Shown here piece by piece: positions 1 through 64,000 of a DNA stretch of 64,000 bases. The position numbers and the translations under genes were made by a program. This stretch comes from Candidatus Zixiibacteriota bacterium (GTDB lineage Bacteria > Zixibacteria > MSB-5A5 > GN15 > FEB-12). The first letter of the stretch is position 1; every line of letters begins with the position of its first letter. The stretch is from contig JAJRXM010000007.1 in NCBI GenBank assembly GCA_024276275.1, forward strand, positions 1-64,000. The letters are read 5' to 3'. Below the pieces are notes generated by a model. That model made no database searches, was not told the origin of the DNA, and saw only the letters and a program-made list of their open reading frames with translations.

Positions 1-710
1 AAGAAATTACCGGATATCATTTCCGAAATCTTGACCTTCTGCTTTTAGCTTTAACACATAGGTCTTTTTTTAAACCGACTGAAAAAGTGCATACAAGGGA
101 ATCTAATGAACGGCTTGAATATCTCGGTGATTCTGTCTTAGGACTGGTAATCGCCGATTTGCTTTATAGGGATCACCCTGATTTACGCGAAGGTTGTCTT
201 ACTAAAATGAAAGCGATGCTGGTAAATGAAACAACCCTTTCAAATGTCGGTAAACATCATAAACTGAACGAATATATTAGAATCTCTCCTGAAGAAGATA
301 AGCTGGGTGGCAGAATGCGGCCGTCTATAATTTCCGATGCGGTAGAGTCTATTATTGGAGCCATCTATCTTGACGGTGGTCTTCCTGCGTCAATTGATGT
401 AATCACTAGATTGATTTATGCCGATAAACAGCAAATTATATCGGATAAATCGCAAAGAAACTTCAAAGGCGAGCTTTTGGAACTTATGCAGTCTCGTGGA
501 GAGGGGATGCCTTTTTATGAAGTAGAGTCTGAGACAGGACCGGACCATGATAAACAATTTGCGATAAATGTTCTTGTAAATAGTACCATAATCGGTTCCG
601 GCACAGGACATACCAAAAAAGAAGCAGAGCAAAAAGCAGCCGCAATGGCTATGGAATCGGTTAAAAATAAACCGGATAACCTTTCAAACGATACTTCAAA
701 ATCAAAATAA
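1..710 (+). CDS. rnc: Ribonuclease III, 5' truncated by the window edge
   Basis: Double-strand-specific endoribonuclease that processes rRNA precursors and structured mRNA in the cytoplasm. The frame is open from base 3, so the N-terminus lies outside the window; the first methionine inside it (base 87) is not the real start. The RNase III signature ERLEYLGDSVLG follows at once. The second acidic cluster of the active site is visible as SDAVESIIGAIYLDGG. The C-terminal third is a double-stranded RNA binding domain (NFKGELLELMQ, then a GTGHTKKEAEQKAA helix typical of dsRBDs). The end is a short polar tail. No terminator is obvious before the promoter of the next gene. Confidence 0.96.
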   Translation, partial: EITGYHFRNLDLLLLALTHRSFFKPTEKVHTRESNERLEYLGDSVLGLVIADLLYRDHPDLREGCLTKMKAMLVNETTLSNVGKHHKLNEYIRISPEEDKLGGRMRPSIISDAVESIIGAIYLDGGLPASIDVITRLIYADKQQIISDKSQRNFKGELLELMQSRGEGMPFYEVESETGPDHDKQFAINVLVNSTIIGSGTGHTKKEAEQKAAAMAMESVKNKPDNLSNDTSKSK

Positions 711-745
711 GCATTAATTTCTTTTAAATTCTAAAAAAGTTTTAT

Positions 746-774
746 TTGACAAATGTTTAATATTTCGATATTTA
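746..774 (+). promoter_or_regulatory. Sigma70-type promoter for the histone-like gene
   Basis: TTGACA at 746-751, a 17-base spacer, and TATTTA at 769-774. It lies in the gap after rnc and would give a leader of about 75 bases, with GGAG about 10 bases before the ATG at 858. Confidence 0.6.
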
Positions 775-857
775 ATCCACGTTAAGTGAAAAAATAGGTT
801 TTTGAAAAACTAACAATATTAATAAAACCATAAACCATTTTAACGGAGTTACATCCA

Positions 858-1307
858 ATGCGTAAAGCGACAAAAAAAACAACCAAGAAAAAAGCCGCTC
901 CAAAACGGAAACCGGCAAGAAAAGCTGCAACTAAAAAAACAGCAAAAAGAACTACTCGTAAAGCTGCTCCTAAAAGAGCTGTCAAAAGAAAAGCACCAAA
1001 GAAAAAAGCTGCTGTTCGTGCAGGAGCAAAAGCATGGTCCGCTGCTGAGATTTCACGTCTGAAAAAGATGTACAAATCTAAAACAGCAACTGAATGTGCT
1101 AAATCTATGAGACGTTCACTTGCTTCTATTAAAGCAAAGTGCCGTACATTAGGTTTGAAAAAAGCTGCTCCGAAAAAAAGAACAGCTCCAAAACGTAAAC
1201 CGGCAGCACGCAAAGCAGCCCCACGTAGAAAAGCTACTACACGTAAAACAACACGTAAAGCTGCTCCAAAACGTAAACCGGCTAAAAAAGCAAAAAAAAG
1301 AAGATAA
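858..1307 (+). CDS. Lysine/alanine-rich histone H1-like DNA-binding protein with a central Myb/SANT-like helix-turn-helix
   Basis: A 149-residue, very basic protein. Residues 1-55 and about 103-149 are low-complexity tails of Lys, Arg, Ala, Pro and Thr with repeated AAPKRK and KAAPKR units, as in eukaryotic H1 tails and bacterial H1-like proteins. Between them, residues about 58-102 form a compact unit with conserved Trp at its start (AWSAAEISRLKKMY), an RRSLASIKAK recognition-helix-like segment and an RTLGLKK end. This pattern resembles short SANT/GcrA-like helix-turn-helix domains. Likely role, by inference: nucleoid compaction. It has its own promoter and terminator, so it is monocistronic. 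The opposite-strand open frame is a shadow of the repeats. Confidence 0.8.
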   Translation: MRKATKKTTKKKAAPKRKPARKAATKKTAKRTTRKAAPKRAVKRKAPKKKAAVRAGAKAWSAAEISRLKKMYKSKTATECAKSMRRSLASIKAKCRTLGLKKAAPKKRTAPKRKPAARKAAPRRKATTRKTTRKAAPKRKPAKKAKKRR

Positions 1308-1384
1308 GCTACTGATATACGCTAACAATTAATTACAACATTTGGTATATTTGGTCCAAATAGTTTATCTGATTTTAAGATTAT

Positions 1385-1410
1385 AAAACCCGCTTACGGC
1401 GGGTTTTTTT
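1385..1410 (+). terminator. Intrinsic terminator of the histone-like gene
   Basis: The stem AAAACCCGC (1385-1393) pairs with GCGGGTTTT (1399-1407) around a 5-base loop and runs into seven T residues. It lies 78 bases after the stop codon. Confidence 0.85.
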
Positions 1411-1430
1411 ATACCTCTAATAGCCTATAC

Positions 1431-1459
1431 TTGACATTTTGAACTGTTTTTATCATATT
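1431..1459 (+). promoter_or_regulatory. Probable promoter of etfB
   Basis: TTGACA at 1431-1436, a 17-base spacer and CATATT at 1454-1459 (4 of 6 consensus positions). The predicted leader is about 100 bases, ending in a GGAGA ribosome binding site before the ATG at 1567. Confidence 0.5.
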
Positions 1460-1566
1460 GTCACTCTGAAAGTTAGAATATATTTTATGTCATATCTTTC
1501 ACATAAGATATACATTTATAATGTGAAACTCCTTATATTTATAACGGGGTCGTAATTGGAGATTGT

Positions 1567-2352
1567 ATGAATATTGTTGTCTTAATAAAACAAGTACCTG
1601 AAATCGCTCTTATCAAAGTTGATGAAGCTGCCAACGAGGTTGTCCTTCCACAAGGTCCCGGTACAGTAAACCCGTTTGATGAATATGCTATTGAAGAAGC
1701 TCTACGCTTAAAAGAAAAACATGGCGGAAAAGTAACAGTCTTATCTGTCGGTACCGAACGAACAGAATCTGCTATTCGCTCCTGTTTGGCACTCGGTGTA
1801 GATGAAGCAGTTTTGTTGACCGATGATGCTTTCACTCGGTCAGACCCTCAGGCTATCGGCAAAATTATCGCTGCCGGACTAAAAAAAATAGGTGAATATG
1901 ATTTAGTCTTAGCCGGTAAACAGGCAATAGATTCTGATTCTGCCCAGGTTCCGGGTGCAGTTGCTGCACAGCTTGATTTACCACAGGCAATGTTTGTGAA
2001 AAAATTTGAAGATGTAACCGACGGCAAAGCAACAGTTTTTCGTACTACTGAAGAAGGTTACGATGTTATCGAACTGAATTTACCTGCCGTTGTTTCGGTT
2101 GTTAAAGAAATTAACGAACCGCGTTTACCGTCGTTAAAAGGTAAAATGGCAGCTAAGAAAAAAGAGATTGTTAAATACTCTGCTGAAGATTTAGGACTCG
2201 ACGGTTCTGCTATCGGTGGAAATTCACTATCAAAACAAATTTCGGTTTCACCTCCTCCTGCAAGAACCAAAGGCGAGATGATAGAGGGTGAGACTCCTGA
2301 AGAAATCGCTGACAATCTGTTTGCCAAACTCAAAGAAAACCAGATTTTATAA
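1567..2352 (+). CDS. etfB: Electron transfer flavoprotein, beta subunit
   Basis: The small subunit of the ETF heterodimer, which carries electrons from acyl-CoA dehydrogenases (and in anaerobes from bifurcating partners) to the membrane chain. At 261 residues it has the usual family length. Seen: the N-terminal MNIVVLIKQVPE strand, the VNPFDEYAIEEALRLKE helix, the AGKQAIDSDSAQVPGAVA segment of the nucleotide-binding fold, and the C-terminal arm ending in LFAKLKENQIL. The etfA partner, normally immediately downstream, is absent; a block of short repeats follows instead. The two beta-oxidation genes at 25.6-27.4 kb are plausible functional partners. Confidence 0.93.
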   Translation: MNIVVLIKQVPEIALIKVDEAANEVVLPQGPGTVNPFDEYAIEEALRLKEKHGGKVTVLSVGTERTESAIRSCLALGVDEAVLLTDDAFTRSDPQAIGKIIAAGLKKIGEYDLVLAGKQAIDSDSAQVPGAVAAQLDLPQAMFVKKFEDVTDGKATVFRTTEEGYDVIELNLPAVVSVVKEINEPRLPSLKGKMAAKKKEIVKYSAEDLGLDGSAIGGNSLSKQISVSPPPARTKGEMIEGETPEEIADNLFAKLKENQIL

Positions 2353-2378
2353 ATTATTTAGATTTATAATATAAACCT

Positions 2379-2468
2379 GTAGGGGCGGTTCGCGAACCGC
2401 CCTTTTTGATAGCAGGGAACTGGCCTGCCTGTTCCTAAAAGAAAGGTTGAGGCAGGCCTCAACCCTAC
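2379..2468. repeat. Composite palindromic intergenic repeat with GTAGGG/CCCTAC ends
   Basis: The element is bounded by inverted ends TGTAGGG and CCCTACA. Inside are a perfect 20-base palindrome at 2383-2402 followed by five T residues, which could act as the etfB terminator, and a second hairpin at 2445-2464 (GGTTGAGG/CCTCAACC). It is related in style to the GTAGGTCG elements nearby. Confidence 0.7.
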
Positions 2469-2502
2469 AAACTTATTATATTAACATAAACTTTAAAAAA
2501 AC

Positions 2503-2551
2503 TGTCGGGTTTCTCACTATTATATTATTTGGAATCGGAACCGCGACCTAC
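2503..2551. repeat. GTAGGTCG-type dispersed short repeat (copy 1)
   Basis: It reads TGTCGGGTTTCTC, then about 15 AT-rich bases, then GGAATCGGAACC and CGACCTAC. Related copies lie at 2935-2991, 3032-3081 and 44969-45017, in both orientations. The open frame of the following cupin gene runs into this copy, so the first in-frame ATG (2529) lies in repeat sequence. Confidence 0.8.
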
Positions 2552-2564
2552 AATAGACATTACA

Positions 2565-2927
2565 ATGCGAATACGAAAACTTAAAGATATCAAAGAATTC
2601 AAAGCAGGCGATTCTACAACTCTCAAAGAGATTTTACATCCCGACCGAGACTATCTGTTTGACGGTCGCTACTCATTTGCCCATGCTACACTTGGTGTTG
2701 GAGAGAGTTCTAAAAAACATCGGCTTAAATCAAGCGAAGTCTATTACATATTGCAAGGCAGGGGAGAGATGACAATTGACGATGAAACTGCTATTGTCGA
2801 AGTCGGCGATACAATTGAAATCGAACCGAATGTTGTGCAGTCTATCAAAAATATCGGTGACTGTGAATTAACGTTTCTCTGCATTGTCGACCCTGCTTGG
2901 AACGCAGATGACGAAGAGATATTGTAG
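2565..2927 (+). CDS. Small cupin-domain protein
   Basis: A single-domain cupin of 120 residues. The beta-barrel motifs are visible: KKHRLKSSEVYYILQGRGEM (cupin motif 1, with a His and the Glu of the metal site) and GDTIEIEPNVVQSIKN (motif 2 region, where the usual motif-2 His is replaced). The substrate cannot be told; related small cupins act as sugar isomerase-like or storage proteins. I place the start at the ATG at 2565 (MRIRKLKDI), because the upstream in-frame ATG at 2529 lies inside a dispersed repeat. No strong Shine-Dalgarno is visible. It is a solitary gene between repeat blocks. Confidence 0.8.
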   Translation: MRIRKLKDIKEFKAGDSTTLKEILHPDRDYLFDGRYSFAHATLGVGESSKKHRLKSSEVYYILQGRGEMTIDDETAIVEVGDTIEIEPNVVQSIKNIGDCELTFLCIVDPAWNADDEEIL

Positions 2928-2934
2928 TAAAATT

Positions 2935-2991
2935 GTAGGTCGGGTTCCGTTGATTTGAAATCATCAGATTTCAAAATCGAGAAACCCGACA
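2935..2991. repeat. GTAGGTCG-type dispersed short repeat (copy 2)
   Basis: It starts GTAGGTCGGGTTCC and ends GAGAAACCCGACA, so its ends are inverted repeats of each other. A hairpin core lies between (TTTGAAATC/GATTTCAAA). It sits 8 bases after the cupin stop codon and may also act as a 3' stem-loop. Confidence 0.75.
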
Positions 2992-3031
2992 ACTTAACGA
3001 TATTTTATGAAATTATTCTATAAGAAAACGA

Positions 3032-3081
3032 TGTCGGGTTTCTCTCTATTAAATTCTTTTAGAATCGGAACACCGACCTAC
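3032..3081. repeat. GTAGGTCG-type dispersed short repeat (copy 3)
   Basis: It reads TGTCGGGTTTCTC, AT-rich middle, AGAATCGGAACACCGACCTAC. Same orientation as copy 1 and opposite to copies 2 and 4. Confidence 0.75.
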
Positions 3082-3106
3082 TGAGTTACCCACATCCTCC
3101 AAAACA

Positions 3107-3163
3107 TTTTTTTCCTATAATTCTATCACATTCTTAGCGTTACAGCAAAATGGATTTGTTTCG
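3107..3163. repeat. Second repeat family, copy A (partner at 44860-44916)
   Basis: The 26-base core at 3138-3163 begins CGTTACAGCAAAATGG and matches 44891-44916 with one mismatch. Similarity extends upstream through TTTTTCCT and TCTATCACA. No coding potential is seen. Confidence 0.6.
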
Positions 3164-3514
3164 GTCATTTTTTATTTTTTCATCTTTTTGTTCCTTTTGG
3201 AAAATTTTTATAGTATCACATAGAACAGGGAATGTTAGAATAATACTTTGAAGTTGTAGTGAAATTGATATTACAACAATCTTGTTTTTTTATAATTGAC
3301 AACAAATACTAATTTATCGTTTTTAAAGTATGAGAAAATATACAAAACAGGAAAGGTCTTACTCAACCCTACTCCTCATCAAGTATTAGGCTGTCCGTGC
3401 GTTTAGAGCACAAATTTCTACCTTGATATAAAATTTATTTATTCTATATTCTTGTTACAGGGTTTAGAAAAAAATAATATATAGCAATTTATATCTCTAT
3501 TTTTAGGAAAATTT
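3164..3514. other. AT-rich gap upstream of the propeller lipoprotein
   Basis: There is no convincing gene. A TTGACA at 3297-3302 is a possible -35 box, but no good -10 box follows. The stretch around 3389-3410 resembles a degraded GCAGACGAG/GCTGTC-type repeat seen at about 45110. Otherwise nothing is recognised. Confidence 0.4.
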
Positions 3515-4687
3515 ATGAAAGTTTCTATGATAAAACTAATAGTCATCTTACTTTTATTCATCGCAATAATGTTTTGCACGAGTTGTAGTGATAATCCTGT
3601 TAAGCAAACCAAGGCACCGTCTACATGGATAAAATTTTTTGGTAAGGAAAATATTGCCTCAGGTAATTCTGTTCTTCAAACATTAGATGGTGGTTATATT
3701 ATAACAGGAAGTACAACATTTGGTACACCTTCGAATACTTATGTATATATAATGAAAGCTGATAGCTACGGTGATATTATGTGGGAACAGTTATTTGGAG
3801 GAACAGGTAGGAGTAGAGGTAAATCAATTAGAGAAACTTCAGACGGTGGATTTATTATAGTTGGTTCAACGAGTTCATATTCAAAAGGAAGTATTTATCT
3901 GATTAAACTTGATAGTAAAGGCAATCTTGAATGGTCAGAAGTTTATGAAGGTACTATAGGTAATTCCGTTTGCGAAACCAATGATAATGGCTTTTTAATA
4001 GTTGGAGAAACTTCAATTGCTGGTGCTGGAGCGAATGATGTTTATCTTATTAAAACAGACTCCATTGGCAATCTTATTTGGAGTAAAACTTTTGGAGGGT
4101 TACAAAATGATTGGGGGAATTCACTATATAAAACTTCAAATGGCAACTATATTATTGCTGGCACTAAAGAATCTGTTGGTGCAACAGATGTTTACATTAT
4201 AAAAGTCAACAAAAGTGGTAATCTTATTTGGGAGAAAACTTTTGGTGGAACAGGGAGAGATTTTGGCGAATCTGTTTATCAAACCTCTGACGGTGGTTTT
4301 ATTATTACAGGCGAAACAGAAGTTCGTCAATTTGACTTTGATATTTATCTTGTTAAAATTAATTCTAATGGTAATCTTATTTGGGAAAAAACTTTTGGAG
4401 GAACTAAAGGTGATGTGGGTAAGTCTGTTAGTCAAACTTCTGACGGTGGATTTATAATTACAGGATATACATATTCATCTGGAGCAGGTTCGGCAGACCT
4501 TATTTTACTAAAAACAAATCATAATGGTCTTCTTTCGTGGGAATATACAATTGGAGGAGCAAGTTTTGACTATGGTGAATCTGTTTGTGAGATTGTAGGT
4601 GGTGGGTTTATTATAACTGGCGGTACATCATCTTTTAGTGAGAGTGGTTATCTAATTAAAACTGATTCATTAGGAAATGTGGAGTAG
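3515..4687 (+). CDS. Secreted lipoprotein built of DVYLIK/TFGG beta-propeller-like repeats
   Basis: A 390-residue protein. A hydrophobic N-terminal segment ends in CTSC at residues about 22-25, a lipobox-like site, so it is probably a lipoprotein. The rest consists of at least six repeats of about 50 residues with the pattern TSDGGFIITG..., DVYLIKTDS.GNLIW, EKTFGG. Such repeats are expected to form a beta-propeller; function is unknown. The protein ends right after the last repeat with no sorting domain. The split gene at 46320-47801 has the same repeats plus a C-terminal sorting domain. Base composition is richer in A and T than in the housekeeping neighbours. Confidence 0.8.
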   Translation: MKVSMIKLIVILLLFIAIMFCTSCSDNPVKQTKAPSTWIKFFGKENIASGNSVLQTLDGGYIITGSTTFGTPSNTYVYIMKADSYGDIMWEQLFGGTGRSRGKSIRETSDGGFIIVGSTSSYSKGSIYLIKLDSKGNLEWSEVYEGTIGNSVCETNDNGFLIVGETSIAGAGANDVYLIKTDSIGNLIWSKTFGGLQNDWGNSLYKTSNGNYIIAGTKESVGATDVYIIKVNKSGNLIWEKTFGGTGRDFGESVYQTSDGGFIITGETEVRQFDFDIYLVKINSNGNLIWEKTFGGTKGDVGKSVSQTSDGGFIITGYTYSSGAGSADLILLKTNHNGLLSWEYTIGGASFDYGESVCEIVGGGFIITGGTSSFSESGYLIKTDSLGNVE

Positions 4688-4710
4688 TATTTTAAAAAAT
4701 AAATAAACCG

Positions 4711-4770
4711 GTAGCCCACGGCTTGCCGTGGGTTACTATTCTTGAACTGTAAACGTACCCCAAGGGGTAC
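4711..4770. repeat. Pair of intergenic hairpins (GTAGCCCACGG and GTACCCC palindromes)
   Basis: The first hairpin, 4711-4736, is an imperfect 12-base-pair stem (GTAGCCCACGGC with GCCGTGGGTTAC). The second, 4755-4770, is GTACCCC-AA-GGGGTAC. They could terminate the upstream transcript, but no T-run follows either stem. Confidence 0.6.
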
Positions 4771-4814
4771 GCCACCCTGTCATTTAGGTTTTCTTTCCCC
4801 CGTAATGTTTAAAG

Positions 4815-4844
4815 TTGACATCTGAACTCTTTTGCCGATATATG
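4815..4844 (+). promoter_or_regulatory. Promoter with start point close to the next start codon
   Basis: TTGACA at 4815-4820, an 18-base spacer and TATATG at 4839-4844. Transcription would begin at about 4851, at the ATG at 4850, which has no Shine-Dalgarno sequence. This suggests a leaderless or near-leaderless message. Confidence 0.45.
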
Positions 4845-4849
4845 TTTAT

Positions 4850-7078
4850 ATGAAATCGCATATTCCGCACATACTTAAATATCTGCTTTTTACTGCTTTA
4901 TTTATACTTATAGCAGGAAAATCGGCATATTCTGCCGATTTAATCAAATATGCCGTCTCTGATATCGAGGTTTTATATGTTTACGAAGATGAGACCGAAA
5001 TAGACTGGCCGACAATTTATTACCTCAATGAAAATTTTGGCTGTCGAGTTGATTTACTAAAACTTATCGAACGGACTCAGTTTGAAATCACTACTACAAC
5101 TATCGAGAAAAAACAGATTTATCACCATGTAGCCTCAATGCCGGGTTCTGACCAAACAACGATTAAAAAACTGATACACAAATTATTTCAGAATCGCAGA
5201 CCCGATGTTGTCATTTTTGATGAACAAAGTAAAAACAGTTTATATTCGGCATTTAAAAATAAAATCCGCACGACTGAACCGACTGCCAATAATCTTTTTA
5301 ATATCTTAAAAATCTACAGCCGTCTGTATACAGTTTCGAGTATTGATTCTAAAAATCTTGTTATTCTTAACAGTAATGAATTATATAATCGTTACAAAGA
5401 TAGAATTGAGTATGAAGTACCGTTTTTGTTTCCGAACTATTCTAATTATGATAAAAAATATTCTCATCTGACAAAGTTTAAACTTGAAAAAAATTATCTT
5501 TCCCAAAAAAAATCATCGGATAATTTTATAAGCGGGATATCATCATTTCGATTAGTTTCAATTATTGATTCAATTCTTGTAGACGGTCCAATGAAACGGA
5601 CAATAGCAAAACAGGCTAAAAAATTCAATTCTTATTTGAATGCTGCTAAAATTTCATCAGGGAAACGAAAAGTTGATTTTGTCGTTGACGGCTATCGCGA
5701 GCTTGTTTATCTTCGTCAGCATAAAAAAGCAATGTCGCAGTATCAAGAGTACAATAAGTATATTAATTCATTGTTTTTACGGGCAGAGAATGCGGCTCTT
5801 AATTTGGTCGGGATAAATTGGGAGGGGAAGATTATTCTTCGTGATTCTCCTCATGGTCCAAGACTGAAATTTCAGGCAGCTGTGTCAGTTGACGGTCCCC
5901 GCGAGGTTACGATAAATAGTTTTAAATTCCACCCATATTATGATTCATCGGTTGTTGTCTTAAGCGATGAACCGCAAAAAATTCTCCCGCATCAGTCATA
6001 CATGAAAGAATTTTTCATTGATATAGACCGTTCTTATTTAGAGGGAAAGATTTCTGATTCACTTCAGTTTTCTGTCGAAATAGAATATGGCCAGATACCG
6101 CTTATGTTTACATCTTCGCTTCCAATTTGGGAGGCTCCTGATTTGCAGATAAAATTAGTGCCTGATTTCTATTTTGTGAAACCGTTTCCAAAAGTCGATG
6201 TTGATAAAATTGTTTCAAACCTGAATTTAAAAGTTATTATTACTAAACCGTATAATTATGCGGGTATAGCCGAAATTCGTTTCAAAACACCTGATGGTAT
6301 GTTTGCCGGTGCCTATCATAAAAAAATTCAGCTTGATAAATCTACTATCTCGGAAACAATACGGATTCCCTTTACGATTTCTAACCTGTTTGAATTAGGT
6401 ACACAGTTTGAAACTGTTGAGCTGTTGGTTGATAATAAAGTAGTTGCCTCAGATACCGGTAAAATTCGTATTGCTTCTTGTAAAATTCCGGATACTCGCA
6501 AAATTGGGTTCCTTCCGGATGAGTCGGGACTTTTGGAAGATATACTTTCAATGACCGATGCCGCTTATCGTCCTTTGACTGATAGAACTTTGGTCAAGGG
6601 TGATTTGTACGCTTATGATGTTATCATAATCGGTTCAAATTCATTTAAGAGCTATCGCTCTTTTACCCAATTAAAAGACCGTTTTGAAGTTTATCTCAGA
6701 CAGGGCGGTTCTCTTGTTATTCTGCCTCAACCGGAAGACTGGCCGAGTTCAGCAATTCCGGTCTCATTTGTACCGACTGTTGAGGTTGTCGATAAAACAG
6801 ATTTAACGAACAGAATCAAAGAGGCACGGGTCTTAAGTAAACCGTATGCTATTTCTGATAAAAATCTGCTTTCTTCGTTTTACAAAAAGAAAGTCGTCCG
6901 TCCTGCTATTATATCGCCTGCCGAACGGGTTTTTGTAACTAAGTCCGGAGCTACACTTCTTTCGATTTCCCGTTTAGGGGAAGGGCAGATAATCTATTGC
7001 GGGTTCCCTCTGCTTGAGATGGTTTCAAATTTAGATATCGAGGCTATCCATCTTTTTGCAAATATCCTGAACTATTAG
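4850..7078 (+). CDS. Large secreted protein of unknown function with a GATase1-like C-terminal region
   Basis: A 742-residue protein with an N-terminal signal peptide (hydrophobic core LLFTALFILIAG, likely cleavage after AYSA). The first 330 residues are mixed alpha/beta with no family I recognise. Residues about 340-570 look beta-rich, like two Ig-like or NEW3-like domains. The last 190 residues (YDVIIIGSNSF, YLRQGGSLVILPQP, GEGQIIYCGFPLLE) resemble the glutamine-amidotransferase-like fold found at the ends of secreted FCB proteins. The ATG at 4850 is preferred over the in-frame TTG at 4832. It could belong to a polysaccharide-associated or degenerate PIG-L-like family, but this is not shown. 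Confidence 0.7.
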   Translation: MKSHIPHILKYLLFTALFILIAGKSAYSADLIKYAVSDIEVLYVYEDETEIDWPTIYYLNENFGCRVDLLKLIERTQFEITTTTIEKKQIYHHVASMPGSDQTTIKKLIHKLFQNRRPDVVIFDEQSKNSLYSAFKNKIRTTEPTANNLFNILKIYSRLYTVSSIDSKNLVILNSNELYNRYKDRIEYEVPFLFPNYSNYDKKYSHLTKFKLEKNYLSQKKSSDNFISGISSFRLVSIIDSILVDGPMKRTIAKQAKKFNSYLNAAKISSGKRKVDFVVDGYRELVYLRQHKKAMSQYQEYNKYINSLFLRAENAALNLVGINWEGKIILRDSPHGPRLKFQAAVSVDGPREVTINSFKFHPYYDSSVVVLSDEPQKILPHQSYMKEFFIDIDRSYLEGKISDSLQFSVEIEYGQIPLMFTSSLPIWEAPDLQIKLVPDFYFVKPFPKVDVDKIVSNLNLKVIITKPYNYAGIAEIRFKTPDGMFAGAYHKKIQLDKSTISETIRIPFTISNLFELGTQFETVELLVDNKVVASDTGKIRIASCKIPDTRKIGFLPDESGLLEDILSMTDAAYRPLTDRTLVKGDLYAYDVIIIGSNSFKSYRSFTQLKDRFEVYLRQGGSLVILPQPEDWPSSAIPVSFVPTVEVVDKTDLTNRIKEARVLSKPYAISDKNLLSSFYKKKVVRPAIISPAERVFVTKSGATLLSISRLGEGQIIYCGFPLLEMVSNLDIEAIHLFANILNY

Positions 7079-7174
7079 TCTTTTTTCTTGTTCAATAATT
7101 CTATATATTAAAAATCTGCTAAGTTTCTGTTAAGCGAACTGTGATATTTGCCAAAACGAGTAAAGTGAGAGTTT

Positions 7175-8932
7175 TTGAGTAAGAAGAATAATGAAATAAG
7201 ACAGTTTGATACTGTTCTAAAATACTTTAAGAAATACAAACGCTATCTTATTGGAGGGTTATTAGCGGTAATTTTATCAAATATGCTTATTTTGATAATG
7301 CCGTATATCTCTAAATTGGTTTTTGAGGCATTAGAAAACAACGAACCTCCCTCGGTAATTTTAAACTATGTTCTCATTTCAATCGGGGCTGCTACTCTTT
7401 CGGGTCTGTTTCGTTTTGTAATGCGACGAACTATTATCTGGATGTCTCGCTATATTGAATATGATTTACGGAACGAGATTTTTGCACATCTTATCAATAT
7501 GTCACCCTCATTCTATCATCAGACCCGTACCGGGGATCTCATGGCACGTATGACTAATGATTTAGAAGCGGTCAGACAAATGGTCGGTCCCGGGGTTATG
7601 TATATATCTGATACGATTCTAAAATTGACGATATCATTTGCCTTTATGTTTTATCTGTCACCGACATTGACTTTGTATGCTTTGATACCGCTTGTAGTTC
7701 TTCCTTTGGCGGTGAACAAACTTGGCAATATGGTACATAGCCGTTCTATGAAAGTGCAGGAAAAATTTTCAGAACTGACAACAAACGCCCAGGAAAATTT
7801 AGCAGGGATTCGGGTTGTAAAAGCATATCGTCAGGAAGAAAACGAAACAGCATATTTTTCTACTTTATCAAAAACATATATTGAACTGAATATGTCTCTT
7901 GCTAAACTGCAGGGAGTTTTTGTACCGACAATGAGACTATTTGCCTCATTGTCATATTTGACCGTTTTTTATTATGGCGGTCTGCAGGTTATTGCGGGTA
8001 ATTTAAGTCTAGGTGATATAGTTGCATTTTTCGGCTATCTATCGATGATACTTTGGCCGGTGATTGCTATTGGATGGGTGACCTCGCTTTATCAAAGAGG
8101 GAAAGCCTCGCTTGAGAGGATTAACAAAATCTTACATTCAGTATCTCCTGTGGAAGATACCGATATTGCTGTACATGAAAAACAGATGAAGGGTAAAATC
8201 GAATTTAGAAACCTTTCTTTTGCTTACAACGGTTCAAAAGTTCTTAAAGATATAAACCTTACTATTAATCCCGGACAGACTGTAGGTCTGGTAGGGAAAA
8301 CAGGTTCCGGAAAAAGTACAATTGTTGCCCTCCTGACAAGACTATTTAAAGTAAATAAAGGACAGCTGTTTATTGATGATGTTGATATCAATAGCTGGAA
8401 ATTAAACTCGCTTAGAACTCAAATAGGGTTTGCCACGCAGGAACCGTTTTTATTTTCTGCTACGGTAAAAGAGAATATCCGATACGGTAAAGCCGAAGCA
8501 TCTGATGACGAAATACAACTTGCCGCTGATATAGCTGCTCTCAAAAAAGATATAGATACATTCCAAAACGGATTTGATACTATAGTCGGTGAAAGAGGGA
8601 TAACTCTTTCAGGCGGACAAAAACAAAGAACCGCTATAGCTCGAGCCATCATAGGGAAACCGTCTATATTAATACTTGATGATGCTACCTCGGCGGTTGA
8701 CACCGAAACAGAACATCAAATTAATGAAAAAATCAGAGATATTCTCAAAGACAGAACATCTTTGATTATTTCACATAGGGTTTCATCGGTGAAAGATGCT
8801 GATATTATTCTCTACTTAGAAGAAGGGGCGATTGTCGAAACCGGAACACATGAAGAGTTGTTGCTGCAAAAAGGTTACTATGCCGAACTGTATAAATCAC
8901 AACTTCTAGAAAAAGAATTAGAGCAATTATGA
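7175..8932 (+). CDS. Heterodimeric ABC exporter, subunit A (degenerate catalytic site)
   Basis: A 585-residue half-transporter: six transmembrane helices (about 1-310) fused to a nucleotide-binding domain. Walker A is GKTGSGKST (about 373-381), the signature is LSGGQKQR, and Walker B is ILILDDATSAVD. The residue after the Walker B Asp is Asp instead of the catalytic Glu, the classic mark of the degenerate half in heterodimeric exporters such as BmrC/BmrD and TM287/288. The TTG start is supported by GTGAGAG just upstream. Its last codons overlap the next ABC gene by ATGA, so the two are translationally coupled. Likely a drug or lipid exporter of the inner membrane. Confidence 0.92.
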   Translation: MSKKNNEIRQFDTVLKYFKKYKRYLIGGLLAVILSNMLILIMPYISKLVFEALENNEPPSVILNYVLISIGAATLSGLFRFVMRRTIIWMSRYIEYDLRNEIFAHLINMSPSFYHQTRTGDLMARMTNDLEAVRQMVGPGVMYISDTILKLTISFAFMFYLSPTLTLYALIPLVVLPLAVNKLGNMVHSRSMKVQEKFSELTTNAQENLAGIRVVKAYRQEENETAYFSTLSKTYIELNMSLAKLQGVFVPTMRLFASLSYLTVFYYGGLQVIAGNLSLGDIVAFFGYLSMILWPVIAIGWVTSLYQRGKASLERINKILHSVSPVEDTDIAVHEKQMKGKIEFRNLSFAYNGSKVLKDINLTINPGQTVGLVGKTGSGKSTIVALLTRLFKVNKGQLFIDDVDINSWKLNSLRTQIGFATQEPFLFSATVKENIRYGKAEASDDEIQLAADIAALKKDIDTFQNGFDTIVGERGITLSGGQKQRTAIARAIIGKPSILILDDATSAVDTETEHQINEKIRDILKDRTSLIISHRVSSVKDADIILYLEEGAIVETGTHEELLLQKGYYAELYKSQLLEKELEQL

Positions 8933-10740
8933 GCGGAAAACAGATACACGACGAAGAAGTTCTCGGTAAGGCGTACGATGCCCGTCTGATGAAACGTCTG
9001 CTTGTCTATACAAAACCGTATAGATGGGTTGTTGTTCTGGCGGTTTCTATGCTTGTATTAAATGCACTTTTTCAAACCGCATTAGCATTTATAACTAAGA
9101 TAGGTATTGATGATTATATCATGGCAGGGAAAGTCGAACAGTTTGATCTTGTTGCTTTGCAGTATCTTGCTATTATGTTCGGAATTTTAATTGCCTCGTT
9201 TGTACAGATTTATACAACGATGTGGTTGGGGCAGAAGGTTCAGGATGATATCCGTATGGAACTGTTTGCTCATCTGCAAAAATTGCATTTAGGGTTTTAT
9301 GATAAAAATCCGGTCGGTCGTTTAGTAACAAGAGTTACCAATGATATTAATACATTAAACGAACTTTTTTCTTCCGGAGTTGTGAATATAATCGGCGATA
9401 TTTTAATGCTCGGATTTTTTGTCTCCGCATTGCTCTATGTAAACTGGCAGCTTGCCTGCATTACCTTTATTTCACTGCCTATATTGCTGGTAGCCACTTT
9501 CTTTTTCAGAGGTAAAGCAAGAGATGCATACCGAACTGTTCGCTTAAAACTTGCCAGATTAAATTCATACGTACAGGAACATCTGACCGGGATGACTATT
9601 GTTCAGTTGTTTACAAAAGAGAAAGATACATATGAAAAATATGATTATATAAATAAAGAACTACGGACCGGGCATTTTCGTTCAGTATTATATTATGCTA
9701 TTTTTTATCCGGCTGTTGAAATTATCGGAGCAGTCTCTTTGGGTATGCTTTTTTATTACGGTGGAAAAATGATAGAGGTTGATACCTTAAGTTTTGGTGA
9801 TTTGGTTCTGTTTATTTATTTAGTAGAAAGATTTTTTCAACCTATTCGCGACCTTTCTGAAAAATACAATGTCTTACAGGCATCTATGGCATCATCGGAG
9901 AGAATTTTTGACCTTTTAGACACTCAACCTATAATTGTAAATAAAGAAGAAACAAAAACAGCTGAAACATTTAAAGGAAAAATCGAATTTGAAAATGTTT
10001 GGTTTGCCTATGACGAAGAACAATGGGTCATAAAAGATCTCTCCTTTACTGTTGAACCGGGGGAGAAAGTTGCAATTGTCGGAGCTACCGGTGCCGGTAA
10101 AACATCACTTATTTCACTTTTATACCGTTTTTATCCATATCAAAAAGGTTCTATCAAAATAGACGGTATTGATATCAGGGATTACCCCGTTGAGCGGTTA
10201 AGAGCTCATCTGGGCTTAGTTCTACAGGATGTTTATATCTTTAGTGGTGATTATGCCCGCAATGTCCGTCTGCGTGACAATTCTATTTCAGATGAAACAA
10301 TTGAGACAGCTATCAAAAGAGTCGGGTTTGACAGGTTCATGAAAGATGTCAAAAAAGAAATGCACACTCCTGTCAAAGAGAGAGGAGCGACACTTTCTAC
10401 CGGTCAAAAACAACTGTTATCGTTTGCGAGAGCCTTGGCGTTTAACCCTGATATTTTAATTCTTGATGAGGCGACATCATCGGTTGACACCGAAACTGAA
10501 TCTCTAATTCAGAAAGCTCTGGAAGAACTTTTAAAAGATAGAACTTCAATTGTAATTGCCCACAGACTTTCTACAATCGAAAAGGCTGATACAATTCTTG
10601 TTATGCATTATGGGGAATTACGTGAAATGGGCACTCATGAATCTCTTTTAAAAGAAAAAGGTATTTATCAAACTTTGTACGAATTGCAGTATAAAAGAGA
10701 ATCACAAACTTCGGCGAATGGACTTGTTGAAAAACGTTAA
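8929..10740 (+). CDS. Heterodimeric ABC exporter, subunit B (catalytically competent Walker B, degenerate signature)
   Basis: A 603-residue half-transporter with an N-terminal six-helix membrane domain (about 20-330) and a C-terminal ATPase domain. Walker A is GATGAGKTS (about 384), and Walker B is ILILDEATSSVD with the catalytic Glu present. The ABC signature is LSTGQKQ instead of LSGGQ. Together with the Asp in subunit A, this gives one consensus and one degenerate ATP site, as expected for an asymmetric exporter. It overlaps the upstream gene by four bases. Substrate unknown. Confidence 0.92.
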   Translation: MSGKQIHDEEVLGKAYDARLMKRLLVYTKPYRWVVVLAVSMLVLNALFQTALAFITKIGIDDYIMAGKVEQFDLVALQYLAIMFGILIASFVQIYTTMWLGQKVQDDIRMELFAHLQKLHLGFYDKNPVGRLVTRVTNDINTLNELFSSGVVNIIGDILMLGFFVSALLYVNWQLACITFISLPILLVATFFFRGKARDAYRTVRLKLARLNSYVQEHLTGMTIVQLFTKEKDTYEKYDYINKELRTGHFRSVLYYAIFYPAVEIIGAVSLGMLFYYGGKMIEVDTLSFGDLVLFIYLVERFFQPIRDLSEKYNVLQASMASSERIFDLLDTQPIIVNKEETKTAETFKGKIEFENVWFAYDEEQWVIKDLSFTVEPGEKVAIVGATGAGKTSLISLLYRFYPYQKGSIKIDGIDIRDYPVERLRAHLGLVLQDVYIFSGDYARNVRLRDNSISDETIETAIKRVGFDRFMKDVKKEMHTPVKERGATLSTGQKQLLSFARALAFNPDILILDEATSSVDTETESLIQKALEELLKDRTSIVIAHRLSTIEKADTILVMHYGELREMGTHESLLKEKGIYQTLYELQYKRESQTSANGLVEKR

Positions 10741-10744
10741 ACAT

Positions 10745-10815
10745 CTGTCATTGCCACGTCTTGTTCGTTTTCACTTACCCGACTCGCAACGGATTTATTA
10801 CAAACCCAATGACAG
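10745..10815. repeat. Short inverted-repeat element before the inositol monophosphatase gene
   Basis: CTGTCATTG (10745-10753) and CAATGACAG (10807-10815) are perfect inverted ends of a 71-base element. The interior looks like a degraded GTCATTGC-type intergenic repeat. The open frame of the next gene runs through it. Confidence 0.55.
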
Positions 10816-10850
10816 GAAAATCTATAAGTTATAAAAGACAAAGGAAAAAT

Positions 10851-11645
10851 ATGTCATTATCTAAAAAAGAAATTTATACATATAGATTGTTTGCTGAAAA
10901 AATTGCTAAAGGAGCCGGTAAAATTCTGGCGGACGGGTTTCTCAAAAATAAAAATATTAAATACAAAGGTCGTATAGACCCTGTAACCGAATTCGATTTA
11001 AAATCGGAAAAATATATTATTTCAAAAATTTGTTCTGTTTTCCCGGAACATTCTATACTTTCAGAAGAGGGATCTTCTATTGATAACAATTCTGACTTCT
11101 GCTGGGTGATTGACCCACTTGACGGTACCGTTAATTATGCCCATCGTCTTCCAAGTTATGCTGTTTCTGTAGCTTTACAATATAGAAATGAATCTATAGT
11201 CGGGGTTGTGTATGCTCCAGAACTAAACGAATTATTTTCAGCATCAATCGGGCAGGGAGCATTGCTTAATAAGAAAAAAATAAAAGTTTCTACAGAAAAA
11301 CGGTTAGACCGCTCACTTTTAGCAACTGGTTTTTCTTATAATATCTCGACAGCTAAAGAAAACAATCTAGGTATGTTTTCTCGTATGATGAAAAAAGCCC
11401 AATCTGTTCGAAGATTTGGCTCGGCAGCTTTGGATATTTGCTGGGTGGCTGATGGAAGATTTGAAGGATATTGGGAGTACAATCTGGCTCCATGGGATTC
11501 AGCAGCCGGAATAATTATTCTTACGGAAGCAGGGGGAAAAGTAAGTCAAGTAAACAATCAAACCTACTCCATTTTCGACAAAAGCATCCTCGCCTCTAAC
11601 CGACTGATACACAAGAGTATGAAAGATTGTCTCGTTAGAAAATAA
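10851..11645 (+). CDS. suhB: Inositol monophosphatase family protein
   Basis: An Mg2+-dependent sugar-phosphate phosphatase of the IMPase/SuhB/CysQ superfamily. Seen: SILSEEGSS (first metal-binding Glu pair), WVIDPLDGTVNYAHRLP (the family signature with both metal-binding Asp) and APWDSAAGIIILTEAGG (second signature). Length 264 residues is normal. The open frame reaches back to 10761, but that part lies in a repeat; AAGGA five bases before the ATG at 10851 decides the start. True substrate may be inositol phosphate, fructose-1,6-bisphosphate or 3'-phosphoadenosine phosphate. The symbol is by family only. Confidence 0.88.
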   Translation: MSLSKKEIYTYRLFAEKIAKGAGKILADGFLKNKNIKYKGRIDPVTEFDLKSEKYIISKICSVFPEHSILSEEGSSIDNNSDFCWVIDPLDGTVNYAHRLPSYAVSVALQYRNESIVGVVYAPELNELFSASIGQGALLNKKKIKVSTEKRLDRSLLATGFSYNISTAKENNLGMFSRMMKKAQSVRRFGSAALDICWVADGRFEGYWEYNLAPWDSAAGIIILTEAGGKVSQVNNQTYSIFDKSILASNRLIHKSMKDCLVRK

Positions 11646-11729
11646 TAATAATTTATTCTTTGACTTTTATGATTCTTTTTATACTTTTCACGTATAATCC
11701 TATACAACTTTGTGAGGTCTTTATTTATT

Positions 11730-13100
11730 ATGAAAAAAATACTTTTTATATCTATTCTATCTCTTATTGTTATTGTTTCATGCTCAGAAAAAACATCTAA
11801 TCCGATTAGTAGTACAGATGCTGAAGCACCGTCAGCTGTTACTGATTTATCTGTCGGTTTTACAACTAACAATAGTGCGACTCTGTTTTTAACCGCAACA
11901 GGTGATGATGGAATATTCGGTAGAGCAAAAAAATATGAAGTCCGTTATTCTACTTCTTTTATTGACTCGGCAAATTATGAACTGGCAACGAAGTTTCTTC
12001 CGGCTAACCAACCGAATGTCGGTACTGCCGATGATACTATTATAGTTACCGGACTATTGGGCGACACTAAATATTATTTTGCCGTTAAACTTGCCGATGA
12101 AGTGCCTAACTGGTCGCCAATCTCTAATATTGATTCTACCAGAACTTTACTCAGCGGCAATTGGACTATTTATAGAGAAGATAATTCAGAACTGATTTCC
12201 AACAGAATTTTAGATATTGATTTTGACGGATTAACAAAATATATAGTGACCATAAACGGTGTTTCTAAATTTGATAACTCAATTTGGACGAGTATTTATG
12301 AATCTGTGAGAATGACTATAGATACTTCGGTACTTGTAAATGACACTACTATAGATACTGTTTTTCTAAATAACCCTAATGCTGTGCATTCTATTGCCAT
12401 AGAATCTAGTTCTAAAATATGGTTAGGGACTATAAATAGCGGAGTAGCCTTATTAGAGGGCGGTTCTACTGTTTTTTATCAGTCAAATGATTCTGGTTCG
12501 CTTCTAACGGTAAAAGATTTACTTATTTCTCAAAATAAACTTTGGGTCGGTACTCAAACAAATGGATTACATTCATTTGCATTAGACGGGTCAAATATCT
12601 GGGAGCAATACAAAATCCCGATAAATTCACCTTTTAATGGAGACGGAGAAATTAACTGTCTTGAAGTTGATGCGACTAACGCTGTTTGGTCAGGTTTGCT
12701 CTTATTTGGAACAACAGTTTTGGATAACTCTATTTTAACTAATTATAATTCGGTGGATAATTTTACAAGTCAAACAGTTTGGGATATAGAAGCTTTTGGT
12801 AGTCAATTGATTTTCGGAACCGATGCGGGAGTTTTTATCTTCGAAAATAACAGTTGGACAAACTATACTGCATCATCCGGCCTGCCTGAAAATGCTGTAT
12901 CGTCGGTAGCAGTAGATAATCAGGGAATGTATTGGTTCGGTACACGTTCCGGGTTAGTATCATTTGACGGTACAGAATGGCAACTTTATAATACCACCAA
13001 TAGTTATCTTCCTGATAATTATGTACGAACACTCAATGTTGATACGTTTGGAAATCTCTGGATAGGGACAAACAACGGTCTGGCAGTATTTACTAAATAA
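11730..13100 (+). CDS. Lipoprotein with an FN3-like domain and two-component-regulator-type propeller repeats
   Basis: A 456-residue exported protein. The signal segment ends in IVSC, a good lipobox (Cys near residue 18). Residues about 27-140 look like a fibronectin type III domain (APSAVTDLSV ... YYFAVKLADE). The remainder has repeats of the reg_prop type: KIWLGTINSGV, LWVGTQTNGL, MYWFGTRSGLVSFDG and LWIGTNNGLAVF. It is expected to be a periplasmic or surface beta-propeller; ligand unknown. The in-frame GTG at 11712 is less likely than the ATG at 11730 followed by lysines. A TATAAT box at 11693-11698 is a plausible -10. Confidence 0.8.
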   Translation: MKKILFISILSLIVIVSCSEKTSNPISSTDAEAPSAVTDLSVGFTTNNSATLFLTATGDDGIFGRAKKYEVRYSTSFIDSANYELATKFLPANQPNVGTADDTIIVTGLLGDTKYYFAVKLADEVPNWSPISNIDSTRTLLSGNWTIYREDNSELISNRILDIDFDGLTKYIVTINGVSKFDNSIWTSIYESVRMTIDTSVLVNDTTIDTVFLNNPNAVHSIAIESSSKIWLGTINSGVALLEGGSTVFYQSNDSGSLLTVKDLLISQNKLWVGTQTNGLHSFALDGSNIWEQYKIPINSPFNGDGEINCLEVDATNAVWSGLLLFGTTVLDNSILTNYNSVDNFTSQTVWDIEAFGSQLIFGTDAGVFIFENNSWTNYTASSGLPENAVSSVAVDNQGMYWFGTRSGLVSFDGTEWQLYNTTNSYLPDNYVRTLNVDTFGNLWIGTNNGLAVFTK

Positions 13101-13126
13101 CTTAGAACAGAAAGATTAAATATAAA

Positions 13127-14491
13127 ATGAAAAAAATAGAACTTGTAAAGTCAACCTCCGGAGTACGCGGTGTTTTAGGTAACGGACTTGATATGCACAT
13201 GTTGGCAGAATATGCCGCAGCATTCGGCACTCTTTTAAAAAAGGGAAAAGTAGTTATAGGTCGTGACAGCCGTCCGTCCGGAACAATTATAAACCAACTT
13301 GTTATTTCTGTTTTGCAATCAATCGGTCTTGATGTTGTTGATGTAGGTATCGTCCCGACTCCGACTGTAGAAATTGCAGTTAAAAAACTTAAAGCAGCCG
13401 GAGGTATATGTATTACCGCATCACATAATCCTTCTCAATGGAACGCTTTAAAGTTTTTTAACAATACCGGCGAGTTTATTTCACCTACACAATATAAAAA
13501 ACTGGACGCTATTTTTGAGTCTAAAAAGTTTGCTTATAAACCTCATAATGCTTTAGGGGCTCGTACAATGCAGACTCGATGGATTGATGAACATATCAAA
13601 CAGACTCTTGCACAAAAAGCAGTCAATGTAAAAGCTATTAAAAAGAAGAAATTCAAAGTCGTTGTTGATGCGGTCAACGGTGCAGGGTCTGAGGCCCTTC
13701 CACTTTTATTAAAAAAATTAGGGGTGAAAGTCATTGAGATTAACTGCAAAGGTGACGGAAACTTTGTCCATGAACCGGAACCTGTCTCCAAAAATTTAAC
13801 TCAACTTTGTAAAGCGGTAAAAAAACATAAAGCAGATTTAGGTATGGCCTGTGATCCCGATGCAGACCGTCTGGCGTTGGTTGATAACAACGGAAATGCT
13901 ATCGGTGAAGAGTTGACTCTCACTATCGGAGTTATGGCAGTACTTTTGAGAATGAAAGGTACAACAGTTATAAACCTTTCGACTTCAAAAGTAACAGAAG
14001 ATATTGCCAAGTCGCTCGGTTCAAAAGTTATCTATGCAAAAGTAGGCGAAGCTAATGTTGTTGAAATGATGGCAAAGAAAAATGGTGTTATCGGAGGTGA
14101 GGGGAACGGCGGTGTAATATTTCCGTCATTTCATGCCGGTCGAGACTGTCTTATTGCGGCAGCTCTTGCTTTGACTGTTTTGGCAGACCGAAAAATATCC
14201 CTTTCTGAACTTGTTGAAACTTTTCCGAAGTATTATAATATAAAAGATAAAGCTGTTTTAAAAAATCGCGATTCATTTTTACAAAAACTCAAGAAGTTTG
14301 AAAAAGATTCTGTCTCTCTTTTTGGAAAATCAAAAATTGACCGTCGTGACGGTCTCCGGTTTGATTTCTCAGAGGGGTGGCTTCAACTGAGAACATCAAA
14401 TACTGAGCCGATTTACCGTATAATTGTCGAAACAAATTCACCAAAGTTAACAGCCCAATTGACCGATAAAGTAAAAAAGTATTTTAAATAA
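13127..14491 (+). CDS. glmM: Phosphoglucosamine mutase / phosphohexomutase
   Basis: Interconverts glucosamine-6-phosphate and glucosamine-1-phosphate in the UDP-GlcNAc pathway that feeds peptidoglycan and lipid A. Four-domain alpha-D-phosphohexomutase, 454 residues. Seen: the catalytic phosphoserine loop ITASHNPSQWN (about residue 100), the metal loop CDPDADRLALVD, the sugar loop GGEGNGGVI and the phosphate-binding RTSNTEP near the C-terminus. It ends 12 bases before glmS, so the two are surely co-transcribed. This favours GlmM over a phosphomannomutase assignment, although the family overlaps. Confidence 0.88.
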   Translation: MKKIELVKSTSGVRGVLGNGLDMHMLAEYAAAFGTLLKKGKVVIGRDSRPSGTIINQLVISVLQSIGLDVVDVGIVPTPTVEIAVKKLKAAGGICITASHNPSQWNALKFFNNTGEFISPTQYKKLDAIFESKKFAYKPHNALGARTMQTRWIDEHIKQTLAQKAVNVKAIKKKKFKVVVDAVNGAGSEALPLLLKKLGVKVIEINCKGDGNFVHEPEPVSKNLTQLCKAVKKHKADLGMACDPDADRLALVDNNGNAIGEELTLTIGVMAVLLRMKGTTVINLSTSKVTEDIAKSLGSKVIYAKVGEANVVEMMAKKNGVIGGEGNGGVIFPSFHAGRDCLIAAALALTVLADRKISLSELVETFPKYYNIKDKAVLKNRDSFLQKLKKFEKDSVSLFGKSKIDRRDGLRFDFSEGWLQLRTSNTEPIYRIIVETNSPKLTAQLTDKVKKYFK

Positions 14492-14503
14492 GGTATATAG
14501 ATT

Positions 14504-16330
14504 ATGTGTGGAATAGTAGGATATGTAGGACCGCAACAGGCAGAGCCGATTTTACTCAAAGGTATAAAAAGGCTGGAATATCGCGGATATGATTCTGCCG
14601 GGATTGCTCTTCTTGCAGATAACGGACTGTATGTTACCAAAGCTGCCGGAAAAATTGTAGAACTTGAAAAATTGTTAGTTCATAATACAACAGAAAGCAG
14701 TCACGGAATTGCTCATACAAGATGGGCTACGCACGGTGAACCGAATCAATTAAATGCTCATCCTCATACAGATACAACCGAAGATATTGCAATTGTCCAT
14801 AACGGTATTATTGAAAACTATAGAACATTAAAATCATTTTTAGTTGCCAAAGGGTACCAGATTAAGACTGATACCGATACCGAGGTTCTCGCTCAACTTA
14901 TTCGGTTCAGCTACAAAGGTGACTTAACCGAAGCAGTCCGTGAAGCCTTGACCCAAGTCGAGGGTACTTATGGAATAGCTGTTATTTCATCAGCACACCC
15001 AAACATGATTATTGCCGCCCGCATGGGTTCACCTCTTATTATCGGTGTCGGTAACGGTGAAAATTTTGTCGCATCCGATGTATCGGCAATCCTTGATTCT
15101 ACCAATAGGGTTGTCTATCTCGATGACGGTGAGATTGCAACGGTAACTCCTGATGATTACAAAATTACAACTATCCAAAATGTGAAAATTTCTCCGCAAA
15201 TTGAAGAAATCAGCTGGTCGCTTGATGAAATTGAAAAAGGCGGATTTGACCATTTTATGCTCAAAGAGATTTATGAACAGCCGACGACTCTTCGGAATGC
15301 TATTCGGGGAAGGTTGAACTTTGAGGAAGGGATTCCACGTTTAAATGGTCTGAATCTGCAATATGAAGAATTACGGGAAATTAAAAGAATTCTTATTACC
15401 GCCTGTGGTACTTCGTGGAACGCCGGACTTATCGGTGAATATATGTTAGAAGAAATGGCACGTATTCCATGTGAAGTTGAATATGCCTCCGAACTTCGTT
15501 ACCGTTCACCAATCTTTGATCTTAAAACTCTCTTATTTGTAATCAGTCAATCAGGCGAAACTGCCGATACTCTTGCCGCTATGCGTGAAGCTCAAAATCA
15601 CGGTGTAACAACATTAGGACTTGTTAATGTGGTCGGTTCTACTATTGCCCGTCAATCAGACGGGGGAGTCTATTTGCATGCCGGACCTGAAATCGGTGTT
15701 GCATCTACAAAGGCGTTTACTTCTCAAGTGATGATTCTTTCATTATTAACGACCCTTTTAGGGCGTATGAGACAAATGTCGGTACAAACCGGACAGGAAA
15801 TTATTGAGTATATTAAAGATATTCCTAATCAGGTGGAAGAGATTCTGGAAAAAAATGAACAGATTAAAAATATAGCAGCTGAATATTACAAGGCTGACAA
15901 CTTTTTGTATCTTGGGCGTGGAATTAATTTTCCGGTCGCTTTAGAGGGTGCCTTAAAACTAAAAGAGATTTCATACATTCATGCCGAGGGATATCCTGCT
16001 GCTGAAATGAAACATGGTCCTATCGCTTTAATTGATGAAAATATGCCGGTTGTAGTTATTGCCCTGAAAGATCCTGTCTATGATAAGGTGATGTCTAATA
16101 TTGCCGAGGTTCGCTCACGCAACGGTAAAGTTATTGCGATAGCAACGGAAGGTGATACCGAGATTGCCGATAAGGTAAATCATGTGATTTATATTCCAAA
16201 GACATACCGTCTGCTTACACCTTTACTTTCTATAATCCCGCTGCAGTTATTAGCATATCATATTGCGGTAATGCGCGGATGTCATGTTGACCAACCTCGT
16301 AATTTAGCAAAATCTGTAACTGTAGAATAA
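14504..16330 (+). CDS. glmS: Glutamine--fructose-6-phosphate aminotransferase (isomerizing)
   Basis: Makes glucosamine-6-phosphate, the first committed step to UDP-GlcNAc. It starts MCGIVGYVG, with the N-terminal nucleophile Cys of the class II glutaminase domain (about 1-220). Two SIS sugar-isomerase domains follow (ACGTSWNAG and SQSGETADT in the first, YLGRGINFPVALEGALKLKE in the second). The C-terminus NLAKSVTVE is the invariant end of the family, so the 608-residue protein is complete. It is the second gene of the glmM-glmS operon and is followed by a terminator. There is no room for a glmS ribozyme in the 12-base gap upstream. Confidence 0.97.
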   Translation: MCGIVGYVGPQQAEPILLKGIKRLEYRGYDSAGIALLADNGLYVTKAAGKIVELEKLLVHNTTESSHGIAHTRWATHGEPNQLNAHPHTDTTEDIAIVHNGIIENYRTLKSFLVAKGYQIKTDTDTEVLAQLIRFSYKGDLTEAVREALTQVEGTYGIAVISSAHPNMIIAARMGSPLIIGVGNGENFVASDVSAILDSTNRVVYLDDGEIATVTPDDYKITTIQNVKISPQIEEISWSLDEIEKGGFDHFMLKEIYEQPTTLRNAIRGRLNFEEGIPRLNGLNLQYEELREIKRILITACGTSWNAGLIGEYMLEEMARIPCEVEYASELRYRSPIFDLKTLLFVISQSGETADTLAAMREAQNHGVTTLGLVNVVGSTIARQSDGGVYLHAGPEIGVASTKAFTSQVMILSLLTTLLGRMRQMSVQTGQEIIEYIKDIPNQVEEILEKNEQIKNIAAEYYKADNFLYLGRGINFPVALEGALKLKEISYIHAEGYPAAEMKHGPIALIDENMPVVVIALKDPVYDKVMSNIAEVRSRNGKVIAIATEGDTEIADKVNHVIYIPKTYRLLTPLLSIIPLQLLAYHIAVMRGCHVDQPRNLAKSVTVE

Positions 16331-16350
16331 AAGATATATAGAAGAACAAA

Positions 16351-16385
16351 AAACCGGTGAATTGTTATAATCCACCGGTTTTCTT
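16351..16385 (+). terminator. Intrinsic terminator of glmM-glmS
   Basis: AAACCGGTG (16351-16359) pairs with CACCGGTTT (16373-16381) and continues into a short T-rich tail. Confidence 0.75.
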
Positions 16386-16613
16386 ATGTTTAGAATCTTA
16401 TTTCTGTGAAATAATATTTGTTTTATAGACGCTCTGTTGGATAATCGGTTACGCTGAGTTTTATTTATTATTTATATGCTTCATATATCTAATAAGTTCA
16501 TAAATATGAGCTTTTTTGATTATAAAGAGTCTTTATTGCAGTTGTGTTAATCTGAAAACCACATATATTGTAGTAATTGAAATAAACATTACTTCCCTAG
16601 GAGGGATATACTG

Positions 16614-18134
16614 TTGAAAAAAATTCTGACTCTTATCTTTGTCCTGATACCTCTTTTGAGTTTTGCAGGAAATATAACGCTTGAAACTAGTGACTATGTT
16701 ATTCCGCATACAAAAACAATAGCTAGTCTTTCTGTAGATTCACTTGATTCAGAAATTAGCGGATTTCGGTTTGTTCTCGCTTTAGATGAAACAAAATATA
16801 CATTTTTATCTCTTAAATCGGGTGCATATCTTGATTCCTGCGGATGGGAATATCTCAATTGGGAGATTCTTCATGACCAAAACCTCAGTTATTCAATTGC
16901 TCCTGCTACAGCCCTTTTGGAGATTAACGGACTTGCTTCTTTAAACGGCTCCGCTCCTTCTTGTACTGTATCTATGACAAAAAAAGAATTAGTGCAAATC
17001 GAACTTGTTGTTGCTATACAAGATGATTGGACTCATTTAGAATGTACTTCTGTACCTCTTCCTTTTTATTGGCGTGATTGTCAAGATAATCTGATTTATT
17101 CTCAAAACATAGATACCGCTTATACAGTAAACGAACATTACTCTTATGACTCTTCCGGCAACACAACTACTTTTCCCGGTTACGGTATTAACGGTGCCAA
17201 TTGTGATTCTGTGTCAGAGTTTACATCTCTTGCAAGTTTATCTTTGACAAATGGAGTACTTGATTTCCTCTGTGCGGACTCTTCAGATCCCATGGGTGAT
17301 ATCAACTTGGATGGCAAGAGATTTGAACTTGCCGATATGCTTCTTTTTGCTAATTATTTTACAATCGGTCCAATTATCTTTGTACAAAGCCCATACCCAG
17401 AAGCATCAATTGCTGCTACAGATATCAACCTTGACGGTCTGACATTATCTGTTGCTGACCTTGTTTTGGGTTTTAAAATTATGATTGGGTCTGAATATAT
17501 TTATTCTAAAACTTCTGTGAATCCAACTCAAATAGATACGAAGTTAATCAATTCAAATAATAACTCACAACTTTCTATAAATTCTACAAACTCTCTTGAT
17601 GCTGTCTATCTAAAGATTGTTACCGATAATAAACAAGTTCTATCAAAAAGTGATTTTTCGTTTCTACCCGAATCTGCCCAACTCGGTAGTATCGGTGATA
17701 CAACGACATTACTTATGGTAAATTTTGACGGAACCCCAATATTGGAATCCGGCGAAAACAAACTTTTTGAATCTAGCAATTCCAACTACAGAGTTACATA
17801 TTTTGAAGCGGTCGATATCTATGGGCAAACATCGTATAATCATAAACTTGCTCAACTCCCGCAATCATTTGAACTTTTTCAAAACTATCCGAACCCATTT
17901 AACCCGACAACATCAATTAAAGCATCTCTTTCAGAATTCTCAACTTGGACATTAGAAATTGTCTCTATCACCGGACAGACAGTTCGTACATTCAACGGTT
18001 CCGCACAAGGTCTCATTGAAATTGAATGGGACGGCAAAGACTCTCAGGGCAATACTTCAGCATCGGGTATCTATCTCTATCGATTTGAGGCAAACGGAAA
18101 TTCTGCCTCAAGAAAAATGCTATTGTTAAAATAA
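16614..18134 (+). CDS. Secreted protein with cohesin-like and dockerin-like regions and a C-terminal sorting domain
   Basis: A 506-residue exported protein. The start is TTG, fixed by AGGAGG (16599-16604) nine bases upstream and a signal peptide beginning LKKILTLIFVL. Residues about 20-150 resemble a cohesin-like or immunoglobulin-like beta domain. Residues about 225-295 hold two dockerin-like calcium loops (GDINLDGKRFELADML and ATDINLDGLTLSVADLV). The last 85 residues (SFELFQNYPNPFNPTTSI ... SGIYLYRFEA ... RKMLLLK) are the FlgD/Por-type C-terminal sorting domain of FCB bacteria, which directs export to the surface. Function unknown. Confidence 0.85.
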   Translation: MKKILTLIFVLIPLLSFAGNITLETSDYVIPHTKTIASLSVDSLDSEISGFRFVLALDETKYTFLSLKSGAYLDSCGWEYLNWEILHDQNLSYSIAPATALLEINGLASLNGSAPSCTVSMTKKELVQIELVVAIQDDWTHLECTSVPLPFYWRDCQDNLIYSQNIDTAYTVNEHYSYDSSGNTTTFPGYGINGANCDSVSEFTSLASLSLTNGVLDFLCADSSDPMGDINLDGKRFELADMLLFANYFTIGPIIFVQSPYPEASIAATDINLDGLTLSVADLVLGFKIMIGSEYIYSKTSVNPTQIDTKLINSNNNSQLSINSTNSLDAVYLKIVTDNKQVLSKSDFSFLPESAQLGSIGDTTTLLMVNFDGTPILESGENKLFESSNSNYRVTYFEAVDIYGQTSYNHKLAQLPQSFELFQNYPNPFNPTTSIKASLSEFSTWTLEIVSITGQTVRTFNGSAQGLIEIEWDGKDSQGNTSASGIYLYRFEANGNSASRKMLLLK

Positions 18135-18161
18135 TTATATTCGATTTAAACTATATTAATG

Positions 18162-18192
18162 CTGTCAGGTCATTTCCTGACAGTTTTTTTTT
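18162..18192 (+). terminator. Intrinsic terminator after the secreted sorting-domain protein
   Basis: CTGTCAGG and CCTGACAG form a perfect 8-base-pair stem around a six-base loop, followed by nine T residues. Confidence 0.92.
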
Positions 18193-18439
18193 GGCAAAAA
18201 ATCTCATTTTTAGTGCTTTCCTGTATGATTTCTTCATAAAAATATAGGAAAAATCCCATAGAATTCTGTAAAAATGGTTCCGATGAAACACCGAATTTCG
18301 AAAATAGTGATTTTATATGTATATACTATATGTGTTGTTACAATAAAAATTGTCCGATAAAGTATAAATATGATACAAAAGGTACAAGTTTTGCTGAATT
18401 ACTAGCATAATGATAATGAAAAACCTGCAAAGAGGATAT

Positions 18440-18829
18440 ATGACTAAAATAAAAGAACAAAACGGACTTACTTTACTCGAAGTAATGGTAAGTATGATTA
18501 TTCTGTCAATAGGAATTCTGGGTTTGGCACCCCTGATAAATATTTCTATCTACGGTAATTCATTTTCTGATGATATGACAGTAGCAAATGCTATGGCACA
18601 ACAAGAAGTTGAAGTGCTGCTCAATCAAAGTACCTATGGAGATATTCCTTTTTATTCATCTTCAGATTCTGTCGGCGGTATGTTTTCTATTGATAGAACA
18701 GTTGTTGATGATGTTACTGACGGTACTGTTCCCGCAGGTCTCTATAAAATTACAGTAGATGTACTTTGGACAGATAAGCAGGACAAACCTCGTACCGTCC
18801 AATACTCAACATTTAAATCGAAAATATAA
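18440..18829 (+). CDS. PilV-like type IV prepilin (minor pilin / pseudopilin)
   Basis: A 130-residue prepilin. After the short positively charged leader MTKIKEQNG comes the processing site G|LTLLEVMVSM, with Glu at position +5 and a long hydrophobic helix, the hallmark of PilD-processed prepilins. I choose the ATG at 18440, preceded closely by AGAGGA, because it gives a standard nine-residue leader; in-frame starts at 18410 and 18416 would lengthen it. It is the first gene of a three-gene prepilin operon (2- and 13-base gaps). A minor pilin that primes or caps the pilus is the likely role. Confidence 0.85.
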   Translation: MTKIKEQNGLTLLEVMVSMIILSIGILGLAPLINISIYGNSFSDDMTVANAMAQQEVEVLLNQSTYGDIPFYSSSDSVGGMFSIDRTVVDDVTDGTVPAGLYKITVDVLWTDKQDKPRTVQYSTFKSKI

Positions 18830-18831
18830 AG

Positions 18832-19683
18832 ATGGGTAATACTATGAAACGATTATATAACAGAGAAAAAGGTTTTACCTTGATAGAAGTTCTTATTTCT
18901 ATTCTCCTCGCCGGTATTGTTACAACAGCTACAATGCAATTTTATGTCTCTGAGCATAATAATATGTTGGCACAGCATGATATTTCTGATATGCAGCAAA
19001 ATTTACGAGCATGTGTTCAGGAATTAACATCTAACTTAAGAAATGCCGGTTCGAATATACCTAATGAACTCTTAGCTATTGAGTCATCAGACGGAAATCC
19101 TGATTCTCTAACTATAAGATATTCTCCAATGGGCGGCTCGGCGACTATCGGGGAAAATACTCCAATTACAGAAGCAGATCCTATTCACATTGATACCAGT
19201 ATAGATATTAGTTCTTTTCAAACAGGTATGACAGTATTTCTTTGGCATAATGCTTTAAAAATAGGTGAATGGTTTACTATTACAAGTATTGTACCTGATA
19301 ATGGTGCCGGATGGGCAGAGATTCATCATATGGGACAACCGTTTACTAATGCTCCTATGCCGGGAGACCAACTGATACAACTTGAGGAATCATCTTATTT
19401 TATCGATGCTGTTGATTCTACCAATTTACTTTTTATGAAAATCACTAATGGTGGTACTCCACAAGTGTACGCCGAAAGTATTAATGACTTCCAATTACAA
19501 TTTATACTTTCAACAAGCGATACTGTAACAGTAATCGGAGTAAACGATACTGTTCATGTAGTGAATGTAACTATGACTGCTCAAACGTCCAATGTGGATT
19601 TTGAATTAGCAAATCGATCACAAGACGGTCGACGTCATAGAACTTTAAGCACTGATATCTTAATCAGAAATAACAGATTCTAA
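18832..19683 (+). CDS. PilW-like type IV prepilin
   Basis: A 283-residue prepilin with leader MGNTMKRLYNREKG and processing site G|FTLIEVLISILLAG, including Glu5. The globular part is beta-rich with no cysteine pair seen. PilW-type minor pilins work with PilV and PilX in initiating pilus assembly. It begins two bases after the PilV-like stop codon, so it is coupled. An alternative ATG at 18844 (MKRLYNREKG) would give a more usual leader length. Confidence 0.82.
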   Translation: MGNTMKRLYNREKGFTLIEVLISILLAGIVTTATMQFYVSEHNNMLAQHDISDMQQNLRACVQELTSNLRNAGSNIPNELLAIESSDGNPDSLTIRYSPMGGSATIGENTPITEADPIHIDTSIDISSFQTGMTVFLWHNALKIGEWFTITSIVPDNGAGWAEIHHMGQPFTNAPMPGDQLIQLEESSYFIDAVDSTNLLFMKITNGGTPQVYAESINDFQLQFILSTSDTVTVIGVNDTVHVVNVTMTAQTSNVDFELANRSQDGRRHRTLSTDILIRNNRF

Positions 19684-19696
19684 TTGGGAGAATAAA

Positions 19697-21778
19697 ATGA
19701 ATACAAAAATACTCACCAACGAAAAAGGATCTGCAATACTTATTGCAATGATGATCTTATTAATGATTACGGTCGTTAGTTTTTCGATGTTTTCAATATC
19801 CAGTGATGATGTCGCTATTTCATCTAATTCGAAAAACATGACCAAAGCATTTTACTCAGCAGAGGCAGGATTGGCTCTAGCCAAAAGTACACTCTGGTCA
19901 GACTATATCAATTGGGCTTCTACTAATCCTCAAAAAATTGCCGGTGAAACAGGTAATAGAGCTACATATCAAAAATATCTTGATAACCTCGGACTTACCG
20001 ATAGAGCTACTTCAAGTATATATAATTCATTTGACTTAGGTAACGGTCAGTCTGTAGATAATGTATCTGTAACTAGAACCGATGTTACCGGAACGACTCT
20101 TTTATCTGTTGTTTCCAAAGGTAGTTCACTTGACGGTTCTAAAAATACTATCTCAGCTCAGTTACGTGTGGAAGGTGAAGGCTTTAAAGGTTTTGAATTT
20201 GCGATTTTAGCAAATAATGTAAACTGTATTATGTGTCACGCTAGAATTGATAATGTTGATCGTGTTTACAATACAGACGCTACCAAAGAAGGAACGTTTG
20301 ACAGAGTAAAAGTTGCCTCATTAGAATCAATGTTAATCCGCGATACAAAAGCGAATTCTTTTGTCGCGGGAACAGTATATACTCGTGGGATTGTTACTGA
20401 CAAAGCAGGGAATCTTATTACAAATTTATCACCTACAGGTGCGGGACTTGAAGGTTATGCAATCAATTCATCTGACGGAAAAATTCAAGAACCTCTAAAT
20501 ACTGTTAATCTTACTGAAGCAACAGGAACGCCTTTACCGAAAAACGGAAACCTTTATCTAAATTATCCGACAGATGAAGCCGACATGACAGACGGTGTTT
20601 TACCTACTACATCCCCGCCTCCATTTCCGGACGGTAACGGAAACAAAATTGTAGATGATGCTGAATTTGATGAAATAGCTAACGGAGCCAACGGTGGAGT
20701 ATCAGGCGGTATTATATATGGTCTGACTACGGGACAAACATACAATAGTGGTGCTTTACCCGGTTCCGGTAATATTACATCTCTCGGAAGTACATATAAC
20801 GGTAATTTAATACTAATCGGTACTGATGCTAACCCGATTGACTTATCAGGTGATTTAGCTGTGAACGGTGATGTTATTATTCAAGGAAAAGTAAAGGGAA
20901 CCGGTCAAATTTATGCTCGTGGCAATGTCTACATTACCGGTGATTTAACTTATGCCGATGGTACAAACGGTGGTAACCGTACATTTGGAACGGCTGATGA
21001 CGGTACTCAAAATGCTCTTTCTATAGCAGCAGGTAGAAATGTTATGGTAGGTGATTATCTTACGCCTAAAAAAGGTGATATAAATAATCCAACTGACGTA
21101 GACCCGGGAAATCAAACTAATGGTGAAACTTTTTCGTTTGCTCAATCTGAAATGACTTTATTTAACAGAAGAGAGTGGACAAAAACACAACAATTTTTAC
21201 CTGATGTAAACGGTGGAATGGTTCCAAACTCTACTTATGACCCAAACTATCAACCGAGATATTACACAATGAATGCAGGTGATCCTGTTTACGTGTTTAA
21301 TAAAAACTATGTTGATAACAAAGGAAAGAGCAAAGGTACTTACTGGGACCCTGCTTCAAAAAGTTGGCAGGGCAAAGAACATGCCTCTTCATATGATTTA
21401 AATGTACTAACAAAAATAGATGTCGGTGATCCACAGTTGACAACTGCTACGATAGCACCTCTTTCGTCAACATCAAATTGGATTTCTCCTCAGAATTTAA
21501 AAACAATCTGGGGTTCTAATAATGCTGCTCGTTCATCAGGGGACCCGTTTAAAATTGACGGTCAGATTTATACCAGTAATTCTATCTTTGCTTTAACTCG
21601 TAAAGCTTCTAATACTGCCGGTAAAATGACTATTAACGGTTCGTTAGTGGCATCGGATGTAGGAGTATTAGTAGGCGGTGGTTTAAACCTGCATTATGAC
21701 CAACGTCTAAAAACATTTTTAAATATTAAAGATGACTCCAAAGTGCTCTTAGTACAAACTTCATGGTACGCTGAATAA
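19697..21778 (+). CDS. Large PilX-like pilus protein with a CXXCH motif and a bactofilin-like C-terminal region
   Basis: A 693-residue protein preceded by GGGAGA. The N-terminus (NEKGSAILIAMMILLMITVV ... FYSAEAGLALAK) matches the PilX N-terminal domain. Residues 177-181 are C-I-M-C-H, a c-type heme-binding signature, in the context ILANNVNCIMCHARID. Residues about 340-420 have short beta-strand repeats (GNLILIGTDANPIDLSGDLAV, VIIQGKVKGTGQIYARGNV) like polymer-forming bactofilin-type solenoids. It is far larger than ordinary PilX (about 150-200 residues). It is the last gene of the prepilin operon. A surface-exposed adhesin or heme-bearing tip component is possible; the heme is inferred from the motif only. 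Confidence 0.78.
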   Translation: MNTKILTNEKGSAILIAMMILLMITVVSFSMFSISSDDVAISSNSKNMTKAFYSAEAGLALAKSTLWSDYINWASTNPQKIAGETGNRATYQKYLDNLGLTDRATSSIYNSFDLGNGQSVDNVSVTRTDVTGTTLLSVVSKGSSLDGSKNTISAQLRVEGEGFKGFEFAILANNVNCIMCHARIDNVDRVYNTDATKEGTFDRVKVASLESMLIRDTKANSFVAGTVYTRGIVTDKAGNLITNLSPTGAGLEGYAINSSDGKIQEPLNTVNLTEATGTPLPKNGNLYLNYPTDEADMTDGVLPTTSPPPFPDGNGNKIVDDAEFDEIANGANGGVSGGIIYGLTTGQTYNSGALPGSGNITSLGSTYNGNLILIGTDANPIDLSGDLAVNGDVIIQGKVKGTGQIYARGNVYITGDLTYADGTNGGNRTFGTADDGTQNALSIAAGRNVMVGDYLTPKKGDINNPTDVDPGNQTNGETFSFAQSEMTLFNRREWTKTQQFLPDVNGGMVPNSTYDPNYQPRYYTMNAGDPVYVFNKNYVDNKGKSKGTYWDPASKSWQGKEHASSYDLNVLTKIDVGDPQLTTATIAPLSSTSNWISPQNLKTIWGSNNAARSSGDPFKIDGQIYTSNSIFALTRKASNTAGKMTINGSLVASDVGVLVGGGLNLHYDQRLKTFLNIKDDSKVLLVQTSWYAE

Positions 21779-21801
21779 AATATATTCTTATATGTATTAA
21801 C

Positions 21802-21835
21802 AAAAAGCAGGTCTATATTAAGACCTGCTTTTTTT
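21802..21835. terminator. Bidirectional terminator between the pilus operon and DUF2207
   Basis: AAAAAGCAGGTCT (21802-21814) is the exact inverse of AGACCTGCTTTTT (21821-21833). A-rich and T-rich flanks allow it to work on both strands for the two converging units. The same stem sequence is used after secA. Confidence 0.9.
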
Positions 21836-21847
21836 GTAAACTTTTTC

Positions 21848-23578
21848 CTACCAACTACCGCCGCCTCCACCTCCACCGCCACCACCTGAGAATCCGCCAC
21901 CTCCGGAAGTTCCCGAACTGCGTGGTGCTGAAAATGTTGCTGTTGACAGATGAGATGTTGTTGCGGTAATCGCTTGTGACAATGCTACAGGATGAAAATA
22001 CATCATCCCATGAGAGCCGACATACCAATTCGGCATATTCTGTTCAATTCCTTCAAATGCTTTTGCCCAATTGTCTACAACATCAAGAGCGATAGCATAG
22101 GGGAGATACTTACTAAATAGTTCTTTGTCTTCCATTCTTTCAAGTTTATCTTTTTCAGCTCTTTCTAAGAATTCCTGAAATCCTAAAACATCGGCAAGTG
22201 CCAAGGCACCTTTATTTGTTTTGGCAGGCATAGCCTTTGAAAAAATAAAAAATGGTAAGGCAGTAGATATAGAAACAAGAATAGGTATCAACAGATTGGA
22301 AAAAGGTGTTAATACAAATTGGGTGAGTCCTGTTAATACTAATACTAACAGACCATACCCTACATATTTACCCATAGTAGATTGCGGAGAGGTCGCAAAG
22401 AATTTATAACTAACCAATTGACTGAAAATTGCTTTAGACAGTTTCGGAAGATATTGATAAAATTTATTTTTTAATTCTGAAATCATAATAGAACTTTGTC
22501 CACTCGGAAAAAGACCGGTCATCAGCCAGCGTTCAAACTCGGTTAGTTCATTCAAGTCAGATTTAAGGGCTGTGAGTTTATAATCTTTATTAGTGAACAT
22601 TAGTATCTTTTCTTCGGTCTCTTCAATTTTCAAATATCCTTTAACTGCCAAGCCGATCATGCTTGCCGATATATCTTTCGGGTCAAGGGTTTCATCAATT
22701 AGAGTTCCGACTTCGGCGGCGGTAAGTTCTTTGCCGTTGATTTTAGGAGGATTGTATCTGACCATAATTGTTTGACGAACTTTTGGGTCACGTCCTTTTT
22801 TCCGCCAATGCATAATCATAAACAAAAGGGAAATTATCGGGAGAACAAATCCCCAGTTCTCCGCAAGGTTTATCTTTATCAGAAATTTATCAAACTCAGA
22901 CGGTTCCGCGACAATCCCTTTATCAAATGACATAGCGACTGTAAAACCGTCATACGACTCCAATTTTGTTGTAGTATAAAAAATCCCACCGTTAGCAGTC
23001 TGCTCAAAATTACATTCAGAACCGCTTGCACCATAGCCACCGGTATAACAAGCAAAGTCAAAATTTTGACTTGTAGTAGTTGTGTTTAATGTTACAGTGG
23101 CTTTCGCATTTTCAATCACTGCATCCCAGTCATTACCGGTGATATTCCAATACAGTTCACCGTAATCTTCAAAATAAAGTAACCCGTTGGTTACTTTGTA
23201 GAAAATTTTATAGGTTTGTTCACGGTCGACATACCTGTCGGCATCACCGATACGGATATTCATCACATTACCCGTCTTGCTTACTTTACTTGTGAGCGAA
23301 TTACCGTTTTCATCGGTAACAGCAAGAACCTCTATCGGCATATAGACAGAATTGCCAAACTCATCTTCATACCTGTAAGGAATTTCTCGGTATATACCAT
23401 GTTTTTTACGATGGAAATTAACTTCAATAGTCTCAGTAACGGAAAAAGAACCGTCATCATCAATTATAATGTCAGACTGAAAGTTTTTTATTGTAAAGTT
23501 CTGTGCAGAACTTTCACTTACGGCACATATAAATAATATTACTGTTGATAAAATTAATGTTTTTATAAGATGTTTCAT
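21848..23578 (-). CDS. DUF2207 family membrane protein
   Basis: A 576-residue membrane protein with a signal peptide (ending SSAQ), a long extracytoplasmic beta domain opening with FTIKNFQSDIIIDDDGSF and EVNFHRKKHGIYREIPYRY (typical of DUF2207), a transmembrane helix at about 243-257 and two more at about 405-455. It ends in a glycine-rich tail (GGGFSGGGGG then SW), which is a usual family feature. DUF2207 proteins are normally encoded next to LemA, as here. The biochemical role is unknown. Confidence 0.88.
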   Translation of the reverse strand: MKHLIKTLILSTVILFICAVSESSAQNFTIKNFQSDIIIDDDGSFSVTETIEVNFHRKKHGIYREIPYRYEDEFGNSVYMPIEVLAVTDENGNSLTSKVSKTGNVMNIRIGDADRYVDREQTYKIFYKVTNGLLYFEDYGELYWNITGNDWDAVIENAKATVTLNTTTTSQNFDFACYTGGYGASGSECNFEQTANGGIFYTTTKLESYDGFTVAMSFDKGIVAEPSEFDKFLIKINLAENWGFVLPIISLLFMIMHWRKKGRDPKVRQTIMVRYNPPKINGKELTAAEVGTLIDETLDPKDISASMIGLAVKGYLKIEETEEKILMFTNKDYKLTALKSDLNELTEFERWLMTGLFPSGQSSIMISELKNKFYQYLPKLSKAIFSQLVSYKFFATSPQSTMGKYVGYGLLVLVLTGLTQFVLTPFSNLLIPILVSISTALPFFIFSKAMPAKTNKGALALADVLGFQEFLERAEKDKLERMEDKELFSKYLPYAIALDVVDNWAKAFEGIEQNMPNWYVGSHGMMYFHPVALSQAITATTSHLSTATFSAPRSSGTSGGGGFSGGGGGGGGGGSW

Positions 23579-23593
23579 TGTTGAAACCTCCTA

Positions 23594-24151
23594 TTATGAA
23601 AAATCAGGCTTAATAGGTTTCCGTTCATCAGGTGATTCAATTTCAAAGAATTCTTTTTTAATGAAATTAAACATCGAGGCAACAATTGCCGACGGGAAAG
23701 TTTCTGTTTTAATATTATAATCTCTGACAATCGCATTGTAATATCTACGTGCGGATTCTATATCGCTTTCAATCTCTTCAAACTGTTTTTGTAGTTCTAA
23801 AAAATTTGTATTTGCTTTGAGTTCCGGGTAAGCTTCTGAAACAGCAAAGAGCGATTTTAGTGTTCCGGTTAACATATTGTTCTCGGCTGCCATCTGTTCG
23901 GGAGTTCCGGCATTCATTGCCTGAGACCTTGCTTGAGTAACTTTTTCAAAGAGATCTTTTTCGTGCGAGGCATACCCTTTGACAGTTTCGACTAAAGCGG
24001 GTACAAGATTGTATCTCTTTTTGAGTTGCACATCAATATCTGACCATGATGATTCCGTTGTTGTACGAAGTTCAACTAAACTGTTGTATATTGAAATTGC
24101 AAACATCGCAATCGCAACAAGTAGTCCTATAAAAATCAAAAATGACATCAT
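23594..24151 (-). CDS. lemA: LemA family protein
   Basis: A 185-residue protein with one N-terminal membrane helix (FLIFIGLLVAIAMFAISIYN) followed by a long helical bundle. Family landmarks are present: SSWSDIDVQLKKRYNLVPAL, VKGYASHEKDLFEKVTQARS, and YNAIVRDYNIKTETFPS. AAAGGA lies just ahead of the ATG. It is the first gene of a lemA-DUF2207 operon with a 15-base gap. LemA proteins are thought to face the outside or periplasm; function unsettled. Confidence 0.93.
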   Translation of the reverse strand: MMSFLIFIGLLVAIAMFAISIYNSLVELRTTTESSWSDIDVQLKKRYNLVPALVETVKGYASHEKDLFEKVTQARSQAMNAGTPEQMAAENNMLTGTLKSLFAVSEAYPELKANTNFLELQKQFEEIESDIESARRYYNAIVRDYNIKTETFPSAIVASMFNFIKKEFFEIESPDERKPIKPDFS

Positions 24152-24426
24152 AATACTTTCCTTTAATTTATTACCGCATTAACATAAGTTTTCAAATATT
24201 CTTATTATTGACATTACAAAATGCAAACAATGTAGCCGTACGTCAAGTTTTGATATTGGTCGTTATATAATATATACTTGGGAAACGGGGAGTTTATTCA
24301 AAGAAAAATTGTTAAATCAAATAATAAAATCATACCTGCGGGGCAGGTATCCAGTTTTTTTATTTTGACAAAAACTGCGATTTAAACTTAATTTATTTAA
24401 AACTAATAGTTCATCTTTGGAGAATT

Positions 24427-25479
24427 ATGGTAAGAAAAATTTTCATCTTAGTATTATTAGCCCTAATCGTAATTTGTATGATAGGATGTGGATATAGTAA
24501 TTATTATAGCGTACAAGTTAGTCCTGTTGAATTTAAACAAGGTAAAATCGGACTGATTGATTTCGGCAAATACATTATGAGGCATTCTGATAATTTCTAT
24601 GAATACAACAATTTCATCGATTTTAATACCCTTGATTTTAGTAAAAATGAATATGTATGTTTAAATATCTATTTTCAAGACAATCAAAATAGGTATAGAA
24701 AAGTTAGAATGTCAATCGATTCAGTGCATGTCTCTTTTTCAGATACTACATCTTCATATTATTTTGATTGGATTTATAATTCAACAAGATTTGATACTCT
24801 TAATGATATTACATACTCGATAGTTTCACTAGCTCCAATACACATTCCAGAAAAATATAAACACAACTTTCTAGTTAGTCTTCGATTGCAAGTTTATGAT
24901 TACGATACAAATGTTCTTGTTGAGAGCAAGCGGGTTGAATTTGTTAATAAATACTCAAATAAACCTTCTTCTGGTTTTAGTCTTGATTTCCCTTGTTATC
25001 AAGTAGACTATAGTGATCACTATAAGGAATCAAAAACTACATTTGGAAATCTAAGATTTCTCATCTCTGATATTCATTTTAATGAATATGTCCAAGATTA
25101 TTATAAAGAAATTCCTGTTGATAGTTCAAAATTTTATTACAATTTAGGTGTTTCTTATGAAGGAGCTGTTTATGCAGAACAACTTATAGACATAGTTGTT
25201 GATTCTATAAGTTTTAAATATGATTACTCTGATCAAATAATCGAATTGGATTGGGTCTCCCAAAAGACAAAAGAATACTATGGACGTCAATATACTCCAA
25301 TTGGAGCATTAATTATTCCAAAGGGATATGGTAAGTATTATATTGAAGTTGAATTATTAGTTATGATATATGATAAGAAAACAAAACAACTATTATCAAA
25401 AAATTATAACAGAATTCGATTAGAATGTTTTTATAATTCATGCAAGATTGTTAATGTTAAATCAATGAATAGTTTTTAA
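24427..25479 (+). CDS. Predicted lipoprotein of unknown function
   Basis: A 350-residue protein. The signal segment FILVLLALIVICMIGCG ends in a lipobox (MIGC), and GGAG precedes the ATG. The mature part is rich in Tyr, Asp, Ser and Phe and looks like two related beta domains of about 150 residues; the strings VRMSIDSVHVSF and IVVDSISFKYDY may be equivalent strands. I recognise no family. The gene stands alone with a TTGACA 60 bases upstream (24365-24370) and a strong terminator downstream. Its AT-rich codon use differs from the housekeeping genes around it, which suggests an accessory gene. Confidence 0.7.
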   Translation: MVRKIFILVLLALIVICMIGCGYSNYYSVQVSPVEFKQGKIGLIDFGKYIMRHSDNFYEYNNFIDFNTLDFSKNEYVCLNIYFQDNQNRYRKVRMSIDSVHVSFSDTTSSYYFDWIYNSTRFDTLNDITYSIVSLAPIHIPEKYKHNFLVSLRLQVYDYDTNVLVESKRVEFVNKYSNKPSSGFSLDFPCYQVDYSDHYKESKTTFGNLRFLISDIHFNEYVQDYYKEIPVDSSKFYYNLGVSYEGAVYAEQLIDIVVDSISFKYDYSDQIIELDWVSQKTKEYYGRQYTPIGALIIPKGYGKYYIEVELLVMIYDKKTKQLLSKNYNRIRLECFYNSCKIVNVKSMNSF

Positions 25480-25516
25480 TTGATAAAGTCAGATTTATTA
25501 AATTGCAACTATTTAA

Positions 25517-25548
25517 AAAAAACGGAATCAAGTTCGATTCCGTTTTTT
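25517..25548. terminator. Bidirectional intrinsic terminator
   Basis: AAAAAACGGAATC (25517-25529) pairs perfectly with GATTCCGTTTTTT (25536-25548). It serves the lipoprotein gene on the plus strand and the enoyl-CoA hydratase on the minus strand. Confidence 0.92.
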
Positions 25549-25619
25549 ATTTATTGTAATAGAACGATAAATATCAATCAATGACCGGAAAACTTGGTAG
25601 GACGTTTTTCTAAAAATGC

Positions 25620-26363
25620 TTACATACCTTCATTTTTATCACCTGTTCCACAAGTTTGGGCAAAGTTCGCTTTTTCCAAATCACAGCCTGCGGTAAGAGT
25701 TCCGTCAAGACCGCGGTTGATAGTTTCTTTGGCAAGTGAAATCGCTATAGGAGCTTTGGCACAGATTTTTTGAGCCATCTCAATAGCTTTGTCCATCAGT
25801 TCGTCATGCGGATATACTTCATCGGCAAGACCGATGCGATATGCTTCGGCGGCATTGATAATATCGCCGGTGAAAATCAACTGCATCGCTTTACCTCGGC
25901 CGACCAAACGGGGCAGACGTTGAGTTCCTCCGTAGCCGGGTATAATACCGAGATTAACTTCCGGTTGCCCAAATTTTGCTTTCTCAGATGCCAAGCGAAT
26001 GTCGCAAGCTAAAGCAAGTTCACATCCGCCCCCCAATGCAAAACCGTTTACAGCGGCAATAACAGGTTTCGGGAAATTCTGAATTGTTTTCATAAGGTAT
26101 AATCCGCGTGCGGATGTTTCATTACCGCCTCGAACATCCAAATCGGCAAGCTCTGAAATATCGGCACCGGCTACAAATGCTTTTTCTCCTGCACCGGAAA
26201 TAATTACACATTGGACTTTTTTATCAGACCAGTAGAATGAAAAAAACTTTTGTAGTTCTTCGATTGTTTCTTTGTTTAAAGCATTCAAAGCACGTTCGCG
26301 ATTGATTTTCACAATCACGATAGCATCTTTTTGCTCGACCAAAAGATTATTAAAATTTGTCAT
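25620..26363 (-). CDS. Enoyl-CoA hydratase / crotonase, C-terminus cut by an in-frame stop
   Basis: Hydrates trans-2-enoyl-CoA in beta-oxidation or butanoate metabolism. Crotonase landmarks: ALNALNKETIEEL, AFVAGADISELADLD (oxyanion hole), ALGGGCELALACDIRLAS, FGQPEVNLGIIPGYGGTQRL (catalytic Glu region). The frame stops at TAA (complement of 25620-25622) directly after DKNEGM. The same frame then continues AFLEKRPTKFSGH and stops at 25578, which is exactly the usual crotonase ending. The intact gene would run 25578-26363 and encode about 261 residues. The lost tail is the C-terminal helix that packs against the neighbouring subunit in crotonases. Its neighbour is a 3-hydroxyacyl-CoA dehydrogenase. 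Confidence 0.9.
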   Translation of the reverse strand: MTNFNNLLVEQKDAIVIVKINRERALNALNKETIEELQKFFSFYWSDKKVQCVIISGAGEKAFVAGADISELADLDVRGGNETSARGLYLMKTIQNFPKPVIAAVNGFALGGGCELALACDIRLASEKAKFGQPEVNLGIIPGYGGTQRLPRLVGRGKAMQLIFTGDIINAAEAYRIGLADEVYPHDELMDKAIEMAQKICAKAPIAISLAKETINRGLDGTLTAGCDLEKANFAQTCGTGDKNEGM

Positions 26364-26399
26364 AGTATCAATCCTTATATAATTAAGTCATACTGCCCG

Positions 26400-26550
26400 T
26401 CTAGGCTTGTTGACAAAGTTCTATATTTCATTCAAGACCCTTCGACAAGCTCAGGGTGACTTGAAAGATAATAACTTACAAATCCTGTCATGCTGAGCTT
26501 GTCGAAGTATGTTCCATGAACAAAAGTTTTTCAACAAGCCTGCCTAAGCA
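26400..26550. repeat. Composite repeat with inverted ends between the two beta-oxidation genes
   Basis: Outer inverted ends AGGCTTGTTGA and TCAACAAGCCT flank an internal unit (26427-26513). That unit contains the inverted pair CTTCGACAAGCTCAG (26440-26454) and CTGAGCTTGTCGAAG (26492-26506). The unit recurs with about ten differences at 53423-53506. It is a folded-back, non-coding element of the widespread 'CTTCGACAAGCTCAGGGTGAC' kind. Confidence 0.8.
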
Positions 26551-26577
26551 TGGTCGAAGTATACTCAAAATTCTCAA

Positions 26578-27432
26578 TTATTTTTTTGTATAGTCGTAAA
26601 AACCTTTACCTGCTTTCTTGCCGTTATAACCGGCATTTACCATACGACGTAACAACGGCGAGGCAGCATAGTGCGAATCTTTGAACTCTTCAAACATAAT
26701 ATCGGCAATGTATAAAATAGTATCCAAACCGATAAAGTCGGTTAAAGTGAGAGGTCCCATCGGATGTCCGCATCCGAGCATCATACCGTTGTCGATATCT
26801 TCTTTCGTAGCAAGACCCCGTTCATACATTCTGATAGCATCCAAAAGATACGGTACAAGTAAAACATTGACAATAAAACCGGGGGAATCTTTGGCGGTAA
26901 CACATGCTTTGCCTAAAGATTCAGCAAATTGAAAGGCAACGTCGAATGTTTGTTCCGATGTGTCCAAAGTCTTTACGACTTCACAAAGTTTCATAATCGG
27001 AACAGGATTAAAGAAATGCAGACCTAAAAACTGTGTTGGTCTGTCTGTAACGGCTGCCATATCACCTATTGAAAGTGAAGAGGTGTTCGAAGCAAAAATA
27101 GCTTCAGGTTTACATATTTTGTCAATGTTTGTAAACAGCTGTTTTTTAACAACCATATTTTCGATAACTGCTTCGCATACAAGATCACAATCGGCTAGAG
27201 CATGTAAATCGGTAGTACCTGTTATGTTGCCCAGTACTTTTTGTTTGTAGTCGTTATCAGCTTTACCTTTTTCAATTGCTTTGTCTAATGATTTGGTGAT
27301 ATATTTTAATCCTGTGCGGAAAGCATCATCAGTTACTTCGACCGCAACAATTTCATACCCGTTTCCGGCGGCAACTTGACCGATTCCGGAACCCATTTGT
27401 CCAAACCCTACTATACCTACTTTTTTAATCAT
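26578..27432 (-). CDS. 3-hydroxyacyl-CoA (3-hydroxybutyryl-CoA) dehydrogenase
   Basis: NAD-dependent oxidation of 3-hydroxyacyl-CoA, the step after enoyl-CoA hydratase. At 284 residues it has the length of the monofunctional bacterial enzyme. The Rossmann motif VGIVGFGQMGSGIGQVAA starts the protein. FASNTSSLSIGDMA and LGLHFFNPVPIMKLCEVV carry the catalytic Ser/His region; MGPLTLTDFIGLDT is the C-terminal dimer domain, and the end GKGFYDYTKK is canonical. It lies upstream of the crotonase gene on the same strand, separated by a 214-base repeat block. It may use ETF-linked acyl-CoA dehydrogenases as partners. Confidence 0.94.
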   Translation of the reverse strand: MIKKVGIVGFGQMGSGIGQVAAGNGYEIVAVEVTDDAFRTGLKYITKSLDKAIEKGKADNDYKQKVLGNITGTTDLHALADCDLVCEAVIENMVVKKQLFTNIDKICKPEAIFASNTSSLSIGDMAAVTDRPTQFLGLHFFNPVPIMKLCEVVKTLDTSEQTFDVAFQFAESLGKACVTAKDSPGFIVNVLLVPYLLDAIRMYERGLATKEDIDNGMMLGCGHPMGPLTLTDFIGLDTILYIADIMFEEFKDSHYAASPLLRRMVNAGYNGKKAGKGFYDYTKK

Positions 27433-27453
27433 TTTGTAAAACTCCCAGTTAAT

Positions 27454-27930
27454 TTATTTAACAAATCGTATCATTCGTAACCCTGCTGTGTATGATGTTG
27501 TGCCGGTGATTTCGAACCCGACTTTCATAAAACAGCCTAAAGCAATCGGATTTTCTTGAAATAGTTTAATTATTACTTTTGCAATGTCAGAACGTGATGC
27601 TGCCCGCTGATAAAGTAATTCAATTAATTTGGTACCGTAGCCCATCGAGCGTTTGTACGGTTCGACCAGAATATGACCGATTTCAAAAGCCATTTCTTCT
27701 TCGCGTCTCCAAAGTTCTCCATAAGCGACCGGTTTTCCCGAATCTATTAAAAGATAAGACTTTACCGAAGGACGCTGCCAAGTTTTTATAATGTTTTCCG
27801 GTGGAGGAAAATCAGTCCCACGGCAGACAAATTTGAAAGTTTCTTCCGTATCAATCCATTTACAGATATATTGTTCATATTCACTGCTATAAGGTATTAA
27901 ATCAGCTTTTATTTCCATCGATTTTGTCAC
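27454..27930 (-). CDS. GNAT family N-acetyltransferase
   Basis: A 159-residue acetyltransferase. Motif A of the GNAT fold is visible as IGHILVEPYKRSMGYGTKLIELL (acetyl-CoA pyrophosphate loop), followed by NPIALGCFMKVGFEITGT. The acceptor is unknown. AAGGA lies nine bases before the GTG at 27930; in-frame TTG (27936) and ATG (27918) starts are alternatives. It ends 21 bases before the dehydrogenase gene, so it may be in the same transcript. Confidence 0.82.
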   Translation of the reverse strand: MTKSMEIKADLIPYSSEYEQYICKWIDTEETFKFVCRGTDFPPPENIIKTWQRPSVKSYLLIDSGKPVAYGELWRREEEMAFEIGHILVEPYKRSMGYGTKLIELLYQRAASRSDIAKVIIKLFQENPIALGCFMKVGFEITGTTSYTAGLRMIRFVK

Positions 27931-28171
27931 ACGCAAACATCCTTATTTTAGAGGGCAATATATGTAATAATACCGTATGGGGCAACCTGTTGGTTGTGAA
28001 AATAATAACTCAATTTTGCAGTTTGAACTACTTACTTAAATAGTTGAAAATATAATCAATAATAAAATGAGGTAATAACTAAGGCTTTCATAAAACTTGA
28101 CTAAAAAAGATAAAATAGATATATTATATCCATAAGATTTAAGTATTTTATAAGAGCCTTTGGAGGGTTTT

Positions 28172-28237
28172 ATGCAACAACGAAGTAAACAGTTTTTTGT
28201 CTTGATACTTTTTGGCAGCACGAGAGTTAATATATGA
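28172..28237 (+). CDS. Possible 21-residue leader ORF coupled to the next gene
   Basis: ATG at 28172 sits behind a strong GGAGGG (28162-28167). The frame encodes MQQRSKQFFVLILFGSTRVN plus Ile and ends in a TGA that overlaps the ATG of the dockerin gene (ATGA at 28234-28237). The downstream gene has only a weak ribosome site of its own. Translation coupling by a leader peptide would explain the arrangement; a decayed N-terminus is the alternative. Confidence 0.35.
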   Translation: MQQRSKQFFVLILFGSTRVNI

Positions 28238-29040
28238 ATTTCCTATTTAAAATATTATCAGCCTGCCTTATTATGTTTCCGACAGTCGGGTTTGGACAGA
28301 ACGGTCTGTCTGTAAGTTCTGTTGATGGATTGCAAAACGGGAAAATTACTCCCGATAATGAAATTGTCTTTCATATCCGTTTGTCAAATAATTCAGGTAA
28401 AACTATATCTACTGTTGACCACGGATTTAGAATATATCTTTCAAATAATTCTGAAATACTTTCTGCTCAATTCCAACCTGCCGTTTTAGACGCATTTGAT
28501 ATTACCGGTTTTACATGGCATCAACGGTTTGACGGTTTTCATGTCTATTCGAATGATAACTCTGATGGCCTAGGGGCTGATACGGTAAGTTTTAAAGCTC
28601 TATCTTCAACGAATATCGTCGGTTTTGAAAATCAGTTTGATCAGGGTATTTTGTTAATATATACCGGGGCGATGGAAGGATTTGTCGGTGATTCCTTGTG
28701 TATTGATTCATGCTTTGTACCGTCCTCGGGTTTATGGAGATGGTCCTATGAAAATGATTCGCTGATTGATACAAATATCCCTTGGTCAGGACCTCATTGT
28801 TTTGAAATTACAGAAGGTTGTTGTGTCGGAATTCGTGGTAATGTTGATAATTCATCTGATAACATTATAGATGTATCCGATTTAGAATTATTAGTCACCT
28901 ACATGTTTCTAGAGGGTGCTCCGCCTGCCTGTTCAAAAGAAGCAGATATCAACGGTGATACTATTTTGGATATTTCCGATTTACTGGCATTGGTAGGATA
29001 TATGTTCTTAGGTGGAGTTTTACCTGCTAATTGTCAATAG
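28234..29040 (+). CDS. Secreted protein with cohesin-like N-terminus and dockerin-like C-terminus
   Basis: A 268-residue exported protein. The signal peptide ends near GFGQ. Residues about 20-195 form a beta domain (FHIRLSNNSGKTISTVDHGF ... GFENQFDQGILLIYTG) of the kind that precedes dockerins in this lineage. Residues about 200-268 hold two dockerin-like loops: GNVDNSSDNIIDVSDLELLV and ADINGDTILDISDLLALV, each followed by a YMF..G segment. The CCVGIRGNVD start of the dockerin is typical for Zixibacteria-like proteins. Similar architecture occurs at 43703-44632. Function unknown. Confidence 0.82.
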   Translation: MNFLFKILSACLIMFPTVGFGQNGLSVSSVDGLQNGKITPDNEIVFHIRLSNNSGKTISTVDHGFRIYLSNNSEILSAQFQPAVLDAFDITGFTWHQRFDGFHVYSNDNSDGLGADTVSFKALSSTNIVGFENQFDQGILLIYTGAMEGFVGDSLCIDSCFVPSSGLWRWSYENDSLIDTNIPWSGPHCFEITEGCCVGIRGNVDNSSDNIIDVSDLELLVTYMFLEGAPPACSKEADINGDTILDISDLLALVGYMFLGGVLPANCQ

Positions 29041-29084
29041 ATTATATTTGTTGAATAGTTAAAACCTTTCTGTTTCATTCTTTT

Positions 29085-29567
29085 ATGATTATTCAAATAA
29101 ACCAAGTTACCCAAAAAGAAAAGCAATGGGTTCTAAAAATAGTACAGGGATGGGGGGCTGATTTTATTGTCAGTCGAGGCAGAAAAATTTATCCGACCGA
29201 GATAGATGCATTCTATGCTGAAAATGAAGAAGGTAACAAAGTCGGGTTAATTACTTATGAAGTAATTGATGACCAATGCGAAGTTGTAACTCTTGATGCT
29301 TTTGCTAAGAATGCGGGTATCGGAACTATGCTTCTTGAAAAGGTAAAATCGATAGTTATGCAATTAGGATGCAAGCGTCTTTGGTTGATTACTACAAATG
29401 ATAATCTCGATGCAATCCGTTTTTATCAGAAAAGAGGGATGGTAATTGCAGATATACACATAAATGCTTTAGAAGAATCTCGCAGAATTAAACCGTCAAT
29501 TGCTAAAATTGGGCAATACGGAATACCTTTACGTGATGAGATAGAATTTGAGATGATACTTGTCTAA
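29085..29567 (+). CDS. GNAT family N-acetyltransferase
   Basis: A 160-residue acetyltransferase with the acetyl-CoA loop LDAFAKNAGIGTMLLEKVKS, followed by CKRLWLITTNDNLDAIRFYQKRGM, the GNAT motif B/C region. The acceptor is not identifiable. Its TAA overlaps the stop codon of thpR on the other strand, so the two genes converge with no intergenic space. Confidence 0.88.
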   Translation: MIIQINQVTQKEKQWVLKIVQGWGADFIVSRGRKIYPTEIDAFYAENEEGNKVGLITYEVIDDQCEVVTLDAFAKNAGIGTMLLEKVKSIVMQLGCKRLWLITTNDNLDAIRFYQKRGMVIADIHINALEESRRIKPSIAKIGQYGIPLRDEIEFEMILV

Positions 29568-30136
29568 TCGTCAAACCTCTGTGAAAGAGTGATTTCTTCA
29601 AGTATTTTATAAATTGGACCCTTTTGAGTCAAAGTAGACTGTATAAGTTGAACTTTATTAAAAATAATCGGAATTCTTTCAAATTGATAACTGGTTAAAT
29701 AATCTGTCAGTTGCGTTAACCCCTCGTATGACTTCACACGACCTAGAGTAAGATGCGGTTTAAACGGTTTCCCGCTTTTGTCAAAACGAACTGATGTTAA
29801 GGCTTGCTCAATCGATTCTGCCAGTTCTATAACAGACTGTCTGTTCTTATCTATATCGGTCCAGATTACTTTCGGTTTTCGAAGATTTGGAAATCCTCCC
29901 AAACAATGAAATTCAGATTCAATTTGCTGAAAACCTTTTACGGACTTATATAATTGGTCAATAATTAAATTTACTTCTTTTCTTTCAGTATTACCGAGAA
30001 ATTTGATAGTTATATGCAGGTTTTTAGAACTGACCCATTTTACTTCACCATCTTTGGTTCTAAAATCAGAAATAATCGCATCAAACTTCTCTTGAATTTC
30101 TTTTTCAATCTTAAGTGCGATAAATAACCGTATCAT
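29564..30136 (-). CDS. thpR: RNA 2',3'-cyclic phosphodiesterase (2H family)
   Basis: A 190-residue protein of the LigT/ThpR 2H phosphoesterase family, which opens 2',3'-cyclic phosphates on RNA ends. Both catalytic histidine motifs are present: HITIKFLG (about 46) and HLTLGRVKS (about 127). The N-terminus MIRLFIALKI is typical. It overlaps cinA by ATGA, and the cinA-thpR pairing is a common arrangement. Confidence 0.93.
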   Translation of the reverse strand: MIRLFIALKIEKEIQEKFDAIISDFRTKDGEVKWVSSKNLHITIKFLGNTERKEVNLIIDQLYKSVKGFQQIESEFHCLGGFPNLRKPKVIWTDIDKNRQSVIELAESIEQALTSVRFDKSGKPFKPHLTLGRVKSYEGLTQLTDYLTSYQFERIPIIFNKVQLIQSTLTQKGPIYKILEEITLSQRFDD

Positions 30137-31374
30137 GTTATATCCAATATATCCCGTCTTAGAAATTCTAATGCTGCATAAGAAGCACGAATACGATTAG
30201 AATTGCGGTCGGTACCAAAATTAAACTTTCTAGAAGTTGTTGTTCTGCTCGACGCTAACCCGATAAACGTTGTACCGATAGGTTTTTCATCGGTTCCGCC
30301 TTCCGGCCCGGCTATGCCTGTAATTGAAAGAGCATAATCAGAATCCAGTTGTTCACGACAACCGATTGCCATTGCCTCGGCACATTCTTTTGATACTGCT
30401 CCAAACTGTTCGATTATTTTTGTGTCTACATGTAACTGATTTATTTTAACAGTATTGGAATACGAAACAACCGCACCGGTAAACCATTGTGATGAGCCGG
30501 ATATTGATGTAATTATCGAGCCCAAATATCCTCCGGTACAAGATTCAGCGGTTGCTAAAGTTTTATCATTATCTATTAGAAGCTGTCCGATTATCTCTTC
30601 AAGTGTATCAGTATCTATTCCATAGATATAATGTCCGATAACAGATTCCAGATACCGTTTAAGATCCATAGCATTTGCTTCGGATTCTTCCTGAGATTTT
30701 GCCGTAGAAATAATTCTGAGATCTACACCGGAATATGTAGGTAGATAGGCGAGCTGTACTCCCGATTCCAATTTGAGTTTCGGTTTTATATACTCAGAAA
30801 GTTTAGATTCGCCAACACCGGTAGTACGAAGTTTTATAACTTTTATTGACTCGGTTTCGGGCATTTTTTGCAAAAACGGAATAACTTCATCATCAATAAT
30901 CTGTTCCATTTCCTGTGGTACTCCCGGTAATGAAATAAATGTTCGACCGTTTTCAGAAATACAAAGACCGACTGCAGAGCCGTGCTTATTGGGGAAAAAT
31001 TTTGCTCCCTGCGGAAGTAAAGCCTGGTTCTGATTTATAGCAGGCATTTCCATGTTGCGAATTTCATACCGTTTTTTTAAATCATCTAATACTTCTTCGT
31101 GAAAAATAAGATTTCTCTTAAATACTTTGACTATCGCTTTTTTTGTATTGTCATCATCGGTCGGACCCAGTCCACCGGTAGTGATTACGACCTGGGCACG
31201 GTTTAAGGCAAGACGAAAGGCTTCTTCCATCTGTTCCAATGAATCTCCTGTGGAACTCATATATTTTACTCTAAGCCCTATTTGCAGGAGCTTTCTGGCC
31301 ATATATGATGCATTGCTATCAACAGTATGTCCGGTAAGTAGCTCATCTCCGATTGTAAGTATCTCTATATCCAT
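30133..31374 (-). CDS. cinA: CinA family protein (MoaB-like domain plus nicotinamide-nucleotide amidase)
   Basis: A 413-residue two-domain protein. The N-terminal MoaB/MogA-like COG1058 domain shows EILTIGDELLTGHTVDSNA, VITTGGLGPTDDD and ISLPGVPQEM. The C-terminal PncC-like amidase domain (about 250-413) has LATAESCTGGYLGSIITSI, FTGAVVSYSN and ALSITGIAGPEGGTDEKPIG. It recycles NMN by deamidation and hydrolyses ADP-ribose-like compounds in characterised members. It is part of a pgsA-pgpA-cinA-thpR operon. Confidence 0.95.
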   Translation of the reverse strand: MDIEILTIGDELLTGHTVDSNASYMARKLLQIGLRVKYMSSTGDSLEQMEEAFRLALNRAQVVITTGGLGPTDDDNTKKAIVKVFKRNLIFHEEVLDDLKKRYEIRNMEMPAINQNQALLPQGAKFFPNKHGSAVGLCISENGRTFISLPGVPQEMEQIIDDEVIPFLQKMPETESIKVIKLRTTGVGESKLSEYIKPKLKLESGVQLAYLPTYSGVDLRIISTAKSQEESEANAMDLKRYLESVIGHYIYGIDTDTLEEIIGQLLIDNDKTLATAESCTGGYLGSIITSISGSSQWFTGAVVSYSNTVKINQLHVDTKIIEQFGAVSKECAEAMAIGCREQLDSDYALSITGIAGPEGGTDEKPIGTTFIGLASSRTTTSRKFNFGTDRNSNRIRASYAALEFLRRDILDIT

Positions 31375-31375
31375 C

Positions 31376-31846
31376 TTATCCTAACGTAATTTCATAATAT
31401 GATAATCCAAACAAAACTATCTGGGTAAATATATTGGCATAGACACCTGCTGCTATGTCATCCATAGTAACACCCCATCCGCCCGGTAAATTTTCAAACT
31501 GTGCCGCCGGATATATTTTAACAACATCAAACAGGCGAAATGCGAAAAAAGCAATTCCATACGATAGTAACGAAAAAGGTAAAAAGAGAAAGGTAACAAA
31601 CATGCCTGCCCATTCATCGATTACAATAGATTTACCGTCATGTCCAAAATATTTCTCGGCTTCACCGGCTGACCATACAGATAATATAAAGGCTATAATT
31701 GCAGCGGCAATCATCCAAAGATTATCACCCTTTATCAAATAGAATCCGATTAACCAAGCGGGGATAGTCCCCCATGTACCGGAAAAAGGTCGTAAATAAC
31801 CGGAATACATTCCGGTAGCGGTAAAGAGAGCAAGAAATTTTATCAT
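31376..31846 (-). CDS. pgpA: Phosphatidylglycerophosphatase A
   Basis: Dephosphorylates phosphatidylglycerol phosphate to phosphatidylglycerol in the inner membrane. 156 residues with several membrane helices and the PgpA motifs FSGTWGTIPAW, SIVIDEWAGMFVTF and GGWGVTMDDIAAGVYAN. Its ATG overlaps the TAA of pgsA by one base (TAATG), and it acts on the product of that enzyme, so the pair is a coherent pathway unit. Confidence 0.95.
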   Translation of the reverse strand: MIKFLALFTATGMYSGYLRPFSGTWGTIPAWLIGFYLIKGDNLWMIAAAIIAFILSVWSAGEAEKYFGHDGKSIVIDEWAGMFVTFLFLPFSLLSYGIAFFAFRLFDVVKIYPAAQFENLPGGWGVTMDDIAAGVYANIFTQIVLFGLSYYEITLG

Positions 31847-32433
31847 TATTTTAGCACCGTCTTAAGCATATAAAAGTATTTTACCGTATAATCAATCCCT
31901 GTCCAGACCGTAATAACGGCAGTAAGCCACATAGCTATATTAAAATAGAAACGATAATCAAATTGTAAAGATTCAAAAACAGGCGAATTGTAATATGCTA
32001 GCCCGTCCATCAGAGTTATGTATGTCAGCATCAAACCGACAAGAGAAAGCTGTAAAAATGTTTTTGTTTTAGCCCAAAAAGTAGGCGAGATAACAACACC
32101 GCGATAAGCCGCAAGTAAACGAAGTCCGGTAATTGAGAATTCACGGCCGATTATCAAAAAGACCGGAAGGGCGGTCACATAGCCGAGAGATATAAAAGAA
32201 ATCAATGCTGCCGCGACCAGAATTTTGTCAGCAAGAGGGTCCATAAATTTGCCGAAACCTGTTATTATGCCGTATTTACGGGCATAATAACCGTCTGCCA
32301 TATCTGTCAAGGCGGCGATGACAAACAAAGACATAGCAATAAGACGCATAAAAAAATCTTCTATTACAAAAAAATAAATGAAAATAGGAGCAATTATTAT
32401 GCGTAATATGGTCAGTTTGTTCGGTGTATTCAT
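31846..32433 (-). CDS. pgsA: CDP-diacylglycerol--glycerol-3-phosphate 3-phosphatidyltransferase
   Basis: Makes phosphatidylglycerol phosphate from CDP-diacylglycerol. The complete CDP-alcohol phosphotransferase motif is present: TDMADGYYARKYG, then GFGKFMDPLADK, matching D..DG..AR........G...D...D. Several transmembrane segments, 195 residues. The open frame starts at 32460, but the ATG at 32433 (MNTPNKLTILRI) gives the usual family N-terminus. It is the first gene of the pgsA-pgpA-cinA-thpR operon. Confidence 0.94.
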   Translation of the reverse strand: MNTPNKLTILRIIIAPIFIYFFVIEDFFMRLIAMSLFVIAALTDMADGYYARKYGIITGFGKFMDPLADKILVAAALISFISLGYVTALPVFLIIGREFSITGLRLLAAYRGVVISPTFWAKTKTFLQLSLVGLMLTYITLMDGLAYYNSPVFESLQFDYRFYFNIAMWLTAVITVWTGIDYTVKYFYMLKTVLK

Positions 32434-32507
32434 CGGTTGACAAGGTACAGACAGAATCAAAGAGTGTCAAGCTGTTGTCTAACAGGTCACCGTTGTCATG
32501 TGTATTG

Positions 32508-32762
32508 CTAATTATGTGAAGTCAAATATGCTATTATATCAGCTTTTTTTTCCTCGGATAATTTTGCTTTTTCTCCATATCTGCCAACGAAATACGGCCA
32601 CTCGGCATCTATTTTCATCGTTGCTTTTGGGAGTATATGGCAAGTTTGACAATTCGCCTTAAATGCAATCTCGCCGGGTGAACGCATTTCACCGGAGGTA
32701 TTCTTTTTTTGACAAGACGTAAATACAATTACACAAAGTAACAGAAGAGAAAGACGTAACAT
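32508..32762 (-). CDS. Small monoheme c-type cytochrome lipoprotein
   Basis: An 84-residue protein. The signal peptide ends in FTSC (Cys17), probably a lipidation site. A CQTCH heme-binding motif lies at residues 38-42, and Met at about 49 is a possible axial ligand. The C-terminal helix (SEEKKADIIAYLTSHN) is typical for class I cytochromes c. Expected location: periplasm, anchored to a membrane. Its ATG overlaps the stop codon of the outer-membrane-like gene upstream (TAATG), so the two are translated together. Confidence 0.85.
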   Translation of the reverse strand: MLRLSLLLLCVIVFTSCQKKNTSGEMRSPGEIAFKANCQTCHILPKATMKIDAEWPYFVGRYGEKAKLSEEKKADIIAYLTSHN

Positions 32763-33493
32763 TAGAGTCCTACTCCCATCAACAGACGAAACTGGGTGTC
32801 ATCCGATTTATCATTTAGCCCAAACAGAAGACCGAATGTATAATATGTATGACCGGTAGCATAAGAGATTGTCGGACCGATAGAAGATTTAAACTTATTG
32901 TCTAAAGAATTATCAGAGTAAAAGTATTGACGGGATACCGATTCAAATCCAAATGAAAATTTAAAAGTCGGAGCATACGATAGTCCAAAATCAAGACCAA
33001 GTTCCTGATATGAAGCATATCCATCTGCCCAGAGATATTCGTGTACCGGATTAATAGAAATGTTTAGTTTATTGAAATCTTTACCGACCAATAATTTTGT
33101 CTCTATTTTATTCTGACTACTTTTGTTCTCAAGTTTCCGTTTGTATTCAATATAGAATACCGGGTCAAATGGAACTTCCCCAGCTAATCCAAAGCGATAA
33201 CGACCTCTGAACTGGAACGCATCCCACTTAATAGGTGAACCTTCTGTTTGTGTAAAAAATTGATAGACAGAAAAATCAAATTTTGGGCTGATACCCTGTT
33301 CAATCTCAAAACGATATTCCCACTCGTCAGATTTACCGCTGTTTTGTTTTCCGGTTTGATAAAATTCAAATTCGGTCGCATCTGGGGCAATTATATGTGT
33401 CTGATATGCCCAGGCATATTTTCTTCGGTCGGCCTGTACCGATGGTACAGCTATAACTATTATAAGGGCTATTAGCATTAACTTTTGAAACAT
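32762..33493 (-). CDS. Predicted outer-membrane beta-barrel protein
   Basis: A 243-residue protein with a signal peptide (MFQKLMLIALIIVIAVPSVQA). The mature part is a run of amphipathic strands alternating aromatic and polar residues (FEFYQTGKQ, WEYRFEIEQGISPKFDFSVY, FQFRGRYRFGL, PVFYIEYKRKL, TYYTFGLLFGL) and ends FRLLMGVGL, as expected for an 8- to 12-stranded barrel. No family name can be given. It is co-transcribed with a monoheme cytochrome from a near-consensus promoter with a Fur-like palindrome, so a role in metal or electron transfer is possible. Confidence 0.75.
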   Translation of the reverse strand: MFQKLMLIALIIVIAVPSVQADRRKYAWAYQTHIIAPDATEFEFYQTGKQNSGKSDEWEYRFEIEQGISPKFDFSVYQFFTQTEGSPIKWDAFQFRGRYRFGLAGEVPFDPVFYIEYKRKLENKSSQNKIETKLLVGKDFNKLNISINPVHEYLWADGYASYQELGLDFGLSYAPTFKFSFGFESVSRQYFYSDNSLDNKFKSSIGPTISYATGHTYYTFGLLFGLNDKSDDTQFRLLMGVGL

Positions 33494-33520
33494 ATTAAAT
33501 CTCCTTTATTGAATTCACGT

Positions 33521-33545
33521 AATGAAAATGAAATTCATTTTCATT
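33521..33545. promoter_or_regulatory. 25-bp Fur-like palindrome in the leader of the OMP/cytochrome operon
   Basis: AATGAAAATGAA, a central A, then TTCATTTTCATT form a perfect palindrome. It contains TGAAAAT and ATTTTCA half-sites as in Fur-family boxes. It lies about 8 to 32 bases downstream of the predicted transcription start, a position suited to repression. Confidence 0.55.
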
Positions 33546-33559
33546 TAGGTATAGATGAG

Positions 33560-33588
33560 AGTATAGTCGGTATTATTAGTATTGTCAA
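33560..33588 (-). promoter_or_regulatory. Near-consensus promoter of the OMP/cytochrome operon
   Basis: On the minus strand TTGACA (33588-33583), a 17-base spacer and TATACT (33565-33560). Predicted start at about 33553; a GGAG precedes the ATG at 33493. Confidence 0.8.
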
Positions 33589-33689
33589 GAGAATTATACT
33601 GAAAGATGAACAAAAGAGGATTGAGATATGTAACTAGCTCTTATACAGTAAGATAAAGGGAGGAATGATGATGTTTGTTAAAAAAAGGC

Positions 33690-33770
33690 AAAAAAAACCC
33701 AAGCAGATTGCGGTCTGCCTGGGTGGACGATATTAGGTAATCCACAGAAAGAGTAACACTTTCCGATTGC
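33690..33770 (-). ncRNA. Candidate small RNA, about 81 nt, with consensus promoter and intrinsic terminator
   Basis: The minus strand carries a consensus-like promoter at 33805-33777, no ribosome site and no open frame after it. Three stem-loops follow: GAAAG/CTTTC (33763-33747), GTGGA/TCCAC (33745-33723) and a terminator. The terminator is a 10-base-pair stem, CCCAGGCAGA with TCTGCTTGGG, with loop CCGCAA (33723-33698) and eight U residues (33697-33690). I do not recognise a known RNA family. A plus-strand gene starts 118 bases away and is divergent, so this is not a leader. Confidence 0.72.
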
Positions 33771-33776
33771 ACTAAA

Positions 33777-33805
33777 ATAATACCATATAATCAACATTTT
33801 GTCAA
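33777..33805 (-). promoter_or_regulatory. Consensus-like sigma70 promoter of the candidate small RNA
   Basis: TTGACA (33805-33800), an exact 17-base spacer and TATTAT (33782-33777) on the minus strand. This is among the best promoter matches in the window. Confidence 0.82.
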
Positions 33806-33887
33806 GAGGAAAATTCAATTGCAATTACGTTATAATACACTATTTTCTTACTGCTTTACCAATCAATCATTTCTGAAAGGCAACAGA

Positions 33888-34649
33888 ATGTTTTCATACA
33901 ATACAATCTTCGCATCTGACCAACCGAATCAGCTAGAGCTAACCGATCCGTTAACTGAAAAAGCATGGCCCCAGTTTATGCTGCACGATTCGGTTGCCAA
34001 TAAAAATTGGTCAAAACTATATGAATACTTTCCTGAACATCAATTTATATTAAAAGACAAAGAGAATGACGAAATAGTAGCTATTGCAAATTCAATTCCG
34101 CTTTCATACAATGAAGATTTTGAAAAATTTACGCAAGCAGGATGGGATTGGATTCTTCAAAAAGGCGTGGATGATTTTAATAATAATATCACACCCAATA
34201 TAATGTCAGCTCTTGCTATTGTTATTACACCTAATTACTTGGGGAAAGGCATCAGCTCGCTTGTATTGCAAGAGATGCGTAAGATAGGTATGAACAAAAA
34301 CTTTTCACATCTTATTGCACCTGTTCGTCCCAATTTGAAAACTTTATATCCTATTATACCGATTGAAGAGTACATTAATTGGAAAAATGCCGACGGAAAA
34401 CAATTTGATGCATGGCTGCGGGTACATGAATCTATCGGCGGTAAAGTTATCAAGGTTTGTCACGAAGCGATGAGAATATCCGGAACTATAGATGAATGGG
34501 AAGAGTGGGCAGGATTAAAATTTCCTGAAAGCGGTATCTATACAGTCAAAGGTGCTCTAATACCTATTAAAATTGACAAGGGAATAAATCAAGGACTCTA
34601 TATTGAACCGAACGTATTGGTTGTCCATGACTTACTTAAAAATTCCTGA
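33888..34649 (+). CDS. Putative GNAT-fold transferase of unknown specificity
   Basis: A 253-residue protein. The segment ALAIVITPNYLGKGISSLVLQEMRKIG (about 105-131) reads as a GNAT acetyl-CoA binding motif, and HLIAPVRPNLKTLYPIIPIEEY follows in the place of motif B. Related proteins are annotated as GNAT-like transferases found near acyl-CoA ligases. AAAGG, seven bases before the ATG at 33888, decides the start; the open frame itself begins at 33819. It is a single gene, divergent from the small RNA and followed by the nrdJ control region. Confidence 0.65.
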   Translation: MFSYNTIFASDQPNQLELTDPLTEKAWPQFMLHDSVANKNWSKLYEYFPEHQFILKDKENDEIVAIANSIPLSYNEDFEKFTQAGWDWILQKGVDDFNNNITPNIMSALAIVITPNYLGKGISSLVLQEMRKIGMNKNFSHLIAPVRPNLKTLYPIIPIEEYINWKNADGKQFDAWLRVHESIGGKVIKVCHEAMRISGTIDEWEEWAGLKFPESGIYTVKGALIPIKIDKGINQGLYIEPNVLVVHDLLKNS

Positions 34650-35004
34650 CTCGAAAAATCCTATTTACTTTTTAATTAATACCTATCGTACAAAAGGAGT
34701 TATTATAGTTATTAATTAATTATTTCCATTGAATTTTCCACAATTTATGTGGATAAAATGTTTACAACATGTGCTTACCTTTGTAACATGATGATAGGCA
34801 ACAAAATAAGCAATCGCTGTTTTACACTCTCTTTGTGTTGAAAACAGGTTAAAAAAACGACTCGTCATAAAGTATAGAACAACAATAAGATACGGAAACT
34901 AAAAAACTGAATATGCTGTCGGTTCGGTATCTTGCATAAAAGCTACTCACCTACGATTTTCATAGCTTATTATCCTACAAGAGTATACGAAAAATCTTAA
35001 AATA
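34650..35004. other. Long non-coding upstream region of nrdJ, including two DnaA-box-like sites
   Basis: There is no gene. At 34734-34742 is TTTTCCACA (one mismatch to the DnaA box) and at 34748-34756 TGTGGATAA, the exact complement of TTATCCACA, facing each other 5 bases apart. AAGATAC/GTATCTT arms at about 34890-34936 can form a long-range hairpin. I looked for a cobalamin riboswitch, which would suit a B12-dependent enzyme, and saw none. Confidence 0.5.
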
Positions 35005-35051
35005 ATACAATTTTTAGTGGTTTGACAAAGTTGAACCACTATATATTGTGT
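35005..35051 (+). promoter_or_regulatory. Pair of NrdR boxes over the nrdJ promoter
   Basis: Box 1 at 35005-35020 (ATACAATTTTTAGTGG, 12 of 16 positions) and box 2 at 35036-35051 (CCACTATATATTGTGT, 15 of 16) match the NrdR consensus acaCwAtATaTwGtgt. They start exactly 31 bases apart, three helical turns, the spacing known for NrdR. TTGACA at 35022-35027 lies between them, and the -10 (TATTGT, 35044-35049) falls inside box 2, so binding would block transcription. Confidence 0.85.
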
Positions 35052-35178
35052 TCACTGAGAGAGGATGGGATGCCTAAGTTTTCGTACCCTCAGTTGCAAC
35101 TTTTAAGGAAAAAAACGTAGAATCGTTAAAACACACAAAGGATAGTGTAGTTTTACAGCAGGTAACAGGAGGTATATA

Positions 35179-38100
35179 TTGAAATTACAGCGCTTTTTCA
35201 CTCGAGAAGGTGAATCGCCATATAGTCGAATAAACTTTGTCAAAAGAAAATCCGAAATTAAAAATCCGGACGGCTCGACTGTATTTTTGCTCGAAGATAT
35301 CGAAGTACCCGAAAATTGGACTCAGGTCGCAATTGATATTTTGGCGCAAAAGTATTTTCGCAAAGCAGGAGTTCCTCTTTTTGATGAAAAGGGAAAACCG
35401 ATACTTGATGAAGACGGTAACCAAAAAACCGGCGGTGAAACCGATGCTAAACAAATATTTCATCGTTTAGCCGGTTGCTGGAGACATTGGGGAGAAAATC
35501 ATAACTACTTTGAAACCGAAGATGATGCCCAAATATTTTATGATGAACTGGTCTATATGCTCGCATCACAAATTGCTGCTCCAAATTCACCACAATGGTT
35601 TAATACCGGACTGCATTATGCCTACGGTATCTCCGGTGTTTCTCAAGGACATTATTTTGTAGACCCGGAATCACACACTTTACAACAAGCCAAAAACGCC
35701 TATGAACATCCGCAACCTCATGCCTGTTTTATTCAGTCCGTAGCTGATGATTTAGTAAACGAAGGCGGCATTATGGATTTGTGGGTTCGGGAAGCACGAC
35801 TCTTTAAATATGGGTCGGGAACCGGTTCTAACTTTTCACAAATTAGAGGTTCGAAAGAACCTTTATCAGGCGGCGGCAATTCATCAGGGCTGATGTCGTT
35901 CTTGCGCATTGGAGATCGCGCAGCCGGCGCCATTAAATCAGGAGGTACAACAAGACGTGCCGCAAAAATGGTCTGTCTTGATTTAGACCATCCTGATATT
36001 TTAGAATTTATTGATTGGAAAGTTATCGAAGAACAAAAAGTTGCCGCATTGGTAACAGGCTCTAAAGTAATCAAACAACAACTCAAAAACATATTTGATA
36101 CCGCCCGTATTTCAGGTGATAACGGGAATTCGGTATATGAGACCAATCCCGAAAAAAACAGTAAACTAAAATCTGCCTTGCGAACCGCAAAACAGTTGAT
36201 GGTTCCGCAATCGTATATCAAAAAAGTTCTCGATTTAGCTTCACACGGTATCGGCGAAATTAATTTTATTGATTTAGATACAAACTGGGATTCAGAAGCA
36301 TACTTAACGGTTTCCGGTCAAAACTCAAACAACTCGGTTCGTATACCGAATGAGTTTTTCGAAAAACTGAACAATGGCGAAAACTGGGAATTGAAAAACC
36401 GTACAGACGGTTCGGTTGCCCAAGAAATTCCTGCCTCTGAAATGTTCGATAAAATCTGTCACTCTGCATGGTCATGTGCCGATCCGGGAGTACAGTATGA
36501 TACTACTATCAATGAATGGCATACTTGTCCGACAGACGGTAATATCAACGCATCCAACCCTTGTTCTGAATATATGTTCTTAGATGATACCGCTTGTAAC
36601 TTGGCATCTATAAATTTAATTAAATTTTTAAAAGACGACGGTTCTTTTGATGTTGACGGTTATCTTCATGCAATCCGTATTTGGACTATTGTTCTTGAAG
36701 TTTCAGTCTTGATGGCATCGTTCCCGTCAAAACCTATCGCTCAAAAATCGTATGACTACCGCACACTCGGTTTAGGCTATGCCAATCTCGGTACCCTGCT
36801 TATGCGTATGGGGATTCCGTATGATTCATCGGAAGCATATTCTTGGTGCGGTGTTCTCGCCGGACTTTTAACAGGCGAATCGTATGTAACTTCTGCCGAG
36901 ATGTCCAAAGAACTTGGTGCATTCCCGGCCTTCTATAGAAACCGTGATGCTATGCTTAAAGTAATGCGGAATCATCGACGGGCTGCCTATAACGCAGACA
37001 AATCTGAATATGAAGATTTAACGGTCAAACCGACCGGAATCAATCCAAATTATATTCCTGAAAATTTAGTAACAAAAGTTAGAAAAATTTGGGATAACGC
37101 CGTTGAACTAGGCGAAGTTTACGGTTACCGTAATGCTCAATCAACAGTTATTGCTCCAACAGGGACAATCGGACTATTGATGGATTGCGACACGACCGGT
37201 ATCGAACCTGATTTTTCATTAGTAAAGTTCAAAAAATTGGCAGGCGGCGGATATTTTAAAATTATTAACAACTCCGTTCCTGTAGCCTTACAAAAAATAG
37301 GTTACACCGAACAAGAGATTGAAGAAATTATTTTATATGCAACCGGTCATAAAACTCTCAAACAAGCACCGTTTATTAATCATGAATCTCTACAGGCAAA
37401 AGGGTTCGGTGATGAAGAGATTGAGAGTCTTGAAGAACAACTTGCCAATGCATTTGATATTTCATTTGTCTTTAACAAATTTACTTTGGGCGAAGAATTT
37501 TTAAAAGATACTTTAGGTTTTTCCGAAGACAGCTATGATGATTGGAGTTTTAATCTCTTAGCAGAATTAGGATTTACAAAAGAACAAATAGAGGTAGCCA
37601 ACGAATATGTCTGCGGTACTATGACTATCGAGGGAGCCCCTCATATAAAAAATAAAGACCTTCCGATTTTTGACTGTGCTAATAAGTGCGGAAAAAAAGG
37701 CAAACGGTTTATTAAATTTGAATCTCATATTCGTATGATGGCGGCTGCTCAGCCGTTTATTTCCGGTGCGATTTCGAAAACTATTAATATGCCTGCCGAA
37801 GCATCGATTGATGATGTCAAAAAAGCTTACCGCATGTCATGGGAAACTATGACAAAAGCGATTGCATTATATCGTGACGGGTCAAAACTCAGTCAACCGT
37901 TAAATGCTGCTTTGTTTGATGACGATGATGTTGATGATGAACCGTTGACAGTTTCAAACGTCTCTGAGAAAATGGCACAAAAAGTTATATATCGTTATAT
38001 TGCCAAACGGAGAAAAATGCCGAACCGACGGGCAGGCTATACACAAAAGGCTGTTGTCGGTGGACATAAGTTGTATCTTCGTACCGGTGATTATTCCGAC

Positions 38101-38856
38101 GGAACTCTGGGAGAAATTTTCCTCGATATGCATCGTGAAGGTGCCGCTTTTCGTTCAATGATGAACTCATTTGCAATTGCAGTATCGCTTGGACTCCAAC
38201 ATGGTGTACCGCTTGAGGAATATGTCGAAGCATTTTTATTTAGTAGGTTTGAACCGAACGGAATGGTAACCGGTAACAAATCTATTAAAATGGCTACTTC
38301 GATTATTGACTATATTTTCCGCGAGCTTGCTATAACGTATCTCGGTCGAAATGATCTTGCCCATGTTTCAGAGGAAGATTTACTCGGTGATACTATTGGT
38401 AAACCGTCTGATGAGACTATGGAATTTGTCGAAGAAGAACATCAGAAATCAACTTCGGGTAATGCGCAAACAGGTGTTCGTAAAAAATCTGATATTCAAA
38501 CTACGCATATTTCAAGAATCAATAAAATTGTACAGCCCGATAGTCCTACTACACAAGATAATGAAAATGGAATTTCATATAAAAGTGAAACAGGAGAAAT
38601 AACAGATGGTAACCAGATGGAGTCTAAGATTGCGACTCAAGACACTGCAAAGACCGCGGCGTCCCTTGGTGTTGCATCAGCGACAGGAAAAAAAATCGCA
38701 GATGACAGAGGACAAAAACTCTTTGAAGAAATTAGAGAAGCCAGACTAAAAGGTTACGAGGGTGATATGTGTTCAGACTGTGGACAGTTTACCATGGTTC
38801 GGAACGGCACCTGTTTAAAATGTGATACATGCGGAGCAACCTCAGGCTGTTCATAA
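35179..38856 (+). CDS. nrdJ: Vitamin B12-dependent (class II) ribonucleoside-diphosphate reductase
   Basis: Reduces ribonucleotides to deoxyribonucleotides with adenosylcobalamin as radical source. The 1225-residue protein has the TTG start fixed by AGGAGG six bases upstream. Seen: [21 protein letters not shown]-like loop [13 protein letters not shown], the catalytic loop [42 protein letters not shown], and a C-terminal TSCPD region ([19 protein letters not shown]). The protein ends in a Cys-rich redox or zinc tail (CSDCGQF ... [14 protein letters not shown]). It is monocistronic, with paired NrdR boxes upstream and a terminator downstream. Confidence 0.97.
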
Positions 38857-38870
38857 AATAAATTATACTA

Positions 38871-38920
38871 CGCTTGTCGAAGTATGCTCAATAATGTCAT
38901 TCTAGCGAAGGCTAGAATCC
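38871..38920. repeat. Dispersed repeat fragments after nrdJ
   Basis: CTTGTCGAAGTATGCTCAA is an end fragment of the 'CTGAGC..GTCGAAGTATG' family. It is followed by ATTCTAGC-GAAG-GCTAGAAT, a perfect 8-base-pair hairpin of the 'GTCATTCTAGCGAAGGCTAGAAT' type. Confidence 0.65.
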
Positions 38921-38954
38921 AGTAAATTTTTTCAACCCATGCTTTCCTTGTGAA

Positions 38955-38986
38955 AAAAAGCCCGTTGCATAACCGGCGGGCTTTTT
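38955..38986 (+). terminator. Intrinsic terminator of nrdJ
   Basis: AAAAAGCCCG (38955-38964) pairs with CGGGCTTTTT (38977-38986) around a 12-base loop. Confidence 0.85.
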
Positions 38987-39029
38987 GTATATAATGTTTC
39001 TCTTCTACAGAATGGATTAAATGGACAGT

Positions 39030-39134
39030 TATATGTCATACTGAGCGGAGTCGAAGTATGTTCATCATCATTATAACAACTGTCAATTGCGAGTCTGCTT
39101 AGCGGACGTTACAATCTCATCTTTAAAATTGACA
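39030..39134. repeat. Two dispersed repeat copies upstream of the macA-like gene
   Basis: TGTCATACTGAGCGGAGTCG through GTATGTTC is another copy of the GTCGAAGTATG family. From about 39089 an element of the 'GTCATTGCGAG ... CAATCTCATC' kind ends in CAATCTCATCTTTAAAATTG followed by ACA; its last 23 bases recur at 45188-45210. The terminal TTGACA could act as a -35 box, but no good -10 follows here. A TATAAT at 39173-39178 is another possible -10 for the downstream operon. Confidence 0.65.
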
Positions 39135-39305
39135 AACAAACTAATATCCCATAACCACCTGCACCATAACCGTATAATTATTCGTATTGCGTTAAATTTC
39201 GACTTTTTCCACTCATCCCAAATTTTCCGAAACTAATTCACACTTACTAACGTAACTACAAACTACTGATAAAACAAAAATGCCTGCGTTAAGGAGTTTA
39301 CTGTT

Positions 39306-40406
39306 ATGATAAAAAAAATTTCGTTAATTCTGTTGTTCGTAGCCATGAGTTCAGCCGTTCTCTTTTTTGCAATAGATGGGTCGGCAAAAAAAGAAGAAGC
39401 TTATAAAACCTTTCCTGTCGAAAAAGGTGCTATAATAGATAAAGCATTGGCAGTCGGTAAGATAGACCCACGAAAAGAAATTTCTGTTAAATCAAAAATC
39501 CCCGGTATTGTAAAAAAGAATTATGTTGATATCGGCGATTTGGTTCGTATCGGTGACCCTCTGTTTGAAATTGCACCCGACCCGACTCCGATTGAACTGA
39601 CGCAGGCAAAACGAGAAGTAGAAATCCGACAGGTTACTTTTGACAATGCCGAAAAAGAATTCATTCGAGTAAAAAGATTACAAGAACAAAAATTTATTGC
39701 TCCACAGGATTATGATTCCAAAGAAGCATTTTGCGAGGAATCACGCTTACGCTTAGAACTTGCCAAAGAAAAACTTTCACTTATTCAATCAGGTAAAACA
39801 AATAAAAAAGATAACACCGCATCAAATGTAATCTATTCAACCGTCGCAGGAACAGTTTTGTCTCGGATGGTTGAAGAGGGTGACCCGGTTGTTCCGCTTA
39901 CTTCGTACCAAGCAGGTACCGCATTGATGACAATTGCCAAAATGGATGATCTCATTTTTAAAGGGAATGTTGATGAAATAGATGTTGGTAAACTTTTTAT
40001 CGGTATGCCGACAGAAATTGAAATTGGTGCCTTGACATCTGAAGAAAAAATTGAAGGTAAACTTACAAAAATTTCTCCAAAAGCACACAAAGAAGAAGGC
40101 TCCACTATGTTTGCTGTTGAAATCGAAATTGATCAATCAGGAGCATCCCGACTTCGTGCCGGATATTCTGCCAATGCTGATGTTATTATTAGAAAAAAAG
40201 AAAATATACTTTTAATTCCCGAACGTCTTTTGATTTCCAGAGATTCTTTACAATTTGTCGAAGTACAGGACTCTCTAAAAGTTGTTTCCGAACGGGAAGT
40301 TAAAACAGGTCTTTCCGATGGAATCAAAATTGAGATTATAGAGGGTGTTTTAGAAGGCGAACTGATTGTTGAACGTCCACCTAAAGAAATTTCAATTTCA
40401 GACTAA
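39306..40406 (+). CDS. MacA/HlyD-type periplasmic adaptor of an ABC efflux or export system
   Basis: A 366-residue membrane fusion protein: N-terminal membrane anchor (ISLILLFVAMSSAVLFFA), a lipoyl-like barrel-sandwich split around an alpha-hairpin (KSKIPGIVKKNYVDIGDLVRIGD ... VIYSTVAGTVLSRMVEEGDPV), then beta-barrel and membrane-proximal domains (GMPTEIEIGALTSEEKIEGKL, LIPERLLISRDS). It heads an operon with two FtsX-like permeases and an ATPase. Together they form a MacAB-like tripartite system; no TolC gene is in the window. Confidence 0.88.
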   Translation: MIKKISLILLFVAMSSAVLFFAIDGSAKKEEAYKTFPVEKGAIIDKALAVGKIDPRKEISVKSKIPGIVKKNYVDIGDLVRIGDPLFEIAPDPTPIELTQAKREVEIRQVTFDNAEKEFIRVKRLQEQKFIAPQDYDSKEAFCEESRLRLELAKEKLSLIQSGKTNKKDNTASNVIYSTVAGTVLSRMVEEGDPVVPLTSYQAGTALMTIAKMDDLIFKGNVDEIDVGKLFIGMPTEIEIGALTSEEKIEGKLTKISPKAHKEEGSTMFAVEIEIDQSGASRLRAGYSANADVIIRKKENILLIPERLLISRDSLQFVEVQDSLKVVSEREVKTGLSDGIKIEIIEGVLEGELIVERPPKEISISD

Positions 40407-40423
40407 CTAAGGGATAAAAATAG

Positions 40424-40963
40424 ATGCTTCCTTTTGTAACTATAAAACAATTTCTTAATGACCTTCGCCGTCAGAAACTTCGCTCTGCGATGACAATGTT
40501 CGGTATCTTCTGGGGTACCTGTTCAATTGTTTTGCTATTTGCATTTGGTAAAGGTCTTTCAGAAGCACAATTAAAATCACAAATCGGAATGGGTGAAAAT
40601 ATCGCTATCTTCTGGCCCGGTATTACATCAAAAGAATATGCCGGTCTGCCGAAAGGTCGTCGTGTACGTCCGACTCAAGATGATGTCAGGCTTATAAAAC
40701 AAAAATCACAATTAGTAGAAAGAATCTCACCCGAATTCAGTCGTTGGAACGTGAATCTTAAATACAAAAAACAATCTACCATCAGACAAATAGCCGGAGT
40801 TTGGCCGGAGTTTGGTGAAATGAGAAATGTAATTCCCGATTACGGTTCTCGGTTTATTAACGATAGAGATATAGACGAAAAACGAAGAGTCATATTTATC
40901 GGTAATCTTTTAAAAATTGATTTATTCGGTGAAGAGGAAGATGCTGTCGGTAAAAGAATTTGA
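40424..40963 (+). CDS. MacB-like permease 1, N-terminal fragment (cut by in-frame TGA)
   Basis: A 179-residue fragment with the first membrane helix (RSAMTMFGIFWGTCSIVLLFAFGKG) and most of the periplasmic MacB_PCD domain. It stops at TGA (40961-40963) directly after DAVGKRI. The same frame continues VNGMPFTVIGVMKSKKQDSS, matching NAMPYTVIGVMKEKNS of the intact paralogue at 41672-42919, then meets a TAA at 41084-41086. The full gene would be 40424-41662, about 412 codons. It is either a recent pseudogene, a sequencing artefact or a read-through gene. Confidence 0.8.
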   Translation: MLPFVTIKQFLNDLRRQKLRSAMTMFGIFWGTCSIVLLFAFGKGLSEAQLKSQIGMGENIAIFWPGITSKEYAGLPKGRRVRPTQDDVRLIKQKSQLVERISPEFSRWNVNLKYKKQSTIRQIAGVWPEFGEMRNVIPDYGSRFINDRDIDEKRRVIFIGNLLKIDLFGEEEDAVGKRI

Positions 40964-41095
40964 GTCAACGGGATGCCGTTTACCGTTATCGGTGTCATGA
41001 AAAGCAAAAAGCAAGATAGTTCTTACAGCGGTCGTGATAGTCGCAAAGGTTGTATCCCTTCATCAACTTTTCAAACTATGTACTAAAACAGATAT

Positions 41096-41662
41096 ATGAA
41101 TAATTTTGTAGCTCAGGCAAAAAAAACAACTACTATGGAAATCGCTCGAAAAGAAATTTATGAAATTTTGGGAGCTAAATATAAATTCGATCCATCCGAC
41201 CGTGAGGCTCTCTCAGTGTGGGATACGACAAAAGGTTTTGCATTCTTAAAAACATTTTTTACTGCCTTTTCAGGATTCTTAGTCGGAATCGGAATTGCTA
41301 CGTTGATAACCGGAGCAATCGGAGTCTCAAATATTATGTATGTTGTTTTAGAAGAACGTACCAAAGAAATCGGTATCAAAATGGCACTGGGTGCCAAGAA
41401 AAGTTTTATCATGTTTCAGTTTGTCTTTGAGACAATACTTATAACTTTTTCAGGTGGGGTCTTAGGATTTCTTTTTGCATGGGGCATTGTAGCAGTTTTC
41501 CCGATGCTGCAACTTGAAGAGTATATCGGTATACCTCGAATAAATGTTTTTGGCGGAATTTTAATTACCTGTATTTTAGGAATTGTCTCTCTGATAGCAG
41601 GATATTTCCCTGCAAAAAGAGCTGCCAATTTACAACCGGTACAGGCACTTAAACTGTTCTAA
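41096..41662 (+). CDS. MacB-like permease 1, C-terminal fragment (FtsX domain)
   Basis: A 188-residue fragment in the same frame as 40424-40963. It holds the end of the periplasmic domain (YKFDPSDREALSVWDTTKGF) and the three-helix FtsX domain (GFLVGIGIATLITGAIGVSNIMY, LEERTKEIGIKMALGAKKSFI, FPAKRAANLQPVQALKLF). There is no ribosome site before its ATG, so it is unlikely to be an independent gene. The paralogue next door aligns with it along its whole length. Confidence 0.75.
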   Translation: MNNFVAQAKKTTTMEIARKEIYEILGAKYKFDPSDREALSVWDTTKGFAFLKTFFTAFSGFLVGIGIATLITGAIGVSNIMYVVLEERTKEIGIKMALGAKKSFIMFQFVFETILITFSGGVLGFLFAWGIVAVFPMLQLEEYIGIPRINVFGGILITCILGIVSLIAGYFPAKRAANLQPVQALKLF

Positions 41663-41671
41663 GGAATCAGA

Positions 41672-42919
41672 ATGAATATTTCAGTTATATATAATGTTTT
41701 CATAAGAGATTTTCGAAAACAGAAAACAAGAATTGCTCTTACACTATTTGCTTTAGCGTGGGGGACTTTTTCAATCATGCTCCTCTTAGGTTTCGGAGCA
41801 GGACTGCAAAACCAATTGAGCTTGAATCAAAGAGGGATGGGCAGTAATATCATGGTTATATGGGGAGGACAAACTTCCAAACCGTTCAAAGGTATGGGTA
41901 AAGGACGCAAAATTTGGTTCTACCCCGAAAGTATTAACCATCTCAAACAAACAGTTCCTGAAATTTTAGATGTAGGCGGCGAGTACGATAGATGGGGGAT
42001 TAGAGTAACATATAACGATGTTGTCCTTTCAGAACATGTCAACGGTGTAACAGCAAACTACGAAGAGCTGAGAAACTTTATCCCCGAGTTTGGCGGGCGA
42101 ATGGTAAACGATTTGGATGTTAAGCTCAAACGGAGAGTAGCCTTCTTAGGATGGGATGTCAGCACAAGGATTTTTAAAGATGAAGATCCTATCGGTAAAA
42201 CTATCATGATGAATGCAATGCCGTATACTGTTATCGGAGTAATGAAAGAAAAAAACTCAATGGGTAACTATAGCGGTATGGATGCCGATAAAATAATTAT
42301 TCCGCTCACAACATTTAAGGCAACATATAGTGACCCGTACTTAGATAATTTAGTGGTCAAGCTTCCTCCCGGTTCTGATTCTAAAGCAATAGAAAAACTA
42401 ATTTTTGCATCTTTTTCAGGAAAATATAAATTTGATCCGACCGACGATAGAGCCCTTTCAATTTGGGACACCATTGCAGGAGCTAAAGAGTTCAATAATA
42501 TGATGCTTGGATTTAATATGTTCTTTGGGTTTATCGGAGGTTTAACTCTTTTAATTGCCGGTGTTGGTGTTGCAAACATTATGTATGTTTCTATCAAAAA
42601 AAGAACAAGAGAAATAGGTATCAAAATGGCAATGGGTGCCAGACGTTCTTATATCATGATGCAGTTTTTACTTGAAGCACTTATGATAACATTTATAGGC
42701 GGTTTCGGAGGAATGTCTTTCAGTTATATTCTCACCGAAACATTCAAACGAATTCCGATTGAAAGCGACGTGCTTGAATTTATGGGACGGCCTACTATAT
42801 CACTTGAAATAGGTATTATTGTTATTTCAATTCTTGGAGTAATGGGTGTTATATCAGGTTTGTTCCCTGCCATAAAAGCATCATCGGTTTCGCCGGTTGA
42901 ATCACTTAGGTACGAATAA
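41672..42919 (+). CDS. MacB-like permease 2 (FtsX family)
   Basis: An intact 415-residue permease: first helix at about 22-45 (ALTLFALAWGTFSIMLLLGFG), a large periplasmic MacB_PCD domain, then three C-terminal helices (GLTLLIAGVGVANIMYVSIK, the KKRTREIGIKMAMGARRSYI coupling loop, and the final FPAIKASSVSPVESLRYE). It is clearly paralogous to permease 1, which it follows by nine bases. It may pair with permease 1 as a heterodimer or, if permease 1 is dead, act as a homodimer. Confidence 0.9.
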   Translation: MNISVIYNVFIRDFRKQKTRIALTLFALAWGTFSIMLLLGFGAGLQNQLSLNQRGMGSNIMVIWGGQTSKPFKGMGKGRKIWFYPESINHLKQTVPEILDVGGEYDRWGIRVTYNDVVLSEHVNGVTANYEELRNFIPEFGGRMVNDLDVKLKRRVAFLGWDVSTRIFKDEDPIGKTIMMNAMPYTVIGVMKEKNSMGNYSGMDADKIIIPLTTFKATYSDPYLDNLVVKLPPGSDSKAIEKLIFASFSGKYKFDPTDDRALSIWDTIAGAKEFNNMMLGFNMFFGFIGGLTLLIAGVGVANIMYVSIKKRTREIGIKMAMGARRSYIMMQFLLEALMITFIGGFGGMSFSYILTETFKRIPIESDVLEFMGRPTISLEIGIIVISILGVMGVISGLFPAIKASSVSPVESLRYE

Positions 42920-42937
42920 GAGAGGAAAATATATAAA

Positions 42938-43615
42938 ATGATACGCATGACAAATATCGAAAAAGAATATCTAACCGGTGCGGTAAAATTCAAAGCACTC
43001 AAAGGTGTCGACTTACATATTAAAAAAGGTGAATATGTTTCTATTGTAGGACCGTCCGGTTCGGGTAAATCAACTATGATGAATATTATCGGATGTTTGG
43101 ATATTCAAACTGCAGGTGACTTTTTGCTCGACGGACAAGAGATTGCGAAAATGACTTCAAACCAACTGGCTGATATTCGAAACAAACAAATCGGGTTTGT
43201 TTTTCAGGCGTTTAATTTGTTACCCTATGCAACAGCTTATGAAAATATTGAAGTACCTCTTTTGTTTGCTAAAACAAACGGTAAAAAAAGAAAAGACCGT
43301 ATTATAGAACTTTTAAACAAAGTCGGACTTGCCGATAAAGTAAATAACAGACCGACAGAAATGTCCGGTGGGGAAATGCAACGGGTTGCGATAGCACGAG
43401 CCTTGGCAAATGACCCGGATATTATTTTAGCCGATGAACCGACCGGAAACCTAGACTCCGCATCGGGTAGGGCTATCGTAAAAATATTTGATGAGCTGCA
43501 TAATATGGGAAAAACAGTTGTAATGATAACTCATGATATGTCTCTTGCGGATAAAACCGAAAGAATTATAAGGCTCAAAGACGGCATGCTCGAACAACCG
43601 TCCGCAGTAGCATAG
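42938..43615 (+). CDS. ABC transporter ATP-binding protein (LolD/MacB type)
   Basis: A 225-residue ATPase of the lipoprotein-release/macrolide class. Walker [10 protein letters not shown] (about 39-47), Q-loop [16 protein letters not shown], signature [15 protein letters not shown], Walker [14 protein letters not shown] and H-loop VVMITHD are all present. It is the last gene of the adaptor-permease-permease-ATPase operon and energises the two FtsX-type subunits. Confidence 0.95.
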
Positions 43616-43702
43616 AAAACACTATACTCACTCAGACCCTAAAACTAAGCAACTTTATAGAAACATATTTATTGTTCTGTTATTATTACTTTTGCTTTAA
43701 AT

Positions 43703-44632
43703 CTATTGCGTTGTACATCCGGGTGATGCTCCGCCGTTGAACATAAAACCGACAAAACCTATTAAATCAGAAATATCAATTGTACAATCACAGTTATAGT
43801 CAGCTTCGCCAAGCGTTTTTGTAGCACCGCCTGAAAACATATAAGCTACTAAAGAAACCAAACTGCCTATATCAAAATCACCGTTAGTATACCCACAGTC
43901 AGGTAACAGCGTAAAAGTCCCATATGTGAATTGCCAAAAAGTAGAGTCAAGTATTGCCATCGTATCAAGGAAAATTGCAAGTGAATCACAAAGCGATGTA
44001 TCAATTGGTTGGCCAACAACTCGAAATACTTTTTGCCAACTCAAACAAGTATCATTAACCCATTGAGTACATTCATAACAGGTTGAATCAGTATATTCTA
44101 CTAGAGTAATTCCGACGGATTGGCCGAAAGGATCGGTAAATGAAAAATTATCAATAAAAGCAGTTTCAATATGGATATTAACAATTGAATCTGTTGGAGG
44201 AACAACCAAACTGTCTACAACTTCAAGATATAACCGTATCAGAAGCGAATCATTCTGCGGGGGAATAATAAAGGGAGGAGTAAAAGAACCACTTGTAATT
44301 AATATATCATGTCCGGTCGCTCCCAAGGATCTTATATCGGCAGACCAGGACGGCATAATAAAACTTGAGGTATCATAATGATATCTTGCAAGAACAGCTC
44401 CCTCTTGAAATTTGACTAAATCAGGTCGGTCAAGTTGGAGCCAGATTTGAAATGCTGCGATAGTATCAGCAAGATTCGAAATTTTGATATCCAGCGGTAT
44501 TAATTTTTCACCAAGTTTTCCGGATGTATTGCTGACGGTCAGGCTGACTTGTGATTGAATAAGAGAGGGGATAAGAAAAATAATAAAAAGGAAAGAAATA
44601 AAATAATTTCTTGAACGGTTGTTGAAGGACAT
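43703..44632 (-). CDS. Secreted protein with cohesin-like N-terminus and dockerin-like C-terminus
   Basis: A 309-residue exported protein. After a signal peptide (FLFIIFLIPSLIQSQ), residues about 28-160 look cohesin-like (VSLTVSNTSGKLGEKLIPLD, IAAFQIWLQLDRPDLVKFQ). A short Cys pair segment (CYECTQWVNDTCLSW) follows. Residues about 240-305 hold two dockerin-like loops (NGDFDIGSLVSLVAYMFSGG and YNCDCTIDISDLIGFVGFMF). Architecture resembles 28234-29040. It converges with the ABC operon. Function unknown; surface or matrix structural role is a guess. Confidence 0.82.
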   Translation of the reverse strand: MSFNNRSRNYFISFLFIIFLIPSLIQSQVSLTVSNTSGKLGEKLIPLDIKISNLADTIAAFQIWLQLDRPDLVKFQEGAVLARYHYDTSSFIMPSWSADIRSLGATGHDILITSGSFTPPFIIPPQNDSLLIRLYLEVVDSLVVPPTDSIVNIHIETAFIDNFSFTDPFGQSVGITLVEYTDSTCYECTQWVNDTCLSWQKVFRVVGQPIDTSLCDSLAIFLDTMAILDSTFWQFTYGTFTLLPDCGYTNGDFDIGSLVSLVAYMFSGGATKTLGEADYNCDCTIDISDLIGFVGFMFNGGASPGCTTQ

Positions 44633-44859
44633 AATTTTCTCCGAATTGATTGAAGTTTTTTTTAATCCTTTAACAATTTGTTATAAAAATCATCCTTTAT
44701 TTTTATTAAATCATGTTGTTAAGTCAAGTTGAGTGAAAAAAGAAATAAGACTCATTATTCTATAATGATACATGTATTATAGACGTTTTTCTTAAATCCG
44801 TCAAGTATTTTTATGTGAGTGTTAAGTTCAAGAACAAACAAACTTAGTGCGAAAAACAA

Positions 44860-44916
44860 CTTTTTCCTTTCAATTATATCTATCACATAACGTTACAGCA
44901 AAATGGGTTTGTTTCG
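44860..44916. repeat. Second repeat family, copy B (partner at 3107-3163)
   Basis: The core at 44891-44916 (CGTTACAGCAAAATGGG through TTTCG) differs from 3138-3163 at one position. Upstream similarity includes TTTTTCCT and TCTATCACA. Confidence 0.6.
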
Positions 44917-44968
44917 TACAAATTTAGTTTTTTGTAGTTCATTTATTTTTCTGCAAGCGTTGTCTGAT

Positions 44969-45017
44969 GTAGGTCGTGGTTCCGATTCCATAAAAATATA
45001 ATTGAGAGAAACCCGAC
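44969..45017. repeat. GTAGGTCG-type dispersed short repeat (copy 4)
   Basis: It begins GTAGGTCGTGGTTCCGATTC and ends GAGAGAAACCCGACA; same orientation as copy 2 at 2935-2991. Confidence 0.8.
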
Positions 45018-45158
45018 AAAACTATTTGTATTAGCAAGAAATTTATAATCATATATAACAGGGGACAGAATATAATTACTTGGATTGTGTAGATAAATTG
45101 TGAGAAAGTGGCAGACGAGGGCTGTCTAGTAGTCCACTAAAAAAAGTAAAACTCACAG

Positions 45159-45210
45159 CAGTCATTGCGAGGAACAGAGTGACGTGGCAATCTCATCTTT
45201 AAAATTGACA
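45159..45210. repeat. GTCATTGCGAG-type repeat whose end supplies a -35 box
   Basis: It reads GTCATTGCGAGGAACAGAG ... GTGGCAATCTCATC ... AAAATTGACA. Its last 23 bases are identical to 39112-39134. The final TTGACA is the -35 box of the nuclease promoter. Confidence 0.7.
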
Positions 45211-45233
45211 TTCAAGGTAAATATTACGATAAT
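45205..45233 (+). promoter_or_regulatory. Near-consensus promoter of the nuclease gene, predicted leaderless start
   Basis: TTGACA (45205-45210), a 17-base spacer and GATAAT (45228-45233). The start of transcription would fall at about 45240-45242, right at the ATG, and no Shine-Dalgarno is present. Confidence 0.65.
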
Positions 45234-45241
45234 ATATTAAT

Positions 45242-46168
45242 ATGAAAAAACAGCAACTCTCACCCGCTATAATAAATTCTTTAAAAGAAGCTCTTGCTCA
45301 GATATATTGGTATAAAGCTGGATTAAAATCGTTTCTAATTAATAGTCTTCGTGATTCATCCATAGTTTTAAAATTAGATTGGAGTCAGCCAAAAAGAGTT
45401 AGCGTTAATGTACTAATAGAATTTTTGATTAGTGATGAAGATAAATATCAAACTCATATTCTTCAGTTAATAATTGATGTTCTTGAAATTACTGATTATT
45501 CTCATTTAGAAAAGCTAGAAGATGGTCAACTAAAATCGGGGAATGCTAAAAAATCTGTATTGGCTCTTAAAAAATTGTTCAAACCTTTTCAAAATCTTGT
45601 AGAAGATAAAGAACGAAAAAAATTGAATAAAGAAAAGTTTATTACAAACCTCGCTACTAAAAAAGAGTTATCAAAAAAAATAGAAGAATTAAAAGAGGAA
45701 TATATTCTTTTAATAGCTGAAGAAAATCCTCGTAAGCGAGGGAAATTGTTAGAGTCTTTCATGAAAAAAATGTTTGATTTTTATGATATTGATGCTAAGG
45801 CATCATTTAAGTTAAAAGGTGAAGAGATAGATGGTGCATTTACATATGAAGGTACTGAATATTTATTTGAAGCTAAATGGCATAAACAGAGAATACAGCC
45901 AAAATATCTTAATAACTTTCATGTTAAAATTACTGATAAATTAGATAATACTTTAGGCTTGTTTCTTTCAATTAATGGATTTACAGAAAATGTAATTTTG
46001 AAACGATCGAATTCAACACCTAAAATAATTTTAATGGACGGTGAAGATTTATTCTTTGTTCTCGATGGTAGGATTGATTTACCTACACTATTAACTAGAA
46101 AAAGAAAATTTGCTGCACAAACAGGAAAAATCTATTTACCTGTTAAAGAGATATTGAATAATCTTTAG
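45242..46168 (+). CDS. PD-(D/E)XK nuclease (Mrr/restriction-endonuclease-like) with an uncharacterised N-terminal domain
   Basis: A 308-residue protein. Residues about 165-285 read as a restriction-endonuclease fold: helix RGKLLESFMKKMFDFYDI with Glu171, EEIDGAF with Asp197, and YLFEAKW with Glu210 and Lys212, which together give the E...D...ExK active site. The N-terminal 120 residues (IYWYKAGLKSFLINSL, LKLDWSQPKRVSVNVLIEFL, DYSHLEKLEDGQ) form a helical domain that recurs in nuclease-type accessory proteins and may be a sensor or partner domain. A KEL...EEL coiled region links them. It stands alone, flanked by repeats; a role in defence against foreign DNA is a reasonable inference. Confidence 0.75.
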   Translation: MKKQQLSPAIINSLKEALAQIYWYKAGLKSFLINSLRDSSIVLKLDWSQPKRVSVNVLIEFLISDEDKYQTHILQLIIDVLEITDYSHLEKLEDGQLKSGNAKKSVLALKKLFKPFQNLVEDKERKKLNKEKFITNLATKKELSKKIEELKEEYILLIAEENPRKRGKLLESFMKKMFDFYDIDAKASFKLKGEEIDGAFTYEGTEYLFEAKWHKQRIQPKYLNNFHVKITDKLDNTLGLFLSINGFTENVILKRSNSTPKIILMDGEDLFFVLDGRIDLPTLLTRKRKFAAQTGKIYLPVKEILNNL

Positions 46169-46251
46169 ATGTGTTTTTTTACATCATTAATTTTGAATTC
46201 TATGCTTACTGAGAAGTAGAAAAAAGATTATATATCTAATTTTCCCACAAT

Positions 46252-46282
46252 AAAAAAAACGGAGTCGTCAATGACTCCGCCT
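46252..46282. terminator. Bidirectional intrinsic terminator
   Basis: CGGAGTC (46260-46266) pairs with GACTCCG (46273-46279). Eight A residues precede it, giving a T-run for the minus-strand propeller gene, and CCTTTTG follows for the plus-strand nuclease gene. Confidence 0.82.
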
Positions 46283-46319
46283 TTTGTTTCGAGCAGTGTG
46301 TAAATTTAAAAAGAATATA

Positions 46320-47267
46320 TTATTTCAAAAGCAGCATTTTTTTCGTTTGTGAAAAAGCTCCTGTCTGCAATCGGTACAAATAAATACCCGATGCTATATC
46401 AGAACCTTGTTCGTTTTTGCCGTCCCATTCATATCGATAGTTCCCTGCCGGCAGTGCCGATGCACTCCATTGTGAAACTGTCTGTCCCAGCACATTGTAA
46501 ATTGTCAATGAAACATCAGTCCGAAAAGGTACCGAGTATTCAACTACAGTAGACATATTAAAAGGGTTCGGATAGTTCTGACTCAAAGCAAATCCTTCCG
46601 GAAGATAGTCCGATATGATAAATTCATTTATATCAGTTGCCTGATTACCGAGAACCTTAAACAGATAGACATCAGAACCGCCCGATGAATAGGAAAAGGA
46701 TTTCCCGACAACAATAATATCTTGATTGGCATCTATAGCCACAGACTGTGCCTCATCAGATTTTGAACCGCCAAAATTAGATGCCCAAACAGTACCTCCG
46801 ATAGGGTTTGTCATTACTAAATATGCCTCAATGTTGCTGGAGAATGATTCCGTTTTTCCCGAAAGAACAAAATTGCCCGAGGCTAGTTCTTTTACTGTAT
46901 ATCCACGGTCATCATTAGATCCGCCATACGTTTGTTCCCACTCTAACAGTCCTGTCGGATTAGTCTTGATTAAGTATGCGTCTGATTCGCCGTTGCCATA
47001 CGATGCTGTTGCTCCGACAAAGATAAACCCACCGTCAGCAGTAAGTTCAACCGAGTAACCAAAATCTGCCCGGTTACCGCCGTAGGTATTTGTCCATAAA
47101 GAATCCCCGGCAGAGTTTGTCCGTACAACATAAATAGAACTATAGCCGACACCATAAGAACCGGTCGAACCGATAAGTATATATCCCGAATCAGCTGTTT
47201 GTCGTGCTGCAAAACCTGACTCACCGCCGGCACCACCGAATGCTTTTTCCCATTCAAGATTACCTAA
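46320..47267 (-). pseudogene. Propeller/sorting-domain protein, C-terminal fragment downstream of an in-frame TAA
   Basis: The frame is open from 47267 to 46320 but has no ATG, GTG or TTG before 46814 (MTNPIGGTVW), so it is hardly an independent gene. It continues the repeats of the upstream fragment (LGNLEWEKAFGG, SDAYLIKTNPTGLLEWEQTY) and ends in a C-terminal sorting domain (GFALSQNYPNPFNMSTVVEY ... SGIYLYRLQ ... KKMLLLK). Read together with 47268-47801 it gives a protein of about 494 residues. The intact product would be exported to the cell surface. Confidence 0.75.
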
Positions 47268-47801
47268 TTAATCTGTTTTGCATAAATACATATCGGTAAA
47301 TCCGTTACCGATGGAATTTGTTGTGCCGCCTATGATATATCCTTTATCCGATGTCTGGCGAACCGACTGACCTTCTTCATTTCCGCTACCGCCGAATGTT
47401 TTTTCCCATTCGACAGTTCCTGCAGAATCTGTTTTAATAAGATAGACTTGTTTTGAAGTCGTATTCGATTTTGTACTTCCGACTATAATAAATCCGCCAT
47501 CTGAAGTTACCTGTACATCATATCCAAAATCAGTTGAGTCTCCACCGTATTGTCTTGTCCAAACAGGCGAACCGAGATTATCTGTTTTAATTAAATAAAT
47601 ATCTGAAAGACCAAAACCAAAAGAGTAGGTAGAACCGATAATTATAATTGAACTGTCCGGCATAACCTGACAGCTGTTTCCCATCTCATTTAACATTCCG
47701 CCCAAATTCGTTTCCCAAATGATTGTTTGGGATTGTACTGTTTGAGCCAGAGATGCGACAAGAATCAATATTGTTACGGCATATCCAATATGCTTAAACA
47801 T
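47268..47801 (-). CDS. Propeller/sorting-domain protein, N-terminal fragment ending at an in-frame TAA
   Basis: 177 residues with a signal peptide (ILILVASLAQTVQSQ) and three to four propeller repeats (TSDGGFIIVGSTKSN, QVYLIKTDSAGTVEWEKTFG). It stops at TAA (complement of 47268-47270) in the middle of the repeat KTD-stop-LGNLEWEK, where the preceding repeats have KTDNLGSPVW and KTDSAGTVEW. The stop thus replaces Asn or Ser; TCA to TAA would be a single change. Paralogue: 3515-4687. Confidence 0.78.
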   Translation of the reverse strand: MFKHIGYAVTILILVASLAQTVQSQTIIWETNLGGMLNEMGNSCQVMPDSSIIIIGSTYSFGFGLSDIYLIKTDNLGSPVWTRQYGGDSTDFGYDVQVTSDGGFIIVGSTKSNTTSKQVYLIKTDSAGTVEWEKTFGGSGNEEGQSVRQTSDKGYIIGGTTNSIGNGFTDMYLCKTD

Positions 47802-48109
47802 AATAATTCATCCTTCAATTACAATTTTTGAAGCTGTATAATAATTGCACAGCTTCTGTCTGTTATTTATATCGGAATGAAGGGGAAATACCTTACTGTT
47901 TCAGAATGAAAATATGATGAATCATGATGTATTGGGAGAATGCTATATAAACTGAAACAGACCATACATTTTAAAACTTTTTGCTTTGTGTGTGATTATC
48001 GTATCAGGTTGTTACTCAATAAGATACAGCTACTTTTTGATGTCGGCATTACTCTTGCACTTTCATTGTTTCAGAACGAAATGAACAGTTTGAGAAGCAG
48101 GAGAATAAT
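47802..48109. other. Gap between divergent genes, with a palindrome
   Basis: No supported gene; the 110-residue frame at 47940-48272 overlaps the DUF4402 gene and looks spurious. GAAGCTGT (47830-47837) and ACAGCTTC (47849-47856) form a hairpin or operator-like palindrome enclosing TATAAT-like sequence. GTTTCAGAAYGAAA occurs twice (about 47897 and 48069). Confidence 0.4.
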
Positions 48110-48640
48110 ATGTTTCAAAATCTCTTTAAAATTATTTTGGGCTTGCTGCTCTGTATTTCCATTTCAGCACCGACAGCAGATGCTCAGGAATATGGTACAA
48201 TTCAGGCTCTGGCCACCGTGGTCTCATCACTTTCGGTTGTCGGTTCAAATAATCTGCAATTTGGTGCTGTAACTCCGGGAATCAATAAAGTAGTGGACAG
48301 ATCAACAGTCGGGTCAGCAGGTGAATGGACAATTACCGGCGTTGCTAATGCCGAGGTCACCCTTGATTTTTCTCTGCCCGATTCACTCACAACCCTTGAT
48401 TCAGTAGCTTTTATGAGAATTTCTTTTTCAAGCACCGATGCCTCGTATGATGACGGTACCGGAGGAGGTCAAACAATTCCGACCGCAACTTTAGACCCTA
48501 ACAATTTTGTAACTCTTCGTATTGGAGCAGGAGCGACTATAATGGTCTGGATTGGCGGAACTGTTTTACCCTCAGTTTCACAGACCGGTGGTGATTATGC
48601 TTCCGATATTGTCCTTACAGTTGCCTATACAGGCAATTAG
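48110..48640 (+). CDS. DUF4402 family secreted protein
   Basis: A 176-residue protein with signal peptide (IILGLLLCISISAPTADAQ) and a single beta-sandwich of the DUF4402 type: ATVVSSLSVVGSNNLQFGAV, GEWTITGVANAEVTLDFSLP, LRIGAGATIMVWIGGTV and the closing YASDIVLTVAYTGN. Members of this family resemble fimbrial or spore-coat-like subunits (MatB type), so a surface fibre subunit is possible. AGGAG lies shortly before the ATG. It is a single gene with no chaperone or usher nearby. Confidence 0.82.
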   Translation: MFQNLFKIILGLLLCISISAPTADAQEYGTIQALATVVSSLSVVGSNNLQFGAVTPGINKVVDRSTVGSAGEWTITGVANAEVTLDFSLPDSLTTLDSVAFMRISFSSTDASYDDGTGGGQTIPTATLDPNNFVTLRIGAGATIMVWIGGTVLPSVSQTGGDYASDIVLTVAYTGN

Positions 48641-48728
48641 CGACTTGTTTTTGAACCTATTTTGAGACATAAGGATGCGGTAAAATGCATCCGTTTTGCT
48701 GTTGCAATGGTGCAAATAAAAAAAATGC

Positions 48729-48757
48729 TTGAGTACAAGCCTCTCATACAGTATAAT
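48729..48757 (+). promoter_or_regulatory. Promoter of lpxC/fabZ-lpxA
   Basis: TTGAGT (48729-48734), a 17-base spacer and a perfect TATAAT (48752-48757). It lies 34 bases before the ATG at 48791, with AGAGG as ribosome site. Confidence 0.78.
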
Positions 48758-48790
48758 TTGAAGATTCACTGTAACTAAAGACAGAGGCTT

Positions 48791-50152
48791 ATGTACGAAA
48801 AACAAAGAACTATAAAAAAAGAAATTTCCCTTAGCGGAATAGGATTACATACCGGCGTTAACTGTACTATGACATTTAAACCGGCTTTGCCTGATACCGG
48901 TATCAGGTTTGTCAGATCTGACATTGCCGATAAACCGTGGGTGCAGGCAGATGTTGACCACGTAGTTGAAATTTCACGCGGAACAACATTACAAAAAGGT
49001 GAGGCAAAAGTATACACCGTCGAACATGTCTTGGCAGCTTTTGCAGGACTTCAAATTGATAATATGATTGTCGAACTCAATAATATTGAACCGCCTGTAT
49101 GCGACGGGTCGGCAAAACCGTATGTTGATAAACTGATTGAAGCAGAGATTGAAAATCAGGATGCCGATAAATTTTATCTAGAAATTGATACACCGATGGC
49201 GTACTCCGAATCGGAACGTGATGTTGACTTAGTTGTGGCACCGTCTGATGATTTACGAATTACTTTTATGATAGATTATAAAAATCCTGCACTTGGTACA
49301 CAATACACGACCCTTGTGAATTTAGAAAAAGAATTTGTCGAGGAATTTGCTCCCGCTAGAACATTCTGTTTTGTTTCAGAAGTAGAAATGCTTAAAGATA
49401 ACGGACTGATTAAGGGTGGCGGACTTGACAATGCGGTAGTTATCTATGATTCCGATTTAGGACAAATCGAAGTTGACCGTATTCGAAAAGTACTCGATTT
49501 AAAAGATAAATGTTTTGTCGGGGAAACCGGTATAATCAATGATATCCCTCTCAGGTTTTATAACGAACCTGTTCGTCACAAAACACTTGATTTACTTGGC
49601 GACCTGATGCTTATCGGGGTTCCGTTTAAAGGTCATGTTTTAGCTGCCCGTTCCGGTCATAAAGCAAATGTTGCTTTGGCAAAACGGATGAGGAACTTAT
49701 ACAAAAAGAAAAAAATCGCAGCAAAATTAGGTTCCACAAATGCAAATATGTTTGATATCAATGCTATTTTTAAATTTCTTCCGCACAGATACCCGATGCT
49801 TCTTATAGATAGAATATTAGACCTCGACCCGGGTAAAAGAGTAATGGCTATGAAAAATGTTACTATCAACGAACCATTTTTTAATGGACATTTCCCTGGA
49901 CATCCAATTATGCCTGGGGTGTTAATTATCGAGGCAATGGCACAGGCGGGTGGAGTACTTATGATGAATGCGGTGGAAGAGCCTGATGATAAAGTTGTAT
50001 ATTTTATGTCAATAGATAAAGCAAAATTCCGTAAACCGGTAATCCCCGGAGACCAATTACGTTTTGAACTTGAAATGATATCATTAAAACGCTCTATTTG
50101 TAAAATGGCAGGAAAAGCGTATGTTGATGATAAACTTGTCGCGAGTGCGTAA
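48791..50152 (+). CDS. lpxC/fabZ: Bifunctional UDP-3-O-acyl-GlcNAc deacetylase / 3-hydroxyacyl-ACP dehydratase, last residues cut by an in-frame stop
   Basis: LpxC (about 1-300) commits UDP-acyl-GlcNAc to lipid A: zinc ligands in [11 protein letters not shown] and [11 protein letters not shown] are visible. FabZ (about 315-453) dehydrates 3-hydroxyacyl-ACP: [38 protein letters not shown]. This fusion is typical of FCB bacteria and chlamydia-like groups. The frame ends at TAA 50150-50152 after LVASA; in the same frame FMAMVVDK and then TGA (50177-50179) follow, which is the normal FabZ ending and overlaps the lpxA ATG by ATGA. The TAA most simply replaces GAA (Glu). The loss removes eight residues. 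Confidence 0.95.
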
Positions 50153-50175
50153 TTTATGGCAATGGTGGTAGATAA

Positions 50176-50949
50176 ATGAGTGAAATTCACAAATCAGCAA
50201 TCATATCTCCCAAAGCGGAGATTGGTGAAAATGTAAAAATAGGTCCGTTCACTGTTATTGAAGACGGTGTTATTGTCGGTGATAACTGTGATATAAAATC
50301 ATCGGTTCTATTAGCCGAAGGAACCGTCCTCGGTAAAAATGTAAATGTCTTCCATGGTGCAGCAGTCGGTTCAGTACCGCAGGATTTAAAATTCGGCGGT
50401 GAAAAAACTAAAGCAATTGTCGGTGACGGTACTACTATCCGTGAATATGTAACATTTAATCGAGGTACTACCTATCATAATCGTTCTGAATGCGGTAAAA
50501 ATTGTCTGCTGATGGCGTACTCACATGTTGCTCATGATTGCCTGATTGGTAACAATGTTATCATGGCAAACTCTGTCAATCTGGCGGGTCATGTAGAAAT
50601 TGAAGATTATGCTATACTGGGTGGGTTAGTGCCGGTTCATCAGTTTGTTAAGATAGGTGCTCATTGTATGATTGGCGGAGGCTTTCGGGTACAGCAGGAT
50701 ATTATTCCGTATGCCTTAGTAGGAGGCTATCCTCTTAAGACAGTCGGAATGAATTCTGTCGGTATCAAACGTCGCGGATTTACCAAAGAGGCTGTACGTT
50801 CTATTAACACCGCATTCAAAATTCTTTTCTGTTCTAAACTAAACACAACTCAAGCAGTAGAGAGAATAACAAACGATACCGATGTCATCCCTGAAGTACA
50901 AGTTATACTCGACTTCATCGCACGCTCCGAACGCGGTATAGTGAAGTGA
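50176..50949 (+). CDS. lpxA: UDP-N-acetylglucosamine acyltransferase
   Basis: First enzyme of lipid A synthesis, transferring 3-hydroxyacyl from ACP to UDP-GlcNAc. 257 residues: a left-handed beta-helix of hexapeptide repeats (IHKSAIISPKAEIGENVKIG ... LAEGTVLGKNVNVFHGAAVG), the catalytic His region LLMAYSHVAHDCLIGNNVIM, then an alpha-helical C-terminal domain ending ARSERGIVK. It is coupled to the end of fabZ through ATGA, which shows that the ancestral fabZ stop was at 50177. Confidence 0.97.
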   Translation: MSEIHKSAIISPKAEIGENVKIGPFTVIEDGVIVGDNCDIKSSVLLAEGTVLGKNVNVFHGAAVGSVPQDLKFGGEKTKAIVGDGTTIREYVTFNRGTTYHNRSECGKNCLLMAYSHVAHDCLIGNNVIMANSVNLAGHVEIEDYAILGGLVPVHQFVKIGAHCMIGGGFRVQQDIIPYALVGGYPLKTVGMNSVGIKRRGFTKEAVRSINTAFKILFCSKLNTTQAVERITNDTDVIPEVQVILDFIARSERGIVK

Positions 50950-51327
50950 TATAATTAAGTCTTACTGAACTTATCGAAGGTTTTTAAATGTCATCCCAAA
51001 CTTGATTTGGGATCCAACATTGTTGTTTTCTTATCAATATAACTTATAGTAGTTTTTAGGTCAGACAGTTACGTAGGTCAGGTCTCCCCGAGACCTGACA
51101 AAAACAGTTGCCGTTACTATATCTTTAGGAGTTCGTTGAAAAATTTCCTTAGAAGTCATTGCGAGGCGATTTATCTCAGTGGCTATCTCATGTTAAACAC
51201 AGTTTAGAAAACTGAAAATTCTTTTGAACTCTATTCCGTTCTTAACGCGGAATCCAAGATAACATATCATTTTGAACCCGTATAGGCGGACAAGCTTTGA
51301 GTTTGTCGAATTATGCTCAATTGTTTA
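50950..51327. repeat. Repeat-filled gap between lpxA and the accessory islet
   Basis: It contains several short dispersed repeats in tandem: a GTCATCCCAAACTTG/GATTTGGGAT hairpin (about 50993-51016), GTAGGTCAGGTC-TCCCCGAGACCTGACA (51073-51100, a hairpin of the GTAGGTC type), GTCATTGCGAGGCG (about 51160) and a GTTTGTCGAATTATGCTCAA end (about 51304-51322). No gene is seen. Confidence 0.6.
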
Positions 51328-52119
51328 CTAACAATTAATTAGTTCTAACCATTTTAAATAAGAATCACGCTCATCTATCTTTTTAATAATTTTCTTATAA
51401 GTGACTCTATTTTTTATTATAAGAGGATTATAAACATCAGAAAACAAGTTCTTCTTTTCTTTATCATTTAGATTTTTAACACTATTTTTCTTTAATAGTT
51501 CTTTTTCCTTTGTCTTCAAATTTAGAAAAAATTCACTTCTAAAGTCATTAAGGTCTTTTACAAATTCTTCAGATATTATCAATACTTGACCTAGAAAACC
51601 GAAAAGATAAATAGTTAACAAAGAACCTTTACAAGTAGGACATGTAAAGGTTTCATTTAACTCAATTAATTTTGTGTACTTAGCTTCAATAACAATTGAT
51701 TGAGTCGCTTGTATAAACAATTCTACAACATCAACAAATAATTCTGCATCAGAGTATTCTGGAGTGTGGTATTCATGCTCAACAACATTCCTCAATTTAT
51801 TTAGATTTTTCAATGTTCTTCCGCTAACTAAGCCAATCTGCTCGATTATGTTAATTCTTTTAGGGAAATTACCAGACATACCTTCAAAACCATATAAAGC
51901 TAACAACATGTCTAAGTGTGAATGCATTGCTCTTCTAGCATTAGATATAGCGTTTATACAGTTATTCTCATTATCTCCTAAACCTAAGTCATTTTTTGCA
52001 AAATCTAAATACTTTAAAGGAATATCCTCTTCATTATTTCTAGTAAAACTAGTAAATAAATCTAATCTTTTCTTGTCTTCAAATTGATAATATTTTTTGC
52101 ATTCTTCAGGTGTAATCAT
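51328..52119 (-). CDS. HEPN-like protein of unknown function downstream of higBA
   Basis: A 263-residue, mostly helical protein. ARRAMHSHLDMLLALYG, a KRINIIEQIGLVSG helix and LNKLRNVVEHEYHTPEYSDA contain R110-N-V-V-E-H115, fitting the RX4-6H signature of HEPN ribonuclease-like domains; the layout resembles DUF4145-type proteins. A CPTC pair (about 168-171) may bind zinc with other ligands. The C-terminal 80 residues are rich in Lys, Asn and Glu. AGAAGG lies upstream. It is 71 bases after higA on the same strand, so it may be the third gene of that operon. Ribonuclease activity is not proven. Confidence 0.6.
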   Translation of the reverse strand: MITPEECKKYYQFEDKKRLDLFTSFTRNNEEDIPLKYLDFAKNDLGLGDNENNCINAISNARRAMHSHLDMLLALYGFEGMSGNFPKRINIIEQIGLVSGRTLKNLNKLRNVVEHEYHTPEYSDAELFVDVVELFIQATQSIVIEAKYTKLIELNETFTCPTCKGSLLTIYLFGFLGQVLIISEEFVKDLNDFRSEFFLNLKTKEKELLKKNSVKNLNDKEKKNLFSDVYNPLIIKNRVTYKKIIKKIDERDSYLKWLELINC

Positions 52120-52190
52120 GAAAAACCTTCTCGCTACGTTATTTTTTCTTGGTAACTCACAGGCAGCTCTCGTCTGCTGTTTGTTAATAT

Positions 52191-52571
52191 CTATACTCGT
52201 GTATATGCTCTATCGTTGACTTTCTTCTTAGTTGTTTTCTTACGAGTAGTCTTACCTACAAACTTAACCTCTAATCGTGTCCCAACCGCAACAGCTATTT
52301 TTAAAAGCATACTAATTGAATGACCGCCATAGTCGGCATCCTCAAGTCTGATGATAGCTGATTTTTTTGTTCCTACCATATCAGCAAGTTCTTGCTGGGT
52401 AAGTTTAGCTTTTTTTCGTAAGTCATAAATTGTCTGCCCGATTTGTAAAGCCATTCGCTCTTGTTCAAGCTCTTTTTCAAGCTTTGCAAGTTTTTTTGGA
52501 TTGCCTTTTGTAATCCTCTTTTTAAGGATTGCAACAGCATCTGTTGTTTTTTCTTTGTTCTTAATATGCAC
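52191..52571 (-). CDS. higA: HigA-type antitoxin (XRE-family HTH)
   Basis: A 126-residue antitoxin with helix-turn-helix at about 52-110 (LRKKAKLTQQELADMVGTKKSAIIRLEDADYGGHSISMLLKIAVAVG). The N-terminal 45 residues are a Lys-rich coiled helix (KKLAKLEKELEQERM) that would wrap the toxin, and the basic C-terminus has a KTTRKKTTKKK tail. It follows the toxin gene, the order typical for higBA. It probably represses its own promoter through the two operator-like repeats upstream of higB. Confidence 0.88.
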   Translation of the reverse strand: MHIKNKEKTTDAVAILKKRITKGNPKKLAKLEKELEQERMALQIGQTIYDLRKKAKLTQQELADMVGTKKSAIIRLEDADYGGHSISMLLKIAVAVGTRLEVKFVGKTTRKKTTKKKVNDRAYTRV

Positions 52572-52625
52572 TTGATAATTCCCTTATTTTAATCGCTATT
52601 TTTTTAAATCTTGATACATTCGACC

Positions 52626-52985
52626 CTATTCTATACTTGAATATTTCTCGGGGTCTTTTAAGTATTTCTCCATTCGTTTAATCGCTTTGTTTATGTCTTT
52701 TGAAGGTACAGTTTTCGTTTTCTTTAAAAAACTGTGAGTAAGAACAATTATATCTATACCATCAAATGAATATAAAATCCTGTACTGGTTCCCCGAGTAA
52801 ATTATTCTTAGTTCATAAATATTATCTCTTATTAAGTCCGTATAAGGTCTACGTAATTTGTTTCCTTTTTCTTTCAATAATTCTATTCGACCTAAACACT
52901 TGATTTGAGCCTTATCCGTAAATTTCATTATCCAGTCAAGAACTGGAGCCTTGCCATTTTCTTCGTAAAATCTAATCTCTTTCAT
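52626..52985 (-). CDS. higB: HigB/RelE-family toxin
   Basis: A 119-residue toxin of the phage-Gp49-like HigB family, expected to cut mRNA on the ribosome. Family landmarks: IRFYEENGKAPVLDWI, IELLKEKGNKLRRPYTDLI, NIYELRIIYSGNQYRILYSF and VLTHSFLKKTKTVPSKDINKA. It is the first gene of the operon (toxin before antitoxin), 54 bases before higA. Confidence 0.9.
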   Translation of the reverse strand: MKEIRFYEENGKAPVLDWIMKFTDKAQIKCLGRIELLKEKGNKLRRPYTDLIRDNIYELRIIYSGNQYRILYSFDGIDIIVLTHSFLKKTKTVPSKDINKAIKRMEKYLKDPEKYSSIE

Positions 52986-53020
52986 ATATAAAATATCCTT
53001 ATTTTACCTATCGACAAGGT

Positions 53021-53068
53021 AACAAAATTGTGAACTATGTCAAGAAGAAAATTAACAATATTGTGAAC
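53021..53068 (-). promoter_or_regulatory. Paired operator-like repeats around the higBA promoter
   Basis: AACAAAATTGTGAAC (53021-53035) and AACAATATTGTGAAC (53054-53068) differ at one base and are 33 bp apart; the second includes the palindrome ACAATATTGT. The minus-strand -35 box TTGACA (53043-53038) lies between them; the -10 is weak (TACCTT). HigA is the likely ligand. Confidence 0.6.
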
Positions 53069-53531
53069 CATTATTGAACAGGTTATGATGAAAGTTTGCT
53101 AAAATCTATCAACTTAAAGTCAAATTCTCTACACAAACATAGTTAATTTTTATATCACTATATGCATGAGAAACTAAAAAAAGAGAGAGAGTTTATCTAT
53201 GTACAAAATCACTACAAATAATATTAGTAAAAATGGCTTTAAGCCATTTTTTAGACCAAAGCCATTTTGTTGTAATCCTCTGTGGGGGATTTAATTATAA
53301 CGAAAAAGAGCTGTAAAAAACGACTAAAAAAGATGTTTTATATGCGACTGAACCCATTTTGAATTAGACAAAAACATCCCAGACCTTCATAAAAGGGTTT
53401 GTTGAACAAGTACAACTTGTCTTTCAAGACCCTTCGACTCCGCTCAGGGCGACTTGAAAGACAACAACTTATAATCTGTCATACTGAGCAGTCGAAGTAT
53501 GCTCTAATAAAAAAGAATTAGAGGTGTGTGT
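53069..53531. other. Gap between higBA and secA with a hairpin and a dispersed repeat
   Basis: No gene is recognised. AAAAATGGCTT (53229-53239) and AAGCCATTTTT (53241-53251) form a terminator-like hairpin flanked by A and T runs; a third related arm, AAAGCCATTTTG, follows at about 53261. Positions 53423-53506 hold the second copy of the composite repeat at 26427-26513. Confidence 0.5.
53423..53506. repeat. Composite CTTCGAC...GTCGAAGTATG repeat, second copy
   Basis: It aligns end to end with 26427-26513: TTTCAAGACCCTTCGAC, CTCAGGG.GACTTGAAAGA, AACTTA, TGTCAT.CTGAGC and GTCGAAGTATG are shared. Confidence 0.8.
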
Positions 53532-53560
53532 AAAAAAAGCAGGTCTCAGTAAGACCTGCT
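53532..53560 (-). terminator. Intrinsic terminator of secA
   Basis: On the minus strand GCAGGTCT and AGACCTGC pair around a five-base loop (53559-53539), followed by seven T residues (53538-53532). The same stem is used at 21802-21835. Confidence 0.88.
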
Positions 53561-53607
53561 CTATAATGATACTTGGCTCCAGATTAAGTCGGGAATGACA
53601 TTTAAAA

Positions 53608-56571
53608 CTACCCGGCGGCACCGTGGCATTTTTTGTATTTTTTGCCTGAACCGCATGGACAAGGATCGTTCCGTCCTACTTTCGGATGGTCACGTCTGAT
53701 AGTTGCTGTTCGTGTACCTGCCTGTGATGCCTGAGCCATTGGATTCTCACCCTGACCTTGTGCTGCCTGTCCTGCGGCATAACCCATGTTGGAGGCATCT
53801 TTATGCGAGGCATTCATAGCGATATCTTTTTTACGGTCCTCGGGAATATTAACTTGTAGCTTATAGACCAAATTGACAATTTCCTTATCGACAGAAGTTA
53901 TCAACTGTTCAAAAATACCAAACGCTTCTTTTTTGTAAATATCAATAGGTTTCCCTAAGGCACCATGATATGACCGCAATCCGATTCCGGAACGGAGTTC
54001 TTCAATTTCTGCCAGATGGTCCCGCCAATGCTGGTCGATAGTCGAAAGCACCGCATACCGTTCAAGCTGACGCATGACTTCTTCGCCGTATGCATTTTCT
54101 TTATGGGTATAAATTTGTGTGACGGCGTTAAGCAGGTTCTCTTTGAGTGATTCATGAGTTAGTTTTTGATAGTCATCTTCTTTGAACTGTACGTTTAGAA
54201 GATAAATTTTTGTTAAATCTTCAGAGAGTCCTTTGAAGTTCCATTCTTCAGGATATGTTTTTTCGGGGCAATGTTCTGCAATTATATTGTCAAGAACTTC
54301 TTCAATCAGTTCAACGACTTCATCCTTGATAGATTCTCTTTCAAGAGCAGCCAGACGACGCTCATAAATCCATTTACGCTGGACGTTCATAACATCATCG
54401 TATTCAAGAGTATGTTTTCTGATAGCGTAATTCTGAGCTTCAACTTTTTTCTGAGCCCGTTCAATTGCCGAGGTTACCATTTTGTGGGCGATAACTTCAC
54501 CGTCTTCAATACCGAGTTTATCCATTATAGTGCCTAATTTATCACCACCGAATAAACGCATGAGGTCATCTTCTAAAGAGAGGAAAAACAATGATGAACC
54601 CGGGTCACCCTGACGACCTGCACGACCACGAAGCTGACGGTCAATACGGCGTGATTCATGTCGTTCAGTACCGACAATATGCAGTCCGCCCAATTCAATA
54701 ACACCCTCGCCGAGTCGAATATCAGTACCACGACCGGCCATGTTGGTAGCGATAGTGACACCCCCGCGACGACCTGCATTGGCAACGATTTCTGCCTCAG
54801 ACTGATGTTGTTTTGCATTCAGCACATTATGTTTTATGCCGGCTCTTTTGAGCATACGGGAAAGAGTTTCGGATACATCTACAGTAACAGTACCAACTAA
54901 AACAGGTTGGCCGATTTCATTTTTTTCACGCACCTCTTTAACAATAGCATTATATTTTTCACGACGGGTACGATATATCTGGTCTTCCTTATCATCACGA
55001 ATAATTGTTTTATTTGCCGGAATAACCATGACATCCATTTTGTAAATATCAAAAAATTCCTGAGCTTCTGTTTCGGCGGTACCGGTCATACCGGCAAGTT
55101 TGTTATACATACGATAGAAGTTTTGAAGTGTTATAGATGCAAGTGTTTGAGTCTCTGCTTCAATTCGTACATTTTCTTTTGCTTCAATTGACTGATGCAA
55201 TCCGTCTGAATATCTGCGACCAGGCAGAACACGACCGGTGAATTCATCAACAATCATCACTTTACCGTCCTGGATAACATACTCGGAATCTTTTTCGTAC
55301 AAAGAATATGCCAGTAACAATTGATTTATAGCATGGACTTTTTCAGATTTTTCAGAATGCATTTTATAAATTTCTTCTGATTTTTTCTGACGTTCTTCGG
55401 TTGAAAGCGATTCATCACCTTCTAATTCAGAAAGCATGGTCGAAATATCAGGGATTTCAAAAAGTGTTTGTTCGTCGGGAGTCAGTTGTTCTGTTCCTAA
55501 ATCAGTCAGAGCAATAGAATGTTCTCTTTCGTCGATGAAATAATAAAGACGGTCATCAATTTCATTCAACTTTTTATCGCGGATATAATCTGCCTCGACA
55601 TCGGACAGAAGTTTTTTCATTCCGGTTTCTTTAAGAACTTTTAGTAATTTTTTATTTTTTGGGGCACCACGGTTTGCGGCCAGTAAAAGAGTTCCTGCCT
55701 CAAAAAGCTGTTCGTTTGTAGCATCTTCTGTTGCTATAATTTTTTCAGCTTTGTTAATCATGTCGTTGACAAGCATTGCTTGTTTACGAACAAGATTATC
55801 AATAGTCGGCTTCATCTGACGGTATCTGTCATGTGATGAATGTTCTACTGTACCGGATATGATAAGCGGAGTACGGGCTTCATCAATAAGGATAGAATCT
55901 ACCTCATCGATAATAGCATAATGATAATTACGGTGTACTCTGTCTTCGGCAGTTTGTGCCATATTATCGCGAAGATAGTCAAAACCAAATTCGTTGGCAG
56001 TACCAAATGTAACATCGCATTGGTATTTTTCTTTTCGTTCTGCGTTTGTCATTTGATTTTGAATAACACCGACGGTCAGACCGAGAAATTCATATATTCT
56101 GCCCATCCACTCACAGTCACGTCTGGCGAGATAATCATTGACGGTAACAATATGAACACCTTTTCCAGTTAAGGCATTAAGGTATGTCGGGAGGGTTGCT
56201 ACCAGAGTTTTACCTTCACCGGTTGCCATTTCGGATATTTTGCCCTGATGCAGGGCGATACCGCCGATAAGTTGTACATCAAAATGCACCATATTCCACT
56301 CAATTTCGATATCACAAACTTGCCATGATTTTCCGCAATGGCGGCGGGATGCCTCTTTGACAACGGCAAATGCTTCAGGTAGAATATCTTCTACTGTTTC
56401 GCCGTCGGCGAGCCGTTTTTTGAATTCATCAGTTTTGGCAATCAGTTCATCATCGGTGAGATTTTCAAATGAGTGAAAATGTTCATTTATTTCATCTACC
56501 AGTGGCTGGATTTTTTTTACATCTCGTTCGTCTTTAGTTACGAACATCTTTTTGATTATATTTCCAAGCAT
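53608..56571 (-). CDS. secA: Preprotein translocase ATPase SecA
   Basis: Motor of the Sec protein-export channel at the inner membrane. 987 residues, complete. Seen: [14 protein letters not shown] (Walker A), [20 protein letters not shown] (DEAD motif), the preprotein cross-linking domain with an insertion of about 100 residues usual for FCB Sec[34 protein letters not shown], and [15 protein letters not shown]. The C-terminus ends in the zinc motif [16 protein letters not shown], which binds SecB and ribosomes. It is monocistronic and divergent from rsgA. Confidence 0.98.
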
Positions 56572-56765
56572 ATTTATCCTATCCTATTTTAACTATATAT
56601 ATCGGAAATAGGATACGAAAATTCAATTATTTAGGCAAGAGAGGAAAAATAGTTTTGGTAGTAAAAAATCAGATATTTTTTATAAATTATTAGCATATTT
56701 TACTGTCTCAGATTCTAATAATTAATTCTGCTTGTGAATACCCGCATACTACTATAGCTTTCAAT

Positions 56766-57677
56766 ATTAGTAATTTTCTAAAAGGTATTGTAGTAGCTAC
56801 AAAGGCGAGATTATTTGAAGTACGTTCGGAAGACGGGAATCGTATTAGGTGCGAAGTACGTCAAAAAGTAAAATCTGATGCCCAATCGACTACTCCCGTT
56901 GCGGTCGGAGATGATGTCCTATATTCCGACACCGAGAGAGATTGCGGTATTATCGAAGAAGTGCTTCCCAGAAGGTCAAAATTCGGTCGACCGTCAAAAG
57001 GTATCGAAGATAAACTACAGATAATCGCCGCCAATCTTGACCGTTTAGGTATTGTAGTATCGGTAACTTCACCTCCGCTTAAGACCGGATTAATCGACCG
57101 ATTTATTATCGCTGCTCAGATAGGGAAAATGATACCGTTAATAGTGATAAATAGATCTGATTTGAAAAAACCGAAGGATTTTGAAACTATTATGCATGAT
57201 TATAAATCACTCGGATATGAACTTTTTTTGACATCGACCGAATCGGGTGAGGGTCTTGATGAGTTGAAAAAACATCTTGCCGACCATCGAACTTTGTTTG
57301 CGGGGCATTCAGGTGTCGGAAAATCAACACTTTTAAACAAGCTGCATCCGGGGCTAAATCTGAAAACAAAAAAAGTATCGGCATATAATAATAAAGGTCA
57401 GCATACAACAACTTCGATAGAACTGTACGAACTTCCGACCGGAGGATTTATTGTCGACTCACCGGGCTTAAAAGTGATGGGATTATGGGAGTTGAACAAA
57501 AAGGATTTACCGTATTATTATGCCGAGTTTGAAACACACCGAGGAGATTGTAAATTTTCATCCTGTGCTCATATTCATGAACCGAGTTGTGCGGTCAAAG
57601 AGGCTGTCGAAAATGGGACGGTTTCAAAATATAGATATGAAAACTATCTTTCTATTCATGATTCTTTAGATAATTAA
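56766..57677 (+). CDS. rsgA: Ribosome small-subunit-dependent GTPase A, no standard start codon
   Basis: A circularly permuted GTPase that helps mature the 30S subunit. OB-fold: [20 protein letters not shown] and [20 protein letters not shown]. GTPase: NRSD (G4), STESGEG (G5), [14 protein letters not shown] (G1) and [10 protein letters not shown] (G3). C-terminal zinc module: [16 protein letters not shown]. The conserved N-terminus is in frame well before the first GTG (56961), but no ATG, GTG or TTG exists upstream in frame back to a stop at about 56691. ATT at 56766 followed by AGT AAT TTT CTA AAA gives (M)SNFLKGIVV, a good family start; it could be a rare ATT start or a mutated ATG. Confidence 0.88.
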
Positions 57678-57755
57678 GAATAAAATCTACATTCCGATAG
57701 TTATTTTATGGAATCAGAAAACTTTAAACTCGATATTTAGAATAGAAACATAATA

Positions 57756-59915
57756 ATGGAAAAATTCAAACTTGCTATAGGGCTCCACAATCATCAACCG
57801 GTCGGGAATTTCGATTTTGTATTCGATGAATCACACCAAAAAGCATATAAACCGTTTTTAGATTTGCTGAAAAAATATCCTGATATTCGTATTTCACTAC
57901 ATCAATCCGGTATATTATGGGATTGGCAGGAAAAACATTATCCGAACCATATATCTCAGATACAAAAACTAGTTACCACGAAACAGATAGAGCTAATGAC
58001 CGGAGGTTTCTATGAGCCTATTTTAGTTTCTATTCCCGAAAATGATATTTACGGTCAGATAGAAAAACTAGATGGATATATTCAAGATAGATTTCAAACA
58101 AAGTCTCAGGGTGCCTGGCTTACTGAACGAATATGGGAGCCGCATCTTCCGAAAATCCTCCACAATGCAGGAGTTAAATTTATCCCTGTCGATGATACCC
58201 ATTTTATTTATGCCGGGTTTGATACCGACCAATTGACAGGACCGTTTGTGACAGAGTTTGAGGGGAAAGAGCTGACACTTTTACCAATTTCACAACGGAT
58301 GCGGTATCTGATACCGTTCGGTACAGTCGAGGAATTGATAACAGAATTAAAACAATTAGCGGATAAAAACCCAAACGGTATGGTTATCTATGCTGATGAC
58401 GGTGAGAAATTCGGTTCATGGCCGAAAACGTATGAACATTGTTACCGTGATAAATGGCTACAAAACTTCTTTGATGCTGTTTTGGCAAACTCGGACTGGC
58501 TTGAAATAATACCACTATCAGAAGCGGCAGAAGTGAAGCCTGTTGGACGGGCGTATCTTCCGTCGGCATCGTATGCCGAAATGCTGCACTGGTCGCTTCC
58601 GCCAAAACCGTTTATCGAATATGAAAAGTTTGAACATTTTCTCAAAGAGAATGACAAACAAGAATCGTTCGGTCGGTTTGTTCGTGGTGGACATTGGCGT
58701 GGCTTTTTAACAAAGTACGAAGAAGTAAATCTGATGCACAAAAAGATGCTGTATATCTCCGACAAATTACAAAAGTTACAAAGCAAATATAAAGATTCTG
58801 AAAATTATAAAACTGCTCAAGATAATCTCTATGCCGCTCAATGTAACTGTCCCTATTGGCATGGTGTATTCGGAGGGCTGTATCTTCCGCATATAAGACA
58901 GGCAATTTATGCACACCTTGTTGAGGCGGAGTCATTGATTCGTCAAGTGGAACAAAAACAGATAGAAATTAAAAAGTTTGATTTTGACTTTGACGGTCAT
59001 GATGAAATCATAGTTGAAACGAACAAACTGACCTCAGTTTTTAAGCCGAACAGAGGCGGGACTATGATAGAGCTTTCCCTGTTGGATAAAAAGTTTTCAC
59101 TCACCGATACACTTACAAGACGTAAAGAAGGCTATCACCTTAAACTTGAACAAGCTGTTACTGAAGATAGGGCTGGTGAGTCAAAGTCTATCCATGATTT
59201 AGTTCTGACCAAAGAGGAAGGGCTTTCGGACTTTCTGCTTGAAGATTGGTATTTGAAAAAATGTGTTATCGACCATGTTTTTACCAATGATGTTGACTTT
59301 AATAAATTTAAATCAAACAAGTTCGGGGAGTATGGCGATTTTGTACTGGAAAAATATGACTCCCATGTTGAGGGGAACAAAGTTACTCTCTCTCGCAATG
59401 GAAAACTACGACGGGCAAACGATGTTATCGGATTAAAAATTGAAAAGTCATTTCAATTTGCTGATAATTCTGAAACAATAGAAATTGTATACAAACTAAC
59501 TGCAGATTCTGAAAAGCAGATAGATATCAATTTTGCGATTGAAAATAATTTTAATTTCCAGGCAGGGCATGCGGTTGACAGGTTTGTTTTAATAGACAAT
59601 GAACAAACGAAAAATTCGTATCTTGATTCTTACGGTGAGAGAACGGACGCTCATTCGATAGCAATGATAGACCAATATAGAGAGATCGGTGTGGTCTTGT
59701 ATTCAGAGCAGAAAACCAATATATTGCATCTTCCGATATTTACTGTCTCGCTGTCAGAGGGCGGCTTTGAAAAAGTTTATCAGGGGACTACGATTGTCAA
59801 TCAGTTTATTTTGAAAGTCTCACGAGAACCTATCGAGTTGAAATTTACGTTAATGTCATCAGATGAAATATCGGTAAAAGCATTTTTGGAAAAACTGCAG
59901 ACAACCGTATCTTAA
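57756..59915 (+). CDS. Glycoside hydrolase family 57 (alpha-amylase / 4-alpha-glucanotransferase)
   Basis: Acts on alpha-1,4-glucans such as glycogen or maltodextrin; cytoplasmic, since no signal peptide is present. 719 residues. The catalytic (beta/alpha)7 barrel begins LAIGLHNHQPVGNFDFVF; the nucleophile is Glu124 in WLTERIWEP and the acid/base Asp214 in IYADDGEKFG, matching the positions in Thermococcus 4-alpha-glucanotransferase. A middle DUF1925-type helical domain (about 290-385) and a C-terminal DUF1926-type beta domain (about 400-715, starting KFDFDFDGHDEIIVETN) follow. It is 78 bases after rsgA and could be co-transcribed. Confidence 0.94.
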   Translation: MEKFKLAIGLHNHQPVGNFDFVFDESHQKAYKPFLDLLKKYPDIRISLHQSGILWDWQEKHYPNHISQIQKLVTTKQIELMTGGFYEPILVSIPENDIYGQIEKLDGYIQDRFQTKSQGAWLTERIWEPHLPKILHNAGVKFIPVDDTHFIYAGFDTDQLTGPFVTEFEGKELTLLPISQRMRYLIPFGTVEELITELKQLADKNPNGMVIYADDGEKFGSWPKTYEHCYRDKWLQNFFDAVLANSDWLEIIPLSEAAEVKPVGRAYLPSASYAEMLHWSLPPKPFIEYEKFEHFLKENDKQESFGRFVRGGHWRGFLTKYEEVNLMHKKMLYISDKLQKLQSKYKDSENYKTAQDNLYAAQCNCPYWHGVFGGLYLPHIRQAIYAHLVEAESLIRQVEQKQIEIKKFDFDFDGHDEIIVETNKLTSVFKPNRGGTMIELSLLDKKFSLTDTLTRRKEGYHLKLEQAVTEDRAGESKSIHDLVLTKEEGLSDFLLEDWYLKKCVIDHVFTNDVDFNKFKSNKFGEYGDFVLEKYDSHVEGNKVTLSRNGKLRRANDVIGLKIEKSFQFADNSETIEIVYKLTADSEKQIDINFAIENNFNFQAGHAVDRFVLIDNEQTKNSYLDSYGERTDAHSIAMIDQYREIGVVLYSEQKTNILHLPIFTVSLSEGGFEKVYQGTTIVNQFILKVSREPIELKFTLMSSDEISVKAFLEKLQTTVS

Positions 59916-59925
59916 TACACTATCG

Positions 59926-59985
59926 GTAGGTCGGACATTCTTGTCCGACTATGAAAATATGCACAGACTCGGATGTCTGTCCTAC
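59926..59985. repeat. GTAGGTCGGACA-type repeat
   Basis: It begins GTAGGTCGGACATTCTTGTC (a hairpin with CCGAC) and ends GGATGTCTGTCCTAC, so the outer ends are GTAGG/CCTAC inverted repeats. The sirtuin open frame extends into it. Confidence 0.7.
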
Positions 59986-60051
59986 AGGATGTTATCTAGA
60001 ACTGTTGGTTTAACCCTTGTAAATTTACATTCCAAATTATATACTTCCCCT

Positions 60052-60792
60052 ATGATAGAAAAAATTGCCGATATTGCTCATAACTGTAAGCACATAGTTG
60101 TTTTGACAGGGGCAGGGATTTCTGCCGAATCGGGTGTGCCTACATTTCGAGGTAAAGAAGGACTCTGGGGAAAATTCAGACCAGAAGAGCTTGCCACGAT
60201 GGATGCTTTCATGTCGAACCCTGAAATTGTCTGGGAGTGGTATAACTGGCGGCGGGAATTGATGTGGAAAGTACAGCCGAATTTAGGGCATGATGCTATT
60301 ACTAATTTAGAAAATCTCTCTGACAAGTTTACATTGATAACCCAAAATGTAGACGGACTGCATAAACTTGCCGACACCAAAAATATCTTAGAACTGCATG
60401 GCAATATCTACCGAAATAAATGCGTCTCATGTAATACAATAATAGAAGAAACAGTAGAAATTCAACCGGATGCTATTCCATCTTGTCAAAAATGCGGTGG
60501 GAAAATACGTCCCGATGTAGTCTGGTTTGGCGAAATGCTTGATGAGCAAATAATTCAGAAAGCATTTGAAGATTCTGAAAAATCGGAACTGTTTTTCTCA
60601 ATCGGAACCTCGGCGGTAGTCCATCCGGCTGCCTCGCTTCCGGTAGCAGCAAAAGAAAGAGGTGCTGTTCTTGTCGAAATCAATATGGAAGCGACACCTA
60701 TTACTCCGATAGCAGACTATTTTATAGCAGGGAAATCAGGGGAGATATTACCTCAAATAGTAGCCTTAATCAAAGAAAAGCGGTCTATTTAA
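60052..60792 (+). CDS. cobB: NAD-dependent protein deacylase (sirtuin)
   Basis: Removes acyl groups from lysines using NAD+. 246 residues from the ATG at 60052; the open frame starts at 59941 inside a repeat, and the sequence MIEKIADIAHNCKHIVVLTG is the expected N-terminus. Seen: GAGISAESGVPTFRG, TQNVDGLH, the catalytic His in LELHGN, the zinc knuckle CVSC...CQKC, PDVVWFGEML and the GTSAVVHPAA NAD loop. It is a solitary gene on a general metabolic stretch. Confidence 0.93.
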   Translation: MIEKIADIAHNCKHIVVLTGAGISAESGVPTFRGKEGLWGKFRPEELATMDAFMSNPEIVWEWYNWRRELMWKVQPNLGHDAITNLENLSDKFTLITQNVDGLHKLADTKNILELHGNIYRNKCVSCNTIIEETVEIQPDAIPSCQKCGGKIRPDVVWFGEMLDEQIIQKAFEDSEKSELFFSIGTSAVVHPAASLPVAAKERGAVLVEINMEATPITPIADYFIAGKSGEILPQIVALIKEKRSI

Positions 60793-60845
60793 GTTGCATC
60801 TTATGCTCATACATCGTAGTATAAAGAAATAGAATTTTGCTAAAT

Positions 60846-61853
60846 ATGACCAAAAGAAAACTTACATATATCATACTGTTCCTGACTGTTACGGCATTTA
60901 TATGCCCAACAGGCTGTGTCTATTACAACACCTTTTATAATGCCAAAAAAGCGTTTAATCAGGCGGAAAAAATAAGAGAAAAAAATAAATATACCTCAGG
61001 TACAGGCGGACAGCAGCAATACAAAAAAGCAATTGAAAAAGCTCTCAAAGTAATCGAAAACAATCCCAATACAAAATACTACGATGATGCTCTCTATGTT
61101 GTCGGTGTATCATACTATCATACAAAACAATACGGTAAAGCAGAAAGACGGTTCAGAGAATTACTGGCCAACTATTCCGAATCTCAATTTACAAAAGAGT
61201 CAGAACTTTATCTCGCGAAAACAAAATTAAAACTTCGTGAAGAAAAAGATGCTATGGAGTTATTTGAAAATATCTTCAATGCTGATTATGATAAATCTTT
61301 TAAGGCAGAAGCAGCAATGGGGTTGGGTCTGTACTATTATAATCTCGATGAAAATAAAGAGGCTCAGCCATACTTTCTTGCTGTTCGTGACTCTCTTGGT
61401 AATGATATAGAGAAAAAAATAGCACAACAACATATTGCTGACGGTTATTTTTCGATGTTTAAGTTTGATAAAGCCTTAAGTGCATATCTGCAGCTTACCG
61501 GTATGAATCCGAATAAAAAAGAAAAATATGCGGCATTTTATAGAGCAGCCGAATCAGCCTTTAATATGTTAAGAATCGATGAGGGGTTGGATTATCTAAA
61601 TACACTTATAAGTGAAGAAGTTTATTTTGATTCGGTAGCATCATTAAATTTGACAATCGCAAAAGCATATGAATATGACGGTGAGTATGAAGATGCTGAA
61701 GAATTATACATATCTCTTGCCGATGATGATAATAAAAAAGTAGCAGCTGAAGCAAACTATCAACTGGGTCTTATGGCACAGTTTGATAAAGATAATCTTG
61801 TTTTAGCAAAAGAGTTTTATGACAAAGCATCTAAATTAAACCGAGCAAGTTAA
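60846..61853 (+). CDS. TPR lipoprotein, N-terminal part ending at an in-frame TAA
   Basis: 335 residues. The signal segment ends in CPTGC (lipobox), followed by YYNTFYNAKKAFNQAE, the start of BamD/YbgF-like tetratricopeptide repeats (YYDDALYVVGVSYYHTKQYG, AERRFRELLANYSES, KFDKALSAYLQLTG). The frame ends at TAA 61851-61853 after SKLNRAS, then continues without shift as SGKDALQRSSDIGKLEIFAR into the next fragment. The complete gene would be 60846-62957, about 703 residues. The TAA probably replaces GAA, since a Glu would suit the helix. Confidence 0.85.
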   Translation: MTKRKLTYIILFLTVTAFICPTGCVYYNTFYNAKKAFNQAEKIREKNKYTSGTGGQQQYKKAIEKALKVIENNPNTKYYDDALYVVGVSYYHTKQYGKAERRFRELLANYSESQFTKESELYLAKTKLKLREEKDAMELFENIFNADYDKSFKAEAAMGLGLYYYNLDENKEAQPYFLAVRDSLGNDIEKKIAQQHIADGYFSMFKFDKALSAYLQLTGMNPNKKEKYAAFYRAAESAFNMLRIDEGLDYLNTLISEEVYFDSVASLNLTIAKAYEYDGEYEDAEELYISLADDDNKKVAAEANYQLGLMAQFDKDNLVLAKEFYDKASKLNRAS

Positions 61854-62024
61854 TCAGGTAAAGATGCCTTACAACGTTCTTCAGACATCGGTAAATTAGA
61901 AATCTTTGCCAGAACTCTGGAGATTGATTCAACAACAACTCAGGATAATATAGATGATGCTGCCTTTGCACAGTTTCAATTAGCACAACTTTATTGGTTT
62001 TCATTAGACAAACCGGATAGTGCG

Positions 62025-62957
62025 ATGATTGAGATGCAGTATGTCATTGACTCTTTTCCTACCGCATTTGATGTTCCCTCTGCGTATATAGCCTTATCTC
62101 AAATGTATATCGAAAACAATGAAGATACAACAACAGCAGACTCGCTTCTTCGACAGGTGTTGGAAAAATTTCCGACATCAGACAGAATTCCTGAAGTATT
62201 AGAACTGTTAGATCTCAAAAACACACCTGCTGATACCGGTTATGCAAAATTATACTTAAATAAAGCTGAAAATTTTCTCATCGATGATGAGAACATAGAT
62301 TCTGCTAAATACTATTACCAATATATCATTGATAATTTTCCGGAATCCGACATGTATTTACAGTCTCGGTTTGCTCTTTTATGGATTGCAGAACAATATG
62401 AAGCTCCCGGAGATTCAACATTGTTTTTTGCCTATAACGCTTTTATCGATTCGTTCCCTTCAACACCGTGGGCAAGAGAAGCAGAAAAAATTGTGAAAGC
62501 AGCAAATAGACAAAAACAACGTGAAGAAAGAGAACAAGAGAAAGACTCTGATACTCTCGGAGAAAATTTGTTAGACCCGAATTACAGAGATTCTGCTGAA
62601 GTTGCCGGTGATGGTGAATATTTAGATCCGATGGTGGCATTGTATATCGATCCCGACGGGAAAAAAGCAATACAAATGCCAAACGATCCAATTGAAAGAA
62701 GAAGAAAATTTATCTATCCCGTCGAAGCATATAGATCGAGATGGGAAGGTGATTTATATTTCCAAATCTTACTTGATTTTTCGGGTGAAGTTTCTGATTA
62801 TATCTTAAAGATTCGGTCGCCTCATGAGGCTATTGATAGGGAAGCATCTGAGACAGTGGAAGCGATGGTATTTGACATAACCCAAATCCCGGATGTACTA
62901 CAGGAATCTTGGTTTGTCTATAGATATAGGGTTATAAAACCGGAAAAATTGCGATGA
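62025..62957 (+). CDS. TPR lipoprotein, C-terminal part with a TonB-like end domain
   Basis: 310 residues in the same frame as 60846-61853; homology begins already at 61854, before the first start codon at 62025, so this is the second half of one gene. It has further TPR units (AFDVPSAYIALSQMYIENNE, SAKYYYQYIIDNFPESDMYL) and a C-terminal domain (YRSRWEGDLYFQILLDFSGE ... WFVYRYRVIKPEKLR) resembling TonB C-terminal domains. A periplasmic scaffold is likely. Its TGA overlaps the pyrK ATG (ATGA). Confidence 0.82.
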   Translation: MIEMQYVIDSFPTAFDVPSAYIALSQMYIENNEDTTTADSLLRQVLEKFPTSDRIPEVLELLDLKNTPADTGYAKLYLNKAENFLIDDENIDSAKYYYQYIIDNFPESDMYLQSRFALLWIAEQYEAPGDSTLFFAYNAFIDSFPSTPWAREAEKIVKAANRQKQREEREQEKDSDTLGENLLDPNYRDSAEVAGDGEYLDPMVALYIDPDGKKAIQMPNDPIERRRKFIYPVEAYRSRWEGDLYFQILLDFSGEVSDYILKIRSPHEAIDREASETVEAMVFDITQIPDVLQESWFVYRYRVIKPEKLR

Positions 62958-63742
62958 TAAAACCGACGTGTGAAGACACGTTTTTACTAAAAAAACGAAA
63001 TTTAAAAAACAGATATTTTGCATATACATTTAGACCATATACACAGGTAAAAAAATGTAAACCGGGACATTTCCTGCAACTACAAATCCCTCAGACTGAT
63101 ATTTTTTTTCGAAGACCTTTTTCTATTGCCGGAGTTACTCCTGCAGGAGATATTGAGATAATTTTTAAAATATTCGGCAAAGGTACAGCTTTACTTGCGA
63201 CATTGGAAAAAGGGGACAAAGTTAATTTGTTGGGTCCGCTGGGTGTACCGTTTACATTACCGAAAAAAAATGAAAAGACAATACTCATTGCCGGAGGAGT
63301 CGGATTTCCACCACTCATGTATCTTGCGGTTGAAATGATTGCAAAAGGATATGACCCAAAATCGATTGAATTTTTCTACGGTGGAAGAACAACCGATGAT
63401 ATTATCGAAAAATCGAGAATTAAAAAATTAGGTGTTAATTTTCATCCGGTAACCGAAGACGGCTCTTATGGTATGAAAGGTCTCGTTACCAAGCCGGTCG
63501 AAGAATTCATACAATCATCAGATACAAATATGAGAATCTATTCATGCGGACCTACCGGTATGCTCAAAGCTGCCGATTCGCTTGGATTAAAATATAAAAT
63601 TCCCGGTCAGCTTTCACTTGAAGCACCGATGCCGTGCGGTGTCGGTATCTGTTTAGGCTGTGTGAAAGAGAAAACAGATGGCGGTCATGCCAGAGTTTGT
63701 TGTGACGGTCCGGTTTTTGAAATCGGAGAAATTGTATTATGA
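62954..63742 (+). CDS. pyrK: Dihydroorotate dehydrogenase B, electron transfer subunit
   Basis: The FAD and 2Fe-2S subunit that passes electrons from dihydroorotate via PyrD to NAD+. 262 residues: FAD-binding segment FFRRPFSIAGV, ferredoxin-reductase NAD domain (ILIAGGVGFPPLMYL, FFYGGRTTDD, YSCGPTGMLKA), then the cluster ligands MPCGVGICLGCVKE and a distal Cys in ARVCCDGPVF. It overlaps pyrD by ATGA, the usual pyrK-pyrD arrangement in pyrimidine synthesis. Confidence 0.96.
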   Translation: MIKPTCEDTFLLKKRNLKNRYFAYTFRPYTQVKKCKPGHFLQLQIPQTDIFFRRPFSIAGVTPAGDIEIIFKIFGKGTALLATLEKGDKVNLLGPLGVPFTLPKKNEKTILIAGGVGFPPLMYLAVEMIAKGYDPKSIEFFYGGRTTDDIIEKSRIKKLGVNFHPVTEDGSYGMKGLVTKPVEEFIQSSDTNMRIYSCGPTGMLKAADSLGLKYKIPGQLSLEAPMPCGVGICLGCVKEKTDGGHARVCCDGPVFEIGEIVL

Positions 63743-64000
63743 AACCTGACTTAAAAGTTAAAATTGCCGGAGTCGAATTTGCAAACCCGATTATGACCGC
63801 ATCGGGATGTTGTGGATACGGCGAGGAATTGGCGACAATGTTCCCACTTTCTAAATTAGGTGCCTTAGTTACCAAGTCAATAACTCTCAATCCCCGCTTA
63901 GGACATCCTCCACCGAGAACCGCAGAAACAACTTCGGGTATGCTCAATGCTATCGGCCTTGCTAATGTCGGTTTAGAGACGTTTATCACAGAAAAAGTCC
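63739..64000 (+). CDS. pyrD: Dihydroorotate dehydrogenase B, catalytic subunit, 3' truncated by the window edge
   Basis: Oxidises dihydroorotate to orotate with FMN. Only the first 87 residues are present: KIAGVEFANPIMTASGCCGYG, LGALVTKSITLNPRLGHPPP and RTAETTSGMLNAIGLANVGLE match the N-terminal FMN-binding part of class 1B enzymes. The usual Thr-Phe after ASG is Cys-Cys here. It begins inside the last codons of pyrK, so the two subunits are translated together. Confidence 0.93.
   Translation, partial: MKPDLKVKIAGVEFANPIMTASGCCGYGEELATMFPLSKLGALVTKSITLNPRLGHPPPRTAETTSGMLNAIGLANVGLETFITEKV

What the first reader, a model, noticed from the sequence alone, without database searches (positions are those of the whole stretch)
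33690..33805. Orphan small RNA gene with a consensus-like promoter and ideal terminator
TTGACA-N17-TATTAT on the minus strand leads into about 80 bases with no ribosome site or frame, three stem-loops, and a 10-bp GC-rich stem plus U8. It ends about 100 bases before the OMP/cytochrome promoter on the same strand. The exposed loop UUACCUAAUAUCG between GTGGA/TCCAC arms could pair with target messages. I know no family that matches. A Fur-like box on the next operon makes a metal- or stress-linked role conceivable.
Basis: seen in the sequence. Interest (0 to 1): 0.65.

Follow-up and report, generated by a model that had tools for sequence, protein, structure and literature searches.

The report
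Ultraconserved small RNA of Zixibacteria
The window holds a real small-RNA gene about 80 bases long: in one family of an uncultured bacterial phylum 46 of its bases never change, relatives occur in two sister families, Rfam has no match for it, and its job is not yet known.

Summary
A minus-strand transcription unit at 33690-33823 has an A/T-rich tract, TTGACA-N17-TATTAT, about 80 nt of RNA and an 11-bp terminator stem with U8. It is far more than a lucky promoter/terminator pair. The same RNA is present, usually once, in 49 of 54 genomes of the family and 29 of 29 good ones. Its first 46 nt are identical in 39 distinct copies from about 30 genera. Third codon positions of neighbouring pgsA average only 41% identity, and the SRP RNA keeps 39 of 102 columns. 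Diverged copies occur in two sister families of the same order (5/7 and 3/4 genomes), each with a TTGAC promoter and terminator. No copy was found elsewhere in the phylum or in viral contigs. An exact scan of about 85,000 species' genomes hit 40 records, titled Zixiibacteriota/GN15 or vague or probably mislabelled. Rfam has no match. It is not a pgsA leader, because pgsA has its own promoter and the neighbours vary. Sequence blocks (CGGAAAG, CCUnnnAUCGUC, CCCAG) are conserved while the upstream fold differs between families. Best reading: an abundant, constitutive, trans-acting RNA. Its target (RNA or protein) is unidentified.

The parts
33808..33823 (-). A/T-rich tract upstream of -35, UP-element-like
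   Evidence: T-run at -4..-7 and A/T positions at -15..-18 relative to TTGACA conserved in 53 copies
33800..33805 (-). -35 box TTGACA
   Evidence: TTGACA in 44 and TTGACT in 2 of 46 copies, always 34-35 nt before the conserved GCAA
33777..33782 (-). -10 box TATTAT with TG before it
33690..33770 (-). small RNA, about 81 nt (5' end inferred from promoter spacing and from where conservation begins)
33725..33770 (-). invariant 46-nt core GCAATCGGAAAGTGTTACTCTTTCTGTGGATTACCTAATATCGTCC
   Evidence: identical in 39 distinct copies of the family; next base is A or G
33745..33765 (-). hairpin 1 (CGGAAAG/CUUUCUG, loop UGUUACU)
   Evidence: fold; pairs never vary within the family; rearranged in sister families
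33723..33745 (-). small hairpin with exposed loop UUACCUAAUAUCG; CCU...AUCGUC is kept in all three families
33690..33724 (-). intrinsic terminator; stem shows standard-pair changes across genomes

Best explanation
It is a stand-alone gene for an abundant small RNA made from a strong constitutive promoter and ended by an intrinsic terminator. It is inherited vertically in one order of Zixibacteria. Shown: independent promoter and terminator, extreme sequence constraint, usually single copy, loose synteny, no conserved reading frame. Inferred: high abundance and constitutive expression (from the promoter alone), and action in trans by sequence recognition, because primary-sequence blocks (CGGAAAG, CCUnnnAUCGUC, CCCAG) stay fixed while the fold around them differs between families. 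The most likely form is base pairing of the exposed CCUAAUAUCGUC stretch (and perhaps the 5' GCAAUCGG) with partner RNA(s), done without Hfq, which was not found in the window's genome.
For: Promoter, terminator and fold. Single hit in own genome; 49/54 family genomes, 29/29 good ones. Core 46/46 invariant in 39 distinct copies, against SRP RNA with 39/102 invariant columns and pgsA with 3/195 invariant third positions. Diverged homologues with TTGAC promoters and terminators in two sister families. Downstream pgsA has its own TTGAC promoter close before its ATG and the neighbours change. CCU...AUCGUC is mainly unpaired in the window-family and f2 models, and AUCGUC in the f3 models. No Hfq in own genome.
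Against: No transcript data were available. In 2.4 Mb of a relative's genome, complements of its 7-mers are not enriched at 1,926 translation starts (425 seen, 409.5 expected). OMP leaders pair no better than shuffled ones; pgsA leaders only weakly (mean p 0.29, 5 of 28 below 0.05), possibly because of the non-transcribed promoter. In f3 the CCU itself is predicted paired. Invariance of a whole 46-nt stretch, including stems, is more than a single seed needs.
Confidence: 0.5

Rival explanations
1. A protein-binding small RNA (decoy or RNP component) whose invariant sequence is a binding site, for example for CsrA through its GGA motifs, or for another protein of this order.
For: CsrA is present in 50/54 family genomes and 29/29 good ones. 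The CGGAAAG block is invariant in all three families. Sequence is fixed although folds differ.
Against: Only two GGA motifs, both within predicted stems in the window's family; the second is GGG in L109. CsrA decoys usually carry several GGA loops (general knowledge).
Confidence: 0.3
2. A cis-acting leader or attenuator of the downstream operon (pgsA-pgpA, or OMP-cytochrome).
For: pgsA-pgpA lies downstream in many copies, including those of the two sister families.
Against: pgsA and OMP have their own promoters after the terminator. The downstream gene is unrelated in several genomes, e.g. an ArsR-like regulator in L067 and L096 (read from the sequence), while the RNA core stays identical.
Confidence: 0.06
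3. A 6S-like RNA that binds RNA polymerase in place of the 6S RNA not detected in this family.
For: No 6S match in 54 family genomes; promoter of the kind seen at abundant stable RNAs.
Against: About 80 nt with no long interrupted hairpin or central bubble; a divergent 6S could be missed by the Rfam model.
Confidence: 0.05
4. A short leader peptide, with GUG-UUA-CUC-UUU-CUG-UGG-AUU-ACC-UAA as its frame.
For: The frame is open in the window's family after a GGAAA (sequence).
Against: Third codon positions never vary. In one sister family the frame stops after three codons and in the other the stop or start is gone.
Confidence: 0.02

Closest known systems
RsaE/RoxS-type and other intergenic trans-acting sRNAs (recalled, not tested)
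   Same: Own promoter, about 80-110 nt, intrinsic terminator, deeply conserved unpaired pyrimidine-containing stretch able to face AGG sites
   Different: No sequence relation known; no target shown; the whole 46-nt 5' part is fixed, not just a seed
6S RNA (RF00013)
   Same: Small RNA with a strong promoter, presumed stable
   Different: Half the length, different fold, no model match
NsiR1 (RF02399)
   Same: Weak sub-threshold hit, 29.6 bits against a gathering score of 39
   Different: Match lies mainly on the terminator hairpin; different phylum
CsrB/RsmX-type CsrA decoys
   Same: GGA motifs in a small RNA; CsrA present in the host
   Different: Two GGA only, in stems, one not conserved

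Membership tests
Any Rfam 15 family | score at or above gathering threshold | tested here: not met
   0 matches in the window; best sub-threshold hit NsiR1; nothing on the RNA in sister-family loci up to E=1
6S RNA | covariance-model match, long hairpin with central bubble | tested here: not met
SRP RNA | RF00169 match at this locus | tested here: not met
   SRP RNA lies elsewhere, G000:C98
Hfq-dependent sRNA | Hfq encoded in the genome | tested here: not met
   PF17209 absent from own genome, 95% complete
CsrA decoy (CsrB/RsmX) | several GGA motifs in hairpin loops | tested here: not met
   two GGA, in stems, one lost in L109
CsrA decoy (CsrB/RsmX) | CsrA encoded in the same genomes | tested here: met
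   29/29 good genomes
Fur-controlled RyhB-like sRNA | Fur box at the sRNA promoter | tested here: not met
   no conserved palindrome in 60 nt upstream of -35 in 53 copies
Stand-alone trans-acting sRNA | own promoter and terminator, variable neighbours | tested here: met
Stand-alone trans-acting sRNA | transcript and regulated targets | not testable with these tools
   no expression data; TIR test negative

The most novel reading that the evidence does not exclude
An order-specific housekeeping RNA of Zixibacteria with a core function outside the known classes, for example a ribosome- or polymerase-associated RNA, explaining why 46 nt are frozen more tightly than the SRP RNA.
Probability: 0.2. 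Interest if true: 0.8.

Novelty: new member of a known kind. Interest (0 to 1): 0.55.

Why it matters
Full-text searches for small RNA together with the phylum's names found no relevant paper. This RNA is near-universal in its family, occurs in two sister families and is more constrained than the SRP RNA of the same genomes, so it is probably important and abundant. It gives a ready covariance model and a concrete transcript to seek in metatranscriptomes, and it shows that a lineage-wide RNA gene of an uncultured phylum is missing from Rfam.

Tried and rejected
Rfam at gathering and permissive thresholds. Leader of pgsA or OMP. Short peptide. CsrA decoy. 6S substitute. Metal control. Pairing with OMP and pgsA leaders; the nrdJ leader test found no usable starts. 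Genome-scale 7-mer enrichment at translation starts. Complementarity to E. coli rRNA: longest run 10, within the shuffled range. An anti-Shine-Dalgarno mimic idea (GGAUUACCU against the 16S end GGAUCACCU) fails in family f2, which has GGAUUCUUCCU. Phage carriage: no viral contig. Hits in G126 and G098 and the weak hits were not accepted: those examined are generic terminators or look like coding sequence, the rest are near the noise.

Full report
The feature. On the minus strand TTGACA (33805-33800), a 17-nt spacer with TG, and TATTAT (33782-33777) lead into GCAATCGGAAAGTGTTACTCTTTCTGTGGATTACCTAATATCGTCCACCCAGGCAGACCGCAATCTGCTTGGGTTTTTTTT, ending at 33690. The promoter shares the best score and the terminator is the best of the 6 kb scanned. 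The RNA folds 3.5 sd better than dinucleotide shuffles, though the terminator accounts for much of that.

Conservation. The own genome has one copy. All four genomes of the genus and 49 of 54 of the family carry it, 29 of 29 of the good ones. Of the five family genomes without it, three also lack a pgsA match and the other two have pgsA near a contig end, so assembly gaps are a sufficient explanation. Over 39 distinct copies the first 46 nt are identical and position 47 is A or G. In the same family the SRP RNA has 39 invariant columns of 102 and 79% mean identity. The neighbouring pgsA has 3 of 195 invariant third positions, 41% mean identity there, and no invariant run above 5 nt. The terminator stem keeps pairing with G-U/G-C switches and a few two-sided changes; since the upper helices never vary, covariation says nothing about them.

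Range. A covariance model found diverged copies in family f3 (3 of 4 genomes) and, after adding these, in f2 (5 of 7) of the same order. The f2 and f3 genomes without it also gave no pgsA match. Family f4 of the same order has none, although pgsA and its upstream region are readable in most genomes searched, and no other family of the phylum gave an acceptable hit. No viral contig carries it. Rfam has no family for it.

Transcription unit. All 46 copies examined have TTGAC (44 TTGACA), 34-35 nt before GCAA, placing +1 at or next to the first conserved base. Upstream lies a T-run after an A/T stretch, UP-element-like, and no operator. pgsA-pgpA lies downstream in many copies of all three families, in 14 loci with the OMP and small cytochrome-like genes between, but pgsA starts from its own TTGAC promoter and in several genomes the downstream gene is different. 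It is therefore a stand-alone gene with an old address.

Fold and sequence. In f1 CGGAAAG pairs with CUUUCUG. In f3 it pairs with the CUUUC of ACCUUUC further on. In f2 it sits in the loop of GCAAC/GUUGC. CGGAAAG, CCUnnnAUCGUC and CCCAG nevertheless stay fixed. Constraint on sequence rather than on the upstream fold points to recognition by an RNA or a protein.

Function. Hfq was not found in the own genome, 6S was not detected in the family, and CsrA is general. Complementary 7-mers are not enriched at translation starts in 2.4 Mb of G020; OMP leaders do not pair better than shuffles and pgsA leaders only slightly. These tests are weak: one partial genome, rough start calls, no accessibility term. 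I favour a trans-acting pairing RNA (0.5) over a protein-binding RNA (0.3). That it is a real RNA gene with its own promoter and terminator I hold at about 0.95; that it is transcribed was not observed here.

Literature. Full-text searches for the phylum's names with small RNA gave one unrelated paper and none; a broader search showed nothing relevant.

Noticed in passing
window 33520-33550: A Fur-like palindrome (AATGAAAATGAATTTCATTTTCATT) between promoter and start of the OMP gene is kept, in varied form, upstream of the OMP orthologue in 13 genomes: a probable metal-regulated OMP/small cytochrome-like operon.
   Followed up: partly
window 32508-33493: OMP (243 aa) and small haem-motif (CQTCH) lipoprotein-like protein (84 aa) have no Pfam match and form a cassette between the sRNA and pgsA in 14 loci.
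   Followed up: partly
window 35179-38856: A class II (B12-dependent) ribonucleotide reductase gene lies on the other side of the sRNA in many family genomes, in either orientation.
   Followed up: partly
G011:C275:3608-3672: A weak second match (74% over 60 nt, E=0.0014) to the promoter and 5' half of the sRNA; possible decayed paralogue.
   Followed up: no
window 28234-29040: Secreted protein with dockerin-like repeats (GDVNxDxxxxISDL) of the kind I recall as common in Zixibacteria.
   Followed up: no
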